From Tenuifilaceae bacterium CYCD (lineage in GTDB: Bacteria > Bacteroidota > Bacteroidia > Bacteroidales > Tenuifilaceae), in assembly GCA_036322835.1 (NCBI GenBank), contig AP027304.1, forward strand, positions 3,782,001 to 3,846,000: DNA of 64,000 bases, written 5' to 3'. The stretch's first letter is position 1. Each line of letters begins with the position of its first letter. This document shows positions 1 to 64,000 of the stretch, in pieces. A model generated the notes under the pieces. That model was not told where the DNA came from. It saw only the letters and a program-made list of their open reading frames with translations, and made no database searches. The position numbers and the translations under genes were made by a program.

Positions 1-2
1 AA

Positions 3-707
3 GCAGTAAATAAATCGTTCTCAACCCGCATGGATCGTATCGATAGATTGGCTCAATTTGGTTTTGTGGTAATTACACTGGGTAATAGAGGCGGACATCC
101 GGCTCGTTCTAAATGGTACCACAACTATGGTTACGGCAATTTACGCAACTACGGTTTAGCCGATAAAAAGGCTGTTGCCGAACAACTGGCTTACCGGCAT
201 AACTATATAGATATAAACCGTGTAGGTATTCACGGACACTCGGGCGGTGGATTTATGACCGCTGCGGCACTCCTCACCTACCCCGATTTCTTCAAAGTTG
301 GTGTTTCCAATGCCGGCAACCACGAAAATAATATCTACAACCGCTGGTGGAGCGAAACTCATCATGGAGTTAAAGAAATTGCTGACACAAGCGGAAATGT
401 TAACTTTGAGTATGAAATTGAAAAGAACTCCGAAATTGCAAAAAATTTAAAAGGTCACTTGCTGCTAACCACTGGCGAAATTGATAACAACGTTCATCCG
501 GGCAACACAATCCGTTTGGCGAATGCGCTTATTAGAGCCAATAAACGTTTTGATTTCTTCATGTTCCCCGGCCAGCGTCATGGATATGGCGATATGACAG
601 AGTACTACTTCTGGCTCATGGGCGATTATTTCTGCAAACACCTTCTGGGCGATTACTCTCACGATATAGATGTTATACAAATGAACATTGACAACGAAAA
701 AAGATAG
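3..707 (+). CDS. S9-family serine peptidase, C-terminal part (5' end outside window)
   Basis: The reading frame is open from the first bases of the window, so this is the 3' part of a longer gene. The protein shows the alpha/beta-hydrolase core of the prolyl oligopeptidase / dipeptidyl-peptidase IV family: the nucleophile motif GHSGGG (Ser codon at 240-242), an Asp in TGEIDNNVHP, and the catalytic His in PGQRHGYG near the C-terminus. These are in the order Ser-Asp-His expected of the family. Such Bacteroidota enzymes are normally secreted or periplasmic peptidases of about 700-800 residues with an N-terminal beta-propeller, which would lie upstream of the window. Substrate is unknown. A strong hairpin terminator follows. 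Confidence 0.88.
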   Translation, partial: AVNKSFSTRMDRIDRLAQFGFVVITLGNRGGHPARSKWYHNYGYGNLRNYGLADKKAVAEQLAYRHNYIDINRVGIHGHSGGGFMTAAALLTYPDFFKVGVSNAGNHENNIYNRWWSETHHGVKEIADTSGNVNFEYEIEKNSEIAKNLKGHLLLTTGEIDNNVHPGNTIRLANALIRANKRFDFFMFPGQRHGYGDMTEYYFWLMGDYFCKHLLGDYSHDIDVIQMNIDNEKR

Positions 708-730
708 TTTTGAATTTTACTATTTACTCA

Positions 731-770
731 AGGGCTGCCAGAATAAACCGGGCAGCCCTTTGTTTATTTC
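731..770 (+). terminator. Rho-independent terminator after the S9 peptidase
   Basis: A 9-bp perfect stem (AGGGCTGCC at 731-739 with GGCAGCCCT at 751-759) is followed by a T-rich tract (TTGTTTATTT). It lies just behind the peptidase stop codon and separates that gene from the SpoIIE gene. Confidence 0.85.
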
Positions 771-843
771 AACATTGAATAAAATTTGATCTACACAAAC
801 ATTTTTATCACAAAAAAATTAAATTTATAGCAAATACCTAGCT

Positions 844-3000
844 ATGAAAAGTTTGAAATTATTTTTCGTTTGTATGGCACTTACTGCAAATTTACTTGCC
901 CAGCAAAATGCTGACAGTTTATTACAAATAATAAAAAGTGATACTAACGATTCCATCAAGATTAAAGCACTTTTAGGTTTAGCCAATGAATATATCTACA
1001 TAAATACGGATTCAGCCCTTTTATTTACAAACGATGCATCTCGTATTGCAACAAAGCAGAAGGATACAATTCTACTCATCAGAGTTGAAACAGTCTATGG
1101 ATATATTTACAATACCAAGGGAGACTATTCTGCCGCCCGAAATCATTTTGAACATGTATTAAAGTACGCCATTGATAGAAAAGACTCAGGTTTAATAGGT
1201 TCATCCTACGGAAATATCGGTAATTCTTACCTATACGAAAAGAAAACTAGTTTAGCCATAGATCATTTTCTTAAAGCCCTCGATATATTTGAAAAGAAAA
1301 AAAACATAAAGGGCATCGCTACAGTATATGGTGTTTTAGGGAATCTCTACTTGTCATTAGACAAGTATGATATGGCATTGAACTACTACAAAAAAGGACT
1401 GGAACTTTTCGAAAAAATTGGATGGAAATCCTACGTAGCTACCTCTATGATGAACATTGGAATTATCTATAAAAACAAAAACGAGTACAATCAAGCCATC
1501 GATTATTTCAACAAAGCGCATAAAATTCATTTAGAATTAGGTAATTTTTATGAAGCAGCACAGTGCGTTGGCAATATGGGTGGTGTAGAGTTCTCGAGAG
1601 GTAACTATTACAAGTCCATTGAGTACCATAAAAAATCGTTAGAAGCATTAAACAAAGTAAACGTTCCAAGGGATATTGGAGTTAGCTTAATGAGCATTGG
1701 AGTATGCTACGATAGTTTAAAAAACTACCCAATGGCCAGCTATTACTATAAAAAATCGTTAGAAAAGATTGATTCGACCGATCATCCTAGCATGAAGTCA
1801 ACCTTGGCATTCCAGATATATAAGGTCAGCAAAAAGGTTAATGATCTGGAGAATGCTTTAAAATACCATGAACTATTCATGGACTATAATGACACATTAA
1901 TAAATCGTGAAAACAGGAAGAACCTCGACGATTTACTCACTAAATACGAAACAGCCCAAAAGGAAAAAGAAATTGAACTCCAAAAGGGAAAAATAAAACT
2001 TAGGAATATCCAGGTAATATCAATATCTGGACTTTTGGCGCTAATTGTAGTGCTGCTTTTTGTATTAACAGTAAACTACAGAAGAAAGAAACGAGACAAT
2101 ATAATTCTTGAGGAAAAGAATAAACTTATAAGCCAACAAAAAGAGGAAATTCTTACGCAGAATGAAATTCTGCAACAGCAAAAAGAAGAGATTGAGGCAC
2201 AACGGGACGAAGTGGTAAACCAACGCGACCAAATTACCCTTCAAAACCATCTTATAACCGACAGCATTGAGTATGCAAAGCATATTCAGAATGCTGTTTT
2301 ACCAAGCAAACAACTTCTGGGTGAGTATTTCTCTGATTCGTTCATTTTCTACCAACCCCGCAATATTGTCAGTGGCGATTTTTACTGGATAAAACGCTTT
2401 GAAAATAGCATGATACTTGCGTTGGCCGATTGTACCGGACATGGTGTTCCTGGTGCATTTATGAGCATGCTTGGGATGACCCTTTTGAATGATATCGTTG
2501 CAGAACAAGTGAATATCTCCACCAACTTAATCCTAGAAGAACTTAGAACTAGAGTAAAACATTCCTTAAAACAATCGGGCGATAGATTTGAAGCCAAAGA
2601 CGGTATTGAAATTGCCATATGCAGTATCAATTTAGATAAAATGGTAATGGATTATTCCGGTGCAAATATTCCGCTTTACATAGCTCGAGATAATAATCTA
2701 ATAGAACATCTTCCAACCCGAAATCCAATTGGCTATCACCCCAGGGAGGTTGCATTTGAAAAGCAAACTATCGCTATAAACAAAAATGATAAACTATACC
2801 TATACTCCGATGGATTTATGGATCAACTAGGAGGTGATGGCTATATAAAATTCAAAAAGAACAATTTGCATAATCTTTTACTTTCAAATTCCGCCCAGCC
2901 TATGGAAAAACAGGCTCAGCAACTAAACCATGTTCTTGAGCAATGGAAAGGGCTAAACGACCAAACGGATGATATATTGGTAATAGGAATAAAAATATAA
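844..3000 (+). CDS. TPR-repeat membrane protein with C-terminal SpoIIE (PP2C-type) phosphatase domain
   Basis: 718 residues. Order seen: signal peptide (1-19, ending LLAQ), about seven tetratricopeptide repeats (roughly 35-370, e.g. the GNIGNSYLYEKKTSLAIDHF and GNLYLSLDKYDMALNYYKKG units), one transmembrane helix near 395-415, a charged coiled coil (KQKEEILTQNEILQQQKEEI region, about 425-475), and a SpoIIE-like phosphatase domain with the motifs SGDFYWI, ALADCTGHGVPGAFMSM and LYSDGFMDQ carrying the metal-binding acidic residues. This architecture is common in Bacteroidota; the TPR part is expected outside the inner membrane and the phosphatase in the cytoplasm, so it probably passes an envelope signal to an unknown Ser/Thr phosphoprotein. 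No kinase or anti-sigma gene is adjacent. Converges on the HlyD gene with only 9 bp between stops. Confidence 0.85.
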   Translation: MKSLKLFFVCMALTANLLAQQNADSLLQIIKSDTNDSIKIKALLGLANEYIYINTDSALLFTNDASRIATKQKDTILLIRVETVYGYIYNTKGDYSAARNHFEHVLKYAIDRKDSGLIGSSYGNIGNSYLYEKKTSLAIDHFLKALDIFEKKKNIKGIATVYGVLGNLYLSLDKYDMALNYYKKGLELFEKIGWKSYVATSMMNIGIIYKNKNEYNQAIDYFNKAHKIHLELGNFYEAAQCVGNMGGVEFSRGNYYKSIEYHKKSLEALNKVNVPRDIGVSLMSIGVCYDSLKNYPMASYYYKKSLEKIDSTDHPSMKSTLAFQIYKVSKKVNDLENALKYHELFMDYNDTLINRENRKNLDDLLTKYETAQKEKEIELQKGKIKLRNIQVISISGLLALIVVLLFVLTVNYRRKKRDNIILEEKNKLISQQKEEILTQNEILQQQKEEIEAQRDEVVNQRDQITLQNHLITDSIEYAKHIQNAVLPSKQLLGEYFSDSFIFYQPRNIVSGDFYWIKRFENSMILALADCTGHGVPGAFMSMLGMTLLNDIVAEQVNISTNLILEELRTRVKHSLKQSGDRFEAKDGIEIAICSINLDKMVMDYSGANIPLYIARDNNLIEHLPTRNPIGYHPREVAFEKQTIAINKNDKLYLYSDGFMDQLGGDGYIKFKKNNLHNLLLSNSAQPMEKQAQQLNHVLEQWKGLNDQTDDILVIGIKI

Positions 3001-3009
3001 CACAAAAGG

Positions 3010-4320
3010 TTACTTCACCTTCTCCTTATACAAATACTTAAAGTGATTGAATAACCGCTGGAATACGGTTAATTCATCGGTCGATATTTCTGCGGTACCT
3101 TTAAGTTCGCGCTCCAAACTAAGCGCAGTACCATACGATGTAACCGCACCCTTTGGCAATGCTGCCAACGCCGGAAAACCATCATCGGTATAGCCCGATG
3201 AGATTGACTTAACAACGCCCTCAACCATTCCAAACTCGATATACGGATAACCATCGAGTTTGATATTCACACGCTGGCTAAGTTTAACCCGACCAGCACC
3301 CTCGAACGGTATAACCATTCGCGCCTGTACCTCTCCAATATTATCAGGAGTAATTGCAAACATCGACTCACCAGCCTTCACCTCCTGAACATTACTCCAA
3401 ACCCCCATATAGGTTAACTTCCCCGATGCTGGGGCAACAAGCAGATACGATTTCTCCCAAGCAGCAAGCGTACTCCGTAACTGGTTGTACGCGTTAACTA
3501 AATCGTCGCCAACCTTTCGCTTTTGGCTCTCGTATTCGAGTTTAGTTTCGGCTATTGATTGCTTCAGCTGTTCTACCGATATTTTTGTATTCGAGATTGT
3601 TAGCCGAGCACTCTCCATTGATTGTTGCTTTGCAAGAAGCGTGGATTGCGATTTTTCGAAATCGGCCTGGGCAATAACCCTACCTACGAAAAGCACCGAA
3701 TCGCGGTTGAACTGCTTAACCGATATGTCGTAATCGCGCAACGATAACTTTAACTGATTGCTCAAAAGTTTAAGGTGCTCGGTATACGTTTTTAGTTCGG
3801 CCTCCAGCGCCTCAATCTTCTGATTATGATACTTCTGTTTTTGGAATAGAACATAGGATGTAAGCGAATTTACAAATGCAGAGTAATTCGATTGCACATC
3901 GCCCAATATTAAGTTAGCATTTCCAAATCGTTCCAGATCAACGGCCTCGGATAAATCATTAATACTAAATCTCTCCAAAAGTTTACTCAGGTGAATAATA
4001 TGCTCAAAATTTGCTGGATTCTCCATCACACCAAGCGTATCGCCTTTACGAGTAAGCGCACCATCTTCCACAAAGATAACTTGAGGTTTTCCGGCTACCC
4101 GCGCCACAATAACCGAAGGAGGATTCTCAGCAGTAATAACAACAGGTGCGGTAATAACCTCAGGATACTTAAAGAAAAAACAGCCCACAAATATTGCAGC
4201 AATTACAGCGAATATAACCGTAATTCCCCAGCGAATTATCCAGCGAGGAGGCGTTCCGAGAATTTCGGTGATTTCGTCGGAACGAATATTTATTTGAGGT
4301 TCTTGATTGTTGGGTGACAT
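3010..4320 (-). CDS. HlyD-family membrane-fusion protein of a peptide exporter
   Basis: About 436 residues from the chosen start, the ATG at 4318-4320 (MSPNNQEP). An in-frame ATG 36 bases upstream lies in the degenerate GTGACA repeat and was not preferred. One transmembrane helix (about 30-52) is followed by a biotinyl-lipoyl-like half-domain, a long coiled coil (about 135-285) and the second half-domain (VAPASGKLTYMGVWSNVQEV), the classic layout of type I secretion / bacteriocin-export adaptors. Its partner is the C39-peptidase ABC transporter at 4828-7023; the pair is separated only by the inserted four-helix-bundle gene. Inferred role: carry the GG-leader peptides across the periplasm together with an outer-membrane channel not seen in this window. 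Confidence 0.86.
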   Translation of the reverse strand: MSPNNQEPQINIRSDEITEILGTPPRWIIRWGITVIFAVIAAIFVGCFFFKYPEVITAPVVITAENPPSVIVARVAGKPQVIFVEDGALTRKGDTLGVMENPANFEHIIHLSKLLERFSINDLSEAVDLERFGNANLILGDVQSNYSAFVNSLTSYVLFQKQKYHNQKIEALEAELKTYTEHLKLLSNQLKLSLRDYDISVKQFNRDSVLFVGRVIAQADFEKSQSTLLAKQQSMESARLTISNTKISVEQLKQSIAETKLEYESQKRKVGDDLVNAYNQLRSTLAAWEKSYLLVAPASGKLTYMGVWSNVQEVKAGESMFAITPDNIGEVQARMVIPFEGAGRVKLSQRVNIKLDGYPYIEFGMVEGVVKSISSGYTDDGFPALAALPKGAVTSYGTALSLERELKGTAEISTDELTVFQRLFNHFKYLYKEKVK

Positions 4321-4358
4321 ATTAGTGACGTGTGACAAGTGACATATTGGTGACAAGT
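4321..4358. repeat. Degenerate GTGAC-type short repeat between HlyD and four-helix-bundle genes
   Basis: The sequence repeats the word GTGAC/GTGACA four times at about 7-11 base spacing (attaGTGACgtGTGACAaGTGACAtattgGTGACA). The same family of words flanks the other side of the four-helix-bundle gene (4738-4825) and occurs at about 11143-11170, 58756-58780, 59442-59456 and 62876-62900. Confidence 0.7.
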
Positions 4359-4712
4359 TTATTTACCTAGGCTTTTTTTTAAACCGCTAATCATTCTAAA
4401 CAATTTAGATATAGTTACCAAAATTTTCTCTTTAGTTTCACTATCAATATATTTTAAATTATAGGAAATCTCAATCAATGTTTCTAACTCGGCCAAAGAT
4501 CCTCTGGCTATTCCAAGAAATTGGTTCAATTCACCAGTTGTATTTCGACCAAACCCTTCAGCAATATTGGAAGGAACTGAAACAGCAGATCGTCTAATCT
4601 GGCTTACAATACCAAATATTTCCTCCTTAGGATATGATGCTGTAATAAAATACAATTCGGTTACAAACTCAACTGATAGCTGCCAGACCTCTAAGTCCTT
4701 ATGCGTTTTCAT
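4359..4712 (-). CDS. Four-helix bundle protein (23S rRNA intervening-sequence protein family)
   Basis: 117 residues starting MKTHKDLEVWQLSVEF. Family hallmarks visible: KxLxVWQ near the start, the central QIRRSAVSVPSNIAEGFGR block, and the FLGIARGSLAELETLIEIS helix. The start at 4712 is chosen because an earlier in-frame ATG (4766) lies inside the degenerate repeat and would add a non-family extension. These small four-helix bundles are common in Bacteroidota, occur in 23S rRNA intervening sequences and scattered elsewhere, and have no settled function. It splits an export operon (exporter ATPase upstream, HlyD downstream) and is bounded on both sides by GTGACA repeats, which suggests it arrived as an insertion. 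Confidence 0.85.
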   Translation of the reverse strand: MKTHKDLEVWQLSVEFVTELYFITASYPKEEIFGIVSQIRRSAVSVPSNIAEGFGRNTTGELNQFLGIARGSLAELETLIEISYNLKYIDSETKEKILVTISKLFRMISGLKKSLGK

Positions 4713-4737
4713 TTGAAATGGTTTTAATTTATTAAAT

Positions 4738-4825
4738 AGTGACAAGTGACAGGTGATTAGTGACAAATATAACTTACAACTTTAAATTGTCTTTACTTGT
4801 CACCTGTCACAAGTCACCTGTGACC
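4738..4825. repeat. Degenerate GTGACA/TGTCAC repeat, other flank of the four-helix-bundle gene
   Basis: Two clusters of the same short word: at 4739-4767 (GTGACAAGTGACAGGTGA, then GTGACAAA) and on the opposite strand at 4796-4823 (TTGTCACCTGTCACAAGTCA, then CCTGTGACC). Together with 4321-4358 these bracket the inserted gene. Confidence 0.65.
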
Positions 4826-4827
4826 AT

Positions 4828-7023
4828 CTATAACTCCAGCTGATTCTTCACCAAGGTATAGTAGGCTCCTTTTCTTTCGCTCAGCTCCTTATGCGTTCCA
4901 ACCTCAACAACATTACCTTTCTCCAACACAATAATCTGATCAGCGTTTTTCACTGTACTTAACCTATGCGCCACTACAACCGCAGTTCTTCCCTTAAAGA
5001 ACTCCTGAAGATTCTCCATAATCATTCGTTCATTACTTGCATCCAACGAGTTGGTTGCCTCATCAAAGAATATATACTTTGGATTCTTGTAAACCGAACG
5101 AGCAATTAGTATCCTCTGTTTTTGCCCCTGACTTAAACCGTGCCCCTCGCCCCCTATTTTAGTATTAAAACCTAAAGGTAGCGAAATAATAAAATCGTAG
5201 ATATTGGCAACCTTTGCAGCTTTTATCATTTGCAGTTTATCTATAATCTCCACTCCTGGAGCAATATTGCGGGCAATGGTATCGGAAAAGATAAAGCCAT
5301 CCTGCATAACCACACCGCACTCCTCACGCCAACGCCGCAAGCTGAACGTATCAATATTACTCTGACCAAGTAAAATCTCGCCACCAGTGGGAGGATAAAA
5401 TCCAAGCAACAGTTTTACAAGCGTAGTCTTTCCACTTCCCGATGTCCCCACTATAGCAGTTTGTTTTCCTTCTGGTATTTTAATGCTTACTTCGTTTAGC
5501 ACCAACTCGCTATCGGGACCCTCATATCGAAACGAAAGATTATTAATAACCAAATCTTCTCCATTGGGAATATCTGCGACAAGGCTTTCTGCCGTTTTTT
5601 CCTCATCGTCGCGAAGGTGAATCTCGCTTAAACGCCCCAAACTGATCTTGGCATCCTGCATTGCATTGAAGAAACTAATAAGCTGCTCGATTGGGCTATT
5701 CAGTTGACCAATGATATACTGAACGGCAGTCATCATACCCAGCGTCATATTTCCATCCACAACGCTTTTGGCGGCCAGAATGGTAATAATAATATTCTTG
5801 GTTTCGTTTAGCAACAGCGCCCCGCTCTGCTGATACTGGCTTAAAGCCAACCCCTTAACGCTCACCTTGAAAATTTTAGCCTGAATAGATTCCCACTCCC
5901 ACCGTTTCTGCTGCTCGCAGCCATTCAGCTTAATCTCCTGCATTCCCTGTATAAGCTGAATAAGGTTACTCTGGTTGGCCGACATCTGGGCAAATCGCCG
6001 ATTATCCAATTCAGCACGTTTTCTTAGAAAAAGAACAACCCATATCGCATATAAAGCACTACCAATAAAGAATACCGCAAATATTGTTGAACTGTACATT
6101 AGCAGCACAACACTAAAAATAACCACATTAAAAACCGAAAAGATAACATTTAGCGATGTACCAGTGAGGAAACTCTGGATACGGCTATGATCACCTATGC
6201 GCTGCATCAGATCGCCAGTCATCTTAGCATCGAAAAAGCGCATGGGCAGCCGCATTAACTTCGACAGAAAATCGGATATTAATGCCACATTCACCCTAGT
6301 TCCAAGGTGAAGCAGAATCCAACCGCGAATAAACTCAACCGTTACACGGCTTACAGTAAGCACTAACTGAGCAATAAGCACAAGGTATATAAAACTGATA
6401 TTCCGATTTCCGATACCCTGATCGACAATACTCTGAGTAAGAAATGGCAAAAGTAACTGTAGCAAACTACCCAGCAACAGTCCAAGAAATAACTGAACTA
6501 TTAACCGATGGTACGGCCGAAGGTAATGGAAAAGGAAACCCAAGCTACGCTTATCCAACTTCTCATCCTCCGATGAATAAAAATCGGGTGTGGGCTCTAG
6601 CAGCAATGCAACTCCCTGCTTTTCTTCACCCTCGGAGGTAGCCTGCCAGCAATTCAGAAATTCATTTACAGGGTACTTAACCAATCCCCCTGCAGGATCT
6701 GCTACATGGATAATCTCGTTCCCTTTTCGACCAGTAATCTTATAAACCACCACAAAATGGTTCTGATTCCAATGCACAATGGCCGGTAACGGCGCTTCAG
6801 TTTTTAGCTGCTCAAAGCCAATTTTAACACCCATGGTACGAAATCCAATGCTCTCGGCTGCACGGCTAATACCAAGCATGCTAACACCCTCGCGGGTAAT
6901 AAAACTCCTATCGCGCAACGTATCCAACTTGTAGTGCTTGCCGTAATACTTGGACACCATGCGCAGGCAGGTTGGACCGCAATCCATGGCATCGTACTGG
7001 GTGTAATGGGGGAATGAATGCAT
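4828..7023 (-). CDS. Peptidase-containing ABC transporter (C39 peptidase, bacteriocin/RiPP exporter)
   Basis: 731 residues from the ATG at 7021-7023; a TTG five codons upstream is possible. N-terminal C39 peptidase domain (about 1-140) with catalytic Cys15 in DAMDCGPTC, His89 in NQNHFVVVY and Asp109 in VADPAGG; then a six-helix ABC membrane domain (about 165-450) and a nucleotide-binding domain with Walker A GTSGSGKTT, signature LSQGQKQR and Walker B YIFFDEAT. Such transporters cut leader peptides after a Gly-Gly motif and export the core. All three precursors at 9.99-10.6 kb end their leaders in GG, so they are the likely substrates. HlyD partner downstream. All catalytic and ATPase motifs are intact. 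Confidence 0.93.
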   Translation of the reverse strand: MHSFPHYTQYDAMDCGPTCLRMVSKYYGKHYKLDTLRDRSFITREGVSMLGISRAAESIGFRTMGVKIGFEQLKTEAPLPAIVHWNQNHFVVVYKITGRKGNEIIHVADPAGGLVKYPVNEFLNCWQATSEGEEKQGVALLLEPTPDFYSSEDEKLDKRSLGFLFHYLRPYHRLIVQLFLGLLLGSLLQLLLPFLTQSIVDQGIGNRNISFIYLVLIAQLVLTVSRVTVEFIRGWILLHLGTRVNVALISDFLSKLMRLPMRFFDAKMTGDLMQRIGDHSRIQSFLTGTSLNVIFSVFNVVIFSVVLLMYSSTIFAVFFIGSALYAIWVVLFLRKRAELDNRRFAQMSANQSNLIQLIQGMQEIKLNGCEQQKRWEWESIQAKIFKVSVKGLALSQYQQSGALLLNETKNIIITILAAKSVVDGNMTLGMMTAVQYIIGQLNSPIEQLISFFNAMQDAKISLGRLSEIHLRDDEEKTAESLVADIPNGEDLVINNLSFRYEGPDSELVLNEVSIKIPEGKQTAIVGTSGSGKTTLVKLLLGFYPPTGGEILLGQSNIDTFSLRRWREECGVVMQDGFIFSDTIARNIAPGVEIIDKLQMIKAAKVANIYDFIISLPLGFNTKIGGEGHGLSQGQKQRILIARSVYKNPKYIFFDEATNSLDASNERMIMENLQEFFKGRTAVVVAHRLSTVKNADQIIVLEKGNVVEVGTHKELSERKGAYYTLVKNQLEL

Positions 7024-7084
7024 TCTAGTAATTTTCAAAACAAAACTAACCCTTTTAAACCATCTTAAGCATTATTCGTATTTT

Positions 7085-8548
7085 TTATTTCAGAAATTCT
7101 AGATAATTCTGAACGAAATAAACCCAATCATCTATCCTATCATAAAGTTGAACAGTTTCTTTTAGGGGAATTATCACATCTGGAGCAATACCAACATTAT
7201 CTATAGGATAATCAGGGAGTCTGCGAGAACGGGTCATAGGATAAAGTAACGTGTAATTCTTAGAAGGAAAAGAGACTTGGACAGCATTTGAGTAATCTAG
7301 AACACCAGCAGTATTTTTATTACCAAAAAGCATAACCTTATCGCTATTTTTTGCAGAAAGTAGAAACTGCTCGGCAGACGAAGCATTATTCTCATTTATA
7401 ATAACGCCTACCTTACAAGGCAAAGGATAAACGGTATCTCTAGTAATAGTCTTATCAGAACCCATCAATGGATGAATAACAAACTTCCCTTTACTTGATT
7501 TCATAGTTGTTAATAATTCTTGCGTCCATTTAATTCCATCCTCTCCATTTCTAATTTCTTTTTTTCTTAATGCATCTTCAAATAATTTAATATTTCCAAC
7601 TGAGGCATACCACTCAACCCCTTTTCTCTCATAAGGTTTAGTATACAAAAGATCTAAAATAACTTGATAATAATTATCGAGGCCGCCCCCATTATTTCTT
7701 ATATCTATTATTAAATTTGGGCGGATTGTGATTTCCTTCCAATATTTTTTTACAATAGTTTCAATTCCAGCGTTATTGAAACTAGGTAAACGTATATAAA
7801 AAGTACTATCGCTAAGGCTTAGTGCCACAATGTAAGTATTTATTCCATTAGGATACAACGGAATATATGAACTTAACAAAGCATGGTTGTATGCCATAGA
7901 TTCAGTTTCTCTTACATATTTAGAATAGCCATGAATTTCCAACACTTTTCCATCTAAATGTAAAGATGCAATATAGTCAGATGTTCCATGACCTTTAATA
8001 TTTGAATATTCAATAACTTTAAACCAGTTAACACTATCTTCAATAAATTTCAACATTATCTGCCCCTTTACCCTACCATAAACATTAATTGCAATACCAA
8101 CATAATTCCCATCGGAAATCCTTATAATTGCAATTTTGTCGGAAAAATCCTCCCAAATTCCTTCAAGTCCATTAGTATTCATTGTTGTTTTTTTAAGACT
8201 ATCGTAATTTACAAGATAATTTTCTCCATAGTCTGACAAGTTTTGCATTTTCTCTACAATAGCATTTCCAGATACTTTTTTAACCCTTAGATGCTTATCT
8301 TTAAAAAAATCGGTATAATTATTAAGGTAATATATACAACTATCAGGATATTTAACAATTCTATTTCTAATTGTCTTTTCTAAATCAAGTAATTTAGTGA
8401 TATTCTCATTCGATACTTTTTGAGCATAACCCGGATAGTCATCCTTAATTTTTTTAACAAGAAACTCAAAGTCAGTAAGACATTCGATCTCCTGAGCTTG
8501 CAGAATTAATACTTTAAGTAAAAAGATAAATAAAACTATTCTTTTCAT
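7085..8548 (-). CDS. S41-like (tail-specific) peptidase family protein, secreted
   Basis: 487 residues with signal peptide (MKRIVLFIFLLKVLILQAQ). The C-terminal half has the S41 fold signatures: LIIDIRNNGGG (about 280-290), then NNASSAEQFLL with the candidate nucleophile Ser, then NTAGVLDYSN where C-terminal-processing proteases usually have T-x-G-K and the general-base Lys. Here the Lys position reads Val, so activity should not be assumed unless it is a Ser-His type S41 enzyme. It lies between the radical SAM gene (50 bp) and the exporter (61 bp), apparently co-transcribed. S41 proteins are known neighbours of Bacteroidota GG-leader peptide systems; a role in processing or immunity is inference. 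Confidence 0.75.
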   Translation of the reverse strand: MKRIVLFIFLLKVLILQAQEIECLTDFEFLVKKIKDDYPGYAQKVSNENITKLLDLEKTIRNRIVKYPDSCIYYLNNYTDFFKDKHLRVKKVSGNAIVEKMQNLSDYGENYLVNYDSLKKTTMNTNGLEGIWEDFSDKIAIIRISDGNYVGIAINVYGRVKGQIMLKFIEDSVNWFKVIEYSNIKGHGTSDYIASLHLDGKVLEIHGYSKYVRETESMAYNHALLSSYIPLYPNGINTYIVALSLSDSTFYIRLPSFNNAGIETIVKKYWKEITIRPNLIIDIRNNGGGLDNYYQVILDLLYTKPYERKGVEWYASVGNIKLFEDALRKKEIRNGEDGIKWTQELLTTMKSSKGKFVIHPLMGSDKTITRDTVYPLPCKVGVIINENNASSAEQFLLSAKNSDKVMLFGNKNTAGVLDYSNAVQVSFPSKNYTLLYPMTRSRRLPDYPIDNVGIAPDVIIPLKETVQLYDRIDDWVYFVQNYLEFLK

Positions 8549-8598
8549 ATTTTAAAGAATATATCAAATTTAGTAAAACGAATAGAAAACTAAAAGGA

Positions 8599-9897
8599 CT
8601 ATATTTCTTTCATAATATTTGAATAGAACTCAATTAATCTTTCATTTAAAGCTATTTTTATGCCTTCTTCAAGACAATATTTTTTTGTAAGCCCCTCTAA
8701 TCCGTAATCAACCATTTTTTGAGAACACGCACCAAGGCACAATGGCAAAAATTTACAATCAACACACATAATGGCTTCAAATGGAGATTGCCCATAACGT
8801 TTACTTATTTTGTTAAAGTTCCAATCAATTTGACCATCTTCTAGCAAAACTCCATCAGGTTTTTCTTTATAAAAATCCCTTGCAGTACATTTAAAAACAG
8901 CACCATTAGTATTAATAACTGCTTGATTAAATTTATCAGCATAACAACGATAACCCTTAAAATATTGATTAGAAGTCTTTCTCTTAAAACCAGACGTTTC
9001 GAACATATTTCTTATTTCCGTTAAGTCTTCAGCCTTTTCGCATTTTTCCATTTGCCAAATCTGTTGTAAAAATATTTCTATTTTAGAACGATTTTCCAAT
9101 GGGAATGAATCAACAACCTTATTAAGGTTGCACAAATATGAGTTTTGATAATTTATTCGTAAACAAATATTGACATTATTTAGTTTTTCACAAAGTCTAT
9201 TAATATTTAATGCAATAACATCATAAGAACCTTTCCCATCTCTAGTTTTTCTTACTCTATCGTGATTTTCTTTAGAACCATCAAATGTAATTTGAAATGT
9301 CAATAATTTTATTGCATCAAATTTCTCAATCATAGAATCATTAATTAGAAATCCATTTGTTGTAATTGTATTTGAAAACGAAACATTATTTTCATAACAT
9401 ATTTTTAACACCTCTAATGATATAGGATAGACTATCTCATCAAAATAAAGTAATGGTTCTCCTCCAAACCAATCTAATTGAAACATTTTTATTCTTTTAT
9501 TTTCAACAATATATTTTACATGTTTAATAATATTATCTATTGTTTTAACCTCCATTTTATCATTTAAATGTGTCTCATAACAGTACCAACAATTAAAATT
9601 ACAATCTAATGTTGGATTAATGGTAAGCCTATAAATATTATCATTGTATATATTAAGATGGTATTTAGCCTTAATAATGAGTAATTCATCTACATCATCC
9701 TCAATAATTAATCCGAGTTTATTACAAAGGGAAAAAAAAATTGGTTCATTTAATTCTAAAACATTAGGATCATTATTACAATCCATCAACTTATTGTAAT
9801 TAACTTGATTTAAACAGAACATTGCCTCAGATATCATATTTATCCCTAAATAATTACTGTCATATTCTATAAAATAATTATAACTACTGAACTTCAT
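8599..9897 (-). CDS. Radical SAM/SPASM peptide maturase of the GG-leader peptide cluster
   Basis: 432 residues. Radical SAM cluster motif C99-x3-C103-x2-C106 in LDCNFNCWYCYETH, glycine-rich SAM-binding FGGEPLLY, and a C-terminal SPASM domain with Cys in GYRCYADK, FKCTARDF, CVDCKFLPLCLGACS and KKYCLEEG, able to bind one or two extra Fe-S clusters. Enzymes of this kind make thioether or C-C crosslinks or other changes on ribosomal peptides. It starts about 90 bp after the stop of precursor 1 and is distinctly AT-richer than the housekeeping genes here, which suits an acquired cluster. The substrates are almost certainly the Cys-rich peptides just upstream; the actual modification cannot be read from sequence. 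Confidence 0.92.
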   Translation of the reverse strand: MKFSSYNYFIEYDSNYLGINMISEAMFCLNQVNYNKLMDCNNDPNVLELNEPIFFSLCNKLGLIIEDDVDELLIIKAKYHLNIYNDNIYRLTINPTLDCNFNCWYCYETHLNDKMEVKTIDNIIKHVKYIVENKRIKMFQLDWFGGEPLLYFDEIVYPISLEVLKICYENNVSFSNTITTNGFLINDSMIEKFDAIKLLTFQITFDGSKENHDRVRKTRDGKGSYDVIALNINRLCEKLNNVNICLRINYQNSYLCNLNKVVDSFPLENRSKIEIFLQQIWQMEKCEKAEDLTEIRNMFETSGFKRKTSNQYFKGYRCYADKFNQAVINTNGAVFKCTARDFYKEKPDGVLLEDGQIDWNFNKISKRYGQSPFEAIMCVDCKFLPLCLGACSQKMVDYGLEGLTKKYCLEEGIKIALNERLIEFYSNIMKEI

Positions 9898-9987
9898 AAA
9901 AAATAAATTAAAAGATTAATAATCTTAATAATAAAACAACCTTACTAATGTAAGGTTGTCTATATGTAATAATTTTATAATAAAAAA

Positions 9988-10176
9988 TTACATGCAAACA
10001 CAAGCACATTTGTCTGCATTATTATTATTAGAAATTGCAGATGAATTATGATATATACAACCACAATATTCTATGGAATTATTGTTATTAACATCTTGAG
10101 AAGCAAACTCTAATCTAACTACTCCTCCTATAAGCAAAGACATCTCATCTTTGCTCAATTCAATTTTTTTATTCAT
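9988..10176 (-). CDS. GG-leader RiPP precursor peptide 1 (CxC-x16-CxCxC core)
   Basis: 62 residues. Leader MNKKIELSKDEMSLLIGG ends in Gly17-Gly18 with the hydrophobic/acidic pattern (L-x-x-x-E-M-x-x-L-x-G-G) recognised by C39 exporters. The core has two Asn-rich half repeats, each running into a Cys pair: DVNNNNSIEYCGC (Cys38, Cys40) and ISNNNNADKCACVC (Cys57, 59, 61). Spacing CxC-16-CxCxC is identical in the two sister peptides. It lies directly upstream of the radical SAM gene. Resembles the natural-product precursors of the GG-Bacteroidales type; the core pattern is not one I can match to a characterised product. Confidence 0.85.
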   Translation of the reverse strand: MNKKIELSKDEMSLLIGGVVRLEFASQDVNNNNSIEYCGCIYHNSSAISNNNNADKCACVCM

Positions 10177-10192
10177 ATTTTAATTTTAATAA

Positions 10193-10378
10193 TTAAATAC
10201 ATTTACACCGACAGCCTGCTATATCGTTGTTATTATTTATTACAGAATGATTATTATAAGTGCATGTACAGCCATCTACCTGATTATGATTATTAATATC
10301 ATCAACAGCCAAACTTAGAAGACAATGTCCTCCAACTAAATAATTCATTTCCTCTTCTTTCAATTCTATAATTTTCAT
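10193..10378 (-). CDS. GG-leader RiPP precursor peptide 2 (CxC-x16-CxCxC core)
   Basis: 61 residues. Leader MKIIELKEEEMNYLVGG with Gly16-Gly17; core begins HCLLSLAVDD, carries an extra Cys19, then INNHNQVDGCTC (Cys37, 39) and INNNNDIAGCRCKC (Cys56, 58, 60). Shares the leader end and first part of the core almost base for base with peptide 3 (about 10285-10355 against 10520-10590), so these two are a recent duplication, while the second half diverged. 16 bp separate it from peptide 1, consistent with one transcript. Confidence 0.85.
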   Translation of the reverse strand: MKIIELKEEEMNYLVGGHCLLSLAVDDINNHNQVDGCTCTYNNHSVINNNNDIAGCRCKCI

Positions 10379-10435
10379 TTTAAAAAGTTTTTAAAGGTTA
10401 ATATTATTTTATGATGATGTATGTAGTACATTATT

Positions 10436-10615
10436 TTACATACACAAACACCTGCACCCCTTAATGGAGTTATCATTCGAAATCACGCTTGTATTTTCAT
10501 ACGAACAAACGCACGTTGCAGTCGAATTGGTATTATTAATATCATCAACAGCCAAACTCAGAAGACAATGTCCTCCAACTAAATAATTCATTTCTTCATT
10601 TGTAAGTGATTCCAT
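10436..10615 (-). CDS. GG-leader RiPP precursor peptide 3, 59 aa (CxC-x16-CxCxC core)
   Basis: A short gene of 59 codons plus stop (ATG at 10613-10615, TAA at 10436-10438). Leader MESLTNEEMNYLVGG, Gly14-Gly15, is shorter than in the sisters but keeps E-M-N-Y-L-V-G-G. The core keeps HCLLSLAVDDINN, then STATCVCSY (Cys35, 37) and IKGCRCLCM (Cys54, 56, 58), giving the same CxC-x16-CxCxC spacing; Asn tetrads are eroded to NNTN and SNDN. It is the first peptide after the conserved leader element and would be translated first. Confidence 0.83.
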   Translation of the reverse strand: MESLTNEEMNYLVGGHCLLSLAVDDINNTNSTATCVCSYENTSVISNDNSIKGCRCLCM

Positions 10616-10627
10616 AACAAATAAATT

Positions 10628-10775
10628 TTTATCTACTCTTAGGGATTCTCCCAGGCTTTTCGGTTACCGCCCACCGCTCCATCCAGCGCAGTTTATTTTA
10701 ATGGATTGGTTAGTACAAAGTAAAGTGTTTACCCTGCAACCACCTTTCAGGGTTGTAAGTATTTTTATGTTTAAT
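10628..10775 (-). ncRNA. Conserved structured leader between HTH gene and GG precursors (copy 1)
   Basis: About 150 nt matching, in order, the segment before the GG precursor at 59.97 kb. Parts along the minus strand: hairpin at 10731-10753 (stem ACCCTG/CAGGGT, 11-nt loop), a conserved AT-rich run ending AAACTGCGC, then a G-rich segment with GGTGGGCGGTAACCG and GGGAGAATCCCTAAGAGTAG close to the first start codon. The outer three stem pairs present in the other copies are lost here. No known riboswitch family is recognised. Position suggests control of precursor transcription or translation. Confidence 0.6.
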
Positions 10776-10782
10776 AACACAC

Positions 10783-11061
10783 TTATAGAGGAGGAAAGTT
10801 TGAGGTATTAGTATTTTGGTTATTGGATTCGTCCTCAATAAAACAAAGTGCTAACCTGCCAGGGCGGGAGTACTTCCAAGTTTTACATTTGTAATCGTAA
10901 ACAACTGGAATCTTGATTTCACTCAGCTGCTTAAAGTACGACATCACGGTGCGTTCACTAACTCCAAGTTTATCGGCAATTTCGGGTGCAGTTCCTGCAT
11001 TGCCCTGCTGTAAAAGAAAATCAAGATAATCGATAAGTCTTTTTGATTCAACAATATTCAT
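10783..11061 (-). CDS. Small helix-turn-helix protein upstream of GG precursors (copy 1)
   Basis: 92 residues from the ATG at 11059-11061 (MNIVESKRLIDYLDFLLQQG); an earlier in-frame start at 11148 lies in the conserved promoter/repeat region, and the MNIVES start is shared with the copy at 62977. The TAPEIADKLGVSERTVMSYFKQL stretch (split: TAPEIADKLGVSERT is the helix-turn-helix) is followed by a short wing and a polar tail. DeoR/HTH_11-like. Near-identical proteins are at 59514 and 62977, each directly before a leader element and a GG precursor, so it is probably a cassette-specific regulator. Confidence 0.82.
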   Translation of the reverse strand: MNIVESKRLIDYLDFLLQQGNAGTAPEIADKLGVSERTVMSYFKQLSEIKIPVVYDYKCKTWKYSRPGRLALCFIEDESNNQNTNTSNFPPL

Positions 11062-11170
11062 ACTAAACACAAATTTTTTGATAATAATTTTTGCGTTTAA
11101 TAGGAATGAAGCGATAATTGTTACCTGTTTTTGGAAGAAAAGTGACAAGTGACTGGTGACGTGTGACTAA
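11062..11170 (-). promoter_or_regulatory. Conserved upstream region of the HTH gene (copy 1)
   Basis: On the minus strand the block reads GGTAACAATTATCGCTTCAT, then a CTATTAAA-like stretch, then AAATTTGTGTTTAGT directly before the ATG. The same block occurs before the HTH copies at 59.51 and 62.98 kb and, without an intact HTH gene, at about 58.78-58.86 kb. It probably carries the promoter and operator; the exact -7 and -33 elements are not certain. GTGAC words at 11143-11165 belong to the short repeat family. Confidence 0.5.
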
Positions 11171-11234
11171 TATAAATTTGATAACAAAATGAAAGCATTT
11201 TAGTAATTTTGAAGAACTAAAGTAACAATTTATA

Positions 11235-11297
11235 TCACTCACCCCAAATTTAGGCGTTTAGTTCGGCAACTCGTTTGTGGTTTAAAACACAATAACC
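11235..11297 (-). pseudogene. Remnant of a gwsS 3' end
   Basis: About 63 bp on the minus strand translate in one frame to a close match of the last residues of the SPASM protein at 12206: KRVAELNA-stop-IWGE against ERVAELNAQIWGV, with CAA changed to TAA. What follows (11234 down to about 11140) matches the sequence after the gwsS remnant at 62804 almost base for base. So a gwsS gene once lay directly upstream of this HTH gene and was lost. Confidence 0.75.
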
Positions 11298-11321
11298 TCA
11301 TGAAAATAAATATTCTATGAT

Positions 11322-12137
11322 TTAAAAAACCTTAAACATTGGAAATGTTACTCCTTGTAGTACAATTTCAAGTTTGGAATTATCTATATTAGTATAATCA
11401 AGTTTAACAAAACCATATTTACTATTAAAATAACTTGTAAGTTTTGTTTTCCCTAATACACTTATAGCTTCACTTTCAATAACAAAGCATGTCAAATCGC
11501 CCAATTTAGTCTTAATTGTTTTTTTATCAACAATACTATATTTGTAATTAAATTCAACAATTCCTTTCCATTGCTTCCAGCGTTTATCTCCCCAAGCACT
11601 TCCAATGCGTAATTTCCAACTCCAGCGATGCCCAATTTCTAAAGGATATTTGATGTATGGATAAGGATTTAACTCTAAAATTTGAAACAAAAATTCTCTC
11701 GGTGGGTGTAACCAGATATTCTTTTCATTCTCAATAAGTCCTGTCATATCGTAGTTTAGATTTTTTTTATTTATTATATACGAAATTCCAGTTTGATAGT
11801 ATTTTGGTTCGCTATAATTCATATTATCATCCAAAATTTTAAATTGGAAATCTTTAACAACATTATCTTTTGCCCGATTTACATCTATAAAATCCCAAGA
11901 TCCATCTTTGTTAATATAGAAGAATAATTCTTTACCATTTTTATCAAAAAATCTATAGCTAAATGTAAAAACGCCTTCGCGTTTGTAGATATTATTACAC
12001 TCTAGTTCTGGTTTTTCAATTATATTCCCATACAAATACCCATCAAATAGTACCAGATTTGTATCGGTTACTTTTACTTGAGCAGATATGTATAAACTTA
12101 AAAACAAGACAATTACACAAAGCGTTAGTTTTCTCAT
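11322..12137 (-). CDS. Secreted protein of unknown function, 271 aa
   Basis: Signal peptide MRKLTLCVIVLFLSLYISAQ, then a domain rich in beta-strand-like and aromatic residues (e.g. FTFSYRFFDKNGKELFFYIN, YPLEIGHRWSWKLRIG, and a C-terminal TSYFNSKYGFVKLDY). No catalytic motif was recognised. It lies 68 bp after gwsS and before the gwsS remnant, so it sits at a former cassette boundary and may have been inserted there. AT-rich like the other cluster genes. Possible roles (immunity, envelope target) cannot be supported from sequence. Confidence 0.7.
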   Translation of the reverse strand: MRKLTLCVIVLFLSLYISAQVKVTDTNLVLFDGYLYGNIIEKPELECNNIYKREGVFTFSYRFFDKNGKELFFYINKDGSWDFIDVNRAKDNVVKDFQFKILDDNMNYSEPKYYQTGISYIINKKNLNYDMTGLIENEKNIWLHPPREFLFQILELNPYPYIKYPLEIGHRWSWKLRIGSAWGDKRWKQWKGIVEFNYKYSIVDKKTIKTKLGDLTCFVIESEAISVLGKTKLTSYFNSKYGFVKLDYTNIDNSKLEIVLQGVTFPMFKVF

Positions 12138-12205
12138 ATCTATGTTTCTTTTAATTAGATTTATAATCCTGCCTGCTAATATTAACTAATCTGAAAACTT
12201 AAATA

Positions 12206-13282
12206 TCACACACCCCAAATTTGAGCGTTTAGTTCGGCAACCCGCTCGGGGTTTACAACAAAACCTGTTTCCCGGGAATACGTTCCACACTCCTCCACAG
12301 GAACGTAACCCTCCTCGCCTTGCCATTTGGCTATGTAAGGGTTGTAATTACACTTGGCTGGTCGGGAGTAGATATTCTCTGGGTCTTTTATGTATACACG
12401 GCAATCGGTGCACATATGGCGAAACTCACAGTCCTTGCAGACATCAACTTGGTCTTTTGTTATACTCCATAACTTTTTAAAATCGGGATGCTCCAAGGAT
12501 TGCTTCAAGGTAGTATCCTTTATATTTCCGAACGATTGGGTACAGGATGGACAGTTTTTGATGTTGCCTTGTACCTCAATTGATATTTTCCGATTTAGAC
12601 AACTATTACAATTCAACGATTCAAAATATAATTCCCTATTACAAACAAAGAAGCCTGCTTCTACAACTCCACACTGTTCTATACCATAATAGTTTTCCGT
12701 TGTAATAAAAACTACACATCCGTTCAAATGAGCAAAAGAACACTTGTCTGCACCATACAATGTAATTGTTGTTAACATTTTATATTTGGAGATTAACTCC
12801 TCAATATCGACAACTCGGGAAGGCAGGATTAACTCCACACTTAATATATTACTACCAGAAAAGAAGCCTAATGTATTTAATACTTTACTTCTACGAACAC
12901 AAGAAGCAAAACGTAATTGTAGAGCCCTACACCCCAAGTCGCTAAGTTGACTTATAATTTTATAAAACTCAAAACTAGAATGGTTGTCAATATCAACAAT
13001 ACAACTCTGAATTTGAAATGGGCCAATCCAAGTTGCTTTAATGGCTGGAAACATTTTAGCTTCACTCAATAGACATGGAAATATCACCTCTTTCTCCAAT
13101 AGTTCTTCAACTATATTCTCCTGTAAAGTAAGTAATAACTTTTCTTGAATAACATCCTTACTGAGCACATTAAACGTTTTGGAGTCTATCGAAAAAGCAT
13201 CCTTACGGGAAATATCATAAATGAGATTTTGGACATAGCCCTTCACCAGAAAACAATCTGCAAATTTTTTATAGTGCTTCAT
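12206..13282 (-). CDS. gwsS: SPASM-domain peptide maturase, grasp-with-spasm system
   Basis: 358 residues. No CxxxCxxC radical SAM motif is present in the N-terminal part, but a Cys-rich SPASM-type C-terminal region is: NCNSCLNRK, KNCPSCTQS, DVCKDCEFRHMCTDC and AKCNYNPY. This matches the known grasp-with-spasm partner proteins, which look like radical SAM/SPASM proteins that have lost the SAM cluster. Expected to work with the ATP-grasp enzyme encoded next to it. Overlaps the 71-aa gene by 14 bp, so translation is coupled. Fragments of its 3' end recur at 11235-11297 and 62687-62804. Confidence 0.85.
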   Translation of the reverse strand: MKHYKKFADCFLVKGYVQNLIYDISRKDAFSIDSKTFNVLSKDVIQEKLLLTLQENIVEELLEKEVIFPCLLSEAKMFPAIKATWIGPFQIQSCIVDIDNHSSFEFYKIISQLSDLGCRALQLRFASCVRRSKVLNTLGFFSGSNILSVELILPSRVVDIEELISKYKMLTTITLYGADKCSFAHLNGCVVFITTENYYGIEQCGVVEAGFFVCNRELYFESLNCNSCLNRKISIEVQGNIKNCPSCTQSFGNIKDTTLKQSLEHPDFKKLWSITKDQVDVCKDCEFRHMCTDCRVYIKDPENIYSRPAKCNYNPYIAKWQGEEGYVPVEECGTYSRETGFVVNPERVAELNAQIWGV

Positions 13283-13484
13283 TTAACTCCAATTCAATAC
13301 GTTCTACACTAAATATCCGAGACGTTGGCTTCGAGGGCATATCAACAATAACCTTATTTGACTGTAACAAATCTACGGGAATAGACTTGATCTGTCGCAA
13401 AGTACCACGCTGAATAAATTTTGCATTCTTAAAACAGATTGGCAATTGTGAGTTGCAATTAGGGTTAATTTTAAATTGTTCCAT
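13269..13484 (-). CDS. 71-aa protein encoded between gwsG and gwsS
   Basis: 71 residues, MEQFKINPNCNSQLPICFKN at the start. It overlaps gwsG by 14 bp upstream and gwsS by 14 bp downstream, the mark of a translationally coupled real gene. Two Cys (10 and 17), no GG leader, no signal peptide, no membrane segment. It does not resemble a GG precursor; it could be a modified peptide substrate or a small accessory (leader-binding) protein. Function unknown. Confidence 0.65.
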   Translation of the reverse strand: MEQFKINPNCNSQLPICFKNAKFIQRGTLRQIKSIPVDLLQSNKVIVDMPSKPTSRIFSVERIELELNEAL

Positions 13485-14451
13485 ACATCAAGTAGTTGGC
13501 TATTTCTTGTTCAATTGGATAGTTACAATTCTTACTTACCATTTCTATATTACCAACTGGATTAACCTCAAGGAAAACGTACTCCCTTTCGGGCGTTACA
13601 ATCATATCAATTGAACCAGTGTTTAACCCTAAGCGTTCTATGAATTTAAACAACTTATTCTCAATACTCTTTTGTAACTTATAAGGAACCATTCTGTTGG
13701 ATTTTTCATTATCATAGTTTCTAAAATCCGTGGTAGTCTTTGTATTCGACTGAGAGAATATGGCCATTGAGTAAAACTTTTTACCAAGGAAGAACACCCT
13801 TAATTCAATCCACTTCTTAACATTTTGCTGGATTAGAGAAGGAAAAAACTCCGTTTTTTCATCAACTTCACTTAAAACTACAACCTCAGTGAACATTTTT
13901 AGGATTGAGCCATCCGTATTCTGAAAAGTTTCGGATTCACTAATAGGCTTTGAAATTTGTTCTGCAGCAGTTAACCTATTCCTTACAATACACCCTTTGC
14001 TAGTTATGGTTGAGTCGGGAATCATCAAACCACACTGTTTGGCTATGCTTAAGTTAATAAGTTTATTGACCAATGATTTCTGAAAACTTCCTAATACAAG
14101 GCTCTTACTCTCTAAAACATAGAATATATAAAATTGTAAGATACTCCACTCATTCCCTAAAAAACGGCCTACTTGATTCAACATACTAGGGTTGGACGAA
14201 AGTTCAAGTAATGCGGGTTGAAAAAGACTAGGATTCAGATTACCACGTCTATACCAAACCGTATCGAAATCGTTTATATTGAAAACCTTTCCGTTAAATT
14301 CAAATAGCAACCGTTCGCAGTTGAGCGATAGCTCTACAATTTTTAGAGAATCCTCCTTGTTTACCCGCAAAAAACTTATGCCGTGAAACAATAGCCACTG
14401 CAACACCTCATCGGTGGTGCGTTCAAACTCCTCACTAATTATTAGTATCAT
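13471..14451 (-). CDS. gwsG: ATP-grasp peptide maturase, grasp-with-spasm system
   Basis: 326 residues beginning MILIISEEFERTTDEVLQWL. ATP-grasp features: the N-terminal pre-grasp domain with FDTVWYRRGNLNP, a central lid region with KKWIELRVFFLGKKFYSMAI, and the C-terminal metal-binding segment TGSIDMIVTPEREYVFLEVNPVG (read as LGLNTGSID and FLEVNPVGN), whose E and N ligate Mg. Related enzymes (microviridin/graspetide and grasp-with-spasm) form ester or amide links in ribosomal peptides. It starts 9 bp after the ~410-aa secreted protein gene. A 20-codon fragment of another gwsG is at 61478. Confidence 0.85.
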   Translation of the reverse strand: MILIISEEFERTTDEVLQWLLFHGISFLRVNKEDSLKIVELSLNCERLLFEFNGKVFNINDFDTVWYRRGNLNPSLFQPALLELSSNPSMLNQVGRFLGNEWSILQFYIFYVLESKSLVLGSFQKSLVNKLINLSIAKQCGLMIPDSTITSKGCIVRNRLTAAEQISKPISESETFQNTDGSILKMFTEVVVLSEVDEKTEFFPSLIQQNVKKWIELRVFFLGKKFYSMAIFSQSNTKTTTDFRNYDNEKSNRMVPYKLQKSIENKLFKFIERLGLNTGSIDMIVTPEREYVFLEVNPVGNIEMVSKNCNYPIEQEIANYLMYGTI

Positions 14452-14460
14452 AGAATTAGG

Positions 14461-15690
14461 TTATTCGGGAGGATTTAGTGAAACTTTGCGACTTGTTTGG
14501 CTTATCTTAAACTCTTTTAGTAGCCTCCCCTTGCTCTCAATATAAATGGGCTTAGAATCACCATTCGGATATATATTTATCCCTTTATCAAAAAAGGTCT
14601 TCCTTATCTTCTGAGTTATGTCTATTGATTCAAAGAAAAGTTTATTCTGCTCCTCCTTACTCAATCTAGTATAATTGCTTTTGGTATAGCCAATCTCCTT
14701 GAAACGGCGTAAATGCTCATCAAAAGGATATGTCGTTTGATTATAGTACAACGCTATTTCATAATTTTTTCGTACTGCATCTCTCAACGATTCCAAACCC
14801 AAATAGTTCCTATACTTGTCCACCGTTTCAATACTGTATTTGGGGTAATTATAAATAAGTGTCTTAGTATTGAAATCGATATACACCTCTAAAGAGCCTA
14901 ATTGCCTAGCGCTATCCAACTCGCTATGCTCCATGCACATTGCAACAAAATTTGGTGAAATATTACCACAGAACACGGCATCAACCAAAAGCGGCTCTAG
15001 ATCGTACTTATTAAACGCCATCCTGCAATATGGCTCAACAGTAATATCAATTCCACTTTTAGAGCAGTACTTTAGCTGATTCCTTAGCGCAAAATGATGG
15101 CGAATTACATCGGCAGGAAGCAGTTGTCCCTCAAACATGGGAACTTGAGGAATGCCTCTCTCCGATATAAGCCGATGAAGTACTTTCGCATGCTCGTAAA
15201 CAAGACTATCGTATTGCTTTTTGTCCAAATATACATACCGTTGTTCTTCATTACTCATAGTATCAAGTATGGACTTAAACTCAACATCCATTCTTGAGAA
15301 ATAGATCGATCGCAAAGAATCGTACCGACTTCGAATATCCGACCAAATAGAATCGGGCAATTGTTTATACGTACTAACATTAAAGTCCTCCACGCTAACA
15401 CCTTGAATAACCTGAGCTTCTATCCACAATTTTGCCTGATTGAATTGTCCTGTAAGTATTGCACACAACGCTGCATTGTGTAAATCGGCAATGCGGTGCT
15501 TCTCATACCGATCAAAGGCGGTATAGTAAAGCCTGTAGGCCTGCTCAAAGTTCAGATCTACCACACAGAGCTCCGCCTCGTTTATGGTTTTATAGTAAGA
15601 TGCATACTTCCGCTCATTTCCGCAAAACGCTTTACTGAATGAAAACAAGAATAATAATAGCGATAATCTAAAACATATAACCCTTAGCAT
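14461..15690 (-). CDS. ~410-aa secreted protein of the RiPP cassette, copy A1
   Basis: 409 residues with signal peptide (about 1-24, ending SKAFCG). An N-terminal region looks TPR-like (EQAYRLYYTAFDRYEKHRI, LHNAALCAILTGQFNQAKLW), followed by a middle domain with GIPQVPMFEGQLLPADVIRH and HHFALRNQL and a C-terminal RNYLGLESLRDAVRKNYEIA. There is a distant feel of the DUF6624 family, which I cannot confirm. Three relatives lie at 60198, 61537 and 63647, each after a GG precursor or a grasp remnant. It heads the gwsG-gwsS operon here without its own HTH/leader/precursor. From about residue 45 to 395 it is nearly identical, DNA included, to copy A2. Confidence 0.8.
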   Translation of the reverse strand: MLRVICFRLSLLLFLFSFSKAFCGNERKYASYYKTINEAELCVVDLNFEQAYRLYYTAFDRYEKHRIADLHNAALCAILTGQFNQAKLWIEAQVIQGVSVEDFNVSTYKQLPDSIWSDIRSRYDSLRSIYFSRMDVEFKSILDTMSNEEQRYVYLDKKQYDSLVYEHAKVLHRLISERGIPQVPMFEGQLLPADVIRHHFALRNQLKYCSKSGIDITVEPYCRMAFNKYDLEPLLVDAVFCGNISPNFVAMCMEHSELDSARQLGSLEVYIDFNTKTLIYNYPKYSIETVDKYRNYLGLESLRDAVRKNYEIALYYNQTTYPFDEHLRRFKEIGYTKSNYTRLSKEEQNKLFFESIDITQKIRKTFFDKGINIYPNGDSKPIYIESKGRLLKEFKISQTSRKVSLNPPE

Positions 15691-15791
15691 AGTAATCCCA
15701 AATTAAAAAATTCAAACTCTTATTGACACAATTTCGGTCTAATAAGAATCTGCCCAAATTTGTTACTTTATAGTTTTGCACCTAAAGGTAA

Positions 15792-15817
15792 CAAAAAAGG
15801 AGGCTCTAAAGCCTCCT
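15792..15817 (-). terminator. Terminator after the carboxyltransferase gene
   Basis: Stem AGGAGGC (15798-15804) / GCCTCCT (15811-15817) with a 6-nt loop. On the minus strand it is followed by a run of six T, so it ends the transcript of the gene at 15847-17544. Confidence 0.85.
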
Positions 15818-15846
15818 CCCTTAACAAACCTGAAGTATGGTATAAT

Positions 15847-17544
15847 CTAGCAAAAATAGTTTTCTAGTCCATCCAGTAAACGCTGGAGCTTCTCCTGTTC
15901 GGTCATGGACTCGTACTTACGCTTTTCTGCCAAAACAGCCTGACGTTCTGCCTCTATACGTTTTTGTCTATTAGCCTCGTGCTTTGCAAGAACCTTATCA
16001 TGCAGGTATTTCTCAGCAACCTGAGGGAATAACTCAAGTAATAACTCTTCCTTCTCGGTTTCGGCCAACTTTATATTATCTCCGTACTCTGGAAACATTG
16101 GGTTAGGCTGGCGTTTATAGTTTGCAGTATTGTATGGGGTCTCCTCCCGTACTCCTGCTATTTTCATCCTAAACTCAGGATCAACAGGCTGAGGTGTTTT
16201 ACCATACACTCCCTTAACCAAATTCACGTACTGAATTGATTTATTGCTGTAGAATGGTGCACCTTTACTCTCATCAATTGCGCAGTTAACTGCCTGTGCA
16301 CCCACAATCTGACTTGTTGGTGTTACCAGCGGAGGACAACCTGCATCCAAACGTACCGATGGGATTATTTCAAGAACTCTAGGTAGTAGTTGCTCCAGTT
16401 TTAACTGTTTTAGCTGGGCAAGCATATTGGTGTACATACCACCAGGGATCTCGGCATGCTTAACATTCTCATCGGGAGCAGGGAAGTTGAAGTACCGCTC
16501 TATCTCCTGGCAGGCCTCAAGCAATGCGCTATACTTTCCGGCCTGCGCAAATAGAATTGCCTTTTCGAATAGATTATCAATACGAGCAGGCAGCGTAAAG
16601 TTGGTAATGCTAAACTCCGATGGTAGCTCATAGGTATCGAGGCTCTTTAACTCAGCCCTAATTTGCTTTAGCTCTAAATTTATTGAATTAACCGCATTGA
16701 GATTTATGCCAGTTTCGATTCCCAGTTTATCGCAGAAAATCTGAATCAGTTCAAACGCAGGTGCAGCAGGGCCCCCAGCAAAATTCCAGATAGCGGTATC
16801 AACAATATCTACACCTTTAATAATTGCCACCAATGTTGATGCAAGTCCATAGCCCGGTGTACAGTGAGTATGGAAATCGATAGGAACTTTAACCTCACTC
16901 TTCAACGCCGATATAATTCTAGCAGCCTCCTCGGGAGTAACCAAACCAGCCATATCCTTCAGGGTAATCATATCGGCCCCCATTCCTTCAAGTTCCTTGG
17001 CCTTTTGAATATAGTACTTCTCGGTGAAAATGCGTTTTGGCAAAAATTTGCCGCTAAATTTAGCCTTGATACGATCCTTTGCCGAAAAACGAGGATCGAC
17101 GGTGTAGCAAACGGTACAATCGGCCAGACCACCATTTTCCTTAACATACTTAACGGTACTACGAATATTATCGGTATCGTTAAGGGCATCGAAGATTCTC
17201 ATTATCGATATGCCCGATTTTACAGCATTTCTATTGAACCCCTCAATTACCTCTTCTGGATAAGGGTTATAACCAAACAGGTTTCGGCCACGCGATAGCG
17301 CTGTAAGTTTTGATGAATCGCCAATAGCAGCCTTTATACTTTCCAAACGTACCCATGGATCTTCGTTCAGGTATCGCATAACGGAATCGGGGACAGCCCC
17401 TCCCCAAACCTCCATGGCATAAAAGCCAGCCTCCTTAAAATATGGTAAAACCCTCTCTACCTGCTGCTGGGTCATCCTGGTAGCAAACAACGATTGCTGT
17501 CCATCTCTGAGGGTAACATCTCTGATTAACAATTTTCTTCTCAC
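15847..17544 (-). CDS. Biotin-dependent carboxyltransferase subunit (pyruvate carboxylase B / oxaloacetate decarboxylase alpha type), no biotin domain
   Basis: 565 residues. The carboxyltransferase TIM barrel is clear: RDVTLRDGQQSLFATRM at the start, MRIFDALNDTDN, ITLKDMAGLVTPEEA with the biotin-carboxyl-accepting Lys, and PIDFHTHCTPGYGLAST with the metal-binding HxH. The conserved C-terminal PYC_OADA region follows (PPLVTPTSQIVGAQAVN). The protein ends in a charged coiled coil (EANRQKRIEAERQA) with no AMKM biotinylation site, so the biotin carrier must be a separate protein not seen next to it. It may serve pyruvate/oxaloacetate interconversion or a sodium-pumping decarboxylase. Single-gene unit with its own terminator. 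Confidence 0.88.
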   Translation of the reverse strand: MRRKLLIRDVTLRDGQQSLFATRMTQQQVERVLPYFKEAGFYAMEVWGGAVPDSVMRYLNEDPWVRLESIKAAIGDSSKLTALSRGRNLFGYNPYPEEVIEGFNRNAVKSGISIMRIFDALNDTDNIRSTVKYVKENGGLADCTVCYTVDPRFSAKDRIKAKFSGKFLPKRIFTEKYYIQKAKELEGMGADMITLKDMAGLVTPEEAARIISALKSEVKVPIDFHTHCTPGYGLASTLVAIIKGVDIVDTAIWNFAGGPAAPAFELIQIFCDKLGIETGINLNAVNSINLELKQIRAELKSLDTYELPSEFSITNFTLPARIDNLFEKAILFAQAGKYSALLEACQEIERYFNFPAPDENVKHAEIPGGMYTNMLAQLKQLKLEQLLPRVLEIIPSVRLDAGCPPLVTPTSQIVGAQAVNCAIDESKGAPFYSNKSIQYVNLVKGVYGKTPQPVDPEFRMKIAGVREETPYNTANYKRQPNPMFPEYGDNIKLAETEKEELLLELFPQVAEKYLHDKVLAKHEANRQKRIEAERQAVLAEKRKYESMTEQEKLQRLLDGLENYFC

Positions 17545-17792
17545 TGGGATAGTATTTTATTGATTAAGAAAATTAAAACAAAAAAAGAATTATGAATTGT
17601 TATTTATATAACATGTAAAATAATACGGCGAAATAACTAATAAGTTTTAAAATAAACTTTTGAAAAAACAGGCTTTACAACATAATTTAATGTATTTTAA
17701 GTAAAGAAGCAACCTTAGCCTAAACCTTTCTTCTGTTTTCTGCATAAACAATTTGAGGACAATTATAACTTTTACCCTCCCACTGAATTTGG

Positions 17793-17822
17793 TTTTGTAC
17801 TCACAAAAGTTTTGTACCTTTA
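17793..17822 (+). promoter_or_regulatory. Possible promoter before the first cobalamin riboswitch
   Basis: TTTTG at 17793-17797 and TACCTTTA at 17815-17822 resemble the Bacteroidota -33 TTTG and -7 TAnnTTTG elements, but the spacer (17 bp) is shorter than the usual 19-21. Placed because the riboswitch begins immediately after. Confidence 0.35.
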
Positions 17823-18165
17823 CATCGAAGTTTGGCGGATTTTCTCCTCTTTTGGAGAAAACCTTAATATGGGAATCCGGTGTAAAACCGGAGCTGTACC
17901 CGCAGCTGTAAGTCCTTTTATGTACTTTAGTTAAGTAGATTGCCTGCGGCGAACTCACATGTTCGGTTCCGCATCAAGTGCGGAATGACAAATAATGAAC
18001 ATCTCACTAAATGTCATTCCTGCAAAAGCAGGAATCTCAAACTTAAGATTACTAAGTCTTAACTAAATGACATTTATGTTTTGCAACTCAAACTCTGCCA
18101 CTGTTGCTATTATGTAGCGGGAAGGCCTTGCAAAATCAGGACAAGCCAGAAGACCTGCCAAGTTT
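17823..18165 (+). ncRNA. Cobalamin riboswitch with a long internal insert, controlling the uptake operon
   Basis: Diagnostic blocks in order: GGGAATCCGGTGTAAAACCG at 17872-17891, GAGCTGTACCCGCAGCTGTA at about 17890-17909, GCCACTG at about 18097, GTAGCGGGAAGGCC at about 18115 and CAAGCCAGAAGACCTGCC at about 18143-18160. The conserved blocks match the second riboswitch at 32.6 kb closely, but here about 150 extra nt lie between the CTGTAAG block and GCCACTG, containing REP-like hairpins. It should switch off the downstream operon when cobalamin is abundant. Confidence 0.92.
17940..18085 (+). repeat. Hairpin-rich insert inside the cobalamin riboswitch
   Basis: Contains TTCCGCATCAAGTGCGGAA (stem-loop at about 17966-17984) and GTCATTCCTGCAAAAGCAGG (about 18019-18038), both of the REP-like type with GTCATTCC/GGAATGAC ends, and a CTTAAGATTACTAAGTCTTAA-like inverted repeat near 18043-18064. 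The compact sister riboswitch lacks all of this. It lies in a part of the RNA that varies in length in the family. Confidence 0.7.
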
Positions 18166-18257
18166 TTTCTTTTGTATAACAAGCTTCGGGGAAAAGGCTT
18201 AGAAGTATTCTTACCATATTTCTACTCGCTTTTCATTTGAAGGAAATTAATTGATAG

Positions 18258-18920
18258 ATGAAAGCATTTGTTTCGTGGAGTGGCGGAAAAGATTGCATGC
18301 TAGCCATGCACACCTTTCGTAGAGATCCCCACAATGAAGTTGTATCGTTGCTGAATATGTGCAACGAGGATGGCGCAAAATCGCGTTCGCATGGCGTTTC
18401 TGCAGACTTGATAGAACTACAGGCACTTTGCATGAATTTACCCATTGAACAAGAGGTTATTGATGAAAATGGATATGAATTCAACTTCAAAAAAGCAGCC
18501 CAAAAATTAATTGACAGAGGTGCTACCGCTGGAGTATTTGGCGACATCTACCTAATAGAGCATCGGGTTTGGATTGAAAGAGTTTGCAACGACTTGGGAA
18601 TTTTGGTGATATTTCCGCTTTGGGGAAAGGATACCACCTTGCTCCTGAAAGAATTTGTGGATTTAGGGTATAAAACCATAACCGTTTCGGTTAGGGAGAA
18701 TATGCTTCGAGCATCGTGGTTGGGCAGAGAGATAGATAGCCAGTTTATTGACGACATAATAAAACTCTCCAATATAGATCCTTGTGCCGAGAATGGCGAG
18801 TACCATACATTTGTGTACGATGGCCCTTCCTTTATTTCGCCAGTTCCCATCCACAAAGGGAAAACATACCAGCAGGACAACCACTATTTCATGGAATTAC
18901 TTCAAAATAAGACATTATAG
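18258..18920 (+). CDS. Dph6-like ATP pyrophosphatase (diphthine-ammonia ligase family) in the cobalamin operon
   Basis: 220 residues. N-terminal PP-loop SWSGGKDCMLA (ATP binding) and a C-terminal ENGEYHTFVYDGP motif, both typical of the Dph6/MJ0570 family. Bacteria have no diphthamide, so the eukaryotic/archaeal reaction is not the role here; placement as the first gene behind a cobalamin riboswitch and 1 bp before the BtuF-like gene suggests a task in corrinoid metabolism, for example an amidation step in salvage. That role is inferred from context only. Confidence 0.82.
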   Translation: MKAFVSWSGGKDCMLAMHTFRRDPHNEVVSLLNMCNEDGAKSRSHGVSADLIELQALCMNLPIEQEVIDENGYEFNFKKAAQKLIDRGATAGVFGDIYLIEHRVWIERVCNDLGILVIFPLWGKDTTLLLKEFVDLGYKTITVSVRENMLRASWLGREIDSQFIDDIIKLSNIDPCAENGEYHTFVYDGPSFISPVPIHKGKTYQQDNHYFMELLQNKTL

Positions 18921-18921
18921 A

Positions 18922-19740
18922 ATGAATAAGAGATTACTAATTATCGGTATTCTGATTGTTTCTCTTCTACAATCGGCAAGTACGTACAGCCAAGTTAAGC
19001 GTATTGTATCGTTAGCACCATCGCTTACCAAGAATATTTACTTTTTAGAGGCACAAAGCAAACTTGTTGGCTGTACCAGCTACTGCGATACTGCCGTTGC
19101 AGACGGCAAAGAGGTTGTTGCATCGGCCATTAAGGTTAACATTGAGAAAGTGGTAAGCCTAAAGCCCGATTTAGTTATTACCACAGCAATGACCAACCCT
19201 GAAACGTTGGAAATGCTAAAAAAATTCAACATACGGGTGGAAACATTCCCTACTGCAAAATCGTTCAACGAAATTTGCGAGCAAACGCTCCGGCTTGGAA
19301 AACTAATCGATTCGGAAGATAAAGCTGTAAAGGTTGTGAGCCAATGCAAAGAGCGAATCAACCAATTATCCGTTAAACGTAAAGGGAATTATCAGCCTAC
19401 CATATTCTTCCAAATTGGAGCAAAACCGCTATTCACAGTTATTCCAGCGACTTTTATGAACGATTACATTGTTCTTGCCGGAGGCAAAAATGTTGTAACA
19501 ACCACATCGACAGGTACGGTAAGCCGCGAAAGCGTAATAGCCATGAACCCCGATTTCATTTTTGTAGTAACCATGGGAATTGTTGGCACCGAGGAAAAAA
19601 GGGTTTGGGAAAGTTACAGCACCCTCAATGCATCAAAAAATAGGAGAATATTTATTATCGATTCGAATAATGCATGTACTCCAACTCCTGTTACCTTTGT
19701 AAGAACACTGGAAACAATTATCAACCTAATTAACTCGTAA
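18922..19740 (+). CDS. btuF: Cobalamin ABC transporter substrate-binding protein (BtuF-like)
   Basis: 272 residues from the ATG at 18922; an upstream in-frame start would run inside the previous gene and lacks the signal peptide at its N-terminus. Signal peptide MNKRLLIIGILIVSLLQSAS, then the periplasmic-binding fold of class III (RIVSLAPSLTKNIYFLEA, KPDLVITTAMTNPE, NPDFIFVVTMG). Delivers corrinoids to the BtuC/BtuD pair downstream. Its stop codon overlaps the cobO start by one base (TAATG). Confidence 0.86.
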   Translation: MNKRLLIIGILIVSLLQSASTYSQVKRIVSLAPSLTKNIYFLEAQSKLVGCTSYCDTAVADGKEVVASAIKVNIEKVVSLKPDLVITTAMTNPETLEMLKKFNIRVETFPTAKSFNEICEQTLRLGKLIDSEDKAVKVVSQCKERINQLSVKRKGNYQPTIFFQIGAKPLFTVIPATFMNDYIVLAGGKNVVTTTSTGTVSRESVIAMNPDFIFVVTMGIVGTEEKRVWESYSTLNASKNRRIFIIDSNNACTPTPVTFVRTLETIINLINS

Positions 19741-20270
19741 TGAATATGAATGGTTTGGTGCATGTTTACACCGGCAATGGAAAAGGAAAAACCACCACAG
19801 CTGTTGGGTTGGCAGTACGTGCATTGGGCTTTGGACTTAAGGTCTGCTACGCATCGTTCCATAAAAATCCCGACAAGTACGGCTACCACGAAATTGCTGT
19901 TCTCGATAAACTTGGCGCTAAAGTGTTGGTATTTGCTAAAGGGCATCCTCATCTCGATAAAACGCTAGATGAAAATGAGATTCGTGCAGATGTTGCAAAA
20001 GGAATAGAAACTCTTTCAGAACTGATTAAAACCGAAAAATTCGATTTGCTGATTATGGATGAGATTCTGATTTCGGTACGCGATGGCTACTTGGAGGAAG
20101 CCAAACTCATTGAGTTTATCGACAATAAACCCGAAAACCTCGAACTCGTCCTAACTGGTCGTGGTGCAACCTTTGCAGTGATTGAGAAGGCCGATTATGT
20201 GAGCGAAATTTGTAAAATTGCGCATCCATTCGATAAAGGCATAAACAGCCGAGAAGACATTGAATTTTAG
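19740..20270 (+). CDS. cobO: Cob(I)yrinic acid a,c-diamide adenosyltransferase
   Basis: 176 residues. P-loop TGNGKGKTTTAVG near the N-terminus (about 9-21), LLIMDEILIS (Walker B-like) and LVLTGRGA, all diagnostic of the CobA/CobO/BtuR family, which transfers the adenosyl group from ATP to the cobalt of corrinoids. Sits between transport genes, so imported corrinoid is adenosylated at once. Usual length is 170-200 residues; intact. Confidence 0.92.
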   Translation: MNMNGLVHVYTGNGKGKTTTAVGLAVRALGFGLKVCYASFHKNPDKYGYHEIAVLDKLGAKVLVFAKGHPHLDKTLDENEIRADVAKGIETLSELIKTEKFDLLIMDEILISVRDGYLEEAKLIEFIDNKPENLELVLTGRGATFAVIEKADYVSEICKIAHPFDKGINSREDIEF

Positions 20271-20272
20271 CC

Positions 20273-21283
20273 ATGAAGAAGAAATATCTGAGTTGGATAG
20301 TGTTCACCATAGTATTGCTAGTTGCTCTGATTTTTGCAGTACTTTACTCCATATCTACGGGCGAAGTTAACATTGCATTATCGGACATTCCATCTATCCT
20401 AAGCAAACACGATGGTGCTGAATACTTCATCCTCACCAACATTCGTATCCCCAGAGTAATTCTTGCCATTACGGTTGGAGGCTCACTGGGACTCACCGGG
20501 GCAATCCTACAAGGAATATACCGCAACCCACTAGTTGAGCCATACACACTTGGCATTTCGGGAGGTGCATCGTTGGGTGTAACCTTAATTGTGATACTCG
20601 GTTTATACGATGCCAATATGTACGCACTTCCTCTGGCTGGCTTTGTTGGAGCGCTATTAACCATATTCCTTGTTTACACATTAGGAATGCGAAAAGGGAA
20701 TCTCGATATCAACAGAATGCTACTGATTGGAGTGATGATCAGCTTTGTTTCCTCATCAATCATAATGTTCCTAATGTCAATTTCCTCGACCGAAAAACTA
20801 CATAGCATCATTTTTTGGGTAATGGGTTCGCTGGACGAGCCAAACACAAACCTAATTAAGGTAACCATTGCCACATCCGTCATAGGATTAATTGCGACAT
20901 ACCTTTTTGCTCGTCCGCTAAATGCGCTGCAGCTTGGACAAGAAAAAGCGCTTCACCTTGGAATAAACGCGTCGGTATCAATTCAAGTGCTGTTTGTTGT
21001 GGCATCGCTAATGGCTGGCGTTTGCGTTTCGGTTGCCGGGGTTATAGGTTTTGTTGGACTAATAATTCCCCATTTATGCCGACAACTAGTTGGCCCCGAT
21101 CACAGGATACTCCTTATCAGTTCGTTTCTTGGAGGAGGTTTATTCCTAACAATAAGCGATTTAATAGCCCGTACCGTTATTGCACCTAACGAACTTCCAA
21201 TTGGTGTTATTACAGGGATTGTTGGAGGAACAATTTTCGTGGTTGTATTGAGCAGTTTAAAGAAAAAATCAAAGTTGGGGTGA
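20273..21283 (+). CDS. btuC: Cobalamin ABC transporter permease (FecCD/BtuC family)
   Basis: 336 residues with about ten hydrophobic helices and FecCD motifs: RIPRVILAITVGGSLGLTGA, NPLVEPYTLGISGGASLG and the ATPase-contact region AGVIGFVGLIIPHLCRQLVG, ending ELPIGVITGIVGGTIF. Two bases separate it from cobO. With BtuD and BtuF it forms the inner-membrane corrinoid importer. Confidence 0.9.
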   Translation: MKKKYLSWIVFTIVLLVALIFAVLYSISTGEVNIALSDIPSILSKHDGAEYFILTNIRIPRVILAITVGGSLGLTGAILQGIYRNPLVEPYTLGISGGASLGVTLIVILGLYDANMYALPLAGFVGALLTIFLVYTLGMRKGNLDINRMLLIGVMISFVSSSIIMFLMSISSTEKLHSIIFWVMGSLDEPNTNLIKVTIATSVIGLIATYLFARPLNALQLGQEKALHLGINASVSIQVLFVVASLMAGVCVSVAGVIGFVGLIIPHLCRQLVGPDHRILLISSFLGGGLFLTISDLIARTVIAPNELPIGVITGIVGGTIFVVVLSSLKKKSKLG

Positions 21284-21284
21284 G

Positions 21285-22100
21285 ATGAATGAGTTTCTTA
21301 ACATAGATGAATTAAGCTGCGGATATACAGGAACATTCTCGCTTGGTAATATTAGTTTCGCGTTACCCAAAGGTGTTTTTGCTGGAATAATTGGTCCAAA
21401 TGGATCGGGCAAAACAACACTCTTTCGAGGGATAACTGGCGATTTATCACTAAAAAAAGGTTCAGTTTGGCTGAACGGACTCGAAACATCCAAATTGAAC
21501 AATAAACAGCGAGCACAGAGAATGGCCATTGTTGGGCAATTCCCTGATTCAGGAAATATAACCGTTGAAGATTACGTTTTGCTTGGACGGCTTCCGTACC
21601 GAAAAGCCTTTCAGTTCTTTGAATCGGACAACGATTATAGAATTGCCGAAAAGTACATGCAGCTGACCAATACCTATCATTTAAAAGATAAAACTCTAAA
21701 TCAGCTCAGTGGCGGCGAGCAACAACTTGCAGCCATTGCGCAAGCATTAACCCAAGAGCCTGAACTTTTGCTGCTCGATGAGCCAACCTCGCACCTCGAT
21801 ATTACACATCAAGTTCAGGTGCTTAACCTGCTACAGCGGCTAAATCACGAAATGGGATTAACCGTGCTGATGATTATCCACGACCTAAATCTTGCCAGCG
21901 AGTACTGCGATTACCTGTTAATGATGAAAAACGGAAATCTACACTGCCAAGGCACCCCGTTCGATGTGCTTACCTACCAGAATATTGAGCAGGTTTACGG
22001 CACCTTGGTAATTACTCAAATCAACCCAAACTCAGGGAAACCTGCTGTATTCCTTGTTTCGGAACGTATGCGCCAAAAAGTTAACCAACAAAATGGCTGA
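21285..22100 (+). CDS. btuD: Cobalamin ABC transporter ATP-binding protein
   Basis: 271 residues. Walker A GPNGSGKTTL (about 37-46), Q-loop region IVGQFPDSGN, signature LSGGEQQLAAIAQAL, Walker B LLLLDEPTSHLD and the switch His in IIHDLNLASEYCD. FepC/BtuD type. One base after the btuC stop; its last 8 bases overlap the next gene. Confidence 0.9.
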   Translation: MNEFLNIDELSCGYTGTFSLGNISFALPKGVFAGIIGPNGSGKTTLFRGITGDLSLKKGSVWLNGLETSKLNNKQRAQRMAIVGQFPDSGNITVEDYVLLGRLPYRKAFQFFESDNDYRIAEKYMQLTNTYHLKDKTLNQLSGGEQQLAAIAQALTQEPELLLLDEPTSHLDITHQVQVLNLLQRLNHEMGLTVLMIIHDLNLASEYCDYLLMMKNGNLHCQGTPFDVLTYQNIEQVYGTLVITQINPNSGKPAVFLVSERMRQKVNQQNG

Positions 22101-22614
22101 GATTTTTGTAGTTAGACACGGCGAAACGGTTGAAAATAGCCAACGAATTTGTCAGGGACAAACTGAGGGAACTTTAACCAGCAATGGAATAGCGCAAGCC
22201 GAGGCTGTTGCCAAGCAACTATCGCAATATAAACTACAAGCAATCTATACAAGTCCCCTTAAAAGGGCCCGCATTACTGCGGAAATAGTACAAAAGTATC
22301 AATCCGAAGCACCAATATCTGAGCTAAAGCATTTAATGGAACGTGGTATGGGCGAAATGGAGGGCAAAAAATTCCCCGATAATTTCGATTACACCGCACC
22401 AATTAAGGATGCAGAACCACTTGCCGATATGTTTAACAGAGTGGTTGAAAGTTTAAAGTTTATCGCCCAAAGTCATCCAAACCAGCAGGTTGCAATTGTA
22501 ACGCACGGTATCACCATTAGAATGATTAAGTACTATATTCAGAATATTCCTTTGGATAAACTCAACGAAATTGAGTTGCAGGGGAATGGGACTTACTTTA
22601 GGATAGCAATTTAG
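22093..22614 (+). CDS. Histidine phosphatase, probable alpha-ribazole phosphatase (first copy)
   Basis: 173 residues from the ATG at 22093-22095. Phosphoglycerate-mutase-like motif VRHGETVENS (catalytic His9), SPLKRARITAEIV, the acidic ERGMGEMEGK and the second His in VTHGITIRM. Last gene of the riboswitch-controlled operon, hence probably a CobC-type enzyme removing the 5'-phosphate of the lower ligand, but a general phosphatase is possible. A second copy lies in the opposing operon at 27192. Confidence 0.8.
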   Translation: MAEIFVVRHGETVENSQRICQGQTEGTLTSNGIAQAEAVAKQLSQYKLQAIYTSPLKRARITAEIVQKYQSEAPISELKHLMERGMGEMEGKKFPDNFDYTAPIKDAEPLADMFNRVVESLKFIAQSHPNQQVAIVTHGITIRMIKYYIQNIPLDKLNEIELQGNGTYFRIAI

Positions 22615-22736
22615 GATTAAGTTCCTTTGTCATTGCCTACGGCGAGCTCGTAAACTCGGTTTCGAGCGATAGCGAGAAATCTATAAATAAAAACTAATAA
22701 AATCTAAATTTAATTTATTCTATTCTCTCGCCCCCC

Positions 22737-22768
22737 TCAAGGGTTTCAAACCCTTGAATGGGTTTTTA
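22737..22768 (+). terminator. Hairpin after the uptake operon
   Basis: Near-perfect inverted repeat TCAAGGGTTT-C-AAACCCTTGA (22737-22757), then GGGTTTTT. With a realistic loop the stem has about 8 pairs. Position 120 bp behind the phosphatase fits a terminator for the + operon. Confidence 0.55.
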
Positions 22769-22787
22769 CATCATACAAAAATAAAAC

Positions 22788-22818
22788 TTGAAAATTACGA
22801 TTTAAGTACTTATATTTG
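22788..22818 (+). promoter_or_regulatory. Bacteroidota-type promoter of the toxin-antitoxin operon
   Basis: TTG at 22788-22790 and TATATTTG at 22811-22818 with a 20-bp spacer fit the TTG-N19-21-TAnnTTTG consensus. The antitoxin start codon is 30 bp downstream. Confidence 0.65.
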
Positions 22819-22848
22819 TACTTGAAAAGTAACTTAAAAATTACAACT

Positions 22849-23103
22849 ATGATGGCGGCAAATTTCACGGAGTTCAGAACAGGATTGAAAAAATTCCTAG
22901 ACAATGTTGAAAAAAATAACGAAATTCTAATAATAAAAAGAAGTAGTGGAAAGGGTACGGTAATGATGTCGTTGGATGAATACAACTCCATTATGGAAAC
23001 CCTACATTTACTTAGTTCTAAAGCAAACGCAGACCGACTATATGAATCGATTAACCAAATGAAGGCTGGGAAAGTAGTTCGAAACAAACTAATTGAAGAA
23101 TGA
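22849..23103 (+). CDS. yefM: YefM/Phd-type antitoxin
   Basis: 84 residues from the ATG at 22849 (a second ATG follows immediately). Phd/YefM features: ANFTEFRTGLKKFLDNV N-terminal DNA-binding part, EILIIKRSSGKGTVMMSLDEYNSI core strand-helix, and a charged C-terminal tail expected to wrap the toxin. Overlaps the toxin start by 4 bp (ATGATGA), the usual coupling. Expected to repress the promoter at 22788-22818. Confidence 0.88.
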   Translation: MMAANFTEFRTGLKKFLDNVEKNNEILIIKRSSGKGTVMMSLDEYNSIMETLHLLSSKANADRLYESINQMKAGKVVRNKLIEE

Positions 23104-23363
23104 TGAGAATTACATTTTCCAAGAATTCTTGGGAAGAGTACACATCGTGGCAAACCGAGGATAAACAAATGCTCAGGAAGATAAACGAGTTAATAAAGGA
23201 TATCCAGAGACATCCATATGAAGGTTTAGGAAAACCAGAGCCTCTAAGATATGATTTATCGGGGTTTTGGTCAAGACGAATAGACCGAGAGCATCGCTTA
23301 GTTTACCAAGTTATAGAACAGGATATTCTGATTTACAGCTGCAGGTATCACTACGATAAATAA
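23100..23363 (+). CDS. yoeB: YoeB/Txe-family ribosome-dependent mRNA interferase toxin
   Basis: 87 residues. Family signatures: ITFSKNSWEEYTSWQ at the N-terminus, GKPEPLRYDLSGFWSRRID and EHRLVYQV, and the C-terminal CRYHYDK with the His-Tyr pair of the active site; Glu and Arg positions are also kept, so the toxin looks intact. Cleaves mRNA in the ribosomal A site in known members. ATG at 23103 is an equally good start. Confidence 0.9.
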   Translation: MMRITFSKNSWEEYTSWQTEDKQMLRKINELIKDIQRHPYEGLGKPEPLRYDLSGFWSRRIDREHRLVYQVIEQDILIYSCRYHYDK

Positions 23364-23381
23364 AAATTTTATTTGCTACTT

Positions 23382-23708
23382 ATGAATTGGCTTATATTGA
23401 TTATTGCAGGTTTGTTCGAAGTTGCCTTTGCATTCTGCCTTGGGAAAGCAAAAGAAACCACTGGAACCGAAATGGTTCTTTGGTATATTGGCTTTGCAAT
23501 AGCAGTAACCTTAAGTATGGTGCTGTTAATTAAGGCGACACAGAATATCCCAATAGGTACCGCTTATGCTGTTTGGACTGGTATTGGTGCGGTTGGTAGT
23601 GTATTGGTAGGAATTCTTGTTTTTAAGGAGCCAGCAACCTTTCTGCGGTTATTTTTTCTTACAACATTGATTGCGTCTATAGTTGGATTGAAGGCAGTAT
23701 CTCATTAA
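23382..23708 (+). CDS. Small multidrug resistance family exporter, Gdx/SugE (guanidinium) type
   Basis: 108 residues from the ATG at 23382 (a TTG at 23373 is less likely). Four transmembrane helices, the essential Glu13 in AGLFEVAF, and the SugE-like run GTAYAVWTGIGAVGSVLVG ending IVGLKAVSH. SugE/Gdx members export guanidinium rather than drugs. No guanidine riboswitch was recognised upstream; it follows yoeB by 18 bp and may share its transcript. Its stop overlaps the convergent cbiB gene by 4 bp. Confidence 0.85.
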   Translation: MNWLILIIAGLFEVAFAFCLGKAKETTGTEMVLWYIGFAIAVTLSMVLLIKATQNIPIGTAYAVWTGIGAVGSVLVGILVFKEPATFLRLFFLTTLIASIVGLKAVSH

Positions 23709-24664
23709 AGATTTTTCAGTATTAAAATCAATCCTAAAAACAATAACGTAAAAGCCACGCTTACCAGTATATTTATCCAACAAGCCCTATTTATATCTTT
23801 TGATGTAACAGCTCGGGCATTATCGCCAATAAAGGGTTTATTAACCAAAACCCCGTGATATGTATTTGGCCCACCAAACCTACAGTTCAGAATTCCTGCC
23901 AACGCCGATTCAGGGTAACCTGAGTTTGGGCTTGCGTGCTTATTTCCATACTTAAGCACAAAAACAAAACCCCTGTAGTTGAATGTTACCAAAACCATAA
24001 GCAATGCGGTTATTCGGGCTGGAATGAAGTTCAACACATCGTCGGTGCGGGCGGCAAACCATCCAAACTGGCGGTACTTATCGTTCTTGTAACCAATCAT
24101 TGAGTCGAGCGTGTTTACCATTTTGTAGGTTAACATCAGCGGTACACCGCCAATAGCGTAGTAAAACATTGGAGCAATTACTCCATCGCTCAGGTTCTCC
24201 GATAAGGTTTCTAGAACTGCCGTGCGTATTTGGTTTTCGTTCAGCGCCTTGGTTTCGCGTCCAACAATGTAGCTGAGCCTTTTCCTGCCAGCATCTAGTC
24301 CATTCTCAGCGAGTTCCTTATCAACTTTCCTAGCCTCGTAAATCAGGCATCTGTTGGCCAAGCCGTAGTATACCAGAATAGTTGCAACAATATAGTATGC
24401 TAAAATCGAAACCGACGATAAGTAAATTATACCATAGAAAGCAGCAAAGGTGGACATCAACAAAAACAAAACAACGACAAATCCCTTAAATTTTCGGAAT
24501 CCATTCCTGTTGATTTTTTTATCTGCAAAGAAAATAATATTACCAAAAAGCCTGATAGGATGAGGAAACCAGTAGGGGTCGCCAACAATTAAATCAATTA
24601 TCCATCCTAAAACCAATGGTATAATTAACTTTTCGGGTTGATTTATGATTGTGTAGTAATCCAT
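23705..24664 (-). CDS. cbiB: Adenosylcobinamide-phosphate synthase
   Basis: 319 residues, polytopic membrane protein. CbiB/CobD landmarks: GWIIDLIVGDPYWFPHPIRL at the N-terminus, LSENLSDGVIAPMFYYAIGG, MVNTLDSMIGYKND and ASPNSGYPESALAGIL. Attaches aminopropanol phosphate to adenosylcobyric acid. Last gene of the minus-strand operon; it overlaps the aminotransferase-like gene upstream by 22 bp. Confidence 0.92.
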   Translation of the reverse strand: MDYYTIINQPEKLIIPLVLGWIIDLIVGDPYWFPHPIRLFGNIIFFADKKINRNGFRKFKGFVVVLFLLMSTFAAFYGIIYLSSVSILAYYIVATILVYYGLANRCLIYEARKVDKELAENGLDAGRKRLSYIVGRETKALNENQIRTAVLETLSENLSDGVIAPMFYYAIGGVPLMLTYKMVNTLDSMIGYKNDKYRQFGWFAARTDDVLNFIPARITALLMVLVTFNYRGFVFVLKYGNKHASPNSGYPESALAGILNCRFGGPNTYHGVLVNKPFIGDNARAVTSKDINRACWINILVSVAFTLLFLGLILILKNL

Positions 24665-25671
24665 TGTTTTATACCCTTCACCAGTATTGAGTTATACGAT
24701 TCCTGCTGCGCTGCAATACGGATGTACGATGAGTTTAATCCCCTAAAATTTGATGCATCCCTTACCAATAAACCATAATTGCTGATTAGGAATGATTTCA
24801 AATCGGACGATTTTCCTTTGTGCAATTTTACCAAAAAGTAATTCGTTTGCGAGTTAATGACATCAATTCCTTCAACCGTTTTTAGTTGGCGCTGTAAATT
24901 CCTCGAGAGTTGCAGCAACTCCTCAATATTTGGCACTAGCAGATTGTAGTTATCAATAATAAACGAGCCAGCAGCAATGGCAATGGAGTTAACGCTCCAG
25001 GGCATTTTTAGCGACTTTACTTTTTCGCATATAGTAGGACTTGCAACAATGTACCCCAAGCGCAAACCTGGAATGGCAAATGCCTTTGTTAATGAGCGGA
25101 TTAGAATTAAATTTTCGCAGTTTGAAACTTTATTAATTGCAGAGCAATCCTCAGAGCATAGGCCTGTATAGGCCTCATCTACTATAAAATAGGTGTTAGG
25201 GTTTAGTTTACACAGATTTTCTATATAATCGGCATCGAAATGCTTTCCATCGGGATTGTTCGGATTTCCTAGCCAAACAAGGTTTGTATCGAAGTTTGAA
25301 TTTTTAGCAAAATCAACATTATCAATAAATAACTGCGTCTGCTTGTGAATCCGTGATGCATCCTCGTACTCCGCAAACGAAGGAACTACAATGGTTGATG
25401 AGCAACCGCTAAAAAGATGAGCAACAAGGTAAAATGCTTCGGCAGAGCCGTTAGTGATAACAATAGACTCCTCCGGTATACCATAGAAATTCGCTATCTT
25501 TTTTGAAAGCGAAACGGCATCGGGTTCGGGATAATTTCTGGCAATTATAATCTGCGAACTCAGAAAATTGGCTAACAACGGATGCATTCCGTACGGAACA
25601 ACATTGGAGCTGAAGTCGGCCACAATTTGCCCCTCGTATAGATGAATATCGTTTCCGTGTCCGTTAATCAT
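24643..25671 (-). CDS. cobD: PLP-dependent threonine-phosphate decarboxylase
   Basis: 342 residues of the class I/II aminotransferase fold: TNGSAEAFYLVAHLF, WLGNPNNPDGKHFD, VDEAYTGLCSED and the PLP-lysine segment IRSLTKAFAIPGLRLGYIVA. Position between cobQ and cbiB supports threonine-phosphate decarboxylase, which makes aminopropanol phosphate, rather than histidinol-phosphate aminotransferase. Overlaps cobQ by 8 bp. Confidence 0.86.
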   Translation of the reverse strand: MINGHGNDIHLYEGQIVADFSSNVVPYGMHPLLANFLSSQIIIARNYPEPDAVSLSKKIANFYGIPEESIVITNGSAEAFYLVAHLFSGCSSTIVVPSFAEYEDASRIHKQTQLFIDNVDFAKNSNFDTNLVWLGNPNNPDGKHFDADYIENLCKLNPNTYFIVDEAYTGLCSEDCSAINKVSNCENLILIRSLTKAFAIPGLRLGYIVASPTICEKVKSLKMPWSVNSIAIAAGSFIIDNYNLLVPNIEELLQLSRNLQRQLKTVEGIDVINSQTNYFLVKLHKGKSSDLKSFLISNYGLLVRDASNFRGLNSSYIRIAAQQESYNSILVKGIKQWITTQS

Positions 25672-27133
25672 TCTGAAGCGTGCTGTATATATACTCTAAA
25701 TCGATATTTTCCCTTACAAGATTAGCCAATTTATTGTAGTTTTTCTCCTTGTACTGGCGAAAATCTAGCTTTTCAGCAGCTTTAACACCAACCAAATTAA
25801 GGATATTCTCAACCACTGCGCCATTATCAAAAATCCCATGAATGTAGGTTCCCCAAGTGCTTGGGTTTAAAAAGTAGCCATCGGGCTCATTGCCGCTGAT
25901 AATGCAAAGTGGCGAGGGCTTTTCCGATACCGTTTGCCCCATATGAATTTCGTAACCAGTGCAATCATCGGGTAAATCCATAAACTTAAAGTTGCACTGA
26001 ACCGTTTTCTTTTCTGTTGAAATGGTTGTAACGGTTGGTAGAATTCCAAGTCCAGGAATAAATTGGGTATCGCCCTCAATGCCGTAAGGGTCGTGAAGTT
26101 CCTTGCCCATAATCTGATAACCGCCACAAATACCATAAACTGGTTTTCCGCTATGGTGATGATTAATTATAACCTTGGCCAAATTATTCTCCCTTATATG
26201 CATCAAGTCTGCAATGGTATTCTTGGAACCAGGAATTATAATGATATCGGCCTGCTCCAACTCCTTTGTGTTTGCTGTATAGTAAAGATGTACGTTTGGA
26301 TGCTGCTCCAAAAGGTTGAAATCGGTAAAGTTCGACATATGCTTTAGCAGAACCACAGCAACATTCACCAATCCTTTTTTTGATGTTGTGGTGGCAGAAT
26401 CGAGCACAACTGAATCCTCCTGCTCAACAAAAATATCCCGGAAATGAGGAATTACTCCAACCACAGGTTTACCGGTTAACTCCTCCAGAATTTTCCGTCC
26501 CTCTGTGAAAAGTTGAATATCTCCCCTAAATTTATTGATGATTACGCCCTTAATCAGATTCCTTTGACTCTCGGGTAAAAGTTGGATTGTTCCGTAAACA
26601 CTTGCGAAAACGCCCCCCTTGTCGATATCGGCAATAAGGTACGTGGCGGCATTCACCTTTTCGGCAACGCGCATATTGGTGATATCCTTATCCCAAAGGT
26701 TTACCTCCGATATGCTTCCTGCACCCTCAATAACTATTGGATTAAACTGTGCATCGAGTTTGCTATAGGCCTTCATTGCTTCATCAAACAGCATATCCCT
26801 GTCGGTTCCAACAAAGTACTCCATTGCACTTTTGTTGCCAATTGGTTTACCGTGCAGAACTATCTGTGAGTTCAAGTAACTGTTGGGTTTCAGTAGAATT
26901 GGATTCATCTCCACGGAACATTCTATTCCACACGCCTCAGCCTGAACTGCCTGTGCTCGTCCAATTTCAAGTCCATCGGGAGTGGCATAGCTGTTCAGCG
27001 ACATATTTTGCGCCTTAAATGGTGCTGGTTTCAACCCATCCTGCAGGAATATCCGACAAAAAGCAGTGTTTATAACCGATTTACCAACATCGGAGCCTGT
27101 TCCTACAAACATTATTGGACGTAATTTCTTCAC
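25664..27133 (-). CDS. cobQ: Cobyric acid synthase
   Basis: 489 residues. N-terminal ATP-binding part with FVGTGSDVGKSVINTAFCR and KPAPFKAQNMSLNSYAT, then a class I glutamine amidotransferase-like part with the nucleophile Cys in VYGICGGYQIMGKEL and His near TYIHGIFDNG. Performs the four side-chain amidations of adenosylcobyrinic a,c-diamide. Start chosen at MKKLRPIMFVGTGSDVGKS. 58 bp of degenerate AAGTTTATAAAGTT-like repeat precede it. Confidence 0.93.
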   Translation of the reverse strand: MKKLRPIMFVGTGSDVGKSVINTAFCRIFLQDGLKPAPFKAQNMSLNSYATPDGLEIGRAQAVQAEACGIECSVEMNPILLKPNSYLNSQIVLHGKPIGNKSAMEYFVGTDRDMLFDEAMKAYSKLDAQFNPIVIEGAGSISEVNLWDKDITNMRVAEKVNAATYLIADIDKGGVFASVYGTIQLLPESQRNLIKGVIINKFRGDIQLFTEGRKILEELTGKPVVGVIPHFRDIFVEQEDSVVLDSATTTSKKGLVNVAVVLLKHMSNFTDFNLLEQHPNVHLYYTANTKELEQADIIIIPGSKNTIADLMHIRENNLAKVIINHHHSGKPVYGICGGYQIMGKELHDPYGIEGDTQFIPGLGILPTVTTISTEKKTVQCNFKFMDLPDDCTGYEIHMGQTVSEKPSPLCIISGNEPDGYFLNPSTWGTYIHGIFDNGAVVENILNLVGVKAAEKLDFRQYKEKNYNKLANLVRENIDLEYIYSTLQND

Positions 27134-27134
27134 T

Positions 27135-27186
27135 AGTAATAAGTTATAAAGTTTGTAAAGTTGAAAAATTTATAAAGTCAAAAGAA
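27135..27186. repeat. Degenerate TATAAAGTT short repeat
   Basis: AGTTATAAAGTTTGTAAAGT and further TTTATAAAGTC: a 9-base word repeated with small changes in the gap between cobC and cobQ. A very similar run is at 29507-29552 between cobT and cobU. Confidence 0.6.
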
Positions 27187-27191
27187 AGACA

Positions 27192-27746
27192 TCAAATCCC
27201 ATAATCTTCCCTCCATTCAAGTTTTACAACCTCACCGTAATCGATTTGTAAATCGAAAATGCTTGCAGGATTAGTTCCGTTGATAATGCTATAAAAAGCT
27301 CTTATTGGGCCACCGTGCGTTACAATCAAAACATCATTAAGGTCTGATTTTGATGAAATATCATCAATAAAACCTCGGATTCGACTAATCACATCGCTAA
27401 AACATTCCCCATTCAATGCCGGATTCTGCACAAAATCATTGAAAAAGCCTTTAGCCTCGGGGGTTGGGTATATATCGTCCCATAATTTTCCCTCCCAATC
27501 TCCAAAGTTCATCTCCCTTAACCGCTCATCGAAATTGATTTTATTGCCATTGGAAATTCTATTCGCCAGCTGAGCGCATCGTGTCAATGGACTGGAGTAG
27601 ATTGCATCGAACGACACGCCTTGGAGTTTCACTATTACCTTGTCGCTTTCAGCAATAAACGTTTCGGCTAAAGGCACATCGGTAAAACCGTAGCAAAAGC
27701 CTTGGGGCACGTCAACTCGGGTATGTCGGACAAGGTATAAATTCAT
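27192..27746 (-). CDS. cobC: Alpha-ribazole phosphatase
   Basis: 184 residues. Histidine phosphatase motif LVRHTRVDVPQGFCYG (CobC usually has RHT and a following VxxGxCYG), then SSPLTRCAQLA, MNFGDWEGK and VTHGGPIRA. The RHT/FCYGFTDVPL signature is a good CobC mark, better than in the copy at 22093. Sits 2 bp after cobS in the lower-ligand assembly operon. Confidence 0.9.
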   Translation of the reverse strand: MNLYLVRHTRVDVPQGFCYGFTDVPLAETFIAESDKVIVKLQGVSFDAIYSSPLTRCAQLANRISNGNKINFDERLREMNFGDWEGKLWDDIYPTPEAKGFFNDFVQNPALNGECFSDVISRIRGFIDDISSKSDLNDVLIVTHGGPIRAFYSIINGTNPASIFDLQIDYGEVVKLEWREDYGI

Positions 27747-27748
27747 AC

Positions 27749-28504
27749 TTATTTGACTGCAACAATTACAAGATACATTGTCACCTCAGTAATTTGCTGT
27801 AATGCACCAAGTACATCGCCTGTATAACCACCGGTTCGTTTAATTATATAGGCTCTAAAGCCTATAAATAGAACAGTAACAACAACTAATACTACTATTG
27901 CCTGATTTATTGATAATAAAAAAAGTGATGCTCCACCAACCAACGATGCAACCAGTAGACTTCCTAACGATGCATTGTTCCCAACAGTTTTTGCCTTAGC
28001 CGTTTCATCGGGGCGAACATAGTGCGAGGTAAACATCAGGAAAACGGGAGTTAACCGACTAAAAGTATGCGCTGCAATCAATGAAACGATAATCCTTTCA
28101 GGATTAATGGATAGTAATGAAAAAAACTTAACGGCAAGAATTGAAACAACCCCTACAGCACCGTAAACACCAATGGAACTATCCTTCATTATGGCTAAGA
28201 TGCGCTCCTTGGTATGTCCTCCGCCGTAACCATCGCAGAAATCGGCAAAGCCATCCTCGTGTAATGCTCCTGTGATGAGTAAACCGGCTACTATACTCAA
28301 TATAATAGCAAGTGGAAATGGAAAAATCTGCTGTAAACCAAAGAAAGCAAGGGCAACAATTCCTCCAACTATTGCCCCTACTAAAGGAAAATATCGTATT
28401 GCATCCTTCAGCGAACCCTGAATATCACCTTTAAGAAAAGGAACAGGGATTCTTGTGAAGAATAGTACTGACGATAGAAAAATTTTAATTTCTCTTTTAA
28501 TCAT
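27749..28504 (-). CDS. cobS: Adenosylcobinamide-GDP ribazoletransferase
   Basis: 251 residues with several transmembrane helices. CobS motifs: FFTRIPVPF at the N-terminus, FPLVGAIVGGIVAL, and the acidic HEDGFADFCDGYGGGHTKERILAIM that binds Mg and substrate. Joins the activated lower ligand to adenosylcobinamide-GDP. Directly abuts cobT. Confidence 0.93.
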   Translation of the reverse strand: MIKREIKIFLSSVLFFTRIPVPFLKGDIQGSLKDAIRYFPLVGAIVGGIVALAFFGLQQIFPFPLAIILSIVAGLLITGALHEDGFADFCDGYGGGHTKERILAIMKDSSIGVYGAVGVVSILAVKFFSLLSINPERIIVSLIAAHTFSRLTPVFLMFTSHYVRPDETAKAKTVGNNASLGSLLVASLVGGASLFLLSINQAIVVLVVVTVLFIGFRAYIIKRTGGYTGDVLGALQQITEVTMYLVIVAVK

Positions 28505-29503
28505 CTACTCTTTATTAGACACTCCTGCATCCTCAAAGCTAGCCATTTCGTTTAAAAATGCAACAGCCGACTCGATAATTGGCAAAGCCAGTGCAGCACC
28601 AGTGCCCTCGCCTAAACGAAGTCGTAACTTAAGAACCGGATCGGCTTGTAGGAAATTTAGCATTTTTGCGTGACCCTGCTCGTTGGAGTAATGACAGAAA
28701 ATACAGTGGTTTCGAACATCTGCATTCATCTCACAGGCAATCAGCAATGCCGATGTAGTAATAAAGCCATCAACCAAAATCATCATACCTAGCTTAGCAG
28801 CCTCAAGGTATGCACCAACCATCATTGCAATTTCTAGACCACCAAAGGTTGCTAGGGTTTCCAATGGAGATGTTGGGTTATATTTCTCTGAAACCTCCTT
28901 AAGGATATTTAATTTATGCTGCAAAGCGGGGCCAATCATACCTGCTCCTGCGCCAACACACTCCTCAATTGGCAACTTCATCACCCTGTGCATAATTAGC
29001 GCTGCTGGAGATGTATTTCCAATTCCCATCTCGCCAAAACCAATTGTGTTACAGCCGGCAGCGTGCTCTAATTGAATAAGTTCACGACCTTTTTGGATTG
29101 CTGCTTCACATTCGGCAATTGTCATTGCAGGCTCCTTGCGCATATTCCTGGAACCGTTTGAAATTTTAGCATTTACAACGGGAATACCACTGGGGAAAAC
29201 ATAATCGACGCCAGAATCTACCACCTTCAAGTTAATTCCATTTTTCCGGCAAAATACGTTGATACCAGCACCACCAGCAACAAAATTCATAACCATTTGC
29301 CAAGTAACCTCCTTGGGGTAAGGGCTAACACCCTCGTCGGCTATACCGTGGTCGGCTGCAAAAACTATAATGGTTGGTTTATTTATTGAAGGGCTAAGCG
29401 TTTTTTGAATAAGTCCAACCTGCATTGCAATATCCTCCAACTGTCCTAATGAACCTGTTGGTTTGGTTTTTAAATCGATTTTGTGCTGTAATTGTTCTCT
29501 CAT
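28505..29503 (-). CDS. cobT: Nicotinate-nucleotide--dimethylbenzimidazole phosphoribosyltransferase
   Basis: 332 residues. Motifs: LDLKTKPTGSLGQLEDIA-like start (KTKPTGSLGQLE), VFAADHGIADEGVSPYPKEV, FGEMGIGNTSPAA with the catalytic Glu region, and MMILVDGFITTSALL. Makes alpha-ribazole phosphate from a benzimidazole. Abuts cobS with no gap. Confidence 0.94.
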   Translation of the reverse strand: MREQLQHKIDLKTKPTGSLGQLEDIAMQVGLIQKTLSPSINKPTIIVFAADHGIADEGVSPYPKEVTWQMVMNFVAGGAGINVFCRKNGINLKVVDSGVDYVFPSGIPVVNAKISNGSRNMRKEPAMTIAECEAAIQKGRELIQLEHAAGCNTIGFGEMGIGNTSPAALIMHRVMKLPIEECVGAGAGMIGPALQHKLNILKEVSEKYNPTSPLETLATFGGLEIAMMVGAYLEAAKLGMMILVDGFITTSALLIACEMNADVRNHCIFCHYSNEQGHAKMLNFLQADPVLKLRLRLGEGTGAALALPIIESAVAFLNEMASFEDAGVSNKE

Positions 29504-29506
29504 TGA

Positions 29507-29552
29507 TTTATAAGTTTATAAAGTTTGAAAGTTAAAAAGTCTATAAAGTTGA
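29507..29552. repeat. Degenerate TATAAAGTT short repeat
   Basis: TTTATAAGTTTATAAAGTTT followed by GAAAGTTAAAAAGTCTATAA, the same word family as at 27135-27186, in the gap between cobT and cobU. Confidence 0.6.
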
Positions 29553-29555
29553 AAT

Positions 29556-30065
29556 CTACTTTACTTTTAGAGGAATTCCTGATACCATAAGTATTACCTC
29601 ATCGGCCTGCGATGCGATGAATTGGTTTACCCACCCCTGCAAATCGGCAAATTGCCGAGCCTCCTTGTTTTCTGGGATTACACCCATTCCCAGTTCATTG
29701 CTCACAACAATAAGCCTAAAAGATGATTTGGTAAGCCTTTCCCATTCCTCTTTTGCTTGCTTAAGCGATATCTCAACGTTGAATTGATTATCGAAGAAGA
29801 TATTGTTTAGCCAAAGGGTAACGCAGTCCATCACAACAGTTTCTCCAGCAAAATCGATGATACCATTGAAACGTTCTAGCTCAATGGTTCTCCATTTTTC
29901 GCCACGGTCAGCCTTGTGGCGCTCAATCCGAGCCTCAAACTCTGCATCCCACTTACGAGCGGTGGCCAAGTAAACAGGATTAGCGGAGTTTTCCTCCGCT
30001 AATTTTTGTGCATATCGACTCTTACCTGAACGCTGACCGCCTGTAATTAATGTTACCTTGGCCAT
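29556..30065 (-). CDS. cobU: Adenosylcobinamide kinase / guanylyltransferase
   Basis: 169 residues. P-loop ITGGQRSGKSRYAQKLA at the N-terminus, YLATARKWDAEFEARIERHKADR (CobU second motif with the His), VVMDCVTLWLNNI and VVSNELGMGV. Phosphorylates adenosylcobinamide and transfers GMP. The C-terminus is slightly divergent (MVSGIPLKVK) but the length is normal. Confidence 0.93.
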   Translation of the reverse strand: MAKVTLITGGQRSGKSRYAQKLAEENSANPVYLATARKWDAEFEARIERHKADRGEKWRTIELERFNGIIDFAGETVVMDCVTLWLNNIFFDNQFNVEISLKQAKEEWERLTKSSFRLIVVSNELGMGVIPENKEARQFADLQGWVNQFIASQADEVILMVSGIPLKVK

Positions 30066-30076
30066 AATGTTTTAGT

Positions 30077-32227
30077 TTAAAAGTTGTAAGTAAAAGTGCC
30101 CATTACCGAGCGGCCTGGCATATTGTAGCCATCCTTCTCGGTGTAGTTTTCATCCAACAAGTTAGCAATTGTTAACTCAAATTTCTTATTCTTCTGGAAA
30201 GTATACGATACTGAATAGTCAAAAATTAGGTAATCGGGATGTTGAAGAACTTTATCTGCAGCGGTGTAACCACCTTTTTGGTAATAATCCACAACAGTAA
30301 TTTTTGGACGTAACGATGCAAAGTTGTCCTTCTCCAATCTAGAACCAATGTAGCGTGCGTTTAAGCGTGTTGAGAATCCTTTATAGTTATCGAACATAAC
30401 TCCAAAAGAACCATTACTTTTGCGTATATAAAGCATATCTCTATCAAACTTAACGGTATTACCCCCTTCAACTTTGGTATCCTCAAAGGTACAGTTAGTC
30501 ATTATGGTAAGGTTAGCGTATAGCTCTAACTTATACCTATCGCTCAAAAACTTACCAAAATCAACCGACGCCATTGTTTCAAAACCTTGGTAAAGTGCTG
30601 AATTGGCATTCTTGAAGAAAGTCGTATCATTTTCTTTATACTCAACAATCTTATCGGTATGATTAGTGTTGAAGAAAGTCATATCAAAATTAAATGCTTC
30701 ATTTTTAGAAGTAAAACCTAAGCCAAAATCCACAGTTACTGATGATTCTGGTTTCAGGTCAGGATTACCTTTATAGTTTTGAATCCACCAGTAATCCCAA
30801 TCGGCGAAGTATTCTGAAACACTATAGAAACCAGCAACTTTAAATGCATCGGGTACTGAGAAAGCTTTTCCAATACTGCTATGGACTTTTAGATTAAAAG
30901 GGAAGGTGTATTGGATACCTGCAGAAGGATTGAAAGCATTATAAGTGCTTTTTGATTTTTCTGATTTCAACAGATCATTTTCTTCTACTAGGAAATGTAT
31001 ATTATCAAAACGAGCACCAGCATTAACAAGTAATCCTCCAGTAGTATAGGTTGCCTGAGCAAAAGCGGCATACTTTGCAACCTGATTATCGGGCTGATAA
31101 GGGTTAGTGCCAATTATTAACGATGTGGCTTTTTTGAACCGTTCCGAATCATAATCATTCACATCCAAATCGACCCCTGCAAGCATTTTAATTGGTCCAA
31201 CCTCAAAATTATCGGACAATTTAAATCCATACTCCTTATTCCAAACTCGTAATGACACAAAACCAGTATCGGTGTTATTATCGTAATCCTGCGTTTTCTC
31301 CTGACTAAAATATGGAACGAACATTAGGGTATTTTTTTCGGTTACACGCTTTACTGGCATTGTAATATTTAGCCTATCGAAATCCTTCTTGGTCTGCCCG
31401 TATGTTCCCCAGTAATTTCCAGGTACGCTAATATCGTAAGCAAAACTGTAGATTGCATTGACACCAACACTCCAAGCATTGTTGAGTTTGTGCATCAATG
31501 CTGCATTCACTTCGTTTGATTGATATGTGGAATTCTTCATAGCATCGCCATACGATGCAGAATCAAGCATAGCTTTTTCAGCACTATTCATTTTGAGCAA
31601 ATTCCTACTACCAATATGGTAATTATTGGTTTGCTCGGTATGCGAGTAACCCAGCCTAAAACTGGTTTTGGCACTTAAACTGGCACCAACATCACCGCTA
31701 AGTATCATTGAACCAAAACTTCCGGAGGAGATTGATACCCTTCCCTCTGTTTCCATTGGAGCCGATTTGGTAATAACATTGATAACTCCTCCCATAGCAT
31801 CGGAACCGTAGAGTGCCGAGTAAGGACCTTTAACAATCTCAATCCTATCGATGTTATCGGCATTAATACTCGCCAAATTGTACGAACCAGAAGGAACTCC
31901 GTTGATAAGAATTAGCGTATAGCTGCGTGAGTGAGCGCTAGGTGAAAAACCGCGCATTCCAACCTTTGCCGATAATCCTGGATATTGAATAATATCAATA
32001 TTTGTAGTTCTTTTAAGAACTTCGGCAACATTGTCAGAAGGTATCGACTTAATCTTTGCACTGCTGATAACCTCAACCTTTTGTGGGATATCCTTTAACT
32101 TTGTATTTGCCCTTGATGTGGTTACAGTAACCTCTTCAATATCAACTTTCCTAATTGAATCGGTGGTTTGGGCATGGCCATTCAAAATAAGCAAAAACGA
32201 AAAACTAAACATTAATAATTTACGCAT
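30077..32227 (-). CDS. btuB: TonB-dependent cobalamin receptor
   Basis: 716 residues. Signal peptide (about 1-19), plug domain with EVTVTTSRANTKLKDIPQKV (a degenerate TonB-box-like start), VGMRGFSPSAHSRSYTLILI, NADNIDRIEIVKGPYSALYG and GGVINVITK, then a 22-strand-type barrel ending PGRSVMGTFTYNF with a terminal aromatic. Identity as the cobalamin receptor rests on the riboswitch in front and the cob genes behind. Confidence 0.9.
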   Translation of the reverse strand: MRKLLMFSFSFLLILNGHAQTTDSIRKVDIEEVTVTTSRANTKLKDIPQKVEVISSAKIKSIPSDNVAEVLKRTTNIDIIQYPGLSAKVGMRGFSPSAHSRSYTLILINGVPSGSYNLASINADNIDRIEIVKGPYSALYGSDAMGGVINVITKSAPMETEGRVSISSGSFGSMILSGDVGASLSAKTSFRLGYSHTEQTNNYHIGSRNLLKMNSAEKAMLDSASYGDAMKNSTYQSNEVNAALMHKLNNAWSVGVNAIYSFAYDISVPGNYWGTYGQTKKDFDRLNITMPVKRVTEKNTLMFVPYFSQEKTQDYDNNTDTGFVSLRVWNKEYGFKLSDNFEVGPIKMLAGVDLDVNDYDSERFKKATSLIIGTNPYQPDNQVAKYAAFAQATYTTGGLLVNAGARFDNIHFLVEENDLLKSEKSKSTYNAFNPSAGIQYTFPFNLKVHSSIGKAFSVPDAFKVAGFYSVSEYFADWDYWWIQNYKGNPDLKPESSVTVDFGLGFTSKNEAFNFDMTFFNTNHTDKIVEYKENDTTFFKNANSALYQGFETMASVDFGKFLSDRYKLELYANLTIMTNCTFEDTKVEGGNTVKFDRDMLYIRKSNGSFGVMFDNYKGFSTRLNARYIGSRLEKDNFASLRPKITVVDYYQKGGYTAADKVLQHPDYLIFDYSVSYTFQKNKKFELTIANLLDENYTEKDGYNMPGRSVMGTFTYNF

Positions 32228-32461
32228 TGTTTTAAAAATTTATGGTTAAACAAAAAACTTAAAACCAGCAAGCGCAGTCCGTCAAACCTTTGCCAATAGC
32301 AACGCTAAAGCAGTATGACTCTGCAAATACAGATTTTAAATCAACCATAAACTTTCGGCAAACACCAAGTTACTCCTAGGTTGTAATTGGACAATTGAAG
32401 TGGTGATTTCTCAATCAATCACATCGCTTTTTATCCCGAAAGCTATGATACTAAAAACAAT

Positions 32462-32632
32462 AAATTGGTAGGTCTTCTGGCTCACCTTACTATCTGAGGC
32501 CTTCCCATCCCAATAAATTAGGACAGTGGCAGGGTATTTCAGAAAGCGCATAAAGGCTTACAGCTGCGGGTACAGCTCCGGTTTTGCACCGGATTCCCTT
32601 TTAATTCCAAGGTTGATCATTCAACCCATAGA
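32462..32632 (-). ncRNA. Cobalamin riboswitch controlling btuB and the cob operon
   Basis: On the minus strand: GGGAATCCGGTGCAAAACCG, GAGCTGTACCCGCAGCTGTA, GCCACTGTCC, GATGGGAAGGCCTC and GAGCCAGAAGACCTACC, in that order and within about 170 nt. Compact form without the insert seen at 17.9 kb. btuB starts about 235 bp further on. Should reduce expression when cobalamin is bound. Confidence 0.94.
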
Positions 32633-32646
32633 AACCAAATTCAAAA

Positions 32647-32654
32647 CAAAAGTA
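32647..32654 (-). promoter_or_regulatory. Possible -7 element for the btuB riboswitch transcript
   Basis: TACTTTTG on the minus strand fits TAnnTTTG and lies just before the riboswitch. A TTTAC about 22 bp upstream is only a weak -33 match. Confidence 0.45.
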
Positions 32655-32771
32655 ATACATCTTTTAAATAATCCTTGTAAACCGATATCTTTTTAAAAAC
32701 CTAAAATTTGATAAAGCCCTCAACTATGAATATCAATTTTTACTAATTTAAAGCTTTAAAAAAATGAACCT

Positions 32772-34301
32772 ATGCTTAAAAATAGATTTGTCCCAATCGT
32801 TACCAAACTATCGGTGCTAACATCAATAATAATTCTGATAGTTCTGATAGTTACAGGCTTAATAAGTTACTCAAAACTATCGGAGTTTGGCTATAGGTTC
32901 AACGGCGAGCATACCAAAACCGTTGTTAATTTTGCTTTACACGCAATTAATGGCGATTCGCTTGAAGTTATTATTAAGGAACGTGACGATTCCTCTAGAT
33001 ACGCCAATTACCTTAGAGACGAACTAAAAAAGATTAGGGATATGGCAGAGATGAAATACCTCTACACTTTCTTTTTAAATAGCGATGGAAGTTATCAGTA
33101 TGCCATTGAAGGGGGTGATAATAACTCGGAGGATTATTCCCAGTTTGGATCAGTTGCTGAATGGGACAAAAACGATGATTTACCATATATTGAAAAGGCC
33201 GTAAATACAAAGCAAATAGTTTACACTAAAATAACGTACAATAAGACCTATGGTTGGATGGTTACAAGCTTTGCTCCAATCATTAATTCAAAAGATGAGG
33301 TTATTGCTATTTTAGGTTGCGATATTGAAGCCGCTCAAGTTGTAAAAGAAATTAAAAAATACAGAACCTCGGTTATTATTACTGGATTTTCACTTTTAGT
33401 AGCATCAGTGTTACTGGTGGTTTATTTTATTTCACGCTCAGTCAAGGTTATTCAATGTATTACCCAAATTACCACAAGGCTATCTGAGGGTGAACTTAAT
33501 CTGCAAGCAGAATGCAAAACAAACGATGAGTTTGGATTGCTTGCCAAATCAGTAAACAAGATGATTGAACATTTAAAAGACATAGTCTCAACCATACATT
33601 TAAATTCGCAAAGGTTCGTTACAGATAGCAGTGATGTAAAAGGCATATCGCATCAACTTGCCGAAGATGCGAACAAACAGGCGTCTGTAGCGGAAAAAGT
33701 TTCCTCCTCGATGGAGCAAATAAAATCGAACATCGAAAACAACACGGAGAACGCTAAACAAGCGGAACGAATAAGCATAAGCACTACCAAAACCCTAGGA
33801 GAGGTTGTTAGTGCAACGAAAATAAGTATCGACAGTATTAAGCTAATTAATCAAAAAATTACAATTATTGAGGAAATATCCCGCCAAACAAATATACTCG
33901 CACTAAACGCAGCCATTGAGGCTGCCAGGGCTGGGGAATATGGCCGTGGATTTTCAGTAGTAGCCGCTGAAGTTCGCAAACTTGCCGAAAGAAGTGGAAT
34001 TGCCGCCAATGAAATTTCAGAAATATCTGATCGTAGCGTAGACCTATCAATAAATGCTAGCCAAAAACTAGAAGAACTTGTTCCAGAAATAGAGGAAACA
34101 GTTAATATGATTAAAGAAATTGCCAACGCTAGCGTGGAACAAAACTATGGAATTGAGCAAATTAACACCGCAGTAGTTCAACTAAACGACATTACACAGC
34201 ATAATGCTCAAACTGCTGAGGAATTATCTAACGCAGCAAATCAACTTGCCGAACAATCCGATGAGTTAAAAAAATCAATTTCATTCTTCAGTAACAATTA
34301 A
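32772..34301 (+). CDS. Methyl-accepting chemotaxis protein
   Basis: 509 residues. Transmembrane helix 1 (about 13-35), a periplasmic sensor part (about 36-195, with [20 protein letters not shown] and [18 protein letters not shown], which looks like a single Cache/PAS-like fold), transmembrane helix 2 (about 198-220), HAMP linker ([20 protein letters not shown]) and a signalling hairpin with the conserved tip [18 protein letters not shown]. Ends without a CheR-tethering pentapeptide. No che genes adjacent. Ligand unknown. Confidence 0.9.
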
Positions 34302-34329
34302 GTATAGACTAAAATAGATTTTCTATGAT

Positions 34330-34947
34330 TAATTGACTTTATCTGCTAATGGTAGCATTAGGAATTCATTTCAACTTTTTTTCTTCAGATGTTATTAATG
34401 CCAACGATAGTTTATGAAATGAAATTACGTTTTCCAATAATTGAATTGGATCTAACAGTTAATCAATCAAGTACAGCTATAGATTAACACCAGATTTATG
34501 GCTAAAAGCAGGACTCATTGCTAATGGAAAATACACAAAAGCAGAACCAAAAGTAGATTATTGCCTTTATCCTACATCACAAAGGAACCTTTCTTTTGGA
34601 ATAATTTAGGTGCCGATAAACATGCAAATTTATCATTTAAAGGGCTAGATTTTGTATATGGCACGCATTTAAGATTTATTTACTATAATGAAAAAAATAC
34701 CACAGAAAACCCAGCGATTCCAGTTGATCAAAGGACAATAACATACAACACGTACAACGCAGGAATTGGCTTTACCTTGGGTCTTTACTACAACTTTAGT
34801 GATAAATTTGCAATTGGTTCAGAATTGAATCCTTACATAGATTATTGGTATACAAAAAATAACGATGATTACGGAACAAAATATAAAGGTTACGAATACG
34901 ATATACTTGGGAATGTATCGATTATCTCATTAAAATTCAGATGGTGA
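34330..34947 (+). pseudogene. Outer-membrane beta-barrel protein, frame-disrupted
   Basis: The longest open piece (34561-34947) has no ATG and reads as the end of an outer-membrane barrel (FKGLDFVYGTHLRFIYYNE, YNAGIGFTLGLYYNFSDKFA, ending ISLKFRW with terminal aromatic). Just upstream, in a different frame, LTPDLWLKAGLIANGKYTKA looks like an earlier strand pair of the same barrel, and a further piece MVALGIHFNFFSSDVINAN lies in yet another frame. At least one frameshift separates them, so the gene appears broken. Lost function unknown. Confidence 0.6.
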
Positions 34948-34960
34948 CAAGTAAATAATA

Positions 34961-34992
34961 AAAGCGCAACCCGAGGGTTGCGCTTTTATTTT
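34961..34992. terminator. Bidirectional terminator between the barrel remnant and yidC
   Basis: A 12-base arm AAAGCGCAACCC (34961-34972) pairs with GGGTTGCGCTTT (34975-34986); in practice the loop takes CCGAGG. A-rich before and T-rich after, so it can serve both converging transcripts. Confidence 0.85.
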
Positions 34993-35028
34993 ATCTAATA
35001 TCTAAATTCTAGTTTCTTCAGTCTTCTT

Positions 35029-36882
35029 TTACTTCTTTTTCTTCTGTACTTCTTGTTGACGCTTAGCCATATCTTCCAAACGTGTCTGCCATTTCGATTT
35101 AGTCACCGGCTTTTTAGCATTCTCGTGGAGTTTTGCAAGTATAGCCTCATCGTCTACAAACTGACGCATAAGGTAAGTTTGTCCAATGGTAAATAAGTTC
35201 GAAAGGAAATAGTAGTAGCTCAAACCCGAAGAGTATCCGTTGAACCAGAATAACATCATCAATGGCATCATATAGGTCATCATAAACTTCATACCTGGCA
35301 TTTGAGCATTGGTATCGCCCATTTGATCGGCATTCATTTTTGATGTGATAAATAATGCCGCAGCCATTAATAGGGTAAACAAACTGATATGATCGCCATA
35401 CCATGGAAGTTTAAATGGCAAACTAAGTATTGAATCGTAGGCAGAAAGGTCATCGGCCCAAAGGAATCCCTGCTGACGCAACTCAAACGATGCGGGGAAG
35501 AAACGGAACATCGCGATAAGGATTGGAAACTGGATAAGTATTGGAATACATCCGCCCATTGGATTTACGCCAACCTTCTTGTAAAGGCCCATTATAGACT
35601 GTTGTTTCTTCATCGCATCCTCTTTCTTGGGATACTTCGCATTAATCTCATCAACCTGTGGCTTTAGAACCCGCATCTTGGCTGAACTGAGGTACGATTT
35701 ATAGGTAAGCGGGAATAAAACTAGTTTTATTAGAACCGTTAGCAAGAAAATTATCAATCCGTAACTCGAAATAAATCGGCTGAAAAAATCGAAAACGTTA
35801 ATTACTATATACTTGTTGATCCATCGAACAATATTATGCCCAAGCGGAATAACTTTCTCAAAGTCCATCTCATACTTTTTAAGAGTTTTGTAGTGATTTG
35901 GACCAAAGTAGAAGTTAAATCCAATGGTTTCGGAATTCTCATTCTTGAAAGGAATCGAAATTCTTGATGAGAACGAACGAACATGCTTGCCATCATTTAA
36001 ATCGGCAAACTTTAAATCGGCATTTAGGAAATGCTCATTGGCCACCAGAATCGACGAAAAGAATTGCTGCTTAAAGTCAATCCACTTCAGCTTGGTTGTG
36101 ATCTCCTTTTTGGTTTCCTGACCTCTTCCGCTCAATTCTTCATAGTCATCATTTAAGAAATGGTAGGCAATTGTTGTATATGTTTTTTCATTTTCGTATC
36201 CTTTTTCTAATCGAGGAACATTAACATCCCAAAGCAAATCAATTGATCCCATGGTTCCGCTAATGGTTTTGCTCATCCCATTGAACTTGATATTAAAGCC
36301 AACCAAGTAACTATCGGGTTTAATTGAGTATACATAGTCAATATAGGATGAGTCGGCCGTTAGCAACCTCATAGTAACAGCTGTAGAATCGGAGTTAGCT
36401 GAAACTACTGAATCTGCAACAGAAGGAGTAAAATACAGATTGTTGGTTTGGATATTGTTATTATTTCCCCAGAACTGAAGTCCAAAGGTATTCTCATCGC
36501 CATTGAAAAGGACAAGAGGGTCGCCCGAGTAGGTCTTATAATTTTTAAGTTCAACGGAATAAATTCTACCACCCAACGTAGATAGCTTAACCTTCATAAG
36601 GTTATTCTCCAAAGTGATAAAACGTTTTTCGCCTTCAATTGCTTTTGCAAAAGAGCCCATCTGTGCCACAACTTCTTGTTTCTTCACAGAATCTGCCATA
36701 ACAGCCTTTTGCTTTGCGTCCTCTTCTGTGCGTTTGCGTTGAATCTCAGCCTGAACAGTAGCCAACGAATCAGCTTTGCGTTGCATTGCGGCTTGTTCCT
36801 CTTTCGATGGCCGACTTAAAATTCCAAAGCCAATCATTATCACAAAAATCAGAACCAAGCCAATAATTGTATTCCTATCCAT
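35029..36882 (-). CDS. yidC: Membrane protein insertase YidC
   Basis: 617 residues. N-terminal signal-anchor (NTIIGLVLIFVIMIGFGIL), a Lys/Glu-rich coiled linker, the large periplasmic beta domain (about 80-350), then the conserved insertase core: FFSRFISSYGLIIFLLTVLI, FPLTYKSYLSSAKMR, NPMGGCIPILIQFPILIAMF and the C-terminal helices, ending in a basic tail. Inserts and folds inner-membrane proteins, with or without SecYEG. Directly follows pyrG. Confidence 0.95.
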   Translation of the reverse strand: MDRNTIIGLVLIFVIMIGFGILSRPSKEEQAAMQRKADSLATVQAEIQRKRTEEDAKQKAVMADSVKKQEVVAQMGSFAKAIEGEKRFITLENNLMKVKLSTLGGRIYSVELKNYKTYSGDPLVLFNGDENTFGLQFWGNNNNIQTNNLYFTPSVADSVVSANSDSTAVTMRLLTADSSYIDYVYSIKPDSYLVGFNIKFNGMSKTISGTMGSIDLLWDVNVPRLEKGYENEKTYTTIAYHFLNDDYEELSGRGQETKKEITTKLKWIDFKQQFFSSILVANEHFLNADLKFADLNDGKHVRSFSSRISIPFKNENSETIGFNFYFGPNHYKTLKKYEMDFEKVIPLGHNIVRWINKYIVINVFDFFSRFISSYGLIIFLLTVLIKLVLFPLTYKSYLSSAKMRVLKPQVDEINAKYPKKEDAMKKQQSIMGLYKKVGVNPMGGCIPILIQFPILIAMFRFFPASFELRQQGFLWADDLSAYDSILSLPFKLPWYGDHISLFTLLMAAALFITSKMNADQMGDTNAQMPGMKFMMTYMMPLMMLFWFNGYSSGLSYYYFLSNLFTIGQTYLMRQFVDDEAILAKLHENAKKPVTKSKWQTRLEDMAKRQQEVQKKKK

Positions 36883-36920
36883 TTGTTATGTTCCCGTTTT
36901 TTTTCGTTAGTAAGATAAAT

Positions 36921-36948
36921 AAAAAAGCCACCCAAAGTACAGGGTGGC
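36921..36948 (-). terminator. Terminator after pyrG
   Basis: Stem GCCACCC (36927-36933) / GGGTGGC (36942-36948), 8-nt loop; on the minus strand a run of T follows. yidC therefore probably has its own promoter. Confidence 0.8.
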
Positions 36949-36973
36949 GCAAAGGTAATAAATTATATCTTTT

Positions 36974-38680
<1,707 letters not shown>

Positions 38681-38737
38681 AAAAACTCCACAAAATACAC
38701 CAACACATTCAACCAAAAACTATGTCTAAAAAGGCTC

Positions 38738-40714
38738 CTAATCGAGCTGATCTATCATTTTAATTTTTTCCTCTAAAAGCACGATTTCTTCTTTCGCTTT
38801 CTTAATTTTCCGTTCCACCTCTTGAATCATAGCCTCAGCATTTTTTGTGCGGGCAAAGAATCCGATATTGTTCTCCCACAAGGCTATATCATTCTCCAAC
38901 TGACGAAGACGATTGAAAAGTTTATCGCGTTCATTCCTCAACTTATTCTCCTGACGAGTATTGCCATGAGCACCATCTATTTTAGATTTAAAACGTAACA
39001 GGTTCCGCTTTCCTTCCTCAATGTTCAACTGCTCAAAATGCTTATTAATAGCGGTTCTGTAACGTTTCTGAATTTCTTCTTTTTGTTTAATAGGAACAAA
39101 TCCAATTTCAGCCCAACGGCGCTGAAACTCTTTAAGAGCAGATAACGTTGCCTCAACATCCTCGGAAATTACAAACGACTCAATCTCCGCAATTAACGCT
39201 TCTTTTGCTTTAAGATTATTATCGTAGCTGTTATCAATCTTCGAAAAATGCTGCGATTTTTGATTGAAGAAATGGTCGCAGGCTGCACGGAATCGTTTCC
39301 AAAGTTCCTCGGAATGCTTACGTGGCACTGGGCCTATTTCTTTCCAGCGTTTCTGAAGATTAATTAAATCCTCGGTTGTTTTTTTCCACTCATTGCTATC
39401 CTTTAGACTTTCTGCTTGAATGCAAAGCTCGGTTTTTAGCTGTAGATTATTTTGTTGAACTTCACGAGCGTCAACATAGAATTCACGTTTATGACCAAAA
39501 AACGAATCACAAGCGGTTCGAAAACGTTCGTAAATCTTATTATTGTCCTTTTTAGGGGCAAAACCGATGGTTTTCCATACTTTCTGGAGTTCAATCATCT
39601 CCTTGGAGCGCTGATTCCAATCCTTGTTACTCTTAATCACCATCGATGCAAGCTCTTCGGCTTTTTCGCAGAGCAATGTTTTGGCATCAAGATTTTTCTT
39701 TTGCTCATCGCGTAAGCCTTCAAAATGTTCCTGATGTTTCTTGTTGATCTTGGCCGTTGCTTCTTTAAATCGCTCCCAAATTTCGTTTTGATTTTCGCGG
39801 GGAACTGGGCCTATCTCACGCCACTGCTCATGGTATTTCTGTAACTTTTTAAACGCATTAACAATCGATGGTTCAAGTAACAGTTCTTCGGTTTTCTCGC
39901 AAAGATTTATTTTTTCCTCTAAATTCTTCTTAAGATCAAGATCGCGTAAATCTTTATTAATCTTTACAAAATCGTAGAAATTTTGAACATGATGATGGTA
40001 ATTTTCCCATAAATCGTTTAGGTTTGCCTGTGGAATAGGCCCAATCTCCCTAAATTTTTGTTGAAGTTGACGGAATTCCTGAAAAGTTCTATTTACGTCT
40101 TCCGAGCTATTAACTAACTCTTTAATTTGCTCAATAATTTGAAGTTTTTGCTCTAAATTATTTTGCTTTTGCAGCTCTGCATCATGGTTATACTTTGTTC
40201 GCTCATCGCGATACTGTTTTAGCAACTCTTTAATCTGAATTTCAGCGTTATCTTCAGGAGCAACGTATTGGGCAATATCACCACCCGCATCTACAAATGC
40301 TTTTCTCAAACGCTCAACCTCAGCCTTGTGCTTACGGTAGAAAATACTCTTAATACTCTCAACCTCTGCTTTTACTTTAAAAATAGGTTTCTCGCTTAGC
40401 AGCTGTTTTAATGTTTGAACCAATTCATCCTTGGTTAAATTTGAAAAATCAACATTGATTTTTTCACCGTCCTCTTCGTCAATGCTAGAATCGTCCTCTT
40501 CCTCCTCTTCGGGCAGTGTCTCATCATCAAGGTCTATTGGTTGTAAAGTTACATCTATCTCCTCATCATCAATATGGGAAATCGCAACGCCTTCGGTAAC
40601 TTTTGATTCTTGTGCTTGTTGGTTCAAGCCTACACTTTCATTGGAAGTAGCCCTCGCATCTTCAGCATTGCTGAAGTTCTGATCCTTAGGATCATTCAGA
40701 TCGTTAGTGTTCAT
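38738..40714 (-). CDS. DUF349 repeat coiled-coil protein
   Basis: 658 residues from the ATG at 40712-40714 (MNTNDLNDPKDQNFSNA); an earlier in-frame start adds 12 residues without support. Acidic N-terminal region (about 55-85, with a long Glu/Asp run), then about six DUF349 units recognisable by (W/R)xxIGPVPR or AEIGFVP followed by xExWxRFRxAxxxFF, and a C-terminal coiled coil. Cytoplasmic, function not established; the family is very common in Bacteroidota. Confidence 0.9.
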   Translation of the reverse strand: MNTNDLNDPKDQNFSNAEDARATSNESVGLNQQAQESKVTEGVAISHIDDEEIDVTLQPIDLDDETLPEEEEEDDSSIDEEDGEKINVDFSNLTKDELVQTLKQLLSEKPIFKVKAEVESIKSIFYRKHKAEVERLRKAFVDAGGDIAQYVAPEDNAEIQIKELLKQYRDERTKYNHDAELQKQNNLEQKLQIIEQIKELVNSSEDVNRTFQEFRQLQQKFREIGPIPQANLNDLWENYHHHVQNFYDFVKINKDLRDLDLKKNLEEKINLCEKTEELLLEPSIVNAFKKLQKYHEQWREIGPVPRENQNEIWERFKEATAKINKKHQEHFEGLRDEQKKNLDAKTLLCEKAEELASMVIKSNKDWNQRSKEMIELQKVWKTIGFAPKKDNNKIYERFRTACDSFFGHKREFYVDAREVQQNNLQLKTELCIQAESLKDSNEWKKTTEDLINLQKRWKEIGPVPRKHSEELWKRFRAACDHFFNQKSQHFSKIDNSYDNNLKAKEALIAEIESFVISEDVEATLSALKEFQRRWAEIGFVPIKQKEEIQKRYRTAINKHFEQLNIEEGKRNLLRFKSKIDGAHGNTRQENKLRNERDKLFNRLRQLENDIALWENNIGFFARTKNAEAMIQEVERKIKKAKEEIVLLEEKIKMIDQLD

Positions 40715-41080
40715 AAATTTAAAATTATCAGTAACACAGTAAAATAGCACAAAAAATTCAACTGAATTTTGCTCACGAAAATAAGCATAATAGAGTAATG
40801 CTCAAATTATTTAACGTAAAACTATTCTGTAAATGTTGAAATTTATATTGATTAAAAAGTAGAAGCCAGAACGGGTGCTGTAGATTGACGATGGAAGATT
40901 GGTTAGAATATGGAGAAGTTAGAGGAAGTTAAAAAAAGTTTGAGGAGTGGTGTAGAAAAGAAAAAACGTGAGCCAAAATCGACACACGTTCAAACCAAAC
41001 CTAAACCTAATCAAAAACTATTGCAAAATGGTAATTTACTTAATCAACTTGTTATTATATCTTCTATACTCCGTCAGCAA
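40715..41080. other. 366-bp gap between the DUF349 gene and hsp20
   Basis: AT-rich sequence with a basic 62-codon open frame at 40910-41098 (+) that overlaps the hsp20 stop and has low-complexity Lys/Gln/Pro content; I do not accept it as a gene. No clear terminator or RNA was found. It should contain the DUF349 promoter. Confidence 0.5.
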
Positions 41081-41518
41081 TTAACTGATGCTAATTGATC
41101 TTGGTTGCTGAGGCTTTGCCTCCTCCTTCTTGTGCAGAACAATGGTTAAAATACCATTATCGTAACGAGCCTCAATTTTATTTGTATTTATTGTTTTGCC
41201 AACCACAAAACTTCGCTCAAACGAACCGTTATAGAATTCGCAACGAGTAAAGTTTTCACCTTCAACCTTGTTTTGTTCTTTCTCAACAGAAATATTAAGA
41301 ACTTCGTTCTCAATATTTACCTTGAAATCTTCCTTTGAGTAGCCAGGAGCCGCAACCTCAATGCGATAACGATCTGACTCCTCAATAATATTTACAGCAG
41401 GATAATTTCTTATGCCATCGTTCAAACCATTAAAGGTTCTAAAAAAGTTATTCAAATCGAATCCGTTGTACCTCCTCGAGGTTAACATTTCAGGATCATA
41501 GAAACGTACTAGTGTCAT
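41081..41518 (-). CDS. Small heat shock protein, Hsp20/alpha-crystallin family
   Basis: 145 residues. Alpha-crystallin domain (about 40-130): YPAVNIIEESDRYRIEVAAPGY, EDFKVNIENEVLNIS, and the end motif ARYDNGILTIVLHKKEE in which the GxL element is present. A short C-terminal tail RSISIS carries the I-x-I motif used in oligomer assembly. Holdase chaperone. Single gene. Confidence 0.94.
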   Translation of the reverse strand: MTLVRFYDPEMLTSRRYNGFDLNNFFRTFNGLNDGIRNYPAVNIIEESDRYRIEVAAPGYSKEDFKVNIENEVLNISVEKEQNKVEGENFTRCEFYNGSFERSFVVGKTINTNKIEARYDNGILTIVLHKKEEAKPQQPRSISIS

Positions 41519-41762
41519 AGTTTTTTATTTTTATTGATTAATAATTTTGTTGTTTTAACTTTTCTGATCGAATTTTATACCAAAGCACAAAAACGGCCAC
41601 TTTGACACTTTTAAAATATACCATAAGACATAATGACATATATTAATTTAGCAACAAAACATTAAATATCTATTTATCAGATATATAAATCCATAACATT
41701 TGTATCAAACATCCATATTAATTCTTGCTACTTCCATCTTCTCACTTTTCGCTTTTTAAAAC

Positions 41763-41770
41763 TACCTTTG
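41763..41770 (+). promoter_or_regulatory. Possible -7 element of trmD
   Basis: TACCTTTG matches TAnnTTTG, 21 bp before the trmD ATG; no good TTG at the -33 distance was seen. Confidence 0.35.
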
Positions 41771-41791
41771 CACCAGAATAAATATCGTAGA

Positions 41792-42469
41792 ATGAGAATC
41801 GACATTATCACCGTACTACCAGAGTTGCTTGAAAGTCCGTTAGGACATTCAATAATAAAACGTGCACAGAAAAAAGAACTTGTGGAAATTAAGTTCCACC
41901 ATTTACGCGATTATACACACAACAAGCACCGTACTGTGGACGATTACGCCTTTGGCCCCGATGCGGGAATGGTGCTAAAGGTTGAGCCTATTTTTGAGGT
42001 CATCGAAAAACTAAAATCGGAACGTGAGTACGATGAGATAATATACACTTCGCCCGATGGCGAGCCTATGACACAAAAACTAGCCAATCACCTCAGCACT
42101 AAAAAAAATATACTCATACTCTGCGGACATTACAAAGGAGTAGACCATAGGGTACGCGAACATTTAGTAACCCGTGAAATATCCATTGGCGATTACGTAC
42201 TCTCCGGCGGAGAACTTGCCGCCGCAATTATTGTGGATAGCGTTGTACGATTAGTACCTGGGGTTCTTTCCGATGAAACCTCGGCCCTCACCGATTCTTT
42301 TCAGGATGGTTTACTTGCACCTCCTGTCTATACCCGTCCAGCAGAGTTTAATGGCTGGAAAGTCCCAGAAATACTGGTATCAGGTAACTTTAAGGAAATT
42401 GAGAAATGGCAAATGGAGCAGGCCGTTGAACGCACGCGAAAACTAAGACCAGGATTGTTAGAGGAATAG
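41792..42469 (+). CDS. trmD: tRNA (guanine37-N1)-methyltransferase
   Basis: 225 residues from ATG 41792 ([20 protein letters not shown]). SPOUT methyltransferase knot with [20 protein letters not shown] and [21 protein letters not shown], and [18 protein letters not shown] near the C-terminus. Methylates G37 of tRNAs to prevent frameshifting. Usually found with rpsP/rimM/rplS, which are not next to it here. Confidence 0.96.
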
Positions 42470-42557
42470 ACTATTTTGAATCTTGCGCAACAGACTGTAG
42501 GCTAATTGACCGTGCGACTATTCGGCCAGTACATGGGTTTATTTTAACTTTTACTAC

Positions 42558-43769
42558 CTAATTTTTACAGAGCCTAAACATCCACTCCTGTGCCTCGAAC
42601 TTTCCGTACTGATGCGAAGTAGAAAAGCACTTACACGCTTCTTTTAACTCCCCAAGATTGTAAAGAGCAACTCCCTTGTAGAAGTATGAATCAGCAATGT
42701 TGTACTCATTAATTATTGCAAAATCCAATTCGGCTATCGCCAATCGCATCTGTTCTGTTTTAATATAGACCAACCCTCGCAAGTATCTATACTTGGGACT
42801 ATTTGGATTTGTTTTAGAAAGTTTTGCCAAAGCAAAAAGAGCATCAACATATTGACCTACATCATACGCTAATTGCGAAAGAAGTTCTATTGCTCTTGTA
42901 TCATTTGGATAAAAATCTAAGTAATACTTAACATCCTCTAATCCATTGGCCGATTGCCCCATCGCGTTGTATATATTTGCTCTCATCAACCTAAATCTAG
43001 GATTCTCCCCCGATTGTTCAATTGCATCATCCATCTTTTTTATCGCAAGTTGGTATTGTTTTCTTGCCATCAAAGTTTGAGCAATTTTTACAAGGTAAGC
43101 AGGATCCTTCTTGCTTTTCTGGTAAGCAATACTATAATCATCGGCAGCAGCAGTTAGATTATCCATATTAAAGTATGCATCTCCACGCAATTCATAAAGA
43201 ACATACCGGCTCTTTATCCCTTTAATCCTAACATTGAGTAAATCGAGAGTTTCCTCGTAGTTTTGATTCGAATTAAAATATTCGGCATCGGCAATGGCCT
43301 TATCGAGCGGAGTATACCAATCTTTACTCCAGAGATTTTTCCAACTTATGGTGTTATGGTATTTTTCAAATGCACTTTCTAGCAGAATTGTGCTTTCTTT
43401 CTCTCTTTGAACCGATTCTAGATTCTTTCTTAACCACTCAAAACAGTTTGCTGTATCACCAATTATGCAGTAAGTTTTAGCTAACCTATAGCTTGCTGAG
43501 CCAGACCTTACCGATTCCGATTTAGAAAAACACTCTATAGCATCAGCATAATTCTCGTTTAACAAGAATGCATCACCAATTCCTATCGAATACTGAAACC
43601 TCATTGGCTTCAGCGCTTTGCAGGAATCAGCCCACTGCAAGGCTTTTGCTCGGTCCTGCATATCAATTGCTGCCTGGAGTCGATAATAGGCTTCAGGCAT
43701 TTGTTGAGCATTTACGCGAAGTATACCTATTCCAAAGAAAAGAAATGCTAATATAATTCGATGGTTCAA
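42558..43769 (-). CDS. Secreted TPR-repeat protein
   Basis: 403 residues, signal peptide MNHRIILAFLFFGIGILRVNA. At least eight tetratricopeptide repeats across the rest (e.g. YELRGDAYFNMDNLTAAADD, LVKIAQTLMARKQYQLAIKK, YFYKGVALYNLGELKEACKC). Periplasmic or surface protein for protein-protein contacts; no partner can be named. 60 bp after pyk on the same strand, possibly co-transcribed. Confidence 0.82.
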   Translation of the reverse strand: MNHRIILAFLFFGIGILRVNAQQMPEAYYRLQAAIDMQDRAKALQWADSCKALKPMRFQYSIGIGDAFLLNENYADAIECFSKSESVRSGSASYRLAKTYCIIGDTANCFEWLRKNLESVQREKESTILLESAFEKYHNTISWKNLWSKDWYTPLDKAIADAEYFNSNQNYEETLDLLNVRIKGIKSRYVLYELRGDAYFNMDNLTAAADDYSIAYQKSKKDPAYLVKIAQTLMARKQYQLAIKKMDDAIEQSGENPRFRLMRANIYNAMGQSANGLEDVKYYLDFYPNDTRAIELLSQLAYDVGQYVDALFALAKLSKTNPNSPKYRYLRGLVYIKTEQMRLAIAELDFAIINEYNIADSYFYKGVALYNLGELKEACKCFSTSHQYGKFEAQEWMFRLCKN

Positions 43770-43829
43770 AGCCTACTTATTTAATATTAAAAAAAGAAGA
43801 TTCCTCTCTATCGTTCGGAATGACAAGAT

Positions 43830-45242
43830 CTACTTTCGAAGTAGGTTTTTAACCTTACTAATCTCCATAAAGGTTGCACCGTTGCTTGGCCCAAAACTAC
43901 CTCCAATAATCAGCACCATATCCTCCGAGGCTATTTTACGGCGTTCAAGCATTAGCCCAATTGCGTCGGTTAAAAAGTGGTCGCGCGATTGGCGTGGTTC
44001 CATATAAACCGCCTCAACACCATACGACAAAGCCAAATGGCGCATCACATTAGGTTTATAGCAAATAGAATACACCGGAATCCTTCCACGAAATGCCGCC
44101 AAGTAACGGCCAGTCCGCCCTGTAAGGGTATCAACAATAATAGCTTTTATGGGTAGCGAGGAGCAAGCTCTAACCGCAGAACGGGCAAGCGTTGCGGTAA
44201 TTTCGTTATTAACTCTAACCAAGTTCAGTGTGTGGTCAGGCTCAAGAACTTCCTCCACCTCACGAGCAACGCTGGTCATTGCCTGAACCGATTCTAAAGG
44301 ATATGCCCCGTAGGCAGTTTCTCCACTAAGCATAATAGCATCGGCACGTTGGTAAATAGCATTGGCAATATCACTAATCTCAGCACGGGTTGGCCTTGGA
44401 TGCTCAATCATCGTGTGGAGCATTTGCGTAGCAATAATTACTGGCTTTTTACTCTCTATACATTTTTTAACCAGCCTACGTTGAACAATTGGAATTTTTT
44501 GGGCAGGAATCTCAATACCCAAATCGCCTCGAGCAACCATAATTCCATAGGCGTGGTCAAGAATCTCATCAATATTATCGACTCCTTGCTGATTCTCAAT
44601 TTTTGCGATAATCTTAATTTGACTATTATGCTGATGAAGAATCTCCTTTATCTCCATCACATCGTGCTTGCTACGAACAAAGCTATGGGCAATAAAGTCC
44701 AAGTCGTTATCAATGGCAAACTTCACAAAGTCTTTATCCTTCTGAGTTAGCGATGGAAGATTGATGTGTACATTCGGCAGATTAACACTTTTACGAAGCT
44801 TAATCATTCCACAGTTCATCACTTCGCAGAAAAGCGTAGTTTCGCTTTTCTCAAGAACCTTAAGTTCAAGTTCACCATCGTCAATAAGAAGTGAGTTTCC
44901 AACAGGAACTTCCTTTGCAATGTTGGCATAGCTTACATAGACTGTATCGCCATCCGATGCTCCTTCGGGATTTCCAATAATTTTGATTTTATTACCTGTT
45001 TCAACCTTAATTTCGGAACCTAACGACGATGTACGGATTTCAGGTCCCTTCGTATCAACTAAAATTGCAATGCTATCTGAAACTTCTCGAATCTTGTCAA
45101 TAACTGACCTGGCTGTTTCCTGATTCATATGAGCCGTATTTAAACGAGCAACATTCATTCCAGCATTGTAGAGACTTCTAATGAAGTCAACATCGCAACG
45201 TTTGTCCGATATGGTGGCAACAATCTTAGTTCGTTTTAGCAT
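43830..45242 (-). CDS. pyk: Pyruvate kinase
   Basis: 470 residues. RTKIVATISDKRCDVDFI at the start, AILVDTKGPEIRTSSLG, KDFVKFAIDNDLDFIAHSFV, the active-site IIAKIENQQGVDNIDEIL, GIMVARGDLGIEIP and PTRAEISDIANAIYQRADA. Normal length for the type without the extra PEP-utiliser domain. Converts PEP and ADP to pyruvate and ATP. A TAATTTTG (45263-45270, minus) is a candidate -7 element. Confidence 0.95.
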   Translation of the reverse strand: MLKRTKIVATISDKRCDVDFIRSLYNAGMNVARLNTAHMNQETARSVIDKIREVSDSIAILVDTKGPEIRTSSLGSEIKVETGNKIKIIGNPEGASDGDTVYVSYANIAKEVPVGNSLLIDDGELELKVLEKSETTLFCEVMNCGMIKLRKSVNLPNVHINLPSLTQKDKDFVKFAIDNDLDFIAHSFVRSKHDVMEIKEILHQHNSQIKIIAKIENQQGVDNIDEILDHAYGIMVARGDLGIEIPAQKIPIVQRRLVKKCIESKKPVIIATQMLHTMIEHPRPTRAEISDIANAIYQRADAIMLSGETAYGAYPLESVQAMTSVAREVEEVLEPDHTLNLVRVNNEITATLARSAVRACSSLPIKAIIVDTLTGRTGRYLAAFRGRIPVYSICYKPNVMRHLALSYGVEAVYMEPRQSRDHFLTDAIGLMLERRKIASEDMVLIIGGSFGPSNGATFMEISKVKNLLRK

Positions 45243-45496
45243 ATAGTATGGTTTTTATAGTGCAAAATTACTTAAGTTATGGAATTATTGATATGGTGAC
45301 TGTGTTTTAGTAACAATAAGGTATGCAAACGTTAACTTTCATATTAATTTTACAATTTGATGTTTGTTTTTTCTACATTCTCGTAAATGTTTCGATTCTA
45401 TTCATTCACTAAATTTTAAATAATCATTAAAACTTTATTTTTACTTTCTTTGTACTGCTTTTGCTGCCAAATAAAATATAAATCTAGAATCTGCAT

Positions 45497-46393
45497 ATGG
45501 GTTGGAGTGCTGCTATTGACGATTATATTAGTTTTTTGAGGGTGGAAAAATCCCTTTCGGAGAATTCCGTTTCGGCCTATAAAACCGATATGGAAAAGTT
45601 GCACTTGTTTGCCGATAGTATAGGAGTTGAACCAGAGTCAATAACCCACGACCATTTACAAAACTTTCTTGCATACTTGCACGATTTGGGATTGAATAAA
45701 CGTTCACAATCCAGAATTCTATCAGGTGTTCGTGGTTTTTATAAATACCTACTCATTGAGGAAGTTATCGATAATGATCCTACAGAACTTATAGAATCAC
45801 CAAAAATTGGGAGGAAACTACCGGAGTTTCTAACAATTACGGAGATTGATGCAATGCAAGCAGCCATTGACCTTAGCAAATCCGATGGTCATAGAAATAA
45901 GGCTATTATTGAAACGCTTTACAGTTGCGGGTTGCGGGTTTCGGAGTTGGTAAACCTAAAACTAACCGAACTTTTCTTTGATGATAGTTATATCCGTGTT
46001 ATTGGTAAAGGGAACAAGGAGCGCCTTGTTCCAATTGGCCATAAGGCCATAAAGGATATCAACCAGTACCTGCAGCAACGCAACGATGTAAACTCCAGAA
46101 TTGACGAGGAGTATAAGAACATTGTTTTCCTTAATCGTTGGGGACGGCAGTTGACCCGCGAGATGGTCTTTACAATCATCAAGAAATACGCTAAACTCGC
46201 GGGTATCACCAAAAATATTAGTCCACACACGCTTCGCCATTCGTTTGCTACACACTTGGTTGAGGGCGGTGCCGATTTAAGGGCTGTTCAGGAGATGTTG
46301 GGGCACGAATCAATTCAAACTACCGAAATCTACACTCATTTGGATAGGGAATACCTTCGCGAGACAATTCTAAAATTCCATCCTAGGAAGTAA
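45497..46393 (+). CDS. xerD: Site-specific tyrosine recombinase XerD
   Basis: 298 residues. N-terminal SAM-like core-binding domain (IDDYISFLRVEKSLSENSVS) and catalytic domain with Arg in YSCGLRVSELVNLKL, Lys in RVIGKGNKERLVPI, HTLRHSFATHLVEGG (His and Arg), GHESIQTTEIYTH (His and the nucleophile Tyr). All six catalytic residues are visible. Length and housekeeping neighbourhood fit chromosome dimer resolution rather than an integrase of a mobile element. Confidence 0.92.
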   Translation: MGWSAAIDDYISFLRVEKSLSENSVSAYKTDMEKLHLFADSIGVEPESITHDHLQNFLAYLHDLGLNKRSQSRILSGVRGFYKYLLIEEVIDNDPTELIESPKIGRKLPEFLTITEIDAMQAAIDLSKSDGHRNKAIIETLYSCGLRVSELVNLKLTELFFDDSYIRVIGKGNKERLVPIGHKAIKDINQYLQQRNDVNSRIDEEYKNIVFLNRWGRQLTREMVFTIIKKYAKLAGITKNISPHTLRHSFATHLVEGGADLRAVQEMLGHESIQTTEIYTHLDREYLRETILKFHPRK

Positions 46394-46643
46394 AATCCTA
46401 ATACAGCGTTATTCTTAATGATTTATATCAATTCCAATTATTTGAATTGATTTCATGTGTTTAAATAGTTGTTTAGGTTTCTGAATGTAAGTGGTGTCTA
46501 TTTCTGAATTTATGTTTGATAACGAGTGTGCACACATGGAATATCCATATTTTATTAATTGCGTTTGGTGTAAATTATTACATGGATATTTTATACATTA
46601 GCAGGTGTAATTATTTTGGTTAACACTTCTAATTCTTATAGTT

Positions 46644-46823
46644 ATGGATTCATCAGAAAAAATCATTAAAACTTTATCGTCGGCTGGCAAACCTATGAAA
46701 GCTGGCGAAATCGCCGAAGCATCGGGAGTTGAAAAGAAAGAGGTTGACAAGGTTATCAAGAAACTTGTAACCGATGGCAAACTTCACTCTCCAATGCGTT
46801 GCTTCTACGATATCAAAAAGTAA
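46644..46823 (+). CDS. 59-aa winged-helix-like DNA-binding protein
   Basis: Short gene, MDSSEKIIKTLSSAGKPMKA at the start and HSPMRCFYDIKK at the end. The sequence AGEIAEASGVEKKEVDKVI is a helix-turn-helix, followed by KKLVTDGKLH as a wing-like strand: the whole protein is one small winged helix. A strong terminator 20 bp behind supports a stand-alone transcribed gene. Not linked to a known named regulator by me; small conserved proteins of this type occur in Bacteroidota. Confidence 0.75.
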   Translation: MDSSEKIIKTLSSAGKPMKAGEIAEASGVEKKEVDKVIKKLVTDGKLHSPMRCFYDIKK

Positions 46824-46842
46824 CAATTTACTTATTTTATGT

Positions 46843-46876
46843 AAGGTGATTGAGATATCAATCACCTTTTTTATTT
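46843..46876 (+). terminator. Terminator after the small winged-helix gene
   Basis: Perfect 11-bp stem AAGGTGATTGA (46843-46853) / TCAATCACCTT (46858-46868), 4-nt loop, then TTTTATTT. Confidence 0.9.
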
Positions 46877-46922
46877 CAGTATAAAAATATACTACTGACT
46901 ATCAATTATATAGTATTTTTAA

Positions 46923-46991
46923 ATAACATATGTTATAACAAATAATGTTATAACTTGTTACTAGTGTAAATTAACCAAAAACAAGTTATAA
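46923..46991 (+). promoter_or_regulatory. Palindrome cluster, probable operator of the nitroreductase operon
   Basis: ATAACATATGTTAT (46923-46936) is a perfect 14-bp palindrome; GTTATAAC occurs at 46932-46939 and again at 46947-46954, 15 bp apart; TTATAACTTGT (46948-46958) and ACAAGTTATAA (46981-46991) form an inverted repeat that ends one base before the start codon. A MarR gene is the third gene of the operon and is the natural candidate to bind here. Confidence 0.6.
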
Positions 46992-46992
46992 T

Positions 46993-47610
46993 ATGGACTC
47001 AAGAAAACTATTTACCGAGCGTCGCTCAGTTAACTTTTTCGACACTAGTAAGGATTTAGACCTTCAAACCGTGAAGGATATTTTGAATTTGGCCGTTTAC
47101 GCGCCATCGGCATTTAACCTACAGCCCTGGAGGGTAATTGTGGTAAAAAGCGAAGCTAATAAAGAAAAACTTTTTGGACTAGCACACAATCAGCCTAAAG
47201 TAAAGGAAGCTCCAGTAACGCTTATTTTAGTTGGAAACAAAAATGGTTGGGACAACAATAATCCTGTATGGGACGAGATGCTCAATAGCGTTGGAGGCAA
47301 CCAGCAAATGGTGGATGGAGCAAAGCAGGCTGCTGCATTTCTTTACGGTTCATCGGACGAACGCAAGCTGAAATTTGCTGAAAGTAACACAGGATTGCTT
47401 GCAATGAGTATAATGATAGCTGCAATGGAGTATGGTGTAGATTCGCATCCAATGAGCGGACTAGATTTTGAGGGAATTCACAAGGCTTTTGAACTATCGG
47501 AGAACGAAACTGTTGTAATGGCTATAGCGTTAGGATATTACGATAAAAATCAGAATCTTTATCCTCGTCGTCCACGTAGGCAGTTCGACGATATTGCATC
47601 AATAATTTAA
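46993..47610 (+). CDS. Nitroreductase family protein
   Basis: 205 residues. N-terminal FTERRSVNFFD (the RRS FMN-phosphate contact), LAVYAPSAFNLQPWRVIVV (FMN site, SxFNxQPW) and C-terminal VVMAIALGYYDKN with basic end. FMN-dependent NAD(P)H oxidoreductase fold; substrate unknown. First gene of an apparent operon with a methyltransferase (2 bp gap) and MarR. Confidence 0.9.
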   Translation: MDSRKLFTERRSVNFFDTSKDLDLQTVKDILNLAVYAPSAFNLQPWRVIVVKSEANKEKLFGLAHNQPKVKEAPVTLILVGNKNGWDNNNPVWDEMLNSVGGNQQMVDGAKQAAAFLYGSSDERKLKFAESNTGLLAMSIMIAAMEYGVDSHPMSGLDFEGIHKAFELSENETVVMAIALGYYDKNQNLYPRRPRRQFDDIASII

Positions 47611-47612
47611 TT

Positions 47613-48215
47613 ATGACACAGAGTTCGAAAGTTACTAATACTTGGAATGAGCGTTATGCGCAGGATGAATATGTGTATGGGAAGCAACCCAACGAGTTTT
47701 TTAGGCAACAACTTCAAACCCTTCGGCCAGGTAAAATTCTACTACCTGCCGAGGGCGAAGGCCGAAATGCTGTTTTTGCAGCATTGCAGGGCTGGGATGT
47801 AGTTGCATTCGATAGTAGCGTTGAAGCAAAAAGGAAAGCCAATACATTAGCCCAGGAAGTGGGCAAAATAATTGAATATCAAATTAACTCATTTGAAAAT
47901 TTTAATACCGAGGAGCAATTTGATGCCATAGGTTTAGTTTACGCACACAACCTCAATAGGCAGGAAAATCATAGGAAATTATCGGGTTTTCTCAAAAAAG
48001 GCGGGATAATTATTCTTGAGGGATTTAGCAAGGAGCAATTAAATTATAATTTGGGCGGACCAAAGAGCATAGAGATGCTTTTTTCGGTAGATGAACTAAA
48101 GTCAGATTATGAAAGTTTTTCGAGTTTGAATATTTGGACAGAAGAGGTAGAACTATCCGAAGGTAATTACCATTTAGGCAAGGCATCGGTGGTTAGAATG
48201 GTGGGTGTGAAATAA
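47613..48215 (+). CDS. Class I SAM-dependent methyltransferase
   Basis: 200 residues. WNERYAQDEYVYGKQPNEFF start, then motif I variant ILLPAEGEGRNAVFAALQGW, VVAFDSSVEAKRKA (motif II), FDAIGLVYAHN and GGIIILEGFSKEQL. TehB/thiopurine methyltransferase-like group, often linked to detoxification. Co-transcribed with a nitroreductase and MarR, which fits a response to electrophiles or oxidants; the substrate is not known. Confidence 0.85.
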   Translation: MTQSSKVTNTWNERYAQDEYVYGKQPNEFFRQQLQTLRPGKILLPAEGEGRNAVFAALQGWDVVAFDSSVEAKRKANTLAQEVGKIIEYQINSFENFNTEEQFDAIGLVYAHNLNRQENHRKLSGFLKKGGIIILEGFSKEQLNYNLGGPKSIEMLFSVDELKSDYESFSSLNIWTEEVELSEGNYHLGKASVVRMVGVK

Positions 48216-48252
48216 TGAATAATTTAGAATGTAGAATTTAAAATTTTTCACA

Positions 48253-48702
48253 ATGAAAATAGATGATGAAATAAAAGGTAGATTCCGCAACGAGTACCAC
48301 AGAGGTATTATAAATCTCACCTACACCTTAAACCAACTAAACTATCAATTTTTACAGCTTTTAAAGAAACACAATGTAACGCAACAGCAGTACAATGTCC
48401 TTAAAGTGCTCAGAGGATTTAGGAGCGAGGCTCCAGTTTCCATTGGATTTATTAAGGATAGAATGCTCGATAAGAACTCTGATGTAAGCAGAATTGTTGA
48501 TAAACTCTATGAACGAGGTCTTGTAACCCGATGCGAAAAATCGACCGACCGTAGGCAAAAGGACGTGGATATTTCCGATAATGGTTTAGAACTCTTAGCT
48601 GCTATGGACGAGTGCGAAAAGAAGGTCGACACATTGCTTTCTAACTTGACCGAAGATGAGGTCAAACAACTTAATAACCTGCTCGATAAAATTAGGGGAT
48701 GA
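48253..48702 (+). CDS. MarR-family transcriptional regulator
   Basis: 149 residues. Winged helix with QQQYNVLKVLRGFRSEAPVS, FIKDRMLDKNSDVSRIVDKL (recognition helix) and wing LVTRCEKSTDRRQKDVDIS, the D-x-R-x-R-like MarR wing, then a dimerisation helix. Third gene of the nitroreductase operon; likely autoregulator acting at the palindromes at 46923-46991. Confidence 0.9.
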   Translation: MKIDDEIKGRFRNEYHRGIINLTYTLNQLNYQFLQLLKKHNVTQQQYNVLKVLRGFRSEAPVSIGFIKDRMLDKNSDVSRIVDKLYERGLVTRCEKSTDRRQKDVDISDNGLELLAAMDECEKKVDTLLSNLTEDEVKQLNNLLDKIRG

Positions 48703-48763
48703 AATATGGTTGTTCGTTGATTGTAGATAGTTGTTCGTAAATATAGAATGGAAATCATTTCTT

Positions 48764-48790
48764 GTCATACCGAGCGAAGCCGAGGGATCT
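48764..48790. repeat. REP-like hairpin element
   Basis: GTCATACCGAGCGAAGCCGA then GGGATCT: the widespread GTCAT-to-GGATCT palindromic element, here between MarR and the dioxygenase. Related GTCATTCC elements are inside the riboswitch insert at 17.9-18.1 kb. Confidence 0.6.
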
Positions 48791-48852
48791 TGATGGTTAA
48801 TATCTGCCTAAATTAGGGATTATTAGTCAATTAATTCTTAAATAAAAGAGAA

Positions 48853-49683
48853 ATGGGAACAACTATAAATAATTGGGCTGAAGCGATGAATAGTAATGGT
48901 TATTCAGAGCAAATTATGCCAGCAATTTTTGTTGGACACGGTTCGCCAATGAATGCCATTGAAAAGAATGATTTTACAAGAAGTTTACAGGCAACAGGCA
49001 AAGTGCTTCCTAAACCAAAAGCCATTCTTTGTATATCGGCTCATTGGTTAACAAATGGAACATTTGTAAATGCATCGCCAAAGCCCAAAATGATTTACGA
49101 TATGTACGGTTTTCCCGAGGAACTTTACCAAGTAAACTATCCAGCCAACGGTGCACCCGAATTAGCAAAGCAAACAAAAGATATTGTTGAAACCATTGAT
49201 GTGAAGTTAGATTACGATTGGGGTTTCGACCACGGCTGTTGGTCGGTTTTACGCCACTTGTTTCCCAATGCCGATATTCCAGTTTACGAAATGAGTATCG
49301 ATTACAATCAGCCAATGCAGTACCATTACGATTTAGCAAGATACTTGAAAAAACTAAGAGAGAACGGGGTGCTTATTGTTGGTAGTGGCAATATTACTCA
49401 TAATCTCCGGCTCGTAAATATGACCGATATAAACGCTAAACCTGTTGATTGGGCATTAGAGTTTGATTCTAACATTAAGATACTTCTCAATGAGTCTAAT
49501 CATCAGGGATTAATTGATTTCCATAAGATTGGAAGTTCTTCTCGGTATGCCGTTCCAGAGCCAAGTCACTATATTCCATTAATATACATCGCTGCGCTCC
49601 AATCCAGACAAGATAACCTATCGTACTTCTACGAGGATTTCCACTACGGAAGCCTTTCTATGCGATGCGTAAAGATTGGTTAA
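48853..49683 (+). CDS. ygiD: 4,5-DOPA dioxygenase extradiol-like protein
   Basis: 276 residues. LigB-type class III extradiol dioxygenase motifs: IFVGHGSPMNAI (metal-binding His), LCISAHWLTNG (second His), DYDWGFDHGCWSVLRHLFP and VGSGNITHNLR, and EPSHYIPLIYIAAL. Matches the YgiD/DODA family; activity on DOPA is known for some members, but the natural substrate here is unknown. Confidence 0.88.
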   Translation: MGTTINNWAEAMNSNGYSEQIMPAIFVGHGSPMNAIEKNDFTRSLQATGKVLPKPKAILCISAHWLTNGTFVNASPKPKMIYDMYGFPEELYQVNYPANGAPELAKQTKDIVETIDVKLDYDWGFDHGCWSVLRHLFPNADIPVYEMSIDYNQPMQYHYDLARYLKKLRENGVLIVGSGNITHNLRLVNMTDINAKPVDWALEFDSNIKILLNESNHQGLIDFHKIGSSSRYAVPEPSHYIPLIYIAALQSRQDNLSYFYEDFHYGSLSMRCVKIG

Positions 49684-49840
49684 AAGCGAGTTCTTGCAAC
49701 GTAAAAATCCATCACGATGTCAAAATGACAACAATAACGCTCGTTTTAGGTCATTTTGTCTTTATTTTTTGATTGGCAACCATTTTGATAACTAGATAAT
49801 AGACAATTAGTGTGATGTCGAATATTTAGTATCAAAATAT

Positions 49841-52429
49841 ATGAACCTGAATAATTTTACAATCAAATCGCAGGAGGCAATTCAAAAAGCCTTTGAGATT
49901 GCCCAAGGATTCAACCATCAAGCAATTGAACCAGCCCATATCCTTAAAGGTGTGCTGGAGCAAACCGAGAATATTACGGGTTATTTACTCCGTAAGTTGG
50001 GTGTTAACCCTTCAACCTTCGATGCTGTTTTGGACAGAATGCTCGAATCGTACCCTAAGGTTTCGGGTGGAGAGCCCTATCTAAGTTCAACATCTAGCAA
50101 GGTGTTACAGAAGGCAATGGAATTCAGCAAAGGAATGGGCGACCAGTTTGTGTCCATTGAGCATATTCTTTTGGGATTGATTACCGCTGGCGAGCAAGTT
50201 GGACAGATGATGAAAGATTCGGGAATGACCGAGAAGGAGATGAAGTTAGCCATTGCCGAATTGCGTAAAGGGGCCAAAGTTGATTCACAAACCGCTGAGG
50301 ATACCTACAATGCGCTTAACCGCTTTGCAATTAACCTTAATGAGATGGCTCGTAGCGGTAAACTTGACCCGGTTATTGGCCGCGACGATGAAATTCGTCG
50401 TGTTTTACAAATTCTATCGCGTAGAACCAAGAACAATCCTATTCTAATTGGCGAGCCGGGTGTTGGTAAAACAGCCATTGCCGAAGGCATTGCTCACCGA
50501 ATTGTGAATGGCGATGTCCCCGAAAACCTTAAAACAAAGCAACTATTTTCGCTCGATATGGGCGCGCTGGTTGCAGGAGCTAAGTATAAGGGCGAATTTG
50601 AGGAACGTTTGAAATCCGTTGTAAAGGAAGTTATAGCCGCTGAGGGCGAAATAATCCTTTTTATTGATGAAATACATACTCTTGTTGGTGCAGGAAAGAG
50701 CGAGGGTGCAATGGATGCCGCAAATATTCTAAAACCAGCCCTAGCCCGTGGCGAGTTGCGTGCAATTGGCGCAACTACATTCAACGAGTATCAGAAGTAC
50801 TTTGAAAAGGATAAAGCGCTGGAGCGCCGTTTCCAGAGCGTTGTTGTGGACGAGCCTCTTCCAATGGATGCAATCTCTATACTCCGAGGATTAAAGGAAC
50901 GGTACGAGAATCACCATAAAGTGCGAATCAAGGACGAGGCCATTATTGCTGCGGTTGAACTATCGAACCGATATATCACCAACAGATTTTTACCCGACAA
51001 GGCCATTGACCTTATTGATGAGGCTGCAGCAAAGTTACGATTGGAGATGAACTCTGTTCCTGAGGATATTGATGAGATTGAACGTAGAATAAGGCAGCTG
51101 GAGATTGAACGTGAGGCAATTAAGCGCGAGGGCGATAAGCAAAAGCTCGATGAACTCTCACGAGAGATTGCTGAGTTGAACGAGGAGCGCGTTAAACTTC
51201 GTGCTAAATGGCAAAGCGAGAAAAACATCATCGATAAAATTCAGCATAATAAACAGGAGATTGAAAACCTCCGCTTTGAGGCCGAGGATGCTGAACGCCG
51301 AGGCGATTACGGCAAAGTTGCCGAAATTCGTTATGGCCGAATTAAGGAAGCCGAGAACGAAATAGAACGATTTAAAAAGGAGTTAATGTCAGTTCAATCG
51401 GATTATGCCTTGATTAAGGAGGAGGTTGATGCCGAGGATATAGCCGAGGTTGTATCGCGATGGACTGGCGTTCCTGTTAGCCGAATGCTACAGAGCGAAA
51501 GGGAGAAACTACTTCACCTTGAGGATGAGCTACACAAGCGTGTGGTTGGACAAAACGAAGCCATAGCTGCTGTTTCCGATGCCGTTCGTCGAAGCCGTGC
51601 AGGATTGCAGGATGCAAAACGCCCAATAGGTTCGTTTATTTTCCTTGGAACCACAGGTGTTGGTAAAACTGAACTAGCAAAGGCGTTGGCCGAGTTCCTG
51701 TTCAACGATGAGAACCTTATGACTCGAATTGATATGAGCGAGTATCAGGAACGTCATTCGGTATCGCGATTGGTTGGAGCGCCTCCAGGGTATGTTGGCT
51801 ACGATGAGGGCGGGCAACTCACCGAGTCGGTTCGTCATAAACCCTACTCCGTGGTGCTGCTCGATGAGATTGAAAAAGCGCATCCCGATGTTTTCAACAT
51901 CCTTTTACAGGTGCTCGACGATGGCAGGCTAACCGACAACAAGGGTCGCACGGTCGACTTCAGGAACACAATCATCATAATGACCTCAAACATTGGTTCG
52001 CATATCATTCAGGAAGGATTCTCTGCAATTGGCAAAAACAACTCCGATGAAGTTTTTGAGAGAACTAAACAACAGGTATTTGAACTGTTGAAACAATCGA
52101 TTCGACCCGAGTTTATAAACCGAGTGGATGAGATTATAATGTTTACTCCACTAAATAAGCAGGAGATTAGCGATATTGTTAATATTCAGTTCAACCGAAT
52201 CAAGGAGATGTTGCTGCAGAACGATATCAATATCGAAATCACTAAAAATGCCATTGAATGGATATCAAGTGCTGGTTTCGACCCTGTTTACGGAGCACGA
52301 CCAATTAAACGGTTGATGCAGAAGTTCATCCTAAACGAACTCTCAAAGCAAATGCTTGCTGGAAAGGTTGATAAGGAAAAGACTATTACTGTGGATTATG
52401 TAGGAGGAGATGTACTTGTATTTAGTTGA
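49841..52429 (+). CDS. clpB: ATP-dependent disaggregase ClpB
   Basis: 862 residues. N-terminal Clp repeat domain (1-145), NBD1 with Walker A GEPGVGKT (about 206) and [15 protein letters not shown], the long middle coiled coil (about 400-530) that marks ClpB rather than ClpA/C, NBD2 with [16 protein letters not shown] (about 606) and [16 protein letters not shown], and the C-terminal domain. Works with DnaK to rescue aggregated protein. Single gene. Confidence 0.96.
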
Positions 52430-52640
52430 TAGTTAATAGAAAAGAACTTTATTGTTGTTGGAAATGAGTTCTATACTATCAATTGTTGATGAATCCTTTA
52501 TTTTACTTGATTAAAGAACATAACTCTTCACGAACAACTAATAACAATACAACTTCATAAACTCCAAAAACAAAACAATTTTATTTTCTTAAACGATCAA
52601 CTAGCAACTATCAACTAACAACTAAAAATGGCTATCTTTA
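52430..52640. repeat. Degenerate AACTATCAACT / GTTGTTC heptamer repeats
   Basis: Words such as TTGATAGTTAATAGAAAAGA, CAACTAGCAACTATCAACTA and ACAACTAA repeat about every 7 bases in the gap between clpB and the helicase gene. Similar words are at 48706-48745 and 55886-56060. Confidence 0.5.
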
Positions 52641-52665
52641 TTGATTGTGAAAATCGTTCCAATAA

Positions 52666-55600
52666 ATGAGCAAACTAGTTGTATATAAAGCCTCTGCTGG
52701 TTCAGGTAAGACCTTTAGGTTGGCCGCTGAGTATATAAAAATGGTGGTGGTTGACCCGTTGTCGTACAAAAAAATATTGGCGGTTACATTTACCAACAAG
52801 GCTACAGCCGAGATGAAGGAGCGAATTCTATTCAAACTCCACGGCTTAGCCAATGGCAATGAGCCCGGAATGCTTGAGGTGATTATTGCAGAAACAGGAC
52901 TTACAAAGGAAGCTATCCAGTTTAAGGCTAAAGAGGCTCTATCCAACATCCTTCACGATTACTCAATGTTTAGCGTTAGCACAATCGATAGTTTTGTGCA
53001 GCGGGTTATTCAGAATTTGCTCTGGGAGATTGGTTTTCATGGTAACAACGATTTACGCTTGGAGTACGAGTCCATTGTAGAAAAGGCTGTTGACCGTTTA
53101 CTCGACAGCAGCTCCGAGGATGTGGCGCTATTTGAGCGTTTTCAAGGTATGATTTACGAGCAACTGGAGGAAGACAAAAGTCCCGATATCCGAAAAATGC
53201 TCATTGGTTTGGGGATGAATCTTTACTCAGAGCAGTTCCGCTTGCTTAGCAAGGAGCAACTGGAATTAATGGGTAGCAAGGAGCTTATTACAGCCATTGC
53301 CGATTATTCCAAGGCTAAAATTGATGAAATTGCCAACGAGATAGGTTCCAGAGGAAAGGCTTTAGTAGAAGATATTGCCAAGAATGGTTTCTCTATTGAT
53401 GATTTTTCGAACAAGAACTCTGGTGTTTACGGTTTTATTTCAAAGTGCGCAAAGTTTAAGCCATATAACGAGATTTTTGAAGTTGGAAAGCGTACCCTTG
53501 ATGCTCTTGAAACACCAGATGGCGATAATTGGGTTAGCAAAGATTTTGTGAAGAAGAATCCAGGACGAGCAGGGTTGCTTCTGGAGAATATTGCCAAAAG
53601 TTATCATTCTCAACTTTTGTCGATTGTTCAGTATATGGAGAATAACAAAACCGAGTACTACACAGCATTATCGGTAAGCAAAAATTTGGACACATTAACT
53701 GTTTTCAACGATATCCGCGATAAGGTTAAGGAGATTTTGGCAGAGGAGAATGCAATGATTCTGGCCGATAGCGGCCCATTGCTTCGCGAATTTATAAAAG
53801 GAAACGATGCTCCCTTTGTGTACGAGAAGATAGGTACACGCTACGATTGCTTTATGCTCGATGAGTTTCAGGACACATCGGTAATTCAGTGGCACAACTT
53901 TAAACCGCTTATTGGGAACAGCCTAGCGCAGGACGAGTTCAGTATGGTGGTGGGCGATGTTAAGCAGGCCATTTACCGTTGGCGAAATAGTGATTGGCGT
54001 ATTCTTGCCAACCAAATTGAGAACGATTTCTCAGTTGATGCCCGGAACCTCACAAAGAATCATCGAAGTCTATACCAAATTGTTGAGTTCAACAATAATT
54101 TCTTTACGAAAACTTCACAATTCCTGATTGATTGGACCAAGAATCTTTGTGGCGATGATATATCGGACGAGTTGCTTGCGCTAGTGTCGAAAGCGTACGA
54201 GAATCCTACGCAGGAATGCAAGTATTCCGATAAAACTTCAGGTTTTGTTGAAATTACGCACTATTCAACCTGTAAGGATGATGTTGAGGACGAACTTTTG
54301 TTTCAAAAGTTCGATAAGTTGATTCCCGATTTGGTGAATCGTGGGTACAGCATTGGCGATATTGCAATTCTTATTCGCAGGAAGAGTGAAGGAAAGCGGA
54401 TTGCAGATATTTTGCTATCGCTTAAACATAAATACCCCGAAAAGGCTCACCTTTTCAATGTGGTAAGCCAGGATGCCTTGCAGTTAAGCGCTTCGCATGC
54501 AGTGCAACTTTGCGTTGCCGCAATGAGGCTGATTCTGAATTCAACCGATACGCTTTCGGCAGCAATTCTATCTAAGGAGATAATGGTTATTGCAGAGCAG
54601 AGCATCGACTGGGAGTTCACCTTCCTGAATTTTGATGTTGAGGCCGAAAAGCAATGGTTAAGTAGTTTGCGAAATTTGCCATTAGTTTCGATGTTCGAGT
54701 CAATTCTTCAGCGTTATAACCTGCAAGGCATAACAAAAGAACTACCGTACCTAGCAGTGTTACACGAACAGATTATTGAGATATCGAGGATTGGAGCAGC
54801 ATCGTTGCCATACTTTGTGGAATGGTGGGAGGAAAAAAAGGGAAGCCTTGCGCTTACAATGCCCGAGAGTGGCGATGCAATCAATATTATGACAATTCAC
54901 AAATCGAAAGGATTGCAGTTTCCGATAGTTATTGTTCCTTATGCTAGTATCGATATCTTTAAGTTGGATTCGAAGAAATTGCTATGGTTAAATGCAGAAA
55001 AAGAGCCCTACTCCAAATATCCTTTATACCCAATTTCCTACGTAAAGCATCTTGGCGATAGCGATTTTAAGGGAGTTTTCCTTGAGGAAAAGGTGCAAAC
55101 AATGGTTGATAGCATAAATATGCTATACGTTGCATTTACTCGTCCCGAGGAAGAGTTGTATGTGTTTGTTGGTGCTCCAAAGGTGAGTGACGATGCAAAA
55201 AACACCTCCGATATTATTTTGCCTCCACTTAATCAGATGAATGCAACTTTAAGTGAGCGAGAAGTTGATGGTGACGAAACGCCCATATCTATTAAAGAAT
55301 ACTCTTTTGGTACGCATCAATCTAAAACAGTAAAAAAGAAAAAAGATGACGAGGAGGTTTGGATTCTGGAGAACTATTCAGTAAGCACAAAACCGCTGAA
55401 AATTGCTCAGCAGTTAGAAGCATCGGAGTTTTTCAAGGAGGAGGAATCAAAAATTGTAGCAGGCATTGAGCACGGAAAACTGATGCATAAACTCTTCTCA
55501 ATGATTATCACTACAGATGATGTTGAGAGTGCGCTTTACTCGCTTAAAAACGAGGGTGTTATAACGGAATCGCAGGTTGAGCCATTGAAGCAAAACGTGA

Positions 55601-55887
55601 GCAAAGTTCTTGAAAACCAACTTTTTTCGGATTGGTTTTCGGGCAGTTGGACTGTGAAAACTGAAAGCGAAATTCTAACTAAAGGTGCTGCAATTTATCG
55701 ACCCGACAGAATAATGATACGCGATAACCAAGCAATTGTGGTTGATTACAAATTTGGAGAGCAACTGCCCAAGCATCAAAAGCAGGTTCAGAACTATATG
55801 CAGCTAATCAAAGAAATGAATTACGCTGATGTTAAAGGTTATATCTGGTATGCCGATAATGGAACGCTAGTGCCTGTTGGCAGTTGA
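52666..55887 (+). CDS. UvrD/RecB-type helicase-exonuclease (AddA-like)
   Basis: 1073 residues. Superfamily 1 helicase motifs: I in VYKASAGSGKTFRLAAEYI (residues 5-23), Ia LAVTFTNKATAEMKERI, II MLDEFQDTSVIQWHNF, III VVGDVKQAIYRWR, IV TKNHRS, V INIMTIHKSKGLQFPIVI, VI NMLYVAFTRPEEELYVF. A C-terminal PD-(D/E)xK nuclease part is seen with IYRPDRIMIRDNQAIVVDYKFG (Asp and Lys). Double-strand-break processing; a partner AddB-like gene is not adjacent on the downstream side. Confidence 0.9.
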   Translation: MSKLVVYKASAGSGKTFRLAAEYIKMVVVDPLSYKKILAVTFTNKATAEMKERILFKLHGLANGNEPGMLEVIIAETGLTKEAIQFKAKEALSNILHDYSMFSVSTIDSFVQRVIQNLLWEIGFHGNNDLRLEYESIVEKAVDRLLDSSSEDVALFERFQGMIYEQLEEDKSPDIRKMLIGLGMNLYSEQFRLLSKEQLELMGSKELITAIADYSKAKIDEIANEIGSRGKALVEDIAKNGFSIDDFSNKNSGVYGFISKCAKFKPYNEIFEVGKRTLDALETPDGDNWVSKDFVKKNPGRAGLLLENIAKSYHSQLLSIVQYMENNKTEYYTALSVSKNLDTLTVFNDIRDKVKEILAEENAMILADSGPLLREFIKGNDAPFVYEKIGTRYDCFMLDEFQDTSVIQWHNFKPLIGNSLAQDEFSMVVGDVKQAIYRWRNSDWRILANQIENDFSVDARNLTKNHRSLYQIVEFNNNFFTKTSQFLIDWTKNLCGDDISDELLALVSKAYENPTQECKYSDKTSGFVEITHYSTCKDDVEDELLFQKFDKLIPDLVNRGYSIGDIAILIRRKSEGKRIADILLSLKHKYPEKAHLFNVVSQDALQLSASHAVQLCVAAMRLILNSTDTLSAAILSKEIMVIAEQSIDWEFTFLNFDVEAEKQWLSSLRNLPLVSMFESILQRYNLQGITKELPYLAVLHEQIIEISRIGAASLPYFVEWWEEKKGSLALTMPESGDAINIMTIHKSKGLQFPIVIVPYASIDIFKLDSKKLLWLNAEKEPYSKYPLYPISYVKHLGDSDFKGVFLEEKVQTMVDSINMLYVAFTRPEEELYVFVGAPKVSDDAKNTSDIILPPLNQMNATLSEREVDGDETPISIKEYSFGTHQSKTVKKKKDDEEVWILENYSVSTKPLKIAQQLEASEFFKEEESKIVAGIEHGKLMHKLFSMIITTDDVESALYSLKNEGVITESQVEPLKQNVSKVLENQLFSDWFSGSWTVKTESEILTKGAAIYRPDRIMIRDNQAIVVDYKFGEQLPKHQKQVQNYMQLIKEMNYADVKGYIWYADNGTLVPVGS

Positions 55888-55986
55888 TGGTTGTTCGTTG
55901 ATTGTAATTATCAAGATAGAATTCAGTTCCAACAACAATTAAGTTCTTTTCTATCAACGAACAACGATGCATATCTCTCACTAACG

Positions 55987-56017
55987 CCTGCCTGCCGGTA
56001 GGCAGGTTCGAGATGAC
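55987..56017. repeat. REP-like palindrome
   Basis: CCTGCCTGCCGGTAGGCAGG forms a strong hairpin and is followed by TTCGAGATGAC. Another member of the scattered hairpin elements; short heptamer repeats surround it. Confidence 0.55.
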
Positions 56018-56118
56018 AAGAATGATCAAGTTCTTTACTTTCAACTATCAACTGTCCAATTCCCAAATTCTTTATAAATTGCAAACACAATTATTAAACT
56101 AAACCCAATTCAATTAAA

Positions 56119-57504
56119 ATGAGAAAATATTTATTACTTCTAGCGCTTCCGTTAATGGTGGCCTGCGGTCCAAAGGGACCTAAAGAGGCAATTCTTGCCG
56201 GTAAATTCATCAATTCGGTCGATACAATGGTTTATGTAACTACTAAAGGTATTACCGATACTGTTTTCTTAGGTAAGGATGGCTCATTTACCTACAAGGT
56301 GATGCTAACAACTCCTCATCTCTACAAATTGAATATAAACCGTACCCAAACAATGGTTTATCTGAATCCTGGCGATAGCAGTTATATTGAGTTTGATGTA
56401 ACCGCACCAATAGATGGGCCTAAATTCTCGGCCGATCAGCAAAAAGTTAACGCCAATATTTTCAATGGAAATAAAGCCCTTAAAGACTTTATGAGCAACT
56501 GGCGCGAATTATATTCCCTTAATGCTGATGATTTCAACAAAGAGATTGATTCCCTTCAAAGTGCTGTTAATGCTCATATCGACTCATTAAAAGGCGAAGC
56601 CAAGAGTATTGTTGAAATGGAAAAGCAAAGAGCTAACTATGCATTCCTAAATATCCGTTACAACTACCCTGAGTACTTTGCATACCTAAACGGTAAAGAG
56701 TTCAACCCCGATAGCGCCGATTACTCGTTCCTCAATCAAGTTGATTTGAATAAAGCCGATCATCTAATGTTTGATGATTATGCTAATCTTGTTAATGGCA
56801 TTGTAATGACTAAACTCAGCAAATTACCAAACTATAAGGAACTATCGGAGAAACCAGCAAAAGAACGCTTACCTATTATTCTGGGACAAGTAGATAGCAT
56901 TGTTAACAATCCAACCATGCGCGATTACATTAAGATGAACCTTATGGACGAGGACTTAAACTTTGGCAACTTCTACGAACTTAACGATGTTATACAGAAC
57001 TACCTTGCAAACTGCCAAACTCCAGAGTATGCTAATCTTGTTAAAACTAAGTTTGACAGGAAAATGCTTTTAGCGCCTGGTGTCCCTGCTCCTGTTTTCA
57101 AATACACAGATATTAACGGTAAAGAATTCTCTCTTGAGGATTTTAAAGGTAAATTGGTTTACATCGATTTTTGGGCAACATGGTGCGGTCCTTGCCGTCA
57201 TGAGTTACCTTTCCTTAAAACCCTAGAGAAAGATTACCATGGAAAGAAGGTCGTTTTTGTAAGCATATCGTTAGACGACAATAAGGGTGCTTGGGAAAAG
57301 ATGGTTAAGGAACAGGATATGAAAGGCGTTCAGCTGTATGGCGAAGGTGCTTGGAAGTCGTTTGTTGCAACTAACTACCAAGTTCGAGGCATTCCTACTT
57401 TCTTCCTAATTGATGCAAATGGTAATATTCTAAAACCAAACGCTCCACGTCCTTCATCTGAGGAAATCCGTCCTTTACTTGAGGAGAATTTAGCAAAACT
57501 ATAA
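56119..57504 (+). CDS. TlpA-like thioredoxin-fold lipoprotein (DUF4369-type N-terminus)
   Basis: 461 residues. Lipoprotein signal MRKYLLLLALPLMVACGPKG with the lipobox Cys at 16. The N-terminal beta domain (about 22-115, AGKFINSVDTMVYVTTKGIT) resembles DUF4369, a helical middle follows, and a C-terminal thioredoxin domain (about 320-461) has YIDFWATWCGPCRHELPFL (CxxC redox pair) and YQVRGIPTFFLID with the cis-Pro. Periplasm-facing thiol-disulfide protein. Followed by a strong terminator. Confidence 0.9.
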   Translation: MRKYLLLLALPLMVACGPKGPKEAILAGKFINSVDTMVYVTTKGITDTVFLGKDGSFTYKVMLTTPHLYKLNINRTQTMVYLNPGDSSYIEFDVTAPIDGPKFSADQQKVNANIFNGNKALKDFMSNWRELYSLNADDFNKEIDSLQSAVNAHIDSLKGEAKSIVEMEKQRANYAFLNIRYNYPEYFAYLNGKEFNPDSADYSFLNQVDLNKADHLMFDDYANLVNGIVMTKLSKLPNYKELSEKPAKERLPIILGQVDSIVNNPTMRDYIKMNLMDEDLNFGNFYELNDVIQNYLANCQTPEYANLVKTKFDRKMLLAPGVPAPVFKYTDINGKEFSLEDFKGKLVYIDFWATWCGPCRHELPFLKTLEKDYHGKKVVFVSISLDDNKGAWEKMVKEQDMKGVQLYGEGAWKSFVATNYQVRGIPTFFLIDANGNILKPNAPRPSSEEIRPLLEENLAKL

Positions 57505-57526
57505 TTGTTAAAAATGATATTATTAG

Positions 57527-57559
57527 AGACACGCACTTTCGAGTGTGTGTCTTTTTTAT
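57527..57559 (+). terminator. Terminator after the TlpA-like gene
   Basis: Stem AGACACGCACT (57527-57537) / AGTGTGTGTCT (57542-57552), TTCG loop (one G-T pair), then TTTTT. Confidence 0.9.
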
Positions 57560-57630
57560 TAATGAAACTCAAAAATTAATATCACTATTTTTTACTTTTG
57601 CATAGGCTTTCACAAAGAAAGCATTGAACT

Positions 57631-58665
57631 ATGTGTTGGTGTTTGAGCCCTTACGAGCAAGAAAAAGTAAGGGAACTTAAGGAAATAAGGCAAATGAATA
57701 ACGATTTTGCCTGGATGCTTTGTGATTACTTGAATAACAGTCCCTGCCTTATCACAAAGGAATTGATGGCAAGTGTTAACCCTGAGCGTATATTGTCAGA
57801 GGAAACAGTTTATGGGATTCTCCTTTCTGGTTTTTGCGGCCTGAATGTTGAGAATAATGAAAGCGACAGGCAATTTGCCGACAATTACTTCAGGGTTGCA
57901 CTGAAAAAGTTAGACACAAAGCAATACGCCCAAAATCCGTTTTACCAAAACATCGTAATTCCAAATGTTCAATTTGGCCACTGGGAACTGAAGTACCAAA
58001 AATACATGCCCTACGAAACTTTCATCTACAAAGATTATGTTATGAAACCTCACTTCAGGGAAATGCCGAATATTGGATTTTTTGATGAGGAATTCCAATA
58101 CCCAGTTGTCCTTGAAGATAACCGTGAATGGATGGCAATTAAACCCAGCGAGATTGAAACCTCGCAGGCTGCAATTGATTCGGCGGAAGGGAACGTCATA
58201 ACATTTGGACTAGGACTCGGGTACTTTGCCTACATGGCTTCACTTAAACATCAGGTAAAGAGCATAACAGTAGTAGAGCACAACTATCAGGTTGTTCAAC
58301 TTTTCGAACAATATATACTTCCCCAGTTTCAGCATAAAGAAAAGATAAAAATAGTTACTGCCGATGCCTTTGAGTACGCCGAAAAATTGCTGCCACAGGA
58401 GAACTTCGATTTTGCCTTTGTGGATCTATGGCACGATGTTTCGGATGGGCTAGATATGTATTTTAAGATGAAAAAGTTGGAAAAATATAATCCTAAAACC
58501 AGATTCCTTTACTGGATCGAGGATTCCATTCTATCCAACTTTCGTTGGCAAATTTTTGATTATGTGGTAAGCAATGCGAAATCGTACGACGAGATTATAA
58601 AATGCTTAAGCAAACAGTCGTTACAGAAACAGGCAACACTGGAAACCGTTTCATATCATTGGTAA
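57631..58665 (+). CDS. Protein of unknown function with a Rossmann/SAM-binding-like C-terminal half
   Basis: 344 residues, MCWCLSPYEQEKVRELKEIR start. N-terminal part (1-150) is not recognised. From about 170 the sequence looks like a class I methyltransferase or spermidine-synthase fold: NVITFGLGLGYFAYMASLK (glycine-rich loop), ITVVEHNYQVVQLFEQYIL (acidic end of strand 2), IKIVTADAFEYAEKLL and FDFAFVDLWHDVSDGLDMY. The key acidic residues are kept, so SAM or a related nucleotide may bind. Two Cys at positions 2 and 4. Stand-alone gene; substrate unknown. Confidence 0.7.
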   Translation: MCWCLSPYEQEKVRELKEIRQMNNDFAWMLCDYLNNSPCLITKELMASVNPERILSEETVYGILLSGFCGLNVENNESDRQFADNYFRVALKKLDTKQYAQNPFYQNIVIPNVQFGHWELKYQKYMPYETFIYKDYVMKPHFREMPNIGFFDEEFQYPVVLEDNREWMAIKPSEIETSQAAIDSAEGNVITFGLGLGYFAYMASLKHQVKSITVVEHNYQVVQLFEQYILPQFQHKEKIKIVTADAFEYAEKLLPQENFDFAFVDLWHDVSDGLDMYFKMKKLEKYNPKTRFLYWIEDSILSNFRWQIFDYVVSNAKSYDEIIKCLSKQSLQKQATLETVSYHW

Positions 58666-58755
58666 ATAGTAAAGTACCCTAATAACCGTTTAAATATTTC
58701 AGCATCTTCTATATCGGAACTAAAGTTGCTTTACTATGCTTTGGGTAATGTTTAT

Positions 58756-58872
58756 CGGTCACTCAACGTCACTTGTAACCAATAGGTAACAATTATCGCA
58801 TCATCCTTATAAAACATAAAATTAATTCCCTGAAATTTGTGTTTAGCATGAACATTGTTGGATCAAAACCCC
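58756..58872 (+). pseudogene. Orphan copy of the HTH-gene upstream region with the first HTH codons
   Basis: Contains GGTAACAATTATCGCATCAT, a CTTATAAAACATAAAATTAA stretch and AAATTTGTGTTTAGC, then ATGAACATTGTTGGATCAAA, matching the 5' end of the intact HTH genes (MNIVES against MNIVGS). The frame ends after nine codons (MNIVGSKPR-stop). So a fourth HTH cassette started here and was replaced by the sequence carrying the 42-bp repeat. Confidence 0.7.
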
Positions 58873-58912
58873 GCTAGCGCGGATTTTGGCCTCTTTTTTT
58901 GTTTTGGGTGGC

Positions 58913-59050
58913 ATGGTATTCTCTTTAATAATTTACAAAATCTACAATGCATTAAAAGTAGTTTGGGGCTGTATTCCCAAAATTGGGAATGGCATAAAAA
59001 CTCTTTTCAGCGGCATTCCCAAAATCGGGAAGGCCATAAAAACTTTTTAA
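58913..59050 (+). CDS. Possible 45-aa amphipathic peptide running into the 42-bp repeat
   Basis: Open frame MVFSLIIYKIYNALKVVWGC then IPKIGNGIKTLFSG and IPKIGKAIKTF before a TAA. A hydrophobic N-terminal stretch is followed by Lys-rich amphipathic 14-residue units. The frame is the one in which all following repeat units stay in register. Whether it is expressed is unknown; it may be the leftover 5' end of a longer repeat gene. Confidence 0.3.
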   Translation: MVFSLIIYKIYNALKVVWGCIPKIGNGIKTLFSGIPKIGKAIKTF

Positions 59051-59340
59051 GATGGCATTTCAAAAATTGAGAAGCTAATAAAAACATTTTATAATGCCAT
59101 TCCTAAAAAATGGAAAACCACCAAAACTCTTTGCGATGCCATTCCAAAAATTGAGAACTATATAAAAAATCTTTGCGGTAAGCTTCCAAAAATTCGGAAT
59201 GCGGTAAAAACATTTTTTTATTGCGTTCTCAAAACGGAGAAGGCCATAAAAACTTTTTAAGATGGCATTCCCAAAAATGAGAAGCTAATAAAAACATTTT
59301 GGAATGCCATTCTCAAAAATAGGAAAGCCATATTTTTTTT
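58973..59340 (+). repeat. Degenerate 42-bp tandem repeat, about 8.5 units
   Basis: Units start at 58973, 59015, 59057, 59099, 59141, 59183, 59225, 59267 and 59309. Each has the scheme ATTCCCAAAATTGGGAA-GCCATAAAAACTTTTT (written in two parts) with substitutions but no length change. Translated in one frame the units read IPKIGNGIKTLFSG, IPKIGKAIKTF-stop-DG, ISKIEKLIKTFYNA, IPKKWKTTKTLCDA, IPKIENYIKNLCGK, LPKIRNAVKTFFYC, VLKTEKAIKTF-stop-DG, IPKNEKLIKTFWNA. Units 2-3 and 7-8 are closest to each other, implying a longer duplication of 210 bp. Confidence 0.85.
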
Positions 59341-59399
59341 AATTTTCATTAATCACTAATAAAGTATAATCTAAAAACGGAGTAGATGATTTCTTTATT

Positions 59400-59513
59400 T
59401 TTCATATTGGAATTATAGCTGCTTTATTATGCTTTTGCCACCGGTCACTTGTCAACAATAGGTAACAATTATCGCCCCATCCTTATTAAATATAAATTAA
59501 TTCCCTAAAATTT
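59400..59513 (+). promoter_or_regulatory. Conserved upstream region of the HTH gene (copy 2)
   Basis: CCGGTCACTTGTCAACAATA at about 59441, GGTAACAATTATCGCCCCAT at 59461, then TAAATTAATTCCCTAAAATT before the start. Same order of blocks as at 62.88-62.97 kb and 11.06-11.17 kb (minus). Confidence 0.5.
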
Positions 59514-59921
59514 GTGTTTAGTGTTAATTTTGTTGAATCCGAACGACTTATCGAGTATCTCGATTTTCTTTTACAGCAGGGCAATGCAGGAACTGCACCC
59601 GAAATTGCCGATAAACATGGAGTTAGTGAACGTACAGTAATGTCTTACTTTAAGCAGCTGAGTGAGATTAAAGTTCCCGTTATTTACGATTTTGCACACC
59701 GAACTTGGAGGTACTCCCGCCCAGGCAGGTTAGCCCTTTGCTTTATTGAGGACGAATCCAATAACCAAAATACTAATACCTCAAACTTCCACCCCTCTAT
59801 AAGTGTGTTATTAAATATAAAAATATTTACAACCCTGAAAGGCGGTTGCAGGGTTGTCGGTTTACTTTGTATTAACCAATCCATTAAAATAAACTGCGCA
59901 GGATGGGATGGTGGGCGGTAA
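59514..59921 (+). CDS. Small helix-turn-helix protein (copy 2), altered at both ends
   Basis: Up to 135 residues. The helix-turn-helix GTAPEIADKHGVSERTVMSY is present, with one Leu to His change in the first helix relative to the other copies. The ATG used in copies 1 and 3 is GTT here, so the start must be the GTG at 59514, nine bases upstream, or another codon. At the 3' end the normal stop is replaced by a sense codon and the frame runs on for about 35 residues through the conserved leader hairpin. It may therefore be decaying, though the DNA-binding part is intact. Confidence 0.65.
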   Translation: MFSVNFVESERLIEYLDFLLQQGNAGTAPEIADKHGVSERTVMSYFKQLSEIKVPVIYDFAHRTWRYSRPGRLALCFIEDESNNQNTNTSNFHPSISVLLNIKIFTTLKGGCRVVGLLCINQSIKINCAGWDGGR

Positions 59922-59955
59922 CCGAAAAGCCCGGGGGAATCCCTAAGAGTAGGAA
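59797..59955 (+). ncRNA. Conserved structured leader before the GG precursor (copy 2)
   Basis: Hairpin at 59829-59857 with a 9-bp stem (ACAACCCTG/CAGGGTTGT) and 11-nt loop AAAGGCGGTTG, then the conserved run CGGTTTACTTTGTATTAACC, AATCCATTAAAATAAACTGC, GCAGGATGG, and the G-rich segment GGTGGGCGGTAACCGAAAAG with GGGGGAATCCCTAAGAGTAG. The precursor start codon is 19 bases further on. The G-rich segment can form GGGC/GCCC and GGG/CCC pairings. Confidence 0.65.
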
Positions 59956-59973
59956 AATTAAATTATTTTAGCG

Positions 59974-60195
59974 ATGAAAAGTGTTTTAAGAAAATTCGAA
60001 AAAAATAGTATTGATATGTCTAAGATTTATGGAGGAAACGATTATCCTACAGGTATAGCAAGAGCTTATGATTATAATGGGATAATATACACAGGGAAGG
60101 AATTCGCAAGAATTAGTTCCGATGGAAGTTGTGTTGAAACATACATTGTTGATGCCCAAGGTTATGAGCATTCTGGAACATTGGTTTGTGATTAA
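59974..60195 (+). CDS. GG-leader precursor peptide, 73 aa
   Basis: Leader MKSVLRKFEKNSIDMSKIYG-G with Gly20-Gly21, then a polar, Tyr- and Gly-rich core with only two Cys (53 and 72, the latter two residues from the end). No CxC motif, so the product differs from the peptides at 10 kb. Placed after the HTH gene and leader and 2 bp before the ~410-aa secreted protein gene, as expected from the cassette order. Confidence 0.7.
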   Translation: MKSVLRKFEKNSIDMSKIYGGNDYPTGIARAYDYNGIIYTGKEFARISSDGSCVETYIVDAQGYEHSGTLVCD

Positions 60196-60197
60196 TA

Positions 60198-61433
60198 ATG
60201 ATTTGTAGGTATTCTTTTATACTCTTGCTACTATTATCTAGTTCGAAACTTTTGGTCAGTTCTAGTAGCAAGAGTTATGCTCCTTACTATGAAGCTGTAA
60301 ACCAGGCAGAACTGCGTATTGTTGAGTTGGATTTTGAGGGAGCGTTTGGTATTTATTCTCAAGTCTTTCCCTTGTATGAAAAACATAGAATATCAGATTT
60401 GCATAATGCTTCGTTATGTGCCATACTAATTGGGAAGTATGATTATGCAAAGCAGTGGATGAAAGAACAGGTATCCTTTGGAATTCCAATTGATGAATTT
60501 AAAGGTTCCATATATCGTAAATTACCTGATAGTTGTTGGCGGGAACTTGAACAGGAGTATGATTCTTTACGTTCAATCTATTATTCGAATACCAACGTTG
60601 AATTTAAACGTATTTTGGATGGACTTAGAGGGCCGGAACAGCAATACATGAAGTTAAGTAAGAATTTGTATGATAGCCTAATATATGAGCATGCAAAAGT
60701 ACTTCATCGGACTATATTGGAGAAAGGTATTCCTAAGGTTCCCATGTTTGAGGGTCAACTACTGCCTGTTGACATAATGCGACATCACTTTGCGCTTCGG
60801 AATCAACTCAAACACTTTGAACAGTTTAGCATTGACACTTCCAGTAATCCATATAGAAATATGAATTTTTCTGACTATGACTTGGAATCTATATTGATTA
60901 AGGCGGTTTTTAATGGCGATATTTCACCTCAATTTATTGCTATGTGTATGGAACATAGTGAACTTGACTATACTAAGGCAATAGATGTATTTTACATTAT
61001 AATTGATTTAGAGAAAAAGACTATTAAGAAAGTAATAAATAAGAATATAGATACGATACAAGTAAATAGTTATCGCAAATACCTCGGATTAGAATCGCTT
61101 GAAGATGCTTTACGGAAAAATTTTGAAATAGCACTTTACTATTCTCAGGGATTATTCCCTTTTGATGAGCATATTAAGCGGTATAGAGAAGTAGGTTATA
61201 CCGAATCTGAAATGACTCGACTTGGCTTATATTCTGATGAATTTGATAGAAGAGCAATTTCCGGGAATCAAATTAGTAGAGAAATCAAAACAGAATATTT
61301 AAACAAATGGAAAGAACTAAATGATACTCGCGATAATAGTCCACTATGTATTCAGAACCCCTTAATATTATTAACAGAATTCAAAATAAGTCAAACCTCG
61401 GTAAAGAAAACATTGATTCCTCCTTTGAAATAA
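60198..61433 (+). CDS. ~410-aa secreted protein of the RiPP cassette, copy A3
   Basis: 411 residues, signal peptide MICRYSFILLLLLSSSKLLV. Same architecture as copy A1 at 14461 (SDLHNASLCAILIGKYDYAK, KGIPKVPMFEGQLLPVDIMR, HHFALRNQLKHFEQ, KYLGLESLEDALRKNFEIAL, ending EFKISQTSVKKTL) but clearly diverged in sequence, so it is an older paralogue. Directly follows a GG precursor and is followed by a gwsG remnant. Confidence 0.8.
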   Translation: MICRYSFILLLLLSSSKLLVSSSSKSYAPYYEAVNQAELRIVELDFEGAFGIYSQVFPLYEKHRISDLHNASLCAILIGKYDYAKQWMKEQVSFGIPIDEFKGSIYRKLPDSCWRELEQEYDSLRSIYYSNTNVEFKRILDGLRGPEQQYMKLSKNLYDSLIYEHAKVLHRTILEKGIPKVPMFEGQLLPVDIMRHHFALRNQLKHFEQFSIDTSSNPYRNMNFSDYDLESILIKAVFNGDISPQFIAMCMEHSELDYTKAIDVFYIIIDLEKKTIKKVINKNIDTIQVNSYRKYLGLESLEDALRKNFEIALYYSQGLFPFDEHIKRYREVGYTESEMTRLGLYSDEFDRRAISGNQISREIKTEYLNKWKELNDTRDNSPLCIQNPLILLTEFKISQTSVKKTLIPPLK

Positions 61434-61477
61434 TCATTAGGTCAATGTTTTTCTTTGAATGAATTTTTCAGAACATT

Positions 61478-61540
61478 ATGATTTTAATAATTAGTGAAGA
61501 GATTGAACGCACAACTGAGTTACTATTTGCTAACGTATGA
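61478..61540 (+). pseudogene. 5' remnant of a gwsG (ATP-grasp maturase) gene
   Basis: Reads MILIISEEIERTTELLFANV then TGA. The first 13 residues match gwsG at 13471 (MILIISEEFERTTDEV) and the DNA is also similar; then homology ends and the frame stops. The TGA overlaps the ATG of the next gene (ATGA at 61537-61540). It sits exactly where gwsG follows the ~410-aa gene in the first region. Confidence 0.8.
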
Positions 61541-62781
61541 GATGCATTAATAGCGTATTCCTCCTTCTCCTTCTAATTACAGATCTCAATGGATTCTGTG
61601 GAGGCGAAAGAACATACGCTTTTTATTATAAAACAATAAATGAGGCGGAACTTTTTACGGTTGATTTAAACTTTGATCAGGCCTACAGGCTTTACTATAC
61701 CGCCTTTGATCGGTATGAGAAGCACCGCATTGCCGATTTACACAATGCCGCGTTGTGTGCAATACTTACAGGACAATTCAATCAGGCAAAATTGTGGATA
61801 GAAGCTCAGGTTATTCAAGGTGTTAGCGTGGAAGACTTTAATGTTAGTACGTATAAACAATTGCCCGATTCTATTTGGTCGGATATTCGAAGTCGGTACG
61901 ATTCTTTGCGATCGATCTATTTCTCAAGAATGGATGTTGAGTTTAAGTCCATACTTGATACTATGAGTAATGAAGAACAACGGTATGTATATTTGGACAA
62001 AAAGCAATACGATAGTCTTGTTTACGAGCATGCCAAAGCTCTTTATAGCCTTATACAAATAAAAGGCATTCCTCAAGTTCCCATGTTTGAGGGACAACTG
62101 CTTCCTGCCGATGTAATTCGCCATCATTTTGCGCTAAGGAATCAGCTAAAGTACTGCTCTAAAAGTGGAATTGATATTACTGTTGAGCCATATTGCAGGA
62201 TGGCGTTTAACAAGTACGATCTAGAGCCGCTTTTGGTTGATGCCGTGTTCTGTGGTAATATTTCACCAAATTTTGTTGCAATGTGCATGGAGCATAGCGA
62301 GTTGGATAGCGCTAGGCAATTAGGCTCTTTAGAGGTGTATATCGATTTCAATACTAAGACACTTATTTATAATTACCCCAAATACAGTATTGAAACGGTG
62401 GACAAGTATAGGAACTATTTGGGTTTGGAATCGTTGAGAGATGCAGTACGAAAAAATTATGAAATAGCGTTGTACTATAATCAAACGACATATCCTTTTG
62501 ATGAGCATTTACGCCGTTTCAAGGAGATTGGCTATACCAAAAGCAATTATACTAGATTGAGTAAGGAGGAGCAGAATAAACTTTTCTTTGAATCAATAGA
62601 CATAACTCAGAAGATAAGGAAGACCTTTTTTGATAAAGGGATAAATATATATCCGAATGGTGATTCTAAGCCCATTTATATTGAGAGCAAGGCGAGGAGG
62701 GTTACGTTCCTGTGGAGGAGTGTGGAACGTATTCCCGTGAAACAGGTTTTGTTGCAAACCCCGAACGCGTTGCAGAGTTAA
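61537..62781 (+). CDS. ~410-aa secreted protein of the RiPP cassette, copy A2, with a foreign C-terminus
   Basis: 414 residues, signal peptide about 1-22. From AYRLYYTAFDRYEKHRIADL to IYPNGDSKPIYIESK it is nearly identical to copy A1, down to the DNA, except one short patch (KALYSLIQIKGIPQ against KVLHRLISERGIPQ). After IESK the sequence switches at 62687-62700 into the 3' part of gwsS read out of frame (ARRVTFLWRSVERIP), so the last ~28 residues are not the family end EFKISQTSRK. Probably a deletion product; may still fold. Confidence 0.75.
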   Translation: MRCINSVFLLLLLITDLNGFCGGERTYAFYYKTINEAELFTVDLNFDQAYRLYYTAFDRYEKHRIADLHNAALCAILTGQFNQAKLWIEAQVIQGVSVEDFNVSTYKQLPDSIWSDIRSRYDSLRSIYFSRMDVEFKSILDTMSNEEQRYVYLDKKQYDSLVYEHAKALYSLIQIKGIPQVPMFEGQLLPADVIRHHFALRNQLKYCSKSGIDITVEPYCRMAFNKYDLEPLLVDAVFCGNISPNFVAMCMEHSELDSARQLGSLEVYIDFNTKTLIYNYPKYSIETVDKYRNYLGLESLRDAVRKNYEIALYYNQTTYPFDEHLRRFKEIGYTKSNYTRLSKEEQNKLFFESIDITQKIRKTFFDKGINIYPNGDSKPIYIESKARRVTFLWRSVERIPVKQVLLQTPNALQS

Positions 62782-62804
62782 ACGCCCAAATTTGGGGTGT
62801 GTGA
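62687..62804 (+). pseudogene. Remnant of gwsS 3' end fused behind copy A2
   Basis: In its own frame this stretch still reads GEEGYVPVEECGTYSRETGF then VANPERVAELNAQIWGV and stop, nearly the same as the gwsS C-terminus at 12206-12324. The junction lies in a shared GCAAGG(G/C)GAGG, present in both the ~410-aa gene (14523-14534) and gwsS (12310-12324). Confidence 0.85.
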
Positions 62805-62875
62805 TATAAATTGTTACTTTAGTTCTTCAAAATTACTAAAATGCTTTCATTTTGTTATCAAATTTATATTAGTCA

Positions 62876-62976
62876 CACGTCACCAGTCACTTGTCACTTT
62901 TCTTCCAAGAATAGGTAACAATTATCGCTTCATTCCTATTAAACACAAAAATCATTATCTAAAATTTGTGTTTAGT
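62876..62976 (+). promoter_or_regulatory. Conserved upstream region of the HTH gene (copy 3)
   Basis: CACGTCACCAGTCACTTGTC, then AATAGGTAACAATTATCGCT, then CTATTAAACACAAAAATCAT and AAAATTTGTGTTTAGT before the ATG. From about 62800 the sequence also matches the minus strand of 11240-11140 almost base for base. Confidence 0.5.
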
Positions 62977-63267
62977 ATGAATATTGTTGAATCAAAAAGA
63001 CTTATCGATTATCTTGATTTTCTTTTACAGCAGGGCAATGCAGGAACTGCACCCGAAATTGCCGATAAACTTGGAGTTAGTGAACGCACCGTGATGTCGT
63101 ACTTTAAGCAGCTGAGTGAAATTAAGGTTCCAGTTATTTACAATTTTGCACGCCGAACTTGGAAGTATTCTCGCCCTGGCAGGTTAACTCTTTGTTTTAT
63201 TGATGACGAATCCAATACCCAAAATATCGACACCCCAAACTTACCCCCCTCCATAAATATGCTATAA
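62977..63267 (+). CDS. Small helix-turn-helix protein (copy 3)
   Basis: 96 residues from ATG 62977 (MNIVESKRLIDYLDFLLQQG); an upstream in-frame start at 62797 would read through the promoter region and was rejected. HTH TAPEIADKLGVSERTVMSYF identical to copy 1; the short C-terminal tail DDESNTQNIDTPNLPPS differs. Followed by the leader hairpin and a GG precursor. Confidence 0.82.
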   Translation: MNIVESKRLIDYLDFLLQQGNAGTAPEIADKLGVSERTVMSYFKQLSEIKVPVIYNFARRTWKYSRPGRLTLCFIDDESNTQNIDTPNLPPSINML

Positions 63268-63282
63268 AACATAAAATTATTT

Positions 63283-63361
63283 ACAGGTCGGAAGTGTGGT
63301 TGCCGACCTGTCGGTTTACTTTGTATTAACCAATCCATTAAAATAAACTGCGCAGGATGGA
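63283..63361 (+). ncRNA. Conserved structured leader before the GG precursor (copy 3, short form)
   Basis: Hairpin 63283-63311: stem ACAGGTCGG/CCGACCTGT, 11-nt loop AAGTGTGGTTG. Compared with copy 2 the stem changed at four positions on both arms while pairing was kept. The run CGGTTTACTTTGTATTAACC and AAACTGCGCAGGATGG follow, but the G-rich GGCGGTAACC segment near the start codon is absent. Confidence 0.65.
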
Positions 63362-63395
63362 TTGTGTTTATTATTAACTTTAAAAACTAATTAAA

Positions 63396-63587
63396 ATGAA
63401 AACATTAAATGAAAATCTTTTTGGCAATTTTAAACTCCAAAAAAATGAGATGAAATCCCTAAAGGGAGGAACTGTGGTGATCGCAACTTCAGGTAAACAT
63501 GGTAACGGTATGTGTGTTAATGATACACATACATTTTATGATAATGGCACTAGCCGATTTGAGTGGGTTTACACTCAATGTAAGTAA
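63396..63587 (+). CDS. GG-leader precursor peptide, 63 aa
   Basis: Leader MKTLNENLFGNFKLQKNEMK then SLKGG (Gly24-Gly25), an excellent L-x-x-x-E-M-x-x-L-x-G-G leader for C39 exporters. Core of 38 residues with Cys40 and Cys62 (next to last residue), rich in Gly, Thr and aromatic residues. Like the peptide at 59974 it has a late Cys, but no CxC. Next gene is a ~410-aa-type protein. Confidence 0.78.
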   Translation: MKTLNENLFGNFKLQKNEMKSLKGGTVVIATSGKHGNGMCVNDTHTFYDNGTSRFEWVYTQCK

Positions 63588-63602
63588 ACGTTGAAAAATA
63601 AT

Positions 63603-63633
63603 TTAAGTTGTGCTTCAAAGAAGCACAACTTAA
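63603..63633 (+). terminator. Perfect hairpin between precursor and the next gene
   Basis: AAGTTGTGCTT (63605-63615) and AAGCACAACTT (63621-63631) form an 11-bp perfect stem with loop CAAAG, extendable by two A-T pairs. There is no T-run, so it may be an mRNA-stabilising or partial-termination element that lets the precursor be made in excess over the gene behind it. Confidence 0.55.
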
Positions 63634-63646
63634 TAAAACCTAATAT

Positions 63647-64000
63647 ATGAAAAGAGCGCAATTATTAATTTTGATATGTTTTTTTGTTTTTAATGCTTTT
63701 GGTCAATCCAAAATGAATTTTATTAATTATCATAATCCAGTCAATAAAATTGAAATTTTTGTTCGGAAGCAACTATATTCGGAAGCAATTTCTATGTATG
63801 AACAATTACAAAAGGAATATCCGCGCTTTTTTTACAAGGATTTGCACAATTTGAGTATCTGCTACTTAAAGGTTGAAAAATTAGACAGCGCAATTAGTAT
63901 TGCTCGCCGATTGGTTCTGCAAGGCTACACTTTGGATGATTTTTATAAATACAATGAGTATAATTGTATTACTAATAACCCCTTGTGGGGTAATTTTTTA
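63647..64000 (+). CDS. ~410-aa-type secreted protein, copy A4 (3' end outside window)
   Basis: 118 residues in the window. Signal peptide MKRAQLLILICFFVFNAFGQ, then YHNPVNKIEIFVRKQLYSEA, KDLHNLSICYLKVEKLDSAI and RRLVLQGYTLDDFYKYNEYN, corresponding to the HDLHNAALCAIL and QVIQGVSVEDF parts of A1. More diverged than A3. The order GG precursor then this protein repeats the cassette pattern. Confidence 0.7.
   Translation, partial: MKRAQLLILICFFVFNAFGQSKMNFINYHNPVNKIEIFVRKQLYSEAISMYEQLQKEYPRFFYKDLHNLSICYLKVEKLDSAISIARRLVLQGYTLDDFYKYNEYNCITNNPLWGNFL

Follow-up and report, generated by a model that had tools for sequence, protein, structure and literature searches.

Organization of the locus

The window analyzed in this study, a stretch of 64,000 nucleotides of the Tenuifilaceae bacterium CYCD genome, carries a single cluster in which GG-ending leaders with their cores, a modifying enzyme and a C39 ABC exporter are found together (Table 1), and its peptides are probably exported. 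A preliminary description of this DNA had claimed three tandem precursors with leaders ending in GG and cores reading C-x-C-x16-C-x-C-x-C, and both the gene arrangement and this layout were present for all three precursors in the window. In shuffles of the residues of each core, this exact Cys pattern occurred 12, 15 and 4 times per 100,000 for the three window cores. The S41-like protein was likewise borne out by its Pfam match, and the CxxxCxxC motif said to be intact was found as C99-x3-C103-x2-C106, conserved in 5 aligned sequences. The C39 exporter and HlyD genes lie on the same strand as described, but at 3010-7038, outside the interval 7085-10615 to which they had been assigned; the Cys, His and Asp of the exporter appear to be intact on a reading by eye against the C39 motif. 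The HTH_11 gene is part of an upstream element with further copies elsewhere in the genome.

Table 1. Features of the precursor cluster in the window
Feature	Position	Strand	Description
HlyD-type periplasmic adaptor	3010..4356	-	TIGR01843 67 bits (below cut-off 208.65); HlyD_3 25.4 bits (cut-off 22.2)
23S_rRNA_IVP protein	4359-4766	-	between the HlyD and C39 exporter genes
C39 peptidase-containing ABC exporter	4828..7038	-	Pfam Peptidase_C39 108.9, ABC_membrane 103, ABC_tran 100.9 bits
S41-family peptidase	7085..8548	-	recurrent partner; Pfam S41 57.9 bits (cut-off 24)
Radical SAM/SPASM maturase	8599..9897	-	432 aa; N-terminal domain; Pfam Radical_SAM 64.9 bits
Precursor 3	9988..10176	-	62 aa; core architecture as in precursor 1
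Precursor 2	10193..10378	-	61 aa; core architecture as in precursor 1
Precursor 1	10436..10615	-	59 aa; leader to G15; core of two N-x-N-x4-C-x-C units
Small HTH_11 regulator	10783..11058	-	upstream of the precursors; Pfam HTH_11 32 bits (cut-off 25)

The window leaders resemble TIGR04149, the model of GG-leader precursors of Bacteroidetes, while the cores are distinct; precursors 1, 2 and 3 scored 17, 18.6 and 18.6 bits against it, all under the cut-off of 25, and the best score in the window's genome was 21.4 bits under the same cut-off.

Conservation and modularity of the core

Profile searches of genomes gave a family of at least 27 precursors in at least 10 genomes, the window's genome included, and this size is a lower bound since the 80 loci scanned were the best 80 of 308 relatives. 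The homologue search suggested by the preliminary description found GG-leader precursors near related maturases in at least nine other genomes, with relatives in other Bacteroidota; Dysgonomonas sp. ZJ279 is the only named record of the family that does not carry a MAG label. The two Asn-rich half repeats that it had noted in each core were described correctly, the conserved element being a N-x-N-x4-C-x-C unit. Its invariant spacing, CxC-x16-CxCxC, is true of the three window precursors and of only 19 of the 27 family members; seven have x17 and one has x18 between the Cys groups, and this pattern was therefore ruled out as a family signature. The full motif, N-x-N-x4-C-x-C-x-[YFW]-x-[ND] followed by N-x-N-x4-C-x-C-x-C, was found in 27 of 27 precursors in comparison to 0 of 20,000 composition-preserving shuffles, with four Asn and five Cys invariant throughout and an aromatic-x-Asn/Asp site in every member (Asn in 21, Asp in 6). 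Across the 27 precursors the loop of four is constant, and the linker, the tail and the distance from GG are variable. Across the family a loop of five can also be counted once in the first half and once in the second; both cases are runs of four Asn in window precursors 2 and 3, in which another Asn pair gives the loop of four. Window precursors 1 and 2 carry one additional Cys where the core begins.

The unit is rare elsewhere: it occurs 54 times in the 27 family cores, and among 258 GG-leader Cys ORFs of non-family loci only two carry it (L090 once, L092 twice). When Asp was allowed at the first position, two or more units were found in 29 of 6407 distinct small ORFs of the collected loci, namely the 27 family members, the Bacteroides fluxus precursor L092 with two [ND]-x-N-x4-C-x-C units, and the precursor L150 of an Alistipes MAG with three. 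Both genomes have a related maturase; L150 is a weak profile match (E 0.024) on a different contig from that of its genome's one maturase match. The [ND]-x-N-x4-C-x-C unit is thus modular.

At the borders of the family, four genomes of the order draw and five of the phylum draw matched the precursor weakly (E 0.002 to 0.01); among the ORFs inspected at their loci, those with at least three Cys or at least 250 aa, no family ORF was found. Three more precursor matches in the window's genome (E 0.14 to 0.18) were excluded from the family. A plasmid search returned 113 records with a maturase match, and the two best, from Rhizosphaericola mali (36.9% identical) and Flammeovirga kamogawensis (37.6%), have different cores.

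The maturase and the associated S41 peptidase

The AlphaFold2 model of the maturase (pLDDT 91.5) matched the ranthipeptide maturase CteB best, over nearly its full length (Z 24.6, 381 residues, 3.8 A), and the seven Cys of its SPASM region are conserved in the 5 aligned sequences. Of 47 NCBIfam matches the best 25 were compared, and the top scores in this set were from Cys-peptide maturases: TIGR04463 as the best model (165.5 bits, under its cut-off of 525), Clo7bot (162.5) and CefB (153.2); lower in the ranking were PapB (101 bits, cut-off 340), the dynobactin enzyme DynA just below it (90.9) and the SCIFF maturase (75.6, cut-off 425). For every one of these best 25 the enzyme is far under the curated cut-off. 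On the maturase tree, enzymes with the Asn/Cys-unit core cluster, the core type needing 4 changes in comparison to 9.7 in shuffles, of which 0 of 500 were as low. The place of the window enzyme beside the supported clade is itself unsupported (SH-aLRT 4), and three members of that clade (L015, L050 and L055) come from genomes G105, G808 and G810, in which no precursor match was found.

A full-length S41 peptidase is present at 6 of 10 family loci. In the 80 scanned loci it was found at 4 of 7 family loci in comparison to 6 of 73 others (Fisher p 0.004), or 7 of 73 others when L056 (E 3e-13) is included (p 0.006); these counts exclude L078, a fragment, and L107 (E 0.0008), and the rows are not independent. 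A homologue 46% identical to the window protein lies beside the precursors of genome G107, and the start of the window's peptidase, as read by eye, resembles a signal peptide.

Proposed cross-links and alternative readings

Beyond the observed genes, family, invariant residues and modularity, the reading that we propose, and which we hold with belief and doubt about equally balanced, is an exported RiPP operon whose product has two nested hairpins in which a non-alpha thioether links each Cys to an Asn that precedes it. The N-terminal domain of the radical SAM/SPASM enzyme would bind the GG leader, and the core would then be modified. This core would consist of two hairpin units, each N1-x-N2-x4-Ca-x-Cb, in which the four-residue loop would bring N2 to face Ca and N1 to face Cb. 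Each Cys would most likely be tied to its upstream Asn by a thioether at a non-alpha carbon, probably C-beta, and two nested links per unit would make four cross-links (about -8 Da) with one C-terminal Cys left. In precursor 1 the Asn concerned are Asn28, Asn30, Asn47 and Asn49, and the aromatic site is Tyr39 with Asn41; nested pairing in the first unit would be N30-C35 with N28-C37, and crossed pairing N28-C35 with N30-C37. The C39 exporter would cleave after GG, the product would leave through the exporter and HlyD, and the S41 peptidase may trim the product or protect the producer.

AlphaFold2 prediction of the precursor with 27 sequences gave no hairpin or confident fold (pLDDT 44.4), and the argument for the hairpin is therefore one of register arithmetic alone. 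The Cys to Asn link gains support from the invariance of all four Asn and all five Cys across the 27 precursors, as well as from the precedent of NxxcB, which, in the available text, links Cys23 to the upstream Asn20 at C-beta (PMC13361665, PMC8326336); the radical enzyme may stitch sulfur to asparagine. The absence of the full motif from the shuffles, the constant loop, the recurrence of the unit in L092 and L150, the ranking of Cys-peptide maturases over cyclophane models, the CteB-like fold and the clustering on the tree also speak for this reading. The precursor model without a hairpin, the maturase scores under cut-off with DynA close behind PapB, the clade members whose genomes gave no precursor match, the weak L150 match and the unsupported tree position speak against it. 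On the other side, PapB is described, in the part of the source at hand, as requiring a carboxylate and not an amide (PMC9413430), and this requirement, along with the invariant aromatic-x-Asn/Asp site suited to a cyclophane, counts against the Asn-thioether reading.

That same site could instead carry a three-residue cyclophane of the triceptide kind, joining the invariant aromatic to C-beta of the Asn or Asp two residues on, with the Cys pairs forming disulfides after export. The site is present in all 27 precursors, and known triceptide links, as far as the available text covers them, include those that connect Asn with Trp or Phe, and Asp with Trp or Tyr (PMC11002830). We nevertheless regard this as unlikely: a single site per peptide leaves the invariance of the four Asn and the five Cys unexplained, Cys replaces the aromatic in the second unit, and both units of the L092 precursor lack an aromatic at the corresponding place. 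In addition, cyclophane-type models score under the thioether maturase models for the window enzyme, all being below cut-off (YhhB 64.9 bits, cut-off 445; GrrM/OscB 55.6, 310; XyeB 44.4, 450; FxsB 42.6, 370; AmcB 41.3, 425). Triceptides thus share the aromatic-x-Asn/Asp, whereas the window family has Cys-rich repeats and a maturase nearer to the thioether maturase models.

The Cys-rich core and the SPASM enzyme would also suit a sactipeptide, with hairpin S to C-alpha thioethers possibly reaching residues besides the conserved Asn. The precedent is ruminococcin C, in the available text a double hairpin of nested thioethers like that proposed here, with Asn as one acceptor (PMC8172795); its donor Cys stand before the acceptors and its bonds are S-C-alpha, and the likeness is one of description, not of sequence. 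Sactipeptides are described, in the part of the source at hand, with N-terminal donor Cys and C-terminal acceptors (PMC8326336), whereas in all 27 precursors of this family the conserved Asn, the putative acceptors, stand before the Cys, and CteB ranked above the sactisynthase SkfB among the solved structures matched by the maturase model, a likeness of fold only. This assignment we consider quite unlikely.

The CxC and CxCxC groups resemble metal sites, and precursor 2 has a metallothionein match of 14 bits, below the cut-off of 27, which would fit a Cys-rich metal-binding or disulfide peptide in which the radical enzyme plays a minor role, for example in Asn epimerisation. Such a peptide is improbable, in that it leaves the fixed Asn-to-Cys register unexplained, five invariant Cys are an odd number for disulfides, and no metal-transport family match over cut-off was found in the ten window proteins scanned.

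With respect to known thioether peptides, the proposed nested Asn-Cys thioethers would be a doubled form of those in the streptococcal RaS-RiPP system NxxcA/NxxcB, a ranthipeptide that, as far as the available descriptions go, shares an Asn upstream of Cys and a radical SAM/SPASM enzyme. NxxcA has one bridge with two residues between, and the family here has two N-x-N-x4-C-x-C units, with four Asn and five Cys; the conserved spacing is N-x4-C, and not the N-x-x-C core motif. The window family also differs in its GG leader, C39 exporter and Bacteroidota host, NxxcB being set against it by description, not by sequence. The thermocellin enzyme CteB uses Thr as acceptor, and the freyrasin enzyme PapB uses Asp and Glu; the CX3D repeat is not the conserved motif of the window family.

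Implications

A bolder and rather doubtful extension of the nested thioether reading is that of a ranthipeptide-like new class, in which a portable [ND]-x-N-x4-C-x-C unit is used two or three times per peptide with two reversed nested thioethers per hairpin, the acceptor standing ahead of the donor, and in which the aromatic-x-Asn/Asp after the first unit may add a cyclophane made by the same enzyme. No description of the core was found in the text of the open-licence papers searched, in which sequences inside figures are not searchable. A mining paper on Bacteroidales discusses, in the part available, nine clusters and gives their precursor sequences in a figure (PMC10352776), and overlap with the window family is possible.

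A loose Cys-rich pattern has now become a defined unit, for which the bonds predicted can be tested. If two nested Asn-Cys thioethers per unit are true, one enzyme makes at least four reversed, nested bridges, a topology not found in the available portions of the literature searched. The repeated presence of an S41 peptidase suggests a further step, possibly one that follows export, for which those same portions hold no description; the available part of a paper on leader proteases (PMC10885120) likewise gave nothing on S41 peptidases. The unit tolerates varied linkers and copy numbers and could serve in building stapled hairpins. If the stitching of sulfur to asparagine is true, the window peptides and their relatives would form a group of cross-linked bacterial peptides that has not been described before.

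Gene cluster and conserved core

The gaps between the last precursor and the maturase, the maturase and the S41 gene, and the S41 gene and the exporter are only 90, 50 and 46 bases, so the precursors, maturase, S41 gene and exporter likely form one operon, judging from this spacing. The C39 exporter and HlyD do follow downstream on the same strand, as in the preliminary description, but the range of 7085-10615 given there leaves the exporter genes (3010-7038) outside.

Features of the precursor cluster and of neighbouring peptide systems
Feature	Position	Strand	Remark
HTH_11 regulator	10783-11058	-	first in cluster order
Three GG-leader precursors	9988-10615	-	second
Radical SAM/SPASM enzyme (maturase)	8599-9897	-	third
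S41 peptidase	7085-8548	-	fourth
C39 ABC exporter	4828-7038	-	fifth
23S_rRNA_IVP protein	4359-4766	-	between exporter and HlyD; 124.7 bits
HlyD adaptor	3010-4356	-	last
HTH gene with upstream region	10620-11150	-	
Repeat copy	59453-59967	+	
Repeat copy	62889-63361	+	
Repeat copy	G000:C1:3849180-3849374	+	window genome, beyond window end
Leader-peptide-like ORF	59974-60195		small
Leader-peptide-like ORF	63396-63587		small
Grasp-with-spasm system	12206-14451	-	just upstream of precursor cluster
71-aa ORF	13269-13484		near grasp-with-spasm genes
Paralogue 1, ~410 aa	14461-15690	-	near peptide cluster
Paralogue 2, ~410 aa	60198-61433	+	near peptide cluster
Paralogue 3, ~410 aa	61537-62781	+	near peptide cluster
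Second grasp-with-spasm pair (L140)	64846-67095		past window end, after ORF 63396-63587

All 27 family precursors carry N-x-N-x4-C-x-C-x-[YFW]-x-[ND], a linker and N-x-N-x4-C-x-C-x-C in that order. The CxC-to-CxCxC span, at first taken as an invariant 16 residues, is 16 in 19 precursors, 17 in 7 and 18 in 1, and the fixed element is instead N-x-N-x4-C-x-C. The four-residue Asn-Cys loop is thus fixed while its surroundings slide: besides this span, the stretch separating GG from the first motif Asn varies across the 27 (2 to 27 residues), as does the length of the C-terminal tail (1 to 18). If the units are two-strand hairpins, sequence arithmetic on precursor 1 would oppose N28 to C37, N30 to C35, N47 to C56 and N49 to C54, with residue 26 and Tyr39, and residue 45 and Cys58, as the third opposed pair.

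The [ND]-x-N-x4-C-x-C unit is modular. Two or more units occur in 29 of 6407 distinct small ORFs at the loci examined, namely the 27 family members and two others. One (L092, Bacteroides fluxus) adjoins a distant maturase and has two units without the aromatic residue after unit 1 and without the last Cys; the other (L150, an Alistipes MAG) has three units, two beginning with Asp, directly 5' of an HlyD-like ORF. The only maturase match at E <= 1e-30 in that MAG (L051) is on a different contig, so the pairing is only inferred. Shuffling gave at least two units in 14 (L150) and 6 (L092) of 100,000 sequences, and never three for L150. At loci outside the family, 258 Cys-containing ORFs with a GG leader include 2 with N-x-N-x4-C-x-C (L092 and, once, L090).

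Neighbouring peptide systems

The HTH/upstream copies are 86%, 88% and, for a partial one, 84% identical, with two further short matches. The in-window copies precede different leader-peptide-like ORFs, which points to common regulation of more than one peptide cluster. The grasp-with-spasm system (TIGR04193, 249.2 bits; TIGR04192, 277.2 bits; both exceeding cut-off) may share the C39 exporter of the precursor cluster; the 71-aa ORF had no family match. The L140 pair is 42% and 49% identical to the grasp-with-spasm pair of the window. Paralogues 1 and 3 are 96% identical, paralogue 2 about 50% to both, and the one paralogue tested against Pfam had no match.

Distribution of the family

The exact C-x-C-x16-C-x-C-x-C pattern arose in 4 to 15 of 100,000 shuffles per window core, and that it stands above chance is settled by homologues. 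The proposed search for such cores beside related radical SAM enzymes yielded at least 27 precursors in 10 genomes, window genome included. Among 148 genomes (own and relatives), a maturase match at E <= 1e-40 was obtained in 10, and the loci read in three of these carry the same core (window genome; G107, four precursors; G015, two). When 393 genomes of the order were searched with a precursor profile, the window genome, G107 and G385 (which has two precursors) matched strongly and four others weakly; draws of 395 phylum and 395 class genomes gave no strong match except the window genome. The family looks rare. In a genome-contig scan with the maturase, the 80 best loci among 308 relatives were analysed, so that family size is a lower bound, and the core is present at 7 of these: L044 (Dysgonomonas sp. 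ZJ279), L045, L046, L047 (a MAG labelled Ignavibacteriales), L048 (precursors identical to those of G107), L049 and L078.

Maturase and partner proteins

The window maturase carries C99, C103 and C106, and C318, C337, C378, C381, C387, C391 and C408 in what we take, by the usual spacing rule, to be the SPASM region. Among the best 25 of 47 NCBIfam matches, TIGR04463 (165.5 bits), Clo7bot (162.5), CefB (153.2), geopeptide maturase (108.8), PapB (101), DynA (90.9) and YhhB (64.9) each scored under their own cut-off. CteB was the top Foldseek match of the AlphaFold2 model (pLDDT 91.5), and VIA-align 2 placed CteB (381 residues, including the N-terminal domain) and ChlB (331) equal at Z 24.6, with TigE (392) at Z 22.9.

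In a quick tree of 86 maturases, the distribution of the core-bearing rows takes 4 changes, where shuffles average 9.7 (0 of 500 as low), and 9 of these 10 rows fall in one 12-row clade (SH-aLRT 94), with the window maturase beside it without support (SH-aLRT 4). Three clade members (L015, L050, L055) had no precursor match at E <= 0.5 in their own genomes; a different precursor neighbours L055, and none was seen adjoining L050. The G385 maturase (L124, 2950-4255) is split into two overlapping ORFs, by assembly error or as a broken gene. In a Saprospiraceae MAG (L111, 2963-5834), ten tandem GG-leader precursors, 8 with an NNCxGGNCxxxCG core, adjoin a related maturase.

Of the 10 family loci, 6 have a full-length S41 gene in the neighbourhood of the maturase or the precursors (window, G107, L044, L047, L049, G385), and L078 has a fragment. 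None was seen in L045, L046 and G015, whose contigs stop 153, 999 and 0 bases beyond the maturase gene; on its other side, the 5.9 kb available for L045 and the 11 kb for G015 contain none either. The window and G107 proteins are 46% identical and share NASSAEQFL, presumably the catalytic-serine region.

Proposed modification and classification

By what is established for these families, the GG leader would be recognised, and C39 would cut at GG before export; that the product is an exported peptide modified by the radical SAM enzyme is very likely. We give roughly even chances to nested non-alpha Asn-Cys thioethers. The best precedent for the bond is NxxcB, in which Cys23 is bonded to C-beta of the upstream Asn20 (PMC13361665, PMC8326336), Asn likewise preceding Cys; in sactipeptides, the donor Cys is described as lying N-terminal of the acceptors, the reverse of the order here (PMC8326336). 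Double nested hairpins are described for ruminococcin C (PMC8172795). The carboxylate that PapB is reported to need (PMC9413430) counts against an Asn-Cys thioether, and so does the invariant [YFW]x[ND], which would suit a triceptide link as outlined in PMC11002830.

The ranthipeptide, sactipeptide and triceptide classes are defined by bonds and these peptides are known from genes, so we place them in none. Searches covering the text of open-licence papers found no description of the core. In G003, a member of the window genome's own family, the exporter is 80% identical, the maturase only 37%, and the core different, so core and maturase look, by sequence comparison, exchangeable around a stable exporter. 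We see these peptides as a new variation among those modified by radical SAM enzymes and exported by C39 transporters, rather than as a system of another kind.
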